Positions 1-29,323 of a stretch of 29,323 nucleotides of DNA are shown here, piece after piece. Both the position numbers and the translations under genes were made by a program. Each line of letters begins with the position of its first letter. Within the stretch, counting starts at the first letter, position 1. The stretch is from positions 1 to 29,323 of IMG/VR virus record IMGVR_UViG_3300006917_000103; one strand, 5' to 3'. The DNA comes from a virus. A model generated the notes under the pieces. It was not told where the DNA came from and made no database searches. It saw only the letters and a list, made by a program, of their open reading frames with translations.

Positions 1-128
1 ACATCGTTGTAAACCGTGAATACAAGGCAAAGAAGGATACAATTGAGTATACCGTCTTCGTTCGTTTTGGTATTCAATGGGAAGAAGAAGATGCAATCGT
101 CTGGGCCGATGCTGCTGCAGATGCATAA
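1..128 (+). CDS. Probable major capsid protein, C-terminal end (partial)
   Basis: Only the last 41 codons are in the window, read from base 3 to a TAA at 126-128. The peptide has an extended, strand-like stretch (EYTVFVRFGIQ) and then an acidic, Ala-rich end (EEEDAIVWADAAADA). The identity comes mainly from context: it lies just before the connector genes, where the HK97-fold major capsid protein normally sits. It is followed at once by a strong terminator, which suits a highly expressed gene, and its codons are C-rich (ATC, GTC, TTC, CGT) like those of the tail tube gene. The tail end is compatible with an HK97-type capsid C-terminus but is too short to prove it. A decoration protein is the alternative. 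Confidence 0.55.
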   Translation, partial: IVVNREYKAKKDTIEYTVFVRFGIQWEEEDAIVWADAAADA

Positions 129-150
129 TCTGTAAGTACATCCCTTTTGA

Positions 151-190
151 GAGGGGGTAGGGGACAATCTCCTCCCCCTCTTATTTTTAT
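151..190 (+). terminator. Intrinsic terminator after the capsid gene
   Basis: The 5' arm GAGGGGG (151-157) pairs perfectly with CCCCCTC (174-180). With one bulged T at 158, AGGGGA (159-164) pairs with TCTCCT (168-173) using one G-U pair. The loop is three bases, and the T-rich run TTATTTTTAT follows at 181-190. The stem is about 13 pairs with a G+C-rich base, the strongest hairpin I see in this AT-rich window. Confidence 0.88.
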
Positions 191-194
191 ATTC

Positions 195-203
195 TGTTAT
201 AAT
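195..203 (+). promoter_or_regulatory. Extended -10 promoter TGTTATAAT
   Basis: A perfect TATAAT at 198-203 is preceded by TG at 195-196, giving an extended -10 element. The -35 position falls inside the terminator stem and shows no TTGACA-like match. Counting seven bases on puts the start of transcription near 210, leaving a leader of about 13 bases that holds the GGAGG (213-217) of the gene starting at 223. The same TGNTATAAT pattern recurs before three other genes in the window. Confidence 0.72.
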
Positions 204-222
204 ATCTACATAGGAGGTATAT

Positions 223-699
223 ATGTCTGAAGAAAATAATGAACAAGATTTTTCTTTTAATGAAAATACACAACCAACAGAACCAGTAATTCAAAATGAG
301 GAGCCTGTAGTAGAACAAACTGCGGTGGAGCAAGTTGCTGAAGAACTTAATGTTACTGCAACTATTTCTGCTCCAGAAGAACCAAAGCCAGCAGAAAACA
401 TAATTACAGCACCATCTTTCGGAGGTAATTCTGATGTCCCAGGAATGGGATTGGTTGCAGAGGGAGTCATCGGATCTACATCTGTTACTCCTAAGAAGCA
501 AGAAGAAAAGTCTAACAAGAAGAAAGTAAAAGAAGAAACAGTCGCTATCTTTTCAACACGAAATGTATCTTGGCCAGAAGTTGGCAAGGTATATCGTGGA
601 TATAACATTGTTTCAAAGTCTGCTGCTGATAAGTGGCTTACACGTGATCATATAAGAATTGCTACACCAGAAGAAGTGGCAAGGGAATTTGGTCGATAA
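223..699 (+). CDS. Small structural protein with disordered N-terminus, downstream of capsid
   Basis: A 158-residue protein. Residues 1 to about 85 are rich in Glu, Pro, Thr and Val and look disordered. A Lys/Glu-rich linker follows at about 90-106, and then a compact basic module of about 50 residues (107-158) with the blocks GKVYRGYNIVSKSAADKWL and ATPEEVAREFG. Small proteins with a similar C-terminal module are, as I recall, common just after the capsid gene in actinobacteriophages, but I know no proven role. A capsid-associated or head-tail joining role is inferred from position. The start ATG follows TAGGAGG at ideal spacing and has its own promoter. I cannot name the family with certainty. 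Confidence 0.8.
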   Translation: MSEENNEQDFSFNENTQPTEPVIQNEEPVVEQTAVEQVAEELNVTATISAPEEPKPAENIITAPSFGGNSDVPGMGLVAEGVIGSTSVTPKKQEEKSNKKKVKEETVAIFSTRNVSWPEVGKVYRGYNIVSKSAADKWLTRDHIRIATPEEVAREFGR

Positions 700-701
700 G
701 C

Positions 702-1622
702 ATGGAAGTATTGAGAGTTCCACCCTATCCTCTAGTAACAACGTGGGATTTGCCTATAGCAAATTATGAATACATTGTTTATGTTGAGGATTTGGTGGAT
801 CACTCAGTAGAAGAGTCAAATATTTTTTCTGATGCAAATAAAAAATTAGTTTATCAATTACCACTTGAAAAAGTACAATTTGATCGTGACTTTTTAATTA
901 GATTTTATGATACAGAACACGAACATATTCTTTACGAAAGTAATTTATCAATAATAAGACCATATGTAAATCCATCAGATATGGCACAAACAGCAACTGA
1001 AATTAAAGAATATCAGATGTACGAACTTATAGCAAGATCTATAATTGATACTTATGTGGGTGATGGTTTTTATAATCATAAACTAGTAATGAATACTTCT
1101 GGAAATGGTGCAGATTATTTTCCAATATGGCATGACTTTAACAGAGTTTTAAAAGTTTATGAAAATGATATTTTAGTATATGATATTGATAACCCAGAAA
1201 ATTATGAATTTGAGTATAAAGTTTTATTAGATAATTCTGCAATATATAAAGTTGAAACAGCAACTGTTGGACAAGAAAAAAATAGAAGAGAAAATGATTT
1301 AACAAAAATTTCTACAGCACATGGAGATTTAGGATATGTTGCTTATTCTCCAACAGACTTTCCAAGAGGGTTTGATTACACTTTTATTTTAGATGTTGGA
1401 TATCGTGCAGTACCAGCAGATGTAGAAGTTGCAACAAAAATGCTTATTGAAGATATAAAGTGTGGCAAATTAGACTATTATACAAGATATATATCTGCTT
1501 ACAATACAGATCAATTTAGAATTCAATTTGATAAAGGTATGATGTCTGGTACTGGAAATATGGTAGTAGATAAAATTTTAGATAAATATGTCAAGACAAT
1601 AACTAAGCCAGGAGTTTTATAA
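702..1622 (+). CDS. Probable head-to-tail adaptor / connector protein
   Basis: A 306-residue protein starting two bases after the previous stop, so it is probably translated by coupling. The C-terminal third (about 220-306) is helical and carries conserved-looking blocks such as ADVEVATKMLIEDIKCGK and YNTDQFRIQFDKGMMSGTG. This resembles connector proteins that form the ring under the portal (gp6/gp15-like adaptors) in actinobacteriophages. The N-terminal half is rich in Tyr, Asp and Glu and looks like a beta domain, which makes the protein longer than a minimal adaptor. Its stop overlaps the next start (TAATG at 1620-1624). Assignment rests on position and general resemblance. A minor capsid protein is the alternative. 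Confidence 0.6.
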   Translation: MEVLRVPPYPLVTTWDLPIANYEYIVYVEDLVDHSVEESNIFSDANKKLVYQLPLEKVQFDRDFLIRFYDTEHEHILYESNLSIIRPYVNPSDMAQTATEIKEYQMYELIARSIIDTYVGDGFYNHKLVMNTSGNGADYFPIWHDFNRVLKVYENDILVYDIDNPENYEFEYKVLLDNSAIYKVETATVGQEKNRRENDLTKISTAHGDLGYVAYSPTDFPRGFDYTFILDVGYRAVPADVEVATKMLIEDIKCGKLDYYTRYISAYNTDQFRIQFDKGMMSGTGNMVVDKILDKYVKTITKPGVL

Positions 1623-2068
1623 TGATTTGCGAGGAACCAGACTTCGCTTTTCCCATGCAGGCAGACATATACCATCCAATAGTTGAACAAGGTGCATATG
1701 GAAATGTTAAGAAAACTTGGATCTTAGATAGAACAATTGCATGTTCTTTTGCAGCAGCAGGAACTGCATTTAAAGAAGAAATAACACCAAATATAAATAT
1801 AACACAAGAAAAATTACTTTTGGGAAGATGTAAAACAGATGTCCGCATATCTAGTATTAATGCAAAAAATACAATTACAAATGTTATTATTACAAATATT
1901 AAAGATAAAAACTGTAATGAAATATATACTGAAACATCTGGTCCACGTGCAGGCAAGTCTACAATATTTGAAATAGCAACACAAGAACCATTTGCTGGCC
2001 CATTTGGTAATGTAGAGTATTACAAACTTATATTGCGTAGATCAGAAAACCAGGCGGTAGATGTATGA
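1622..2068 (+). CDS. Probable head-to-tail stopper
   Basis: A 148-residue protein with a mostly beta character and few charged clusters. The N-terminal part (FPMQADIYHPIVEQGAYGNV) resembles the opening of stopper/head-closure proteins (gp16-like), which sit between the adaptor ring and the tail to hold DNA in the head. It begins inside the stop codon of the adaptor gene (TAATG) and its end overlaps the next gene by four bases (ATGA, 2065-2068), so the connector genes form one translationally coupled block. I see no catalytic motif. The call is based on gene order, size and weak sequence character. Confidence 0.55.
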   Translation: MICEEPDFAFPMQADIYHPIVEQGAYGNVKKTWILDRTIACSFAAAGTAFKEEITPNINITQEKLLLGRCKTDVRISSINAKNTITNVIITNIKDKNCNEIYTETSGPRAGKSTIFEIATQEPFAGPFGNVEYYKLILRRSENQAVDV

Positions 2069-2739
2069 TAGTTGCATTCAACACTACTGCATTTCGTAAA
2101 GATATGAAAAATATTATAGATTATTCTATAGGATATGTTGATGGAATACAAGGTGGCAAAAAAGCATTTTTGAGTACACTTGGTATAGAAACAGTAGAAT
2201 TAATGAAAGAGTATATAGATTCTAATGCTAGGGTTAATCCAGAAATGTTACATCATGTTTATGAATGGTATCAAACAGGAAGTCCTAATGCAAGATTATA
2301 TGATATTCAATATACAGCAAGTAATGTAGGACTTTCTTTTAGGTCAACTTTTAAACAATCTACATCAATTAAAAATGGATCACGTGTTCCTTTTTATGAT
2401 AAAGCAAGAATTATGGAACAAGGAATACCAGTAACGATTCGTCCAGTAAGAGCACAGGCTTTAGCATTTGAAGTTGATGGAGAAGAAATTTTTACAAGAC
2501 AGCCTGTAGAGGTTTTAAATCCTGGAGGAACTGCAGTTCAGGGTGGTTTTGAAAAAATATTTGATTCATTTTTTAATAGGTTTTTTACACAAGCATTCTT
2601 AAGAATTAGTGGTATTGCAAACTATTTAGAAAATCCTACATCATATAAGAAAAATTTAAATGCTGGTAAAAAAGGTGGAAAAGCAAAAGGATATGAAACA
2701 GGATATCGTTGGATTGCAAATGCGGGAGTGATTAAATAA
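2065..2739 (+). CDS. Neck / tail-completion protein (HK97 gp10-like)
   Basis: A 224-residue protein. An N-terminal helix with Phe and Lys (FRKDMKNIIDYSIGYVDGIQ) and the LGIETVELMKEYIDSNARVNP stretch fit neck proteins of the HK97 gp10 type, which join the stopper to the tail terminator. The middle is beta-rich, with the block YDKARIMEQGIPVTIRP that I associate with this family in actinobacteriophages. The last 40 residues are basic and Gly/Lys-rich (KKGGKAKG). It overlaps the upstream gene by ATGA and the downstream gene by one base (TAATG). Confidence comes from position plus these blocks, and the exact role is inferred. Confidence 0.6.
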   Translation: MIVAFNTTAFRKDMKNIIDYSIGYVDGIQGGKKAFLSTLGIETVELMKEYIDSNARVNPEMLHHVYEWYQTGSPNARLYDIQYTASNVGLSFRSTFKQSTSIKNGSRVPFYDKARIMEQGIPVTIRPVRAQALAFEVDGEEIFTRQPVEVLNPGGTAVQGGFEKIFDSFFNRFFTQAFLRISGIANYLENPTSYKKNLNAGKKGGKAKGYETGYRWIANAGVIK

Positions 2740-3245
2740 TGGCAATATATTACCCACCAATATTTATTAATGAATATCTAAAGGATAAACTTCCTATGTC
2801 TGGAAAAGAAACAATACCATTTTTTCCATCAATGCCAACAGACTTACACTCATTAACGGAGTCATTTCCAGATGGTATGTTTGCTGTTTTTGATAGAATG
2901 TTTAAAATGCGTCGTGGACCATTTCCACATATTAAATGTGAGCAATTGTTATATTATTTTTATAAAATAGATGGAGATCCAGAATTACTAATAGAGCATA
3001 CTCAAAGAGTGCAGGATTTGTTAGATAATGCAGACGAATCAGCACAAGAGTTAAATAGATGGATAGACCAAAGACTAACAAATGAAGGTAAGTTTGTCGT
3101 GGCAGATAAAGAATTTTTACCAGTATATTTTCACAATATTAAGGTATATCAACTCGAAGAAACCAGGGATATCATAGATTTTGGAACAGCCAGAACATTT
3201 GCTGGCAATAAACTAATAATAGACTATGACTGGCATAAATCTTAA
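2739..3245 (+). CDS. Probable tail terminator protein
   Basis: A 168-residue alpha/beta protein lying between the neck protein and the tail tube gene, the usual place of the tail terminator, which caps the finished tail tube and docks it to the head. A motif-like stretch MRRGPFPHIKCEQLLYYFYK in the first half is followed by a helical region and then beta strands near the C-terminus (FLPVYFHNIKVYQLEETRDI). The length fits the family. Its start ATG overlaps the previous TAA. A gap of 72 bases with a possible promoter follows, so this gene ends the connector block. Confidence 0.6.
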   Translation: MAIYYPPIFINEYLKDKLPMSGKETIPFFPSMPTDLHSLTESFPDGMFAVFDRMFKMRRGPFPHIKCEQLLYYFYKIDGDPELLIEHTQRVQDLLDNADESAQELNRWIDQRLTNEGKFVVADKEFLPVYFHNIKVYQLEETRDIIDFGTARTFAGNKLIIDYDWHKS

Positions 3246-3253
3246 AATAAGGC

Positions 3254-3261
3254 TGTATACT
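3254..3261 (+). promoter_or_regulatory. Possible promoter for the tail tube gene (TGTATACT)
   Basis: TATACT at 3256-3261 is directly preceded by TG at 3254-3255. The TG is one base too close to be a standard extended -10, and I find no -35 match at 16-18 bases. It lies in the short gap before the tail tube gene and would give a leader of about 50 bases. A highly expressed gene here needs a promoter, but this match could be chance. Confidence 0.4.
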
Positions 3262-3317
3262 TATCAATGAGGAAACACGCCTTTTAATTTCTAGAAAAAT
3301 AAAGAGGTGAAATATAA

Positions 3318-3941
3318 ATGGCTCTAGGTAATAGTACTAATATTATCGTTGGTGCAGCCCAGGTTTTTGTTCATGACGGACCATTAGCCTTGGGTGGAAA
3401 TCCAACCCCAGTATCTGGCGAAGCATATGTTGCGACACTTGATGACACAGCAGGCTTTGAATCGGTTGGATATACAATGAATGGTTTGGAACTACAGTTC
3501 CAGCCAGACTTTGGTGAGGTTGCTGTTGATCAGATCCTTGACGTTGCTAAACTTTTTAAGCAAGGCATGCAAGTAAATCTAAACACAACATTTGCTGAAG
3601 CCACATTGGAAAATCTTCTTATTGCTGTTGCTGGTGGTCCTGGAGACCTTACTGGTGACAAGGGTACATCAAATGGCCAGGTCTTTAATATTAAATCAGG
3701 TAATCTTGGCGAATGCCCAGTAGAACGTGGTTTAGTAGCAGTAGGTCCTGGAACAGGTGATTGCGAAGAAGGTTCCAACAAGGAAAGAATCTATGTTGCA
3801 TATCGTGCACTCTCAATTGAGAATGTAACTGTGTCTGCAAAGCGTGATGAGGCTACAATGTTTGAAGTTTCATTCCGTTTGCTACCAGAAGATTCAACAG
3901 GTTCATACGGTAAGATCATTGATCGCACTGTAACTCCATAA
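3318..3941 (+). CDS. Major tail tube protein
   Basis: A 207-residue protein in the tail tube position, just before the chaperones and the tape measure. It starts MALGNSTNIIVGAAQVFV and continues with alternating strands and Gly-rich turns, as expected for the tube fold whose hexameric rings stack to form the tail. The end (TMFEVSFRLLPEDS...IIDRTVTP) is typical of actinobacteriophage tail tubes. AGAGGTGA lies ahead of the ATG. Its codons differ from most neighbours: Arg is mainly CGT/CGC, Leu is CTT/TTG rather than TTA, and C-ending codons are frequent. That pattern marks a very highly expressed gene. A strong terminator follows 21 bases after the stop. Confidence 0.85.
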   Translation: MALGNSTNIIVGAAQVFVHDGPLALGGNPTPVSGEAYVATLDDTAGFESVGYTMNGLELQFQPDFGEVAVDQILDVAKLFKQGMQVNLNTTFAEATLENLLIAVAGGPGDLTGDKGTSNGQVFNIKSGNLGECPVERGLVAVGPGTGDCEEGSNKERIYVAYRALSIENVTVSAKRDEATMFEVSFRLLPEDSTGSYGKIIDRTVTP

Positions 3942-3961
3942 TACAACTTAATAAAACGGAT

Positions 3962-3998
3962 AGCCCAGTCATATTTGAAAAGGCTGGGCTTTTCTGTT
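3962..3998 (+). terminator. Intrinsic terminator after the tail tube gene
   Basis: AGCCCAG (3962-3968) pairs perfectly with CTGGGCT (3984-3990). It can be extended inward by U-G (3969/3983) and C-G (3970/3982). The loop is about 11 bases and TTTCTGTTT follows. As with the capsid gene, the terminator is followed immediately by a TGNTATAAT promoter. Confidence 0.82.
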
Positions 3999-4007
3999 TG
4001 CTATAAT
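3999..4007 (+). promoter_or_regulatory. Extended -10 promoter TGCTATAAT, leaderless
   Basis: TG at 3999-4000, one spacer base, then perfect TATAAT at 4002-4007. Seven bases beyond the last T is 4014, which is the A of the start codon of the next gene. Transcription is therefore predicted to begin at the start codon itself, giving a leaderless mRNA. No ribosome binding site is present between promoter and ATG, which agrees with this. No -35 element is visible, because that position lies in the terminator. Confidence 0.75.
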
Positions 4008-4013
4008 AAATAC

Positions 4014-4700
4014 ATGGCTACCGAAATATATAATAGTGGATATGTTGAATTAATTGATGGAACAGAAATATATGTTACCCCACTAAAAATAAAATATCTT
4101 CGTTTATTTATGGAACAGTTTGAAAATGTTAAAAAGTCAAAAAGTGATGAAGAGGCTATTTCAGAATTAGCAAAATGTGCATTAATCTGCATGAAACAAT
4201 ATTATCCAAATATTAAAACAATAGAAGAACTTGAAGATAATATAGATATTAAAACAATTTATAAAGTATTAGATATTGCTGCGGGAATTAAAATAGATAA
4301 AGAATCCCAAGAAAAAATAAAAGATCAAGCAACAGAAAGTCCAGGCGCTTCATGGGATAAACTCGATTTGGTCAAACTTGAGGCAGAGGTATTTTTGCTC
4401 GGTATTTGGAAAGACTATGAAGAACTAGAAACATCAATGTCTATGCCAGAATTAACAGAAACCTTAAATATAAAAAGAGAGTTAGATTATTCAGATAAAA
4501 AGTTTTATGCTGCAATTCAAGGTGTAGATTTAGATAAAAATACTAAAAAGTCAAATGCTTGGGAAGATATGAAAGCAAGAGTATTTAGTAAAGGTAAGGC
4601 ATCAGACTCAAGAGATGTTCTTTCACTTCAAGGAATAAATGCTAGTCAGGCTGGATTTGGTATTGGCATGGGGCTAGAGTATGAAGAAATAAAAGATTAA
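4014..4700 (+). CDS. Tail assembly chaperone, long form (GT-like)
   Basis: A 228-residue protein. Residues 1-105 are clearly paralogous to the gene at 4750: both start MAT, share LIDGT-x-I-x-V-x-PLKI, then LR-x-FM, a later M-x-QY-x-P, and YK followed by A-x-GIK. The remaining 120 residues (from about ASWDKLDLVKLEAEV to LEYEEIKD) are absent from the paralog. They have the helical character and Trp (SAWEDMKARVFSKG) of the T part of phage GT chaperones. Such proteins coat the tape measure and recruit tail tube subunits. The ATG at 4014 is chosen over an in-frame TTG at 3975 because the latter lies in the terminator loop and because the paralog starts the same way. Leu is mostly TTA and Lys AAA, implying lower expression than the short copy. 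Confidence 0.8.
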   Translation: MATEIYNSGYVELIDGTEIYVTPLKIKYLRLFMEQFENVKKSKSDEEAISELAKCALICMKQYYPNIKTIEELEDNIDIKTIYKVLDIAAGIKIDKESQEKIKDQATESPGASWDKLDLVKLEAEVFLLGIWKDYEELETSMSMPELTETLNIKRELDYSDKKFYAAIQGVDLDKNTKKSNAWEDMKARVFSKGKASDSRDVLSLQGINASQAGFGIGMGLEYEEIKD

Positions 4701-4715
4701 AAATAAAAGCCATTG

Positions 4716-4724
4716 TGGTATAAT
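4716..4724 (+). promoter_or_regulatory. Extended -10 promoter TGGTATAAT
   Basis: TG at 4716-4717, one spacer base, then TATAAT at 4719-4724, in the 49-base gap between the two chaperone genes. The predicted start near 4731 gives a leader of about 19 bases that includes a strong AAGGAGG (4739-4745) ahead of the ATG at 4750. Confidence 0.72.
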
Positions 4725-4749
4725 TAATTCAACCTTATAAGGAGGAATA

Positions 4750-5076
4750 ATGGCTACAACTGTGCATGAAGCAAAAGAAATCGTTCTTATTGACGGCACA
4801 AAGATAAAAGTAAGACCACTGAAGATATCTCTTCTTCGTCCATTTATGAAGAAGTTCGAAGGTATTGCAGCAGTGGCAGAAGATAATGAAAAATCAATGA
4901 CTCTTCTTATGGAATGTGTAGCAATTGCTATGCAGCAATATAAGCCAGAGTTGTCAGAAGATCTTGCTGCTCTTGAAGAGAATTTGGATCTTCCTACAGT
5001 TTACAAAATCGTTGAAGAGGCTTCAGGAATTAAGTTAACAGAAGCCAGTCTTATCGGCGGACTTGCAAACGTATAA
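4750..5076 (+). CDS. Tail assembly chaperone, short form (G-like)
   Basis: A 108-residue protein matching only the N-terminal domain of the preceding long chaperone, ending just after the shared A-x-GIK block. It corresponds to the G form, the abundant partner of GT in tail assembly. It has its own TGNTATAAT promoter, a near-perfect AAGGAGG site, and codons of the highly expressed type (CTT for Leu, AAG for Lys, GTT/GCT). All three differ from the long copy. No reading frame follows that could be joined by a frameshift: only 29 bases separate it from the tape measure gene. Family assignment rests on position immediately before the tape measure and on the paralogy. Confidence 0.8.
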   Translation: MATTVHEAKEIVLIDGTKIKVRPLKISLLRPFMKKFEGIAAVAEDNEKSMTLLMECVAIAMQQYKPELSEDLAALEENLDLPTVYKIVEEASGIKLTEASLIGGLANV

Positions 5077-5105
5077 AAAATAAATATAAATAGAGGTGTA
5101 ATGGA

Positions 5106-8100
5106 ATGGCTGATGTTCAATCGAATATTCATGTAAATATCGATACGTCTGAAGCATTAGCCAGCATAAAACTTTTACAGAAGCAGATATCAGCCTTCCA
5201 TACATCTATGGCGAAGAGTGGCGCAGCAGCGTCAGCAGTCTCCGCCAATATGCAACAAAATTTAATCAACTCACTTAATGCTTCTGGTAAATGGTCTGCT
5301 TCTATGCGGACTGTTAAAACTACAACAGAATCTTTTACAAATGCTCTTGAAAAAAACAAACTTTCAATGCGAGATTACTATCGCTATTCAATGGGTGCTA
5401 CAAAAACTTTCGGAAGATTATTTTCATCAGAATTTGATACCATAAGTAAGGTCGCACGTGAACGTGTCAAAGATTTACAAACTCAGTATATTAAATTAGG
5501 TAGAGATGCTAATGGGGCAATGAGAGCAATTGCTATTAGACCATTGGCTCTTGATATGCAAAACTATGGAACTCAAACTGCAATAGCATCACAAAGACAA
5601 GCATTGCTTAATCAGTTAATGAAGCAAGGCGCAACAAATATGCTTAACTTTGGTAAAAATACACAATGGGCTGGTCGTCAGTTAATGGTAGGCTTTACAA
5701 TACCACTAACATACCTTGGAACTGCTGCTGCTAAAACTTTTATGCAATTAGAAGAACAGGCTATTAGATTTAAACGTGTTTATGGAGAAATGTTTACTAC
5801 TGGTGCAGAAACTGAAAAAATGCTTTCAGACATTCAAATACTTGCTAAACAATTTACAAAGTATGGTGTTGCTGTTGAAAAGACAATGGAGATGGCAGCC
5901 ACTGCAGCAGCACAAGGCAAGATGGGTGCTGAACTGCTTGCACAGGTTAATGAAGCAACAAGATTATCTGTTTTAGGTGGCGTAGAACAAGAGCAATCTT
6001 TAGAAACTACAATATCCTTAACAAATGCTTTTGGATTGTCTGCAGAAAAATTAGCACAAAAAATTAACTTTTTAAACGCAGTAGAAAACCAAACAGTTGT
6101 ATCTATTGAAGATTTAACAGTTGCTATACCAAAGGCTGGTCCAGTTGTAAAACAACTTGGTGGAGATGTTGAAGATCTTGCATTCTTCTTAACAGCAATG
6201 AAAGAAGGTGGAATTAATGCATCAGAAGGTGCAAACGCACTTAAGTCTGGACTTGCATCGTTAATTAATCCAACAGATAAAGCATCTCAAATGCTTGCTG
6301 ATATGGGAATTAATTTAAAGGGAATTGTTGAAACAAACAAGGGCAATGTAAAACAGGTTGTATTAGATTTTGCTGCAGCACTTAATACATTAGATCCATT
6401 AAATAGAGCAAAGGCAATTGAACAATTATTTGGTAAATTTCAGTTTGCACGTTTATCAACACTATTCCAAAATGTTATTCAGCAAGGAAATCAAGCAAGT
6501 CGTGTATTAAAATTAACTCAAGCCACAACAGAAGAACTTGCTATTTTATCTGAACGAGAATTATCTAAAGTTGAAGAGTCAACTACATATAAATTTAAGA
6601 AAACAATAGAGGATTTAAAGGTTAGTTTAGCACCAGTCGGTGAGCAATTTTTAAAAGCAATAACACCTATAGCAGAGTTTATTGGTAAGGTATTAGAAAA
6701 GTTTAATAATCTTGGTGATGGAACTAAAAAGTTTGTTGTAATTCTAACAACACTTCTTGGCGGAATAGGTCCAATATTACTTATGACCTTTGGTTTATTG
6801 GCTAACGGACTTGCAAATATTATTAAACTATTTGTTAGCATGAAATCAATATTTAATCGTGCAGGACAATCTTCAAATACTTTAGGAGAACAAACACAAT
6901 ATTTAACATCAGAGCAGGCAGAAGCAGCATCTGTCGCAGCATCTTTAAATCAAATACACACAAGATTACAGCAAACATTTACATCTGAAACATCTGCTTT
7001 AAATGCATTAATAAGCGCCTATCAAAGAGCAATTGCTGCCCAACGTGGATTTAGTGGTCCAATTATAGGTGGGGGTAAGAGGGCAAAGTTTGCAAGTGGT
7101 ACAACAAAGGTAAGACCATTTTATTTTGCTAGAGGTACAGATACTGTCCCTGCAATGCTTACTCCAGGAGAAGCAGTAATCCCAGCAGGTCCAGCACAAG
7201 ATCCAAGAAATAAACCAGCAATAAAACATATGATTGCTGGTGGTACTATGGAATACCTTTCAGAAGGTGTTGGTAGTGTAGTAGAAAAGAAATTAAGAAG
7301 AATTGGTAGCGGATCTGAGGGTAGGGTTGGAAAGTCTGGCACAACAGTTCCAATTCCATATAAATTAAATGTTTCAAATTCTGGAGGTGCTGTTCCATTT
7401 ACAAGTATTAATCCAGCAAGTATGGTAAATCTAACTAGCATTTATGCAAAGGATATTGCTAAGGCTGCAAAGATTTCAGTTACATCAATTAACAAAGAAA
7501 TAAAAGAATGGCAAATAGCAAATAAAAAAGCAATAGATGTAGCAACAGAAGCAGTTCAAAAGGGAATTCCAGCAGAAAAAGCCTTTGGCAATTTGATGGA
7601 AAAGTTTAATGCAGATATGAAGAGGGCTGGAGGCCCAGTTAGCAAGTTTGCAGACGCTGCTAGGAAAATGGCTCCAATGTTACAACAAGATTTAATTCAA
7701 GCACAAAATGAGGCAAGAAGACTTGGACTTAATGTAAAAAATGCTGCTGATGCAACTGCACTTGCTGGTAAGTTACCAAATAATATAGTTGCACAATCAA
7801 TTACAAAGCCTGGAAACTTTCAAGGTTTATCTAAGGCCAGAGGTGCAGGAATCTCAATGTTTGGAGGTGCTGCTGGATTACCACAATATGGAATTCCTAG
7901 ATTTATGCTTACTCCAGGTATTGCACCAGCATCGCCAGCATATTTAGCAGGAACTTCTCAAGAACATTTTGGTCAAACAAAACAAGAGCAGGCTGCTAGG
8001 GCTGCTAATAGAGAACAAAGAATTAAACTTCGTGTAGGAACAAATCTTGGAAAACAAACAGCACAACATCTTGTAAATGGTTTAGAGCAAGGTTTAAGGG

Positions 8101-11100
8101 CTGAATTACAATCTGCATCTCCATCAAAAAGAATGCAAAAGATTGGTCAAGATGCTGGGCGTGGACTAATAATAGGTGCACAAGAATATGTAGATGATGC
8201 ACGAGTAGCGGGTCAGCAAATAGGTGTAGCAGCCACACAAGGTGTAATGTCACAAGCACAAATGGCAGCAGCATCACGTGCATCTTTATATGGCGGAGGC
8301 CCAATAGATGCTTCACAAAAGTCTTTACGTAGACAATTACAAAAACAAGCACGTATCGCAGAACTAGCACAAAAGAAACCTTTATCACAATCAACAATAA
8401 TGCCAATGGTTGCTGGAGCAGGAACTGCAAAGCCAACAGTTGCTGGAAAGTTTAGTAATTGGAGACAAAATAAAATTGAACAACAAAGACTTGCAAAGGC
8501 TGAAAGAGGTTCAAGACCTGGTGTTAGCATGGGTGGAGTTGGTATGGGCCTCTCAATGGCTGCTATGGCTGGATCAATGGTCCCAGGCAAAGTTGGTGAC
8601 GTATCTCAAAAATTAATGATGCCTTTAATGATGCTAACAATGATTGGGCCTATGTTACAAACCCCTATAGGAGCACTTATGGTTTCTATAGGTGCAATGG
8701 CTGCAGGAATTATTAAACTTAGAATGGAATTTGATAAGGCACAAGATTCATCAATTAAACTAAGAGAGTCTTTGTCAGCAAGCAAAGATTCAATGAGAAA
8801 CCTTGCTAAATTCTCTGGCAACGTTACTGCTGGTGAAATTATGGATAGAAGAAGAGATCAGAAATTTGGATTAGTTGGCGCAAAACCAGGAAAGACTACA
8901 TTTGGAGAAGCATATGTGTCTAGTAAAGAAGGTAAAACTGTTATGGACGCAACAGTTGAATCTCTTAAAACTCGGGGAGTTAAGGCTACTGGAGGAGATT
9001 TAACTAATCAATTAGTAAGTAGCGTATTGGCTGGAGCATTAAGTGCAGAACAAGCAAAATCAATAGCATTAAATATTGGTCAGAAAACAGGAAATTATGG
9101 ATTAGGATTTTCGGTAACTGCTCAAATAAATCAACTAATTGGACCAAATGGAGAAAATTTAGAAAAAGATCCTTTAGAGATTAGAATGAAACTTATTGAG
9201 CAAACAGAGGGACAAAACAAACAACTATTTCAGCAAATGCAAGAAAAGGGTGGTCGTGGGGGCTTCCTTAATATGGGTGCTTTAAATCCAAATGTTGCTA
9301 TGGGTGGAATGACTGCAGCAGGTGCTGGATTAGGTGCAGCAATTGGAACTGCTATATTGCCAGGTATTGGAACAATAGTTGGTACTGGTCTAGGCGCTAT
9401 TGCTGGTGCAGTAGGAGGCTATTTCTCTCAAAGAGGGGCTAATGAAAGAAATGGTAAGTTATCTGGAGCAGTCGTTGCATCACAAAGAGCACAGATGGAA
9501 CAACAAAAAGAAATGCTAGATTCTTTAGATTTGTATTATCAAAAGAAAATAAAAGAATTAGAAATAGAAGGAAAAATTACTGAAGCAAAAGCACTACAGA
9601 AAAAGTATGATGAAGATAGAAATAAACTTGTAGAAAAGGGTGCTCAGTTAAATAAAGATATAATGACAAATTATGGTGCAACAAAAGGAAATGTTAGAAG
9701 CGCCATGGATACTGGTATTGATAAATTATTAACACAAAGATATAAGAATAGTGATGAAATACAATATTTGGATGCAGCAAAAACATTATTGTCAGAATCA
9801 CAATTAACTAAGGAACAACAGTATTTAATAAAAGTAAAAATGTCTACTGGAGAATTAACACCTAGCCAACAGATGTTCTTATTCAGCAACTTTGGAAATG
9901 ATAAAAACGTACAGCAACAGTATATGGATATTATTACTAGATTTAGTGCTACCACTGCGGATGATGCTACTAGAGTAATGGGAATGTTTTCAAACCCTGA
10001 CGGAACCCCTAATAAAGAGTTACAAACAAAATTTTTAGCAAGCGTTGCAACTAAAAAAGATGATAAAGAAGCATCAAAGTATATAGACTTTTTTGCTGAA
10101 GTAGCAAACACAAATGGTGTATTTGACATGACAGCAATATTAAATTTCTATATGAAGAATCCAGAAATGCAAGCAAAAACACAAGAAATAATTGATAATA
10201 TTGATAAAAATAAAGGTAAGTTAACTCTTGATGTAATGACTAACTTTTTACCTGAAAATGTTATGGGGTCAATTGATAAAGCATATTTTGAAAAATTATC
10301 TCAAGATGAAAGAATAACATATCTAAAAGAAATTGCTACTATTGTAAATGTTCCAGATCCAGTAATACAAGCAGATCCTGAATTTATTAAATGGCAAAAA
10401 GAAGGTGCTTTATATAATGGAGTTTCATATTCTGGAAAAAGTATTGGAGAGCAGATTGCTGCTTATAGACAATTCCAACCATGGAAAGTAACACAAGAAT
10501 CTATTGCTCAGGCTTCTGCTACTCCAGCAAAAACCACTAGTGGTGGAGGAAAGGTTGATTCATCTCCATTAGATGACATTGTTAAAAAGTTAAGGGATGT
10601 TCGTAAAAATCAAATAAAGGTAACTGAAGGTTGGTCTGCATCAATGAAAACTTTAGATCAGTTATTTGGTGGCAAAAAAAGACTTGAAATGTTTAGCGGT
10701 ATAGAGCAAGACCTGGCTAAACTTGGTGCTAAAGGTAACTTTATTGAACTCATTGTTGGCATGGATCCAAAAGAATATGAAAAAAGAAAAAATCAATTAT
10801 TTAAATTTGATAATAATAATAATATTATTGGATTAAAAAAAGATGCAAAAACAATACAAGAAGCATTAAATGCTGTAGTTGCTGGAGACTATGCTTCTCA
10901 AATGATTCAATTAAAACAAGAAATAGCAGATCAATCAGCAGCATATGATATATTAACAAAGGCTGGATTGAGTTATGCAGATACACAAGAATTAATTGCC
11001 GATAAAGCATTTGCTGCAATGATAGCATCAGAAGGTAATACAAAGGCTGCACAAAAATTAATTAAATTATTAAAAGAAGCAAAAACTTTATCTAAAGGAA

Positions 11101-13094
11101 ATCAAATTAAAACTGATTTACAAGGTGATATTGATGCAGATAAGCAGACTGCTGCAGCAAGAGCAAATCTAGCAAAAGCAGCAAAAGCAAACAATTGGAG
11201 TTGGCTTGAAGCAGATGCAATCCTTAGTGACGATACATTAAGAGAGGCAATGGCAAATTGGGATAAACTTACAAAAGAACAAGCAGCAGTATTTAAAGAA
11301 CGATTGCAACAAGTACTTAATTCTATAGAATTTAAAGAGTCAATATTTAATAAGGGTTTTGAAAAGGCTATGGAAAAGTTTTCTGTTATGGAAACTAAGA
11401 TTGAACTTGATTTTCAATTTACCACATTAAAAGATCAAGATATTATTGAAAAGGCTCAAGATAAAATTGCTGGAATTAATTATCAAATAGATGATTGGGA
11501 AGCAAGTCTCAAGGGTATAGAAGAACAAGAGCAAAAAATTAATGATAAGTATGACCTTAAATATAAAGCATTAGATGAAATAAGAAGTTTAAATGATAAA
11601 ATATCTAAACAACAAAAGGGACAACTTACACTTGCTGATGCATTGTCACAAGGAGATATTGCTGCTGCTGCAAGAGCAGCCCAAGACATAAGATCTCAAC
11701 AAGCAACAGATGCAATAGATAATCAGCAAAAATTATTAGATGCTGCTAAAGAAAATGAATTAGCAAATATAAGAAATGAAAAAGGTTATACTCGTGCACA
11801 AATAGAAGATCAGATTAAAAATTTACGTGATCAAATATTTAAGATAGAGGAACAGGAACTTGAACCAGCACAAGAAAGAGTGCGTATCGAAGAAGCAAAA
11901 AAGAGAGAACTAATTCAATCACTTACAGTTCTTGGAAAAAGTAAATTAGAATGGGAAGCAATAAAAAATAGAATAGATATTGCAAGAACATCTAGTGCAG
12001 AATATATGCAAGCAATTGCTGCAGCACTTACAGTTGTTGAAGATATTGTTAATTATTGGAATTCGCTTGATGGAAAAATAATTACAACTACACATAAAAT
12101 TATAACTATATATGAAAACGGAGGAACACCAGGACCAGGACCAGGACCAGGACCAGGACCAGGACCAGAGCCATGCCCTCCTGGACATATCATGAATGAT
12201 GCTGGAAACTGTGTTCCAGTTGGCGGTGTAAGCGAATGTGGCCCAGGAATGGTTAAGGCAGATGACGGCAGATGTGTTCCTGCTGGATCATTTAATACAG
12301 ATAATAGTGATGGTACAAGCAAAACTGATGGATCTGGAAATAACAATGATTCTACTGGTGATTCAAATACAGATTATAGCGGAAGGTTAATTAATGGTTT
12401 TACTCCATATTTAATTGAAGCAAAAGAAGAATATGACAAAATTGTTGCAAAGTCATTAGCACCTGGAGCAACGCCAAGTGATTTCGGTCACGATCTAGCG
12501 TCTGCTGATCAAAAAGTTATAAATGCTTTAAACTTAGTTGACGCAAAAAATGAGTATAATAAAAAAGTAACTCAAAGTTTAACTAAGGGTGCTACACCAA
12601 GCGATTTTGGTGCAGGACTAGCAGCATCAGATATGAAGGTTATTAATGCTGCGAATAAAGTTATAGCATCATCTACTTCAGCAAATGCTGCTAAGGCTGC
12701 TGCTGATGCTGCTGCAAAGGCTAAGGCTGCTGCAGATATTAAAAAGTTTGGTGGAAATGCAATTGCAGCATCTCAATTTGCTAACTGGCCTAGCGGTAAA
12801 TCTTCTGGAGGGCTTATTAAAAGATTTGCTGTTGGTGGACCAGTTATAGGAACTGATGTTGTTCCTTCAATGTTAACACCTGGAGAATTTATCATGAGCA
12901 AATATGCAGTAAATACGTATGGCGTAGATAAAATGAGAGCAATTAACAATGGCGATGTATCAGATGCTTCGGTGTATAATTATAGTATTGCTGTTAATGT
13001 AAAATCAGATGCAAATCCTGATGAAATTGCAAGGGCGGTAATGGGTCAAATTCGTCAAGTAGATTCAAAGAGATTAAGGAGCAGAGCAGTATAA
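5106..13094 (+). CDS. Tape measure protein
   Basis: A 2662-residue protein that sets tail length and is held inside the tail tube. Residues about 190-460 form the TP901-type tape measure core, with recognisable blocks such as LGGDVEDLAFFLTAMKEGG and GANALKSGLASLINPT. Hydrophobic segments lie at about 541-580, 1169-1205 and 1401-1441; the last is a Gly/Ala zipper (GLGAAIGTAILPGIGTIVG). A long helical, Lys/Glu/Gln-rich stretch at about 2139-2280 is probably coiled coil. A TDxVPxMLTPGE motif occurs twice (T678-E689 and from T2583). Residues 2342-2435 hold a Pro-Gly repeat, four Cys and a Ser/Asn/Asp/Gly linker, followed by two 41-residue repeats. I see no peptidase or lysozyme motif. AGAGGTG (5092-5098) supports the ATG at 5106. 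Most Leu codons are TTA and Arg AGA. Confidence 0.95.
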   Translation: MADVQSNIHVNIDTSEALASIKLLQKQISAFHTSMAKSGAAASAVSANMQQNLINSLNASGKWSASMRTVKTTTESFTNALEKNKLSMRDYYRYSMGATKTFGRLFSSEFDTISKVARERVKDLQTQYIKLGRDANGAMRAIAIRPLALDMQNYGTQTAIASQRQALLNQLMKQGATNMLNFGKNTQWAGRQLMVGFTIPLTYLGTAAAKTFMQLEEQAIRFKRVYGEMFTTGAETEKMLSDIQILAKQFTKYGVAVEKTMEMAATAAAQGKMGAELLAQVNEATRLSVLGGVEQEQSLETTISLTNAFGLSAEKLAQKINFLNAVENQTVVSIEDLTVAIPKAGPVVKQLGGDVEDLAFFLTAMKEGGINASEGANALKSGLASLINPTDKASQMLADMGINLKGIVETNKGNVKQVVLDFAAALNTLDPLNRAKAIEQLFGKFQFARLSTLFQNVIQQGNQASRVLKLTQATTEELAILSERELSKVEESTTYKFKKTIEDLKVSLAPVGEQFLKAITPIAEFIGKVLEKFNNLGDGTKKFVVILTTLLGGIGPILLMTFGLLANGLANIIKLFVSMKSIFNRAGQSSNTLGEQTQYLTSEQAEAASVAASLNQIHTRLQQTFTSETSALNALISAYQRAIAAQRGFSGPIIGGGKRAKFASGTTKVRPFYFARGTDTVPAMLTPGEAVIPAGPAQDPRNKPAIKHMIAGGTMEYLSEGVGSVVEKKLRRIGSGSEGRVGKSGTTVPIPYKLNVSNSGGAVPFTSINPASMVNLTSIYAKDIAKAAKISVTSINKEIKEWQIANKKAIDVATEAVQKGIPAEKAFGNLMEKFNADMKRAGGPVSKFADAARKMAPMLQQDLIQAQNEARRLGLNVKNAADATALAGKLPNNIVAQSITKPGNFQGLSKARGAGISMFGGAAGLPQYGIPRFMLTPGIAPASPAYLAGTSQEHFGQTKQEQAARAANREQRIKLRVGTNLGKQTAQHLVNGLEQGLRAELQSASPSKRMQKIGQDAGRGLIIGAQEYVDDARVAGQQIGVAATQGVMSQAQMAAASRASLYGGGPIDASQKSLRRQLQKQARIAELAQKKPLSQSTIMPMVAGAGTAKPTVAGKFSNWRQNKIEQQRLAKAERGSRPGVSMGGVGMGLSMAAMAGSMVPGKVGDVSQKLMMPLMMLTMIGPMLQTPIGALMVSIGAMAAGIIKLRMEFDKAQDSSIKLRESLSASKDSMRNLAKFSGNVTAGEIMDRRRDQKFGLVGAKPGKTTFGEAYVSSKEGKTVMDATVESLKTRGVKATGGDLTNQLVSSVLAGALSAEQAKSIALNIGQKTGNYGLGFSVTAQINQLIGPNGENLEKDPLEIRMKLIEQTEGQNKQLFQQMQEKGGRGGFLNMGALNPNVAMGGMTAAGAGLGAAIGTAILPGIGTIVGTGLGAIAGAVGGYFSQRGANERNGKLSGAVVASQRAQMEQQKEMLDSLDLYYQKKIKELEIEGKITEAKALQKKYDEDRNKLVEKGAQLNKDIMTNYGATKGNVRSAMDTGIDKLLTQRYKNSDEIQYLDAAKTLLSESQLTKEQQYLIKVKMSTGELTPSQQMFLFSNFGNDKNVQQQYMDIITRFSATTADDATRVMGMFSNPDGTPNKELQTKFLASVATKKDDKEASKYIDFFAEVANTNGVFDMTAILNFYMKNPEMQAKTQEIIDNIDKNKGKLTLDVMTNFLPENVMGSIDKAYFEKLSQDERITYLKEIATIVNVPDPVIQADPEFIKWQKEGALYNGVSYSGKSIGEQIAAYRQFQPWKVTQESIAQASATPAKTTSGGGKVDSSPLDDIVKKLRDVRKNQIKVTEGWSASMKTLDQLFGGKKRLEMFSGIEQDLAKLGAKGNFIELIVGMDPKEYEKRKNQLFKFDNNNNIIGLKKDAKTIQEALNAVVAGDYASQMIQLKQEIADQSAAYDILTKAGLSYADTQELIADKAFAAMIASEGNTKAAQKLIKLLKEAKTLSKGNQIKTDLQGDIDADKQTAAARANLAKAAKANNWSWLEADAILSDDTLREAMANWDKLTKEQAAVFKERLQQVLNSIEFKESIFNKGFEKAMEKFSVMETKIELDFQFTTLKDQDIIEKAQDKIAGINYQIDDWEASLKGIEEQEQKINDKYDLKYKALDEIRSLNDKISKQQKGQLTLADALSQGDIAAAARAAQDIRSQQATDAIDNQQKLLDAAKENELANIRNEKGYTRAQIEDQIKNLRDQIFKIEEQELEPAQERVRIEEAKKRELIQSLTVLGKSKLEWEAIKNRIDIARTSSAEYMQAIAAALTVVEDIVNYWNSLDGKIITTTHKIITIYENGGTPGPGPGPGPGPGPEPCPPGHIMNDAGNCVPVGGVSECGPGMVKADDGRCVPAGSFNTDNSDGTSKTDGSGNNNDSTGDSNTDYSGRLINGFTPYLIEAKEEYDKIVAKSLAPGATPSDFGHDLASADQKVINALNLVDAKNEYNKKVTQSLTKGATPSDFGAGLAASDMKVINAANKVIASSTSANAAKAAADAAAKAKAAADIKKFGGNAIAASQFANWPSGKSSGGLIKRFAVGGPVIGTDVVPSMLTPGEFIMSKYAVNTYGVDKMRAINNGDVSDASVYNYSIAVNVKSDANPDEIARAVMGQIRQVDSKRLRSRAV
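12129..12167 (+). repeat. Perfect hexanucleotide repeat (CCAGGA) coding Pro-Gly
   Basis: Six and a half perfect copies of CCAGGA inside the tape measure gene, encoding alternating Pro-Gly from residue 2342. Because the unit is six bases, gain or loss of units by slippage would change the protein by two residues without shifting the frame. The exact nucleotide identity of all copies suggests recent expansion or ongoing slippage. Confidence 0.9.
12420..12665 (+). repeat. Tandem 41-residue protein repeat in the tape measure
   Basis: Two adjacent 41-codon units, 12420-12542 and 12543-12665 (residues 2439-2479 and 2480-2520). Both read AK-x-EY-x-K at the start, share GATPSDFG in the middle and KVINA near the end. 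The DNA has diverged more than the protein, so this is an older duplication than the CCAGGA repeat. Confidence 0.85.
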
Positions 13095-13768
13095 TGGCTA
13101 CAGTAAATTACATAACTGGTAGAAGAAGGTACCAAAGACCTCAAGCAATGCTCTGGGCAAACAATTCTGGAACTTTAGCAGAAACAAGTCCTGGTGGCTC
13201 AAAAATATATGTTCCAAATGGTTTGGAAATAGGACAAGATCCTGGAAGCGAAACTGATGAATCTCTTTATAATCAATTTATTATTTTATCTGATGACAAT
13301 AGACAAGAAATAGATTTTAGACCTGTAAGAATTGAAAAACGTGAAAGAATGATTAATGGAAGAATGAGATCTTATCATATAGCAGATAAATTACAAATAA
13401 GTACATCATGGCAAATGCTTCCATCCAGATCATATTTTCAGGTAGCAGAATTTAATGCTACTACTGGAAAATCTCCTCATATTAATGACAATAATTTAGA
13501 GTTTACAACAGATGGTGGTGCTGGAGGAGTAGAAATTTTAGATTGGTATGAAAATCATAAGGGACCATTCTGGGTTTATTTAGCATATGATAAATATAAA
13601 AATTTTAAAAATGACAATGGTGATATTGACAATAATTCTTATGCACATCTTCCACAATATAATCAATTAATAGAAATGTATTTTACAGATTTTAACTATA
13701 GCATCGTAAAAAGAGGCGGTAGTAATTTTGACTTTTGGAACATAAGCGTAACGCTGGAAGAGGTATAA
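13094..13768 (+). CDS. Distal tail protein / minor tail protein
   Basis: A 224-residue protein directly after the tape measure, where the distal tail (Dit) protein is found. Dit forms the ring joining the tail tube to the tip. The sequence is basic at the start (ITGRRRYQRPQAMLW) and otherwise rich in aromatic residues and strands. It ends with YFTDFNYSIVKRGGSNFDFW and SVTLEEV, the kind of ending seen in tail-tip ring proteins. It overlaps the tape measure stop (TAATG) and its own TAA overlaps the next ATG, so three successive tail genes are coupled. The exact Dit assignment is by position. A less specific minor tail protein is the safer reading. Confidence 0.65.
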   Translation: MATVNYITGRRRYQRPQAMLWANNSGTLAETSPGGSKIYVPNGLEIGQDPGSETDESLYNQFIILSDDNRQEIDFRPVRIEKRERMINGRMRSYHIADKLQISTSWQMLPSRSYFQVAEFNATTGKSPHINDNNLEFTTDGGAGGVEILDWYENHKGPFWVYLAYDKYKNFKNDNGDIDNNSYAHLPQYNQLIEMYFTDFNYSIVKRGGSNFDFWNISVTLEEV

Positions 13769-16700
13769 TGTTTCAAAATGAAGATTTAAAGTTACATCTT
13801 GAGTCATCAAATACAATAAAGACTCAATCTGCAGTAATTGCAGAATGGAATATGAATATAGCAGATAACATTTTTAGAATTGGAAATTATAGATACAGAC
13901 CAACGTTATCTGTTTCTGAAAAATATAAATTAATACCAAATAGTTTTGATCAAAACGATATAGGTAATTTTTATACTAATGCTACTGATGCTGATATTAA
14001 AATAGATGGTGGTATTGATCCATCTGATAATGAACAGCCATGGTTTTTATTATCTCAAAATATAAAAAATAAAATGATTTATTCATTAGAAGATTGTTTT
14101 AAAAAATTTAGGCCAAGGTCAGGTATAAATAAGGCAACATATATTCCAGGGAAAAAAGTTCATCACTCAAATATGAATATGTCTAATAGACCTAGATATT
14201 ACATGGCAGACAAAAATGATAATTTTAAATATTGGACATCCTATAGAACAGAATCTGGATCAGTATTTGGTATAGCAAATAAACAATTAAATGGTCAATA
14301 TTTTATAGATGATGCATGTCCTTTTGTTGTATATAATAGTCCAGTACCAACAAATAGGATAGTTGTTAAAATGCAAACTAATGTTGGATCTATTGACCTT
14401 GGTCCTTTTTCTGGACCTGGAGGATCTTTTACAGATCCATTATACGGTGATGCAAATAAGTCAACACCAGTTAAATGGAAAATACAATATTTAAAACAAA
14501 ATGACTGGATTGACGCTGTATCATTTGAATCAAATTCCAGAAGAAAAGATGGAACAGCAATTATAAAATCAGATGGCTATGTTGAACTTGCCTATGGTTT
14601 AAAGGTACCAGATAAGTATAGGGATGTTTTTATTCGTGCTGAAGAATATTATAATGAATCATTTTTACCAAAAGAATCTATAAATGGATATGCTTATTTA
14701 ATAAAACAAGATAAAAATGACATAGGTATTTATCATATATGGTTTAACGGTGGTTGGGAAACATTCACCCCGTCCTATGGCTGGTATTTAGAAGAGGAAA
14801 CTGTCACAAGATTAACAAACTTTGTTACTGATTTAACTGACCCAATTACCTTTATTTCAAATAATGAAAATAAAACTGTATATAGAGAGTTTGAAAATAT
14901 TAAAGGAATAAGAATTGTGGTAGACACAATGAATAAAGTTAACTCTACTTTTGACTTGATTGAAATGTCACCTAGATTAGTTGCAGATATTTCTGAAAAG
15001 GTTACTGGATTTTCTGTAAAAAAGTCTGCTTCAGATTTAGGTACAAGCGGATTACCAGTCGGACAACTCTTAGCATCCGTCGGCAATCTTAATATATTTG
15101 ATTATGATGATGCATTTAATGAAAATAATACTGGAAGTATTATTCATAAATATTTATCTAATAACATACAAATTAAATTTTATGACATAATAATCGATGT
15201 TGATGGCTATGACTATTTAGTTCCAATAAAAACATTATATTGTGATGCTTTTCCAAAGTACAACCCTAATGATAAAAAGGTAAATCTTGAATTAAGAGAT
15301 TTATATTTTTATTTTGAATCAATACTTGCACCACAAATGCTGGTTACAAATGTTTCTTTAAGTTACGCAGTATCTTTATTATTAGACTCTATAGGTTTTT
15401 CAAACTATACTTTTAAAAGAGTAGATGGAGAAAAAGAACTAGTAATTCCATTTTTTTATATTGGACCAGATAAAACAGTTGCATCTGTATTAAATGATCT
15501 TGCTATCTCAACACAAACAGCAATGTTTTTTGACGAGTATAATAATTTTGTAATGATGAGTAAAAATTATATGATCCCATCATCTTCACAAAGACAAAAG
15601 TCTTTTACCTTTTATGGCTCTAAAGATTTTACTAAAGATGCTGCAATAGAAAATAAAAGTATTAATACAAAACTTACAAACATAATAGATATTGCATCTA
15701 CTGATAAAAGTGTATTTAATGATGGGAAAATTAATTATAAATCCAGATATATACAAAGATCATATGGAACAATTAAACAAGCAAGTATGGTAGACAATGA
15801 AGCATCTGCAAAAAATTGGATATATAAGCCAGTTCTTTTATGGGAAGTAACTGGAGAAAATTCTTTACGATCAATTAACGGAGAAGCGCAGAGTCAGTCA
15901 GCGTATAGTTTATCTGCTATTCCGTTAAACTCTGACCTGTCATCCTCTTTACCAATAGTCGTAGGTAATCAATTAACAAATAATACTATTGATTTAGGAG
16001 AAGCAGTTTATTGGTTAAGCAGACATTCTGGATATTTTTATACAAATGGAGAAATAATAAGATTTGATGCAGTTCAATATAGTATACCTGGAGCAGAAAA
16101 AATAATTGCAAGAGAGGAAAGTAATGGCAAGGTTACTTTTACAACTACGACTACTGGTGCTATAGGAAATGTTTGGATAAGTAGCAATCAAGAATATCAA
16201 GATTATTTATCAAAACTTACATTTAATGGAAAAATATATCCTACAGGACTTGTTAGAATTTACTCAGAACCAAAATACGAAGAAATTAATGGAATAACTG
16301 TTATGAAGAATGGCGAGGTATCTAGACACGGTAGAGGTCAATTCGGTACCCCAGTATTATCTCACAAGGCTGGACTAGACACATATTGGACAGATAATAC
16401 ATATGTACGTGGAATGGATATGAAAAGTGAATTTTTGTTTGGTTTAGAGTACATTGGACAAACTCAAGATCAAATAGTAGAAGGTGTTGGCGAACAACTT
16501 TCAGAATCACCAGCAGGAGTTAATAATACAAAATCAAAAGAAAACAAGAGAACTGGTATTATAAAAAACTTTTTGTCTACATCTTTTACAAAAGAAACTC
16601 AAAATAATACTATAAAATCTACCCAAACAGGATCAATACAATCATCTGCTCTAGTTATGAATGGACCATCTTTTTCAACAACCGAAACTCCTATTAACTT

Positions 16701-18168
16701 TTTGTCATATCAATATAAAGCATTAGACAATAGATACAAGCACTTCGGCACCAGAATGAGAATAGTTGGGAAAATAGAAGCAAGTGAAACACGTGGACAA
16801 ACACCATTAAACTCAACTCCATATTATGTATTACCAGGATCTCAGCCAAATCAAAGTTTAAATATATCTGGTGGTTCTGGAGGTATATCTGTACTATTAA
16901 ATCCAAATACTAATGTCGGATATTATTTTGAAATTATTTCATTAACAGAAAATAATGTTAGTGAATATTCTTCTGCTGCAGAAAATTTGCATAATGTTGT
17001 GTTTTATAAAATATTGGCTGATGAAAGTGGTAACGCTATACCAATTAAACTTTGGGGCGGGTTTACAAACATACTAGTTGATGATGGAAACTTTACTGGA
17101 CAATCAAGATTAATGGGAGAAGAAAATCCAACTGTATATGATTTAGCAGTTGAATATCAAGATCTAGGTTCCGTAAGACAATTTTATTTATATATAAATA
17201 ATCAGATAGTTGGAATTGTAGATGATAACAATCCAACGCCAGCATATAATAATATGGCTTTATTTGTTCGTGGTGGGTCTAAGTGTATGTTTGAAAATAT
17301 ATATGCATTAACAAATAATTATAGTCAGAATACAGTATTTGCTTTGGATACTCCAGTGTCTGCTGCATTTACAGATAATGAAATTAATGCTAATGAATCA
17401 TTTAGAAAGTATGCTATGTCTGGAGTTATACAGTCAACATATTTATCTGGAATTAGTTCAAGTCAACCACCTAAATTTAATATGTATTTTGAAGAATTTG
17501 GAAGCATAATGAGAGAGGCAGCATATCTTAAAGTTAGATATGATAAAGCATATCCAGCATTATATGCACAACTATCTCCAACGTTTAACAGAATTAAGGG
17601 ATATACCGTTTCTGGTTTTAGGGCTGGATCCTACGGTGCTGAATTTTTAATATTTAATTCAACAGATACAACAATTAATTTGGACGAAACAAGCGGAAAT
17701 TATTTAAGAATTCAAGGAATTACATTTACACAACAATCAGAAAATGAACTTACTGTTGATAATTATTTTACTAAAAACAGCAATTTTTCTGACCCGCAAA
17801 TAGGTAAAGATGGATTAATAATTTCGCCAATAAGAGCAGAACAAGATTATGATAAAATAAAAACAAGTAGATTGACATATGGAAGAAAAGAATTTGCAAT
17901 TGATTCTCCATACATTCAGTCAGAAGATGATGCAAGAGATTTGATGTCCTGGATTATTGAAAAAATTATGAAGCCTAGAAAGAGTGTAGGGGTAAAAGTT
18001 TTTAGTATGCCAATAGTACAACTAGGCGATATAGTTAATATAGAATATAAAAATGAAAACAACATAGATGTTGTCTCTCCATCTTCATCAAATTTTGTTG
18101 TATATAATATAGATTATCAAAAGGATATAAATGGTCCTAGTATGACATTATATTTGAGTGAGGTGTAA
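13768..18168 (+). CDS. Large tail-tip / hub protein with jelly-roll insert
   Basis: A 1466-residue minor tail protein. The ATG at 13768 overlaps the preceding TAA; an in-frame TTG at 13735 is rejected because it lies within the previous gene without a binding site. Residues about 400-640 (KVTGFSVKKSASDLG, then IKFYDIIIDVDGYDY and VASVLNDLAISTQTAMFFDE) and the C-terminus (VQLGDIVNIEYKNENN...MTLYLSEV) look like tail hub (gp27/Tal-like) domains, split by a long insert. Residues about 985-1190 resemble a LamG/concanavalin-type jelly roll (FGTRMRIVGKIE, LYINNQIVGIVDDN, NNMALFVRGG), a fold often used to bind sugars. It probably forms the tip that touches the host surface. No peptidase or glycosidase motif is evident. 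Confidence 0.75.
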   Translation: MFQNEDLKLHLESSNTIKTQSAVIAEWNMNIADNIFRIGNYRYRPTLSVSEKYKLIPNSFDQNDIGNFYTNATDADIKIDGGIDPSDNEQPWFLLSQNIKNKMIYSLEDCFKKFRPRSGINKATYIPGKKVHHSNMNMSNRPRYYMADKNDNFKYWTSYRTESGSVFGIANKQLNGQYFIDDACPFVVYNSPVPTNRIVVKMQTNVGSIDLGPFSGPGGSFTDPLYGDANKSTPVKWKIQYLKQNDWIDAVSFESNSRRKDGTAIIKSDGYVELAYGLKVPDKYRDVFIRAEEYYNESFLPKESINGYAYLIKQDKNDIGIYHIWFNGGWETFTPSYGWYLEEETVTRLTNFVTDLTDPITFISNNENKTVYREFENIKGIRIVVDTMNKVNSTFDLIEMSPRLVADISEKVTGFSVKKSASDLGTSGLPVGQLLASVGNLNIFDYDDAFNENNTGSIIHKYLSNNIQIKFYDIIIDVDGYDYLVPIKTLYCDAFPKYNPNDKKVNLELRDLYFYFESILAPQMLVTNVSLSYAVSLLLDSIGFSNYTFKRVDGEKELVIPFFYIGPDKTVASVLNDLAISTQTAMFFDEYNNFVMMSKNYMIPSSSQRQKSFTFYGSKDFTKDAAIENKSINTKLTNIIDIASTDKSVFNDGKINYKSRYIQRSYGTIKQASMVDNEASAKNWIYKPVLLWEVTGENSLRSINGEAQSQSAYSLSAIPLNSDLSSSLPIVVGNQLTNNTIDLGEAVYWLSRHSGYFYTNGEIIRFDAVQYSIPGAEKIIAREESNGKVTFTTTTTGAIGNVWISSNQEYQDYLSKLTFNGKIYPTGLVRIYSEPKYEEINGITVMKNGEVSRHGRGQFGTPVLSHKAGLDTYWTDNTYVRGMDMKSEFLFGLEYIGQTQDQIVEGVGEQLSESPAGVNNTKSKENKRTGIIKNFLSTSFTKETQNNTIKSTQTGSIQSSALVMNGPSFSTTETPINFLSYQYKALDNRYKHFGTRMRIVGKIEASETRGQTPLNSTPYYVLPGSQPNQSLNISGGSGGISVLLNPNTNVGYYFEIISLTENNVSEYSSAAENLHNVVFYKILADESGNAIPIKLWGGFTNILVDDGNFTGQSRLMGEENPTVYDLAVEYQDLGSVRQFYLYINNQIVGIVDDNNPTPAYNNMALFVRGGSKCMFENIYALTNNYSQNTVFALDTPVSAAFTDNEINANESFRKYAMSGVIQSTYLSGISSSQPPKFNMYFEEFGSIMREAAYLKVRYDKAYPALYAQLSPTFNRIKGYTVSGFRAGSYGAEFLIFNSTDTTINLDETSGNYLRIQGITFTQQSENELTVDNYFTKNSNFSDPQIGKDGLIISPIRAEQDYDKIKTSRLTYGRKEFAIDSPYIQSEDDARDLMSWIIEKIMKPRKSVGVKVFSMPIVQLGDIVNIEYKNENNIDVVSPSSSNFVVYNIDYQKDINGPSMTLYLSEV

Positions 18169-18169
18169 A

Positions 18170-18808
18170 ATGGTATATTTTACTGGAGATGGAAAAATTG
18201 TATATGATGATTATCCAATAGCGCCTACACATGAACAAAAAATGTCTTGGAAGTTTGGTAGTGATAAAAGAGTTACTAGTCAAGAGCAATTAGATGAATA
18301 TGGAGATTATATAAGTGGTCTTAATGCAATACCAGATGATCCAACAGTTTTATATCCAAATGGTTTGGTAAATAAAGATGTTAAGCCAGCGACTACAGAT
18401 ATTATATTATTTAAAGATGATACTCTTCCAATAGAAATAATGACTGACCTTATATTTGAAAATATAGGTGGTCAAGAATTAATTAATATTGTAAGATCTG
18501 ATTTAGTAAACGGTCAAAATATTTTATATCAACCAATTAAAAATCTTAGCAGCATATATTTTCAATATAATCCACAAAATATACTTGGTTTACAAGATAT
18601 AGATGCTAATTATTTTAAGCAGTTTCCTATTAATTTTTCAAGTAAAGTTCCTTTATGTGGTACTGGGCCTAACTGTTCTATTGTATATATAGACGAATCT
18701 ACAGGGGATTTAATTATTAATGTTATAAATTTAGCAAAAGATGAACAAGTAGAAATATCCATAATTTCTAATGGGGAGGTATTAGATGATACAATATATG
18801 AGGTGTAA
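18170..18808 (+). CDS. Tail-tip associated protein of unknown function
   Basis: A 212-residue acidic protein that I do not recognise. The ATG at 18170 is preferred to an in-frame GTG at 18158 because GAGGTG (18160-18165) lies between them at correct spacing. It has a middle part of strands and helices and a C-terminal portion (about 160-212) with two Cys in PLCGTGPNCS and then a strand-rich end (IVYIDESTGDLIINVINLA) that looks like a small beta sandwich. It lies between the large tip protein and a fibre-like gene, so it probably belongs to the tail tip or adsorption apparatus. Its end is followed after two bases by the next ATG. Confidence 0.72.
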   Translation: MVYFTGDGKIVYDDYPIAPTHEQKMSWKFGSDKRVTSQEQLDEYGDYISGLNAIPDDPTVLYPNGLVNKDVKPATTDIILFKDDTLPIEIMTDLIFENIGGQELINIVRSDLVNGQNILYQPIKNLSSIYFQYNPQNILGLQDIDANYFKQFPINFSSKVPLCGTGPNCSIVYIDESTGDLIINVINLAKDEQVEISIISNGEVLDDTIYEV

Positions 18809-18810
18809 TT

Positions 18811-19923
18811 ATGATAACTAATATTGGAAAAGGCATTATTGCAAAATATCTGATAGGACAGGCTCCTGCTTATGCGTCCTATATAGCAATTGGTTGCGGT
18901 GCAAAGCCATTAAATACAGCACAAGCATTTGGAGACTATACGGATAAAGAGGTTTTAGATTTTGAGATGTTCCGTGTACCTATCATTTCTAGAGGATATG
19001 TAAATGATAATGGAGTTGAAAAAATAGTTTTAACTGCAGAATTGCCAACAGATGAAAGATATGAAATATCAGAAGTTGGAATATATTCTGCTGGAGCAAA
19101 CCCGTCTGCTGGAGCATATGACTCAAGATCTTTATTTGCTTTTACTGTAAATGAAAACTGGGAATATCATGATCAACTAGGAAACGCTGGAGCATTAGAT
19201 ATTATTTATGAACCACTAGGAGAAAATAATACTATAGATCAAACACAAAAAGCCTTTCAAACAAACTCCGATAATTTAGTTTTTACAGATTCTGCAAGAG
19301 TTTTGAGATATGAAAGGGCAAGATTTTTCAATAACATTGTTATGATGAGGGGTGATTCTGCAGATTTAGGAATTTCTTCAAATCACTTATCAATAGGAGA
19401 AGGCTCTGCACATATACACCTTGCTGGAACCGCATTAGACTTTAATAAAAATTCACCTACAGATCAAATTAAATTAGCCTTTAGTGTTATCAATAAAGAT
19501 CCAGATGGAGCAATTGTTCCAGACAAGGTTAGAATATTATTAGAGTTTGCAGAATCAGATGCTCCAGGAGTTAATGAATGGGCAAGGTTTGAAGTCGTTA
19601 TGGATGCAAACGACTATGATTTTGAAAATAATAGGTATTATGTAATAACGAAACAACTACAAGAACTATATAAAAGTTCTGGTTTTACTTGGAATAACGT
19701 TTCAATAGTTAAGATTTATACAACTGTTATAAAAGATAATGAACCTTCTGAAAACTTTTATATAGGATTAGATGCAATTAGGTTTGAAAATATATCAACT
19801 ACTAATCCAATATATGGTTTAACGGGATATACAGTATTAAAAAATACCAATGCTGAAACCGTTATTAAAGAAGCCAATACAACAAATTATATAGAATTTA
19901 GATTTGCAATGGATGTGCAATAA
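18811..19923 (+). CDS. Tail fibre-like minor tail protein
   Basis: A 370-residue protein. Its first 130 residues (ITNIGKGIIAKYLIGQAPAY, IAIGCGAKPL, ISEVGIYSAGA) match the attachment-domain style of phage tail fibres, which fixes the fibre to the tail tip. The rest is beta-rich, with SIGEGSAHIHLAGTALDF, IKLAFSVINKDPDG, VRILLEFAES and FYIGLDAIRFENIS, the pattern of a carbohydrate-binding-like jelly roll, which suggests host-surface recognition. GAGGTG precedes the start and its TAA overlaps the next ATG (19921-19925). The fibre role is inferred from domain style and position. Confidence 0.65.
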   Translation: MITNIGKGIIAKYLIGQAPAYASYIAIGCGAKPLNTAQAFGDYTDKEVLDFEMFRVPIISRGYVNDNGVEKIVLTAELPTDERYEISEVGIYSAGANPSAGAYDSRSLFAFTVNENWEYHDQLGNAGALDIIYEPLGENNTIDQTQKAFQTNSDNLVFTDSARVLRYERARFFNNIVMMRGDSADLGISSNHLSIGEGSAHIHLAGTALDFNKNSPTDQIKLAFSVINKDPDGAIVPDKVRILLEFAESDAPGVNEWARFEVVMDANDYDFENNRYYVITKQLQELYKSSGFTWNNVSIVKIYTTVIKDNEPSENFYIGLDAIRFENISTTNPIYGLTGYTVLKNTNAETVIKEANTTNYIEFRFAMDVQ

Positions 19924-20363
19924 TGTCTAGTCCAGATCAAGGAATAAAAAAAGTTATTATTCCAAAATCTAAACTTCCAGGTTTTTTTGGCAACAATAAA
20001 ACATACGTTTTACGATATAGATTTATTTCAGAAGATAAAAATAGAACATCTCACTGGTCTCCAGTTTATAAAATAATTGCTGAAGATACACCAGTAGAAA
20101 TTTTAAATAGTATGGTAATAGATACTAATAACCGTGTTATTAATTTAACATGGGAACCTCAGTTAAATATAGGAGAATATCACTTATATGTTAAATGGAA
20201 TAATCTAGATTGGCAATATTATGGCAAAACATCTCAGACAAATTATTCAATTGTTTATTCTTCAGATAAAGAGTATATTAATGTTGCTGTTCAGACAAAC
20301 ACAATTCCACTTGAAAGATTTCAAAATGCAACATTATTTGAAAATGAAGGAAGTCTGATATAA
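19923..20363 (+). CDS. Small tail protein with fibronectin III-like domain
   Basis: A 146-residue protein. The central part (about 22-130) has the strand order and key aromatics of fibronectin type III domains: YVLRYRFISEDKNRTSHWSP, then NLTWEPQL, YHLYVKWNN and INVAVQT. Such domains are common accessories of phage tail tips and fibres and are thought to help bind host surfaces. It overlaps the preceding fibre gene by one base. The last four bases of its end region (TATAATT, 20359-20365) double as the -10 of the next gene's promoter. Whether it is one full and one partial domain cannot be settled by eye. Confidence 0.62.
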   Translation: MSSPDQGIKKVIIPKSKLPGFFGNNKTYVLRYRFISEDKNRTSHWSPVYKIIAEDTPVEILNSMVIDTNNRVINLTWEPQLNIGEYHLYVKWNNLDWQYYGKTSQTNYSIVYSSDKEYINVAVQTNTIPLERFQNATLFENEGSLI

Positions 20364-20364
20364 T
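20356..20364 (+). promoter_or_regulatory. Extended -10 promoter TGATATAAT
   Basis: TG at 20356-20357, one spacer base, then TATAAT at 20359-20364, overlapping the stop codon of the preceding gene. The predicted transcript starts near 20371, exactly at GGAGG (20371-20375), so the leader to the ATG at 20380 would be only about nine bases. No -35 is visible. Confidence 0.65.
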
Positions 20365-20379
20365 TAGACAGGAGGAAAT

Positions 20380-20823
20380 ATGGCAAAAATACCTTTACCA
20401 GAACTAGGTCAACCGCTTGACGTTTCATATATATATCAAATTGCAAATGCAATTAACGAGTTATCATTACAGATTTCTCCAGCAATATATAAATATGTTA
20501 CAGTGGATGTCCCTAATGGAGTATCACAAAATGCAAAGGCATCTGAAACAAGAATAATTGCAGGCTATACAGATGTTGTAAAAAGTTCTAATCAGAGTAT
20601 CGGAAGCCAGCAACCTTTTTCGTATAACTTTCCCGCAGATTTTAAATTTGCCCCAATTGTTACAGCAAGTCCAATTAATATTGGCGGAACAGAAGCAGGA
20701 AAAAATGTTTCGGTAGTAATAAAAAGTATTACTACATCAAAGGTAGATGGCGTTGTTAATTTTAATTCTAGTGGAGATGTATCCATTGGTATTAATTTAA
20801 TTATTGTCGGCATACCCAATTAA
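20380..20823 (+). CDS. Minor tail / fibre tip protein, lectin-like
   Basis: A 147-residue protein with a strong ribosome site (ACAGGAGGAAAT). An N-terminal helix (LDVSYIYQIANAINELSLQ) could trimerise. The rest is strand-rich, with FSYNFPADFKFAPIVTASPI, then KNVSVVIKSITTS and INLIIVGIP, the layout of the H-type-lectin-like domain that ends many phage fibres. A role in host binding is therefore likely but inferred. It has its own promoter, unlike the other fibre genes, so it may be made at a different level. Its TAA overlaps the next gene's ATG. Confidence 0.62.
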   Translation: MAKIPLPELGQPLDVSYIYQIANAINELSLQISPAIYKYVTVDVPNGVSQNAKASETRIIAGYTDVVKSSNQSIGSQQPFSYNFPADFKFAPIVTASPINIGGTEAGKNVSVVIKSITTSKVDGVVNFNSSGDVSIGINLIIVGIPN

Positions 20824-21014
20824 TGATTAAATGTAAAAAATGTTTAAAAAATATGATGGTAGACAGAGTATACAACTCATTCTCTCATATAGAAATATAT
20901 TGTTTTATTTGTGGATCAAGAAAATTTTTTCATCCACCGTCTGATTCGGAGGAAGGTAGATGGTTGCTAAAAAAGGAATTAGAACGAGCGAAGAATACAA
21001 TCTCTCCCCTGTAA
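20823..21014 (+). CDS. Zinc-ribbon protein
   Basis: A 63-residue basic protein with two Cys pairs, C4-x2-C7 (CKKC) and C27-x2-C30 (CFIC), the spacing of a zinc ribbon. Aromatic residues around the second pair and a basic C-terminal helix (WLLKKELERAKN) suggest nucleic-acid or protein binding. The start overlaps the preceding stop (TAATG). The last 55 bases overlap the next gene in another frame. Similar tiny zinc-ribbon proteins occur widely in phages, mostly without a known role. Confidence 0.75.
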   Translation: MIKCKKCLKNMMVDRVYNSFSHIEIYCFICGSRKFFHPPSDSEEGRWLLKKELERAKNTISPL

Positions 21015-21502
21015 TTCAGGGTAGTAAAAAAATTTGGTTTTTAAATAAAGATCTTGTAAGGGTGATTCATTCTAATAGATCAAATGGCATTATGTCTATT
21101 TATAATATTACAAAAGATAAAATTGAAAGTTGTTTAATAAGCGAATTTAAAAATAAAAAAGAAAGAGCATATACTGTATCAGAAGCAGCAGATCTTGTCA
21201 ATAGACATAGAAAATATATGCCAACATTAATGAAACGTGGAATAATACCTACTCCGATTGGAGCACAAAAAGATGGTAAAAGAGGATGGCAAGTAAGATC
21301 TTATTATTCAGAATCGCAAGTTAAAGAGATTCGTGATATACTGGCTACATACCATATTGGTAGACCAAGAAAAGATAATTTAATAACAAACGATATCACT
21401 CCCACTAAGGCTGAATTGACACGCAGAATGGGAGATGGTATACTAACATATACAAAGACTGAAGATGGTAGATATATACCAGTTTGGTCAGAATCAATAT
21501 AG
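20960..21502 (+). CDS. Winged-helix (MerR/excisionase-like) DNA-binding protein
   Basis: A 180-residue protein starting at an ATG with a strong GGAGGAAGG (20948-20956) placed inside the upstream zinc-ribbon gene. Residues 70-95 (AYTVSEAADLVNRHRKYMPT then LMKRGIIP) form a helix-turn-helix of the MerR/excisionase type, with a wing at 96-115 and a following helix at 118-129. GRPRK at 134-138 is an AT-hook-like minor-groove motif. It is probably a transcription factor or DNA-architectural protein. Its place between the late tail genes and the replication genes fits a switch role, but targets cannot be read from this window. Confidence 0.78.
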   Translation: MVAKKGIRTSEEYNLSPVIQGSKKIWFLNKDLVRVIHSNRSNGIMSIYNITKDKIESCLISEFKNKKERAYTVSEAADLVNRHRKYMPTLMKRGIIPTPIGAQKDGKRGWQVRSYYSESQVKEIRDILATYHIGRPRKDNLITNDITPTKAELTRRMGDGILTYTKTEDGRYIPVWSESI

Positions 21503-21516
21503 CAGAAGGGTATGAA

Positions 21517-21723
21517 ATGGAAGATACAAAAGTATCAGTAACACTTGGCTACACACTCAATCTTGGAAACTTTCAATCTTTAAGATTAGACTTAGGTGTA
21601 GTAGATTCAAAGCGTGATGGTGAAAATACAGATCAAGCATTTGAACGTGTATATAAATTTGTTGAAGATAAGTTAACAACAAAAATTACAGAAGCAAAAG
21701 CAGAACTAGCCGAAAGCGAGTAG
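21517..21723 (+). CDS. Small conserved-type phage protein, unknown function
   Basis: A 68-residue acidic protein. The ATG at 21517 follows AGAAGGG (21504-21510); an in-frame TTG at 21484 lies inside the previous gene and is rejected. The first half is strand-like (VSVTLGYTLNLGNFQSLRLD), the second half helical and charged (AFERVYKFVEDKLTTKITEA). I recall similarly built small proteins next to replication genes in other phages, but no function. The codons are relatively C- and CTT-rich, so it may be well expressed. Confidence 0.72.
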   Translation: MEDTKVSVTLGYTLNLGNFQSLRLDLGVVDSKRDGENTDQAFERVYKFVEDKLTTKITEAKAELAESE

Positions 21724-21724
21724 T

Positions 21725-22033
21725 GTGACAGACAAACAGAAGCGCATGGCTCTGTTGAGTAGGTTTGATAAACACTATAAGTTTAAACTAGGACAAGGGC
21801 CACAGTATAATAAGTGGATTGAACAATGGTCTGCTGATGCATTAGTAGAGTCTTATGGACTTGATAAATGTTATCAATTATTAGAATATTATTTTGAAGT
21901 TACGGATAATCCAACATGGAATCATTTTGCTTATATTGCACATGATATACTGGAAGCAATACATCAACAACAAAAAGATTTAGAAGAAAGACAGCAGCGT
22001 AGGGAAAAAGCAAAGGAATGGCTAAGTGAATAA
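21725..22033 (+). CDS. Small helical protein before the helicase, possible helicase loader
   Basis: A 102-residue protein using a GTG start one base after the previous stop. It is almost entirely helical, with many Trp/Tyr (YNKWIEQWSADALVESYGL, NPTWNHFAYIAHDILEAI) and a charged C-terminal helix (QQKDLEERQQRREKAKEWL). It overlaps the helicase start by eight bases. A small helical protein coupled directly upstream of a DnaB-type helicase could be its loader, as in several phage replication modules, but there is no ATPase motif and no family that I can name. The loader role is inferred from position only. Confidence 0.7.
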   Translation: MTDKQKRMALLSRFDKHYKFKLGQGPQYNKWIEQWSADALVESYGLDKCYQLLEYYFEVTDNPTWNHFAYIAHDILEAIHQQQKDLEERQQRREKAKEWLSE

Positions 22034-23252
22034 TTCAGAATCAAAACTTATATCTGCCGTTCTTAAAGATAAGCAAGCGCATGTTATGCTTCAGGCCAAT
22101 GTTGAGGGCATACTAAAAACACACTTAGATGTTTGGCAATTTATAAGAAAATATTATGAGCATAATGGAACAGTTCCTCCAACAGAATTAGTTGTAGAAA
22201 AATTTAGAGATTTTGAACCAGTAGATGGAATTGGTTCTACAAAGCATCATCTTGAAGAGTTACAATCTGAATATCTAGTTAATAGTCTTAAAGATATATT
22301 AAGATCTGCTGCGACAGAAGTTCAGGGTGGTCTTGGTGTCGAGGCATTAGAATCTTTAATATCAAAAACAGCAGAACTTAGAAAAAACACAGCAGCAATT
22401 CGTGATATAGATGTAACAGATTTAGATTCTGCTATTGCATATTTTGAAAATCTTAAAAAGCAACAAGAGGCTGGTGCCCTTGGAATTAAAACTGGACTTC
22501 CAGGATTTGATAATTATTTGCCTTCTGGAATTATGCCAGGACAATTAGGAGTCTTTCTTGCATATCCAGGCATAGGAAAGTCATGGTTGTCCCTCTATTT
22601 TGCTGTACAGGCTTGGAAACAGGGTCGTAGTCCAATGATTATAAGTCTTGAAATGTCTGAGACAGAAGTGCGTAATCGTGTATTTGCAATTATGGGCGAA
22701 GGATTATGGTCACATCGTAAATTAAGTGCTGGTCAAATTGAAATGGACATGTTGAAATCTTGGCATACTAAAAATGTTCAGGGTAGACCAGAATTTCATA
22801 TCATATCAAACGATACAGGCGGAGATATAACTCCATTAGTTTTACGTGGCAAAATAGATCAATATAAACCAGACTTTGTTATTGTAGATTATTTACAATT
22901 AATGAGTCCTAATACTAAGTCTGACAATGAAACTATTCGTATGAAAAATCTTTCACGTGAATTAAAGTTAATGGCAATCGCTGAAGAAGTCCCAATTATT
23001 GCCATATCATCTGCTACCCCCGATGATGTCACTAAACTTGAAACAGTTCCAACACTTGGTCAAACAGCATGGTCACGTCAAATTGCCTATGATGCTGACT
23101 GGGTTCTTGCTTTAGGTAGGGCTACAAATAGCGATATTATAGAATGCGTATTTCGCAAGAATCGCAATGGTTTTATGGGTGAATTTTTGGTTCAGGCTGA
23201 CTTTGACAAGGGATATTATAGGTATAAAGATTATGAAGATAAGTCAGTATAA
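22026..23252 (+). CDS. dnaB: DnaB-type replicative DNA helicase
   Basis: A 408-residue RecA-fold helicase that unwinds the fork ahead of the polymerase. The N-terminal helical domain (1-130) is of the DnaB type. TGLPGFDNYLPSGIMPGQLG precedes Walker A, PGIGKS (181-186). ISLEMSETEVRNRVF is the DnaB H1a-like segment. Walker B is FVIVDYLQLM (284-293). The sensor region TLGQTAWSRQIAYDADWVLA and the C-terminal FRKNRNGFMGEF complete the fold. It is slightly shorter than bacterial DnaB (about 450-470). The start is a GTG overlapping the preceding gene by eight bases. Loading and coordination with the primase three genes' distance downstream are expected from the family. Confidence 0.93.
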   Translation: MNNSESKLISAVLKDKQAHVMLQANVEGILKTHLDVWQFIRKYYEHNGTVPPTELVVEKFRDFEPVDGIGSTKHHLEELQSEYLVNSLKDILRSAATEVQGGLGVEALESLISKTAELRKNTAAIRDIDVTDLDSAIAYFENLKKQQEAGALGIKTGLPGFDNYLPSGIMPGQLGVFLAYPGIGKSWLSLYFAVQAWKQGRSPMIISLEMSETEVRNRVFAIMGEGLWSHRKLSAGQIEMDMLKSWHTKNVQGRPEFHIISNDTGGDITPLVLRGKIDQYKPDFVIVDYLQLMSPNTKSDNETIRMKNLSRELKLMAIAEEVPIIAISSATPDDVTKLETVPTLGQTAWSRQIAYDADWVLALGRATNSDIIECVFRKNRNGFMGEFLVQADFDKGYYRYKDYEDKSV

Positions 23253-23253
23253 T
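23248..23253 (+). promoter_or_regulatory. Possible leaderless -10 (TATAAT) before 23261
   Basis: TATAAT overlaps the helicase stop codon and ends eight bases before the ATG at 23261, which has no ribosome binding site. The geometry matches the leaderless promoter at 3999-4007, but the TG is missing and Val-stop codons easily create TATAA by chance, so support is modest. Confidence 0.35.
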
Positions 23254-23260
23254 ATGTGCC

Positions 23261-23587
23261 ATGGAGACATATCAGCACAAACCTATAAAAAGGTTTGGGA
23301 TGGACGGAGTTATTTATGATGACTCCTCTATATATAGATTACAGCAAGAATATATCAGATTATTGGTATCTGAAATGCGCTTGTCTGGATATGTTCCAAG
23401 ATTTGATATTGACCCTCAGTTTACAATAGAATACAATGAAAAAAATAATACATATAATTTTATATTAAGTATATATGGAATATATATAGGGAGAAAAAAG
23501 AGCGAATGGATACTAGGAATAGACGGTACGAAAGCAGTTCATACACAGCCAACCAGATTAAAAGAGTTCTCTCAGGATCTGGCATAA
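23261..23587 (+). CDS. Small protein of unknown function between helicase and primase
   Basis: A 108-residue protein that I do not recognise. It has an N-terminal helical part (IYRLQQEYIRLLVSEMRLSG) and a strand-rich middle (PQFTIEYNEKNNTYNFILSI, then YGIYIGRKKSEWILGIDG). Its last 82 bases overlap the primase start in another frame, a larger overlap than elsewhere in the window. The start has no clear ribosome site; a TATAAT just upstream may make it leaderless. Its position suggests a replication accessory, without further evidence. Confidence 0.62.
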   Translation: METYQHKPIKRFGMDGVIYDDSSIYRLQQEYIRLLVSEMRLSGYVPRFDIDPQFTIEYNEKNNTYNFILSIYGIYIGRKKSEWILGIDGTKAVHTQPTRLKEFSQDLA

Positions 23588-24450
23588 ATATAGAAAAAGA
23601 GGCAGAGTCTGAGTATGTTGTTTTTTGTCCATTTCACTCAAACCATAGGACCCCTGCTGCAGAAATAAATAAGTTTAGTGGATTGTTTTTTTGTTTTTCT
23701 TGTAGTCATACTGCAGATTTAATAGAATTAGTTATGCATTGTTCAAATAGGACATATTTTGAGGCTATTAGATTTATTAAAAGCAAAGAGGTTGAGGTTG
23801 ATATTCTTTCTGATATATCTTCTAAGTTAGTAGAAAAAGAAGAATGGTCTGAGTTTGATATTAATGTAATAGATAGACTTTCCGATCAGGCATTATCAAA
23901 CGATAGAGCCAAACAATATTTTGATGGCAGGAAAATAACAGAGAATTCTATTAAAAAATTTAAACTTGGATATTCTGAAAATCAAGATATGGTAACTATA
24001 CCTGTTCATAACCATGATGGACTATGTGTTGGATTTGTCGCTAGGTCTATAAGTGGAAAGGAATTTAAAAATACTCCAGGACTTCCAAAATCAAAATTAC
24101 TATTTAATTTAAATCGCATTAAAAATGCAAGTCGTGTATATGTTGTAGAGTCATCATTTGATGCAATAAGACTAGATCAGGTTGGTCTACCAGCAGTTGC
24201 TACCTTAGGAGCAAATGTATCATCAAAACAAATATCATTGCTTCAAAAATATTTTAACGATATAGTTATTATTGCTGATAATGATGATGCAGGAAACAAT
24301 ATGAAACAAAAAATATTAGAAAGATTAAATAACTCTGTTTCTATAATAAACCTAGAAAGTAAATATAAAGATATCGGGGATATGGATGATTCTGATATAA
24401 TTAAGATAGATAAAAGTTTTACCGATCAAATACAAAGGATGTTAGTATGA
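23506..24450 (+). CDS. dnaG: DnaG-type DNA primase
   Basis: A 314-residue primase that makes RNA primers for DNA synthesis. A CHC2-type zinc finger is formed by C41, H44, C63 and C66 (CPFH and CFSC). The catalytic core follows, with the TOPRIM motifs VYVVESSFDA (Glu215) and IVIIADNDDAG (Asp258, Asp260). Between them lie AKQYFDGRKIT and LGYS, typical of DnaG. It stops soon after TOPRIM, so the roughly 150-residue helicase-binding domain of bacterial DnaG (about 600 residues) is missing. The ATG at 23506 follows GGGAG and lies inside the upstream gene. It overlaps the next gene by ATGA. Confidence 0.9.
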   Translation: MDTRNRRYESSSYTANQIKRVLSGSGINIEKEAESEYVVFCPFHSNHRTPAAEINKFSGLFFCFSCSHTADLIELVMHCSNRTYFEAIRFIKSKEVEVDILSDISSKLVEKEEWSEFDINVIDRLSDQALSNDRAKQYFDGRKITENSIKKFKLGYSENQDMVTIPVHNHDGLCVGFVARSISGKEFKNTPGLPKSKLLFNLNRIKNASRVYVVESSFDAIRLDQVGLPAVATLGANVSSKQISLLQKYFNDIVIIADNDDAGNNMKQKILERLNNSVSIINLESKYKDIGDMDDSDIIKIDKSFTDQIQRMLV

Positions 24451-24746
24451 AAAATAAAAATCATATGGAATGGTTACAGGCTTTAAAAACCATGGGTCAT
24501 AAAGAATATTGGACAAAGGCAAACATTGTAGAATTTTTTGCTTTTGTTGCCAAAGCAATAATTATTTTACCAGGATTACTGTTTGATGTGAGTGTATGGT
24601 GGTTTTATATATTTGCATTAGTATCAAGTATTGGACTTATTTGGTCATCTACTGTTAAAACAATACCTACCCTAATTTGGTTTAATATTTTATGGTCAAT
24701 CCTTGCAATACTTTATATTGCAAAATATTTTGGAGTTATTCTTTGA
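24447..24746 (+). CDS. Small membrane protein, three predicted membrane segments
   Basis: A 99-residue protein with a polar N-terminal 28 residues and three hydrophobic segments, at about 30-46 (FFAFVAKAIIILPGLLF), 49-68 (VWWFYIFALVSSIGLIWSS) and 74-98 (LIWFNILWSILAILYIAKYF). It has no signal peptide and no holin-specific feature that I can see, although a small multi-span membrane protein could be a holin. It overlaps the primase stop (ATGA) and its TGA overlaps the TTG start of the halogenase. The three are therefore translationally coupled, which ties it to the halogenase rather than to any lysis gene. Function unknown. Confidence 0.75.
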   Translation: MKNKNHMEWLQALKTMGHKEYWTKANIVEFFAFVAKAIIILPGLLFDVSVWWFYIFALVSSIGLIWSSTVKTIPTLIWFNILWSILAILYIAKYFGVIL

Positions 24747-26200
24747 AAGTAGTTGTTGCTGGAGGCGGTACTGCTGGATATCTTGCTGCTTTAACAATTA
24801 ATAAAAGATTGCCACATGCAGACATAACGGTAATAGATAGTTCTAGAGTTGGGGTGCTGGGTGCTGGAGAAGGAACCACAACTAACTTTGCTTATATTTT
24901 TGATGAATTAGAATTACCAATAGATAAATTTATAGAGCATACTGGGTCAACATTAAAGAACGGTATAAAATTTATAGGATGGTCTAAAAGACAAGATTCA
25001 TACTTTCATCCATTAATAAATTATGTATCTGATAATGATCTTACAAAAGAAGAACAATTAGAATTATTTAAGTTAGCATCTATAGAAGTTATGTCAAATA
25101 ATAATAATTTAGATGATATTAATAAAGGACTTAGTGCTACAAATAAAAATAAACTATCTTGGCCATATATTGGATGGCATTTAGATGCTATTAAATTAGC
25201 AGAATTTTTTAAAGAAGAGTCAACAAAAAGAGGAATAAAAATAATAGATGATAAAATTAAACATGTTGGAGAGTTTAATGGAAATATTACTGTTATACAC
25301 TGTGAGTCTGGTTCTTATCAATGTGATTTTTTAATAGATGCTACTGGATTTAAAAATTTATTTGTTGGGCATCACTTACAATCTGAATGGGTTGATACAT
25401 CAGAAAGTTTACCTTGTACTAAAGCATTAGCATTCTTTTTACCACAAGATGAAAATTATTCTATGTGTACAGAAATTATAGCAATGAAATATGGTTGGGT
25501 ATGGAAGACACCGTTAAAACATAGATATGGATGCGGATATGTATACGATCCAAAATATACATCTAAGGAAAATGCATTAGAAGAAATTTATACTCTTTTT
25601 AAAAAAGAAGATGTCAAAGTAGTTAATCATTTTGATTTTAAACCAGGATATTATAAAACACCATGGGTTAAAAATTGTTTATCTGTTGGGCTTGCTGCGG
25701 GATTCTTTGAACCATTACATGCTACGTCTATTATGCTTACTATATACATGTTAAGATTGTTTACGTCTCCAGAATTTTTAACTGAATATACATTAAATAA
25801 TAATGAAACAGTTATTGAAAAATATAATGATTTGATATTACAAAAAAATAAAGAACTATTAGGATTTATTTATATACATTATTTAACTGACAAAGATAAT
25901 TCTGAATTTTGGAAAAACTTTAAAATAGAAAATAAAATGCCAGAATATGCAGAAAATGTATTAAGAGAATTAGATAAAGATTATATATCACAATACGTTA
26001 TTTCAAATACTAATAAAACATTTGGATATCAGTCATGGATGACTACATATGTAAATACTGGACAGTTTAATAGATCTAATTTGTATTCAGATTTGCAAAC
26101 TAAGCAAGCATATGATAAACTGTATAATGAAGCAAAAAACTTTGAAGGAATAGATGTTAAAGAGTATTTATCTAAGCACTTGACAGATGTTACCTTTTAA
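24743..26200 (+). CDS. Flavin-dependent tryptophan halogenase family protein
   Basis: A 485-residue FAD-dependent enzyme of the tryptophan halogenase (PrnA-like) family. These enzymes use FADH2, O2 and a halide to form HOCl or HOBr that chlorinates or brominates a substrate. GGGTAG (7-12) binds FAD; GAGEGTTTN (40-48) matches the GE-x-T flavin loop; K72 in STLKNGIKF is the catalytic Lys equivalent of PrnA K79; GWVWKTP (W252, W254) is the WxWxIP hallmark; GLAAGFFEPLHATSI is the second flavin segment, where family members normally have EPLE[ST]. The start is TTG at 24743, with GGAG at 24732-24735, because the FAD motif must be near the N-terminus. Codons are more TTA- and AAA-rich than neighbours. 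The substrate is unknown and no flavin reductase is present in the window. Confidence 0.88.
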   Translation: MKVVVAGGGTAGYLAALTINKRLPHADITVIDSSRVGVLGAGEGTTTNFAYIFDELELPIDKFIEHTGSTLKNGIKFIGWSKRQDSYFHPLINYVSDNDLTKEEQLELFKLASIEVMSNNNNLDDINKGLSATNKNKLSWPYIGWHLDAIKLAEFFKEESTKRGIKIIDDKIKHVGEFNGNITVIHCESGSYQCDFLIDATGFKNLFVGHHLQSEWVDTSESLPCTKALAFFLPQDENYSMCTEIIAMKYGWVWKTPLKHRYGCGYVYDPKYTSKENALEEIYTLFKKEDVKVVNHFDFKPGYYKTPWVKNCLSVGLAAGFFEPLHATSIMLTIYMLRLFTSPEFLTEYTLNNNETVIEKYNDLILQKNKELLGFIYIHYLTDKDNSEFWKNFKIENKMPEYAENVLRELDKDYISQYVISNTNKTFGYQSWMTTYVNTGQFNRSNLYSDLQTKQAYDKLYNEAKNFEGIDVKEYLSKHLTDVTF

Positions 26201-26208
26201 TGTATACT
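26180..26208 (+). promoter_or_regulatory. Consensus sigma-70 type promoter for the ssDNA-binding protein
   Basis: TTGACA at 26180-26185, a 17-base spacer, then TATACT at 26203-26208. The -35 and most of the spacer lie within the end of the halogenase gene. The predicted start near 26215 leaves a 16-base leader holding AGGAG (26221-26225). This is the only promoter in the window where I find a full -35 element. Confidence 0.82.
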
Positions 26209-26230
26209 AGTATAAAACAAAGGAGAAAAA

Positions 26231-26893
26231 ATGAGCGTTATTAAGGGACTAAAAAATATCAACGCCCTGCTCGATAAGAAAAATGATGAAGGTGCACCAA
26301 AGGTGCGATGGCTCAAGTTGGCAGATGGACAATCTGTAAAGATTAGATTCATCGAAGAACTTGATGAAGATTCTGCACATTATGTAGAAGACCGTGGTCT
26401 TGCACTTGTTGTAAAAGAACATACAAATCCAAAGGACTATAAGCGTAAGGCTGTAGACACAATGGATACAGAAGGTCGTGACTGGGCTGAAGAGATGTAT
26501 CGCAAAGATCCAAAGGGAAACAGTGGATGGCGTGGTCGTCTTCGTTTTTATTGTAATGTTCTTGTTGATGATGGGATTGAAGATAAGCCCTATGTCGCAA
26601 TTTGGTCTATGGGTGTAAGCAAGCAATCCGCATTCAATACAATTCGTGAATATGCACTAGAAACTGGTAGCATTTCAAATTTACAATGGAAGTTAAAGCG
26701 TAATGGTCAGGGAACTGAAACATCTTATACTTTAATTCCATCTGCTCCAGATAAGGAGCCATTTAAGTGGGAAGGTATTGAGCCATACCCATTGGAGAAG
26801 GCGCTTCGTCGTGTGCCATATGCCGAACAAGAAGCATTTTATCTTGGATTCGACTCTCCATCTACTACATCAGCGACAAACATCGACTGGTAG
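26231..26893 (+). CDS. Single-stranded DNA-binding protein
   Basis: A 220-residue protein resembling the T4 gp32-style SSBs of actinobacteriophages rather than bacterial SSB. Recognisable blocks are WLKLADGQSVKIRFIEEL (OB-fold start), EHTNPKDYKRKAVDTM, then RGRLRFYCNVLVDDG, YVAIWSMG and TSYTLIPSAPD. The place where relatives, as I recall, carry a Cys zinc site reads RDWAEEMYRKD here, without Cys. The C-terminus is Ser/Thr-rich with few acidic residues. Arg codons are nearly all CGT/CGC and Lys often AAG, so it is a highly expressed gene, in agreement with the consensus promoter upstream. It protects unwound DNA and organises the replisome next to the polymerase gene. Confidence 0.78.
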   Translation: MSVIKGLKNINALLDKKNDEGAPKVRWLKLADGQSVKIRFIEELDEDSAHYVEDRGLALVVKEHTNPKDYKRKAVDTMDTEGRDWAEEMYRKDPKGNSGWRGRLRFYCNVLVDDGIEDKPYVAIWSMGVSKQSAFNTIREYALETGSISNLQWKLKRNGQGTETSYTLIPSAPDKEPFKWEGIEPYPLEKALRRVPYAEQEAFYLGFDSPSTTSATNIDW

Positions 26894-26896
26894 TAG

Positions 26897-29323
26897 ATGA
26901 ACTACGTACCACTTCATTTACATACCCATTTTTCACTATTTGACGGAATTGGGTTGCCGTCTGAATATGTTGAACGTGCTAAAAACTTGGGTATGCCTGC
27001 AATATCGATTACAGACCATGGCTCCCTTTCTGGCCATAGAGAGATGTATCGTGTTGCTAAAGCAAGTGGTATAAAGCCTATTCTTGGCATAGAAGGTTAT
27101 ATGTGTGAGGATCGCTTTGATCAAAGAGATAAAGGCGAAAGAACCGATCAACTAGATATGGTTTATAACCATATAATCCTTCTAGCCAAGAACAAGGTTG
27201 GTTTAGAAAATCTGAATAAATTAAATGAAATTGCTTGGACAGAAGGTTATTACAAAAAACCCAGAATAGATTTTGAAGTTCTTTCCAAATACAAAGAGGG
27301 CATAATTGTATCTTCTGCATGCCCAAGCGGAATCGTTGCTAAATCAATTGAACTTGGTGAACTTGGTATGGCAAAGAAATATATTAAATGGTTTAAAGAA
27401 GAATTTGGTGGTGATTATTATCTTGAGGTAATGCCACATAATAATGAATCAATTAATAGAACAATTTTACAGTTAGCAGATGAATTTAATATTAAGCCAA
27501 TTGTAACTCCAGACTGTCATCATGTTGATCAATCACAAAAAGAGATTCAAGAATTAAAATTAATTCTTAATACATATTCTAATAAGATTCAAAAAGATGC
27601 TACATATGAAAAGTCTAAAAAGCAAGGTGACTTAATGAAGCGTCTTGATTATTTATATGGTGCTGATAGACAGATGTCATTTAATAAGTTTGATATTCAC
27701 CTATTATCTTATGAAGAAATCAAAGAGGCAATGGAAAAGCAGGCGGTATGGAGAACTGACATTTATGAAAATACTATTGATCTTGCCAATAAGATTGAAG
27801 ATTATGACATACAAGATGGATTAAATTTATTGCCAGTTCAATATAAAAATCCAGATAAACAATTAAAAGAACTGGCTATTGAGGGTTTGAAAGATAAAGG
27901 GCTTGACACTAATCAAGAATATCTTGATAGACTTGAAGAAGAATTAAAGGTTATTAAAGATAAAAATTTTGGACCTTATTTTCTAGTTGTACAAAGCATG
28001 ATTTCATGGGCTAAAAAAGAAGGAATCATGGTTGGTCCAGGTCGTGGATCTTCTGCTGGATCTCTTTTGTGTTATGCATTAGGTATTACAGATATTGACC
28101 CATTAAAACACGGACTTCTATTCTTCCGATTTATTAATCCAGAGCGTAATGACTTTCCAGATATTGATACAGATATTCAAGATTCTCGTCGTGACGAAGT
28201 AAAAGATTATCTTGTTAGACAATATAAGCATGTTGCTTCTATTGCTACATTTTTAGAATTTAAGGATAAAGGTGTTGTGCGAGATGTTGCTCGTGCATTA
28301 AATATTCCATTAGCAGATGTAAACAAAGTATTGAAGTTAGTAGATACATGGGATGAATATTGTACTTCAAAAACAACTGCATGGTTTAGAGAAAAATATC
28401 CAGAGGTGGAACAATATGGAGAACAACTTCGTGGCCGTATTAGAGGTACTGGCATACATGCTGCTGGTGTTGTCACTAGTAAAAATCCTATTTTTAGGTA
28501 CGCACCGATGGAGACACGCAACTCTCCTGGCAGCGATGATCGTATACCAGTTGTGGCAGTTGATATGGAAGAGGCTGAAAAAATTGGACTCATCAAAATC
28601 GACGCACTTGGTCTTAAAACTTTAAGTGTTATTAATGATACCTTAAAGATTATTAAGGAAAGAGAAGGAACAGAAATAAATCTTTTAGGACTAGATATGC
28701 AAGACCAAAAGGTTTACCAAATGCTTTCTGAAGGCTATACAAAAGGTGTATTTCAATGTGAAGCAACACCATATACAAACCTTTTAGTTAAAATGGGAGT
28801 AAAAAATCTTGCTGAATTGGCTGCATCAAATGCTCTTGTTCGCCCAGGAGCCATGAATACTATTGGAAAAGATTATATTGAAAGAAAGCATGGTAGGCAG
28901 TCAGTTAATTATTTGCACCAAACCATGAAACCTTTTACAGAAGAAACATATGGGTGTATCCTATACCAAGAGCAGGTTATGCAAGCCTGTGTTCAGTTGG
29001 GAGGAATGTCGTGGTCTGAGGCTGATAAAGTTCGTAAGATCATTGGTAAAAAGAAAGATGCTAGAGAGTTTGATGCGTTTCGTGATAAGTTCGTTGATGG
29101 TGCTTCTAAGTTTATTAGTCCTAATCAGGCTCGTGATTTATGGCATGACTTTGAGGCGCATGCGGGTTATTCGTTCAACAAGTCTCATGCGGTTGCTTAC
29201 TCTACGCTCTCGTATTGGACGGCATGGCTAAAGTATTATTATCCAATTGAGTTTATGTACTCATTGCTAAAAAATGAAAGGGACAAGGATGCACGAACTG
29301 AATATCTTATTGAAGCGAAAAGA
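26897..29323 (+). CDS. dnaE: DNA polymerase III alpha subunit (DnaE-type), 3' end outside the window
   Basis: The first 809 codons of a DnaE-family replicative polymerase; the frame is open to the last base. The ATG at 26897 follows tandem TAGTAG stops with only a weak GGTAG site, so translation is probably coupled to the SSB gene. The PHP domain is at 1 to about 270, with an intact metal site: HTH (H9, H11), D16, TDH (D40, H41), E66 and PDCHH. The polymerase core has VGPGRGSSAGSL, FPDIDTD (D422 and D424, matching E. coli D401/D403) and IKIDALGLKT (D569, matching D555). The complete metal-binding PHP suggests a built-in 3'-5' proofreading exonuclease, as in mycobacterial DnaE1. It is not PolC, having no embedded DnaQ-type exonuclease before the core. 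Confidence 0.95.
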   Translation, partial: MNYVPLHLHTHFSLFDGIGLPSEYVERAKNLGMPAISITDHGSLSGHREMYRVAKASGIKPILGIEGYMCEDRFDQRDKGERTDQLDMVYNHIILLAKNKVGLENLNKLNEIAWTEGYYKKPRIDFEVLSKYKEGIIVSSACPSGIVAKSIELGELGMAKKYIKWFKEEFGGDYYLEVMPHNNESINRTILQLADEFNIKPIVTPDCHHVDQSQKEIQELKLILNTYSNKIQKDATYEKSKKQGDLMKRLDYLYGADRQMSFNKFDIHLLSYEEIKEAMEKQAVWRTDIYENTIDLANKIEDYDIQDGLNLLPVQYKNPDKQLKELAIEGLKDKGLDTNQEYLDRLEEELKVIKDKNFGPYFLVVQSMISWAKKEGIMVGPGRGSSAGSLLCYALGITDIDPLKHGLLFFRFINPERNDFPDIDTDIQDSRRDEVKDYLVRQYKHVASIATFLEFKDKGVVRDVARALNIPLADVNKVLKLVDTWDEYCTSKTTAWFREKYPEVEQYGEQLRGRIRGTGIHAAGVVTSKNPIFRYAPMETRNSPGSDDRIPVVAVDMEEAEKIGLIKIDALGLKTLSVINDTLKIIKEREGTEINLLGLDMQDQKVYQMLSEGYTKGVFQCEATPYTNLLVKMGVKNLAELAASNALVRPGAMNTIGKDYIERKHGRQSVNYLHQTMKPFTEETYGCILYQEQVMQACVQLGGMSWSEADKVRKIIGKKKDAREFDAFRDKFVDGASKFISPNQARDLWHDFEAHAGYSFNKSHAVAYSTLSYWTAWLKYYYPIEFMYSLLKNERDKDARTEYLIEAKR

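Follow-up and report, generated by a model that had tools for sequence, protein, structure and literature searches.

How does a phage obtain the two forms of its tail assembly chaperone where the frameshift that would link them is missing? Frameshifting in the tail chaperone gene is among the most widely conserved recoding events of phages, and the usual explanation is that a fixed ratio of the two proteins is needed. In lambda, the G and G-T chaperones reportedly come from one locus through a -1 programmed frameshift. The window analyzed here, a virus record of 29,323 bases taken at full length, has in that place a long gene and a short gene that share an N-terminal domain (N-domain), at 4014-4700 and 4750-5076; no third copy of the domain was found in the record. 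A first-pass annotation had proposed that a duplication here replaced recoding. The comparisons described below make it very probable that the two genes represent the two forms of a chaperone of the lambda G/G-T type, and that duplication with division of labor took the place of the frameshift.

The features of the locus are listed in Table 1. The two genes sit between the tail tube gene and the tape measure gene, which is the chaperone position in annotated relatives as well. The tail tube protein matches PHROG 117, major tail protein (0.016), and the Pfam family Phage_TTP_17 (0.0074), both weakly, and the position of its gene corresponds to that of the "major tail protein" in Coruscant, EGole, and Moab. 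The first 498 residues of the tape measure protein match PHROG 10030, tape measure (7e-79), and Pfam PhageMin_Tail (4e-26). A TTG start for the long gene at 3975, which would extend the protein to 241 residues, was rejected; the added stretch would contain part of the hairpin and the -10 box, and the homologous start, taken by script as the nearest ATG or GTG codon, is ATG (119) or GTG (6) in 125 of 125 two-gene loci. Elsewhere in the window, an extended -10 box TGT-TATAAT, 19 nt from the start codon and accompanied by AGGAGG (195-222), forms an ordinary leader for the gene at 223. Towards the C-terminal end of the tape measure protein (about 12125-12180, place estimated), a GPGPGPGPG repeat leads into a short stretch that contains cysteine. 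A tryptophan halogenase-like gene (24692-26200; Pfam Trp_halogenase, E 2.7e-88) lies near genes for a phage DnaB-like helicase and a primase.

Table 1. Features of the chaperone locus and its immediate neighbors, in window coordinates.
Feature	Position	Strand	Remarks
Major tail (tube) protein gene	3318..3941	+	Upstream neighbor; PHROG 2175 ("protein with Ig domain"), 1.2e-35
Terminator-like hairpin GCCCAG/CTGGGC, then TTTT	3963..3993	+	In the gap between tail protein and long genes; read from sequence
Extended -10 element TGC-TATAAT of long gene	3999..4007	+	6 nt from start codon; predicted leaderless transcript
Long tail assembly chaperone (G-T equivalent), 228 aa	4014..4700	+	In-frame fusion of N-domain and T-like extension
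Linker from N-domain to T-like domain	4293..4352	+	60 nt, GIK to W codon
Extended -10 element TGG-TATAAT of short gene	4716..4724	+	
Shine-Dalgarno TAAGGAGG of short gene	4738..4745	+	Read from sequence
Short tail assembly chaperone (G equivalent), 108 aa	4750..5076	+	Open reading frame with N-domain homology
Tail tape measure protein gene, 2662 aa	5106..13094	+	Presumed client of the chaperones

That the two proteins share an N-domain, and that only the first carries an extension fused in frame, had been read from the translations and is borne out by homology searches. In a single BLASTP comparison, 41 of 100 aligned residues are identical and 68 of 100 positive (E 1e-24). PHROG 10504 matches the N-domain of the long protein (6e-21) and the short one (5e-21), while PHROG 10474 matches the long protein only, at residues 131-222, which make up most of the extension. 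Neither PHROG carries a named function; Pfam searches with both proteins returned nothing reaching the cut-off, and neither Pfam nor PHROGs supplied the name tail assembly chaperone for either protein. The name comes through Streptomyces phages, where tblastn matches genes annotated as tail assembly chaperone at E 1e-32 for the long protein and 6e-11 for the short one, with 35-41% identity to the window's N-domain. The extension of the long protein is homologous to the T open reading frame that these phages, and uncultivated frameshift relatives, encode in the -1 frame; the refuting case named in the first-pass annotation, an extension without relation to gpT-type domains, was thus not found.

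Searches of PDB sequences with profiles of the long and short families found nothing related, and no chaperone of known structure. The predicted model of the short protein (mean pLDDT 72.8, near 80 in the core) has a beta hairpin and helices. Foldseek returned no match for it at E <= 0.001, with HK97 gp13 (PDB 2OB9) second at E 2.0. A second-look structural alignment placed 2OB9 in the top row, with Z 4.5 over 87 of 108 residues, but at 10% identity and rmsd 5.8, a weak match that unrelated rows follow closely at 4.2 and 4.0. Weak as it is, it agrees with the role that gene order and annotation would suggest. The long protein was modeled with less certainty (mean pLDDT 67.3, a middling value), and Foldseek found no match for it with E < 1.

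The two-gene arrangement of the window recurs in related phages. IMG/VR relatives were drawn from the best 80 of 408 matches, the best 80 of at least 588, the best 80 of at least 550, and one set of 11. All locus counts below therefore describe samples, made of the best 80 matches per search. In 186 loci, 125 of them distinct in DNA (IMG/VR loci and the window), a short gene comes after a fused long one, a recurrence that rules out chance and, for the pattern as a whole, sequencing error. The N-domain and C-domain lie in different frames in 61 loci, 57 of them distinct, GenBank loci included. Many distinct loci are closely related; clustering at 80% identity leaves 43 long, 22 short, and 16 frameshift G representatives. 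In the Streptomyces phages, which belong to the Stanwilliamsviridae, the N-domain ends in a stop and the homolog of the extension follows in an overlapping -1 frame. The Patelgo record annotates the frameshift product as one joined coding sequence, and the records of the Rhodococcus phages NiceHouse and Francesca carry the same kind of join. A tblastn search with the short protein (E up to 1) found 127 N-domain places in 127 Streptomyces phage records and no second place in any.

Ten other loci were dropped from the counts. Six are cut by contig ends (L105, L010, L029, L071, L079, L254), L117 has its N-domain split between frames near a contig end, and L165-L167 are distant phages of Rhodococcus and Brevibacillus, only partly matched by the profiles. 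In the last of these, Brevibacillus phage Jenst, the gene at the chaperone position (L167, 2824-3297; JENST_33) is weakly similar to the long N-domain and carries the annotation putative DNA polymerase III subunit gamma/tau, which is probably wrong. L149, with a long frame shortened to 153 residues, was retained among the 125; L192 is a cut frameshift locus that lacks the T stop. Among the best 80 loci of the short-protein search, a long frame lies directly upstream in 78, one of them L149, and the remainder are L105 and L117. The only fused genes seen without a short neighbor are those of L010, L029, L079, and L254, all among the cut loci. Across genome contigs, 75 stretches matched the search pattern and none encodes a relative of the short protein; this search thus gave no prophage or host link.

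The frameshift loci show what the two-gene loci lack. A slip heptamer lies near the end of the zero frame, within the overlap, in 57 of 57 distinct frameshift loci: C CCA AAC in 27, C CCA AAT in 14, and C CCG GAA in 16. The first two are canonical -1 heptamers; the third is non-canonical, a near match of the canonical shape. C CCG GAA replaces C CCA AAY in L003, L004, L168-L177, L188-L190, and L196, a group made up of Streptomyces phages and related contigs in which the heptamer is conserved. Among the 250 genes of the two-gene loci, an in-frame CCCAAAY or CCCGGAA occurs once, at codon 228 of the long gene of L256, and no conserved slippery site was found in the long or short genes of the 125 loci. 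In the window itself, the T part and the N-domain share one frame, and a slippery site with an overlapping -1 frame is absent.

The spacing between the two domains records how the frames were joined. The distance from the GxK motif to the W codon equals 2 mod 3 in all 54 of the 57 frameshift loci that were measured; in 27 uncultivated ones it is 35 nt (23), 44 nt (3), or 41 nt (1). In fused genes it is mostly 57 nt (98 of 125), and 60 nt in the window. Compared with 35 nt, the distance has grown by a net 22 or 25 nt, or +1 mod 3. For the fused genes (122 of 125 measured), spacing was counted in whole codons, which makes it divisible by three by construction, so the 2 mod 3 of the frameshift loci is the actual test. 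Judged by this spacing, the frameshift is hard-wired in the fused long genes. A possible trace of the old site is found in the other gene. The tail of some short genes aligns with the slip region of frameshift relatives, as in LTDANALL against LNDPNALA, with CCA-AAY changed; in one example, LQDANALLNTVLANN from a short gene pairs with LNDPNALAAALVGTN from the old slip region, the proline-asparagine codons being altered. From the alignment, the short-gene tail looks like a decayed slip region. For annotation, adjacent chaperone genes of this two-gene kind should not be joined as a frameshift.

Leaders of the long, short, and frameshift G genes were scored by one procedure. In the window, the long gene is preceded by TGCTATAAT, 6 nt from its ATG, while the short gene has TGGTATAAT, 25 nt from its ATG, together with its Shine-Dalgarno sequence. 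The same layout holds across the sample. The -10 box of the long gene ends 6-9 nt from the start in 124 of 124 loci (6 nt in 98), and no long leader has a Shine-Dalgarno match of more than 4 nt; one locus of the 125 was too near a contig end to be scored. With so little room and so short a match, the long gene is predicted to be leaderless, as the first-pass annotation had suspected. For the short gene, its claim of a separate promoter and ribosome-binding site also stands: the -10 box lies 23-37 nt from the start and contains a perfect TATAAT in 125 of 125 loci, and the Shine-Dalgarno match reaches at least 6 nt in 103. Frameshift G genes have a -10 box 22-33 nt from the start in 57 of 57 loci, and a Shine-Dalgarno match of at least 6 nt in 47. 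In spacing and Shine-Dalgarno match, the leader of the short gene is thus that of its frameshift relatives. Under a strict rule, 63 of 123 two-gene loci have a terminator-like hairpin ahead of the long gene, whereas shuffled sequence gives 5 of 123. For the frameshift G gene the figure is 39 of 57 loci, and no hairpin was found between the long and short genes in 125 loci.

Codon adaptation was scored against the tail proteins of other loci. In the window, the values are 0.50 for the N-domain and 0.54 for the C part of the long gene, 0.63 for the short gene, 0.68 for the tail tube gene, 0.58 for the tape measure gene, and 0.50 for the gene before the tail tube gene. Medians across loci are highest for the tail protein (0.712) and the short gene (0.624), followed by the first part of the tape measure gene (0.594), the gene that precedes the tail protein (0.509), the long C part (0.498), and the long N-domain (0.477). 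The short gene exceeds the long N-domain in 111 of 115 loci and the long C part in 113 of 115. The uncultivated frameshift group has G ahead of T (0.679 against 0.587) in 24 of 25 loci. These counts omit 10 of the 125 two-gene loci and 3 of the 28 uncultivated frameshift loci that have no usable tail protein. The codon contrast drawn in the first-pass annotation thus stands as to its direction, short above long, but the long gene is not specially low. At 0.48-0.50 it is close to the 0.51 of the gene before the tail tube gene; its N-domain lacks the codon bias of an abundant protein and sits at the level of an ordinary tail-module gene. Together, leaders and codon adaptation point to an excess of the short form over the long one.

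Trees were built for the N-domain, the C-domain, and the tape measure protein. All are unrooted, with the Streptomyces phages taken as the outgroup for history; a tail tube protein tree was unresolved and was left unused. In the N-domain tree, for which the bootstrap had not settled, the long sequences form one clade (100/99) and the short sequences another (99/99), and the short sequences group with five uncultivated frameshift G representatives (100/97), leaving the long ones on a branch apart. In the C-domain tree, the long and uncultivated T sequences are split from Streptomyces T at 100/100, and within the former group two-gene and uncultivated frameshift rows are unsorted (3 changes). 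In the tape measure tree, 25 two-gene representatives fall in a 100/100 clade that includes a frameshift locus, L197, which also represents L206 and L207; outside it fall the Streptomyces phages and the remaining uncultivated frameshift phages, and a smaller tree agrees. The tape measure proteins of L197, L206, and L207 are 59-60% identical to the nearest two-gene ones.

Several other readings of the locus were considered. One holds that recoding persists at another site in either gene. The A/T-rich long genes do contain 165 canonical heptamers in 125 genes, and at least three loci have a -1 frame that runs on for 368 nt beyond the long stop without closing; but the heptamers are scattered, with 19 of 125 at the commonest position, and a -1 product starting at one reaches at most 62 nt beyond the stop. 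Canonical heptamers are entirely lacking in 104 of the 125 short genes, and past the short stop the -1 and +1 frames close at a median of 14 and 4 nt. In the window these frames close at 5090 and 5080, and so no downstream frame is usable after 5076, just as had been noted from its reading frames. Persisting recoding is barely credible on these data. It is also quite improbable that the long protein has moved to a new role and is no longer a G-T chaperone, leaving the short protein alone to serve assembly. The long N-domain does evolve faster than the short protein (median pairwise identity 0.568 against 0.726), and the long gene is lower in codon adaptation. Its T-like half, however, is conserved like the short protein (0.719 against 0.726), an alignment of 40 diverse long proteins has 40 invariant columns out of 245, and the long frame directly precedes the short gene almost throughout the short-protein sample.

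The remaining readings concern history. The long gene could have come by recombination from a lineage with a fused G-T, arriving beside a resident G that lost its T. The separate long branch of the long N-domains would accord with such an origin, as would the L197-type loci, which suggest that chaperone and tape measure modules may differ in history. Yet the long C-domain is near uncultivated frameshift T rather than Streptomyces T, faster change in the long N-domain would by itself lengthen the branch, an AU test does not reject long and short as one clade (p 0.247), and fused genes without a short neighbor occur only at cut contig ends; we consider recombination unlikely. A two-gene state that is the older one, with the single frameshift gene derived from it in relatives, might explain why L197-type frameshift loci sit inside the two-gene clade of the unrooted tape measure tree, but it is very improbable. 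The clearly read outgroups in the sample, namely the Streptomyces phages and two Rhodococcus records (Brevibacillus L167 aside), use the frameshift; the short tail resembles a decayed slip region; and no Streptomyces phage record has two N-domain places. Duplication in place of recoding, the reading favored here and in the first-pass annotation, fits both the trees and the apparent slip-site remnant. Because L197, L206, and L207 combine the frameshift form with a tape measure protein of the two-gene clade, a single clean replacement requires a module exchange or a second event. With the Streptomyces outgroup, the simplest history is one replacement of the frameshift by two genes, followed by exchange of the chaperone module in the L197 group. 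There may instead have been a second origin of the switch, and for these three loci a retained older state is possible as well as module exchange.

A duplication scheme would run as follows. The ancestor would have had one gene that gave both forms through a -1 slip at C CCA AAY, and the N-domain gene would then have been duplicated. The upstream copy would have kept the T part, with a net length change of +1 mod 3 between N-domain and T fusing the frames permanently, and would have lost its Shine-Dalgarno leader. The downstream copy would have kept the promoter and Shine-Dalgarno leader and lost T and the slip site. A scarce long form could then come from the predicted leaderless transcript, often behind a terminator, and a promoter of its own with a strong ribosome-binding site would supply the short form in abundance, so that the excess of short over long would be set at initiation and not by recoding. 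By analogy with lambda, many copies of the short form would coat the tape measure protein, and a few of the long form would recruit the tail tube protein.

If this is true, the ratio of G to G-T is carried by transcription and translation initiation, in a setting directly comparable with recoding in relatives. A frameshift dismantled in some phages while relatives still have it would mean that the need for the ratio is separable from the need for recoding, and provides matched pairs for experiments. The locus would also be a case in which duplication gave each product of a recoded gene a gene of its own.

The two-gene principle itself is not new. The PRFect authors (PMC10885494) cite Vladimirov, Gautam, and Davidson (Virology 2022) for some T4-like phages that have one short and one fused long gene. 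Among the literature matches listed, with most subscription papers beyond reach, we found no earlier report of the two-gene form in the phages described here. As far as was searched, the novelty lies in the phage group, in the frameshift state that survives in its relatives, in the decay of the slip site, and in how leaders and codons differ between the two genes across the loci sampled. It is probable that in this one group, independently of the T4-like case, a -1 frameshift was replaced by duplication into a leaderless, hard-wired copy, no longer with expression-type codons, and a slip-less copy with a strong leader.

Lambda, HK97, the closest relatives, and the T4-like phages can each be set beside the window. 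According to a lambda account (PMC5009743), G and G-T occur at a ratio of 30:1, with roles for G and T in binding the tape measure protein and the tail tube. The likeness to lambda is that a short and a long form share an N-domain, that the locus lies just before the tape measure gene, and that the long form adds a T-like part. The differences are that the window has two genes, without a slip site and with their own promoter-like elements and leaders; the two are likened by layout. HK97 gp13 is compared with the short protein through the weak structural match given above, which does not prove a shared fold. Closest are the Streptomyces phages of the Stanwilliamsviridae (Coruscant, EGole, Moab, Patelgo) and the uncultivated frameshift phages (among L191-L248), which have a homologous N-domain and T part, the same gene order, and a -10 box and Shine-Dalgarno leader like that of the window's short gene; they differ in having a single gene that slips at C CCA AAY or C CCG GAA. 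The T4-like phages, as described in PMC10885494, have a short gene and a fused long gene and no frameshift, and the window has all three of these features. They belong to another phage group and are likened by description. In the phages described here, the frameshift state survives in relatives, which makes the change traceable.
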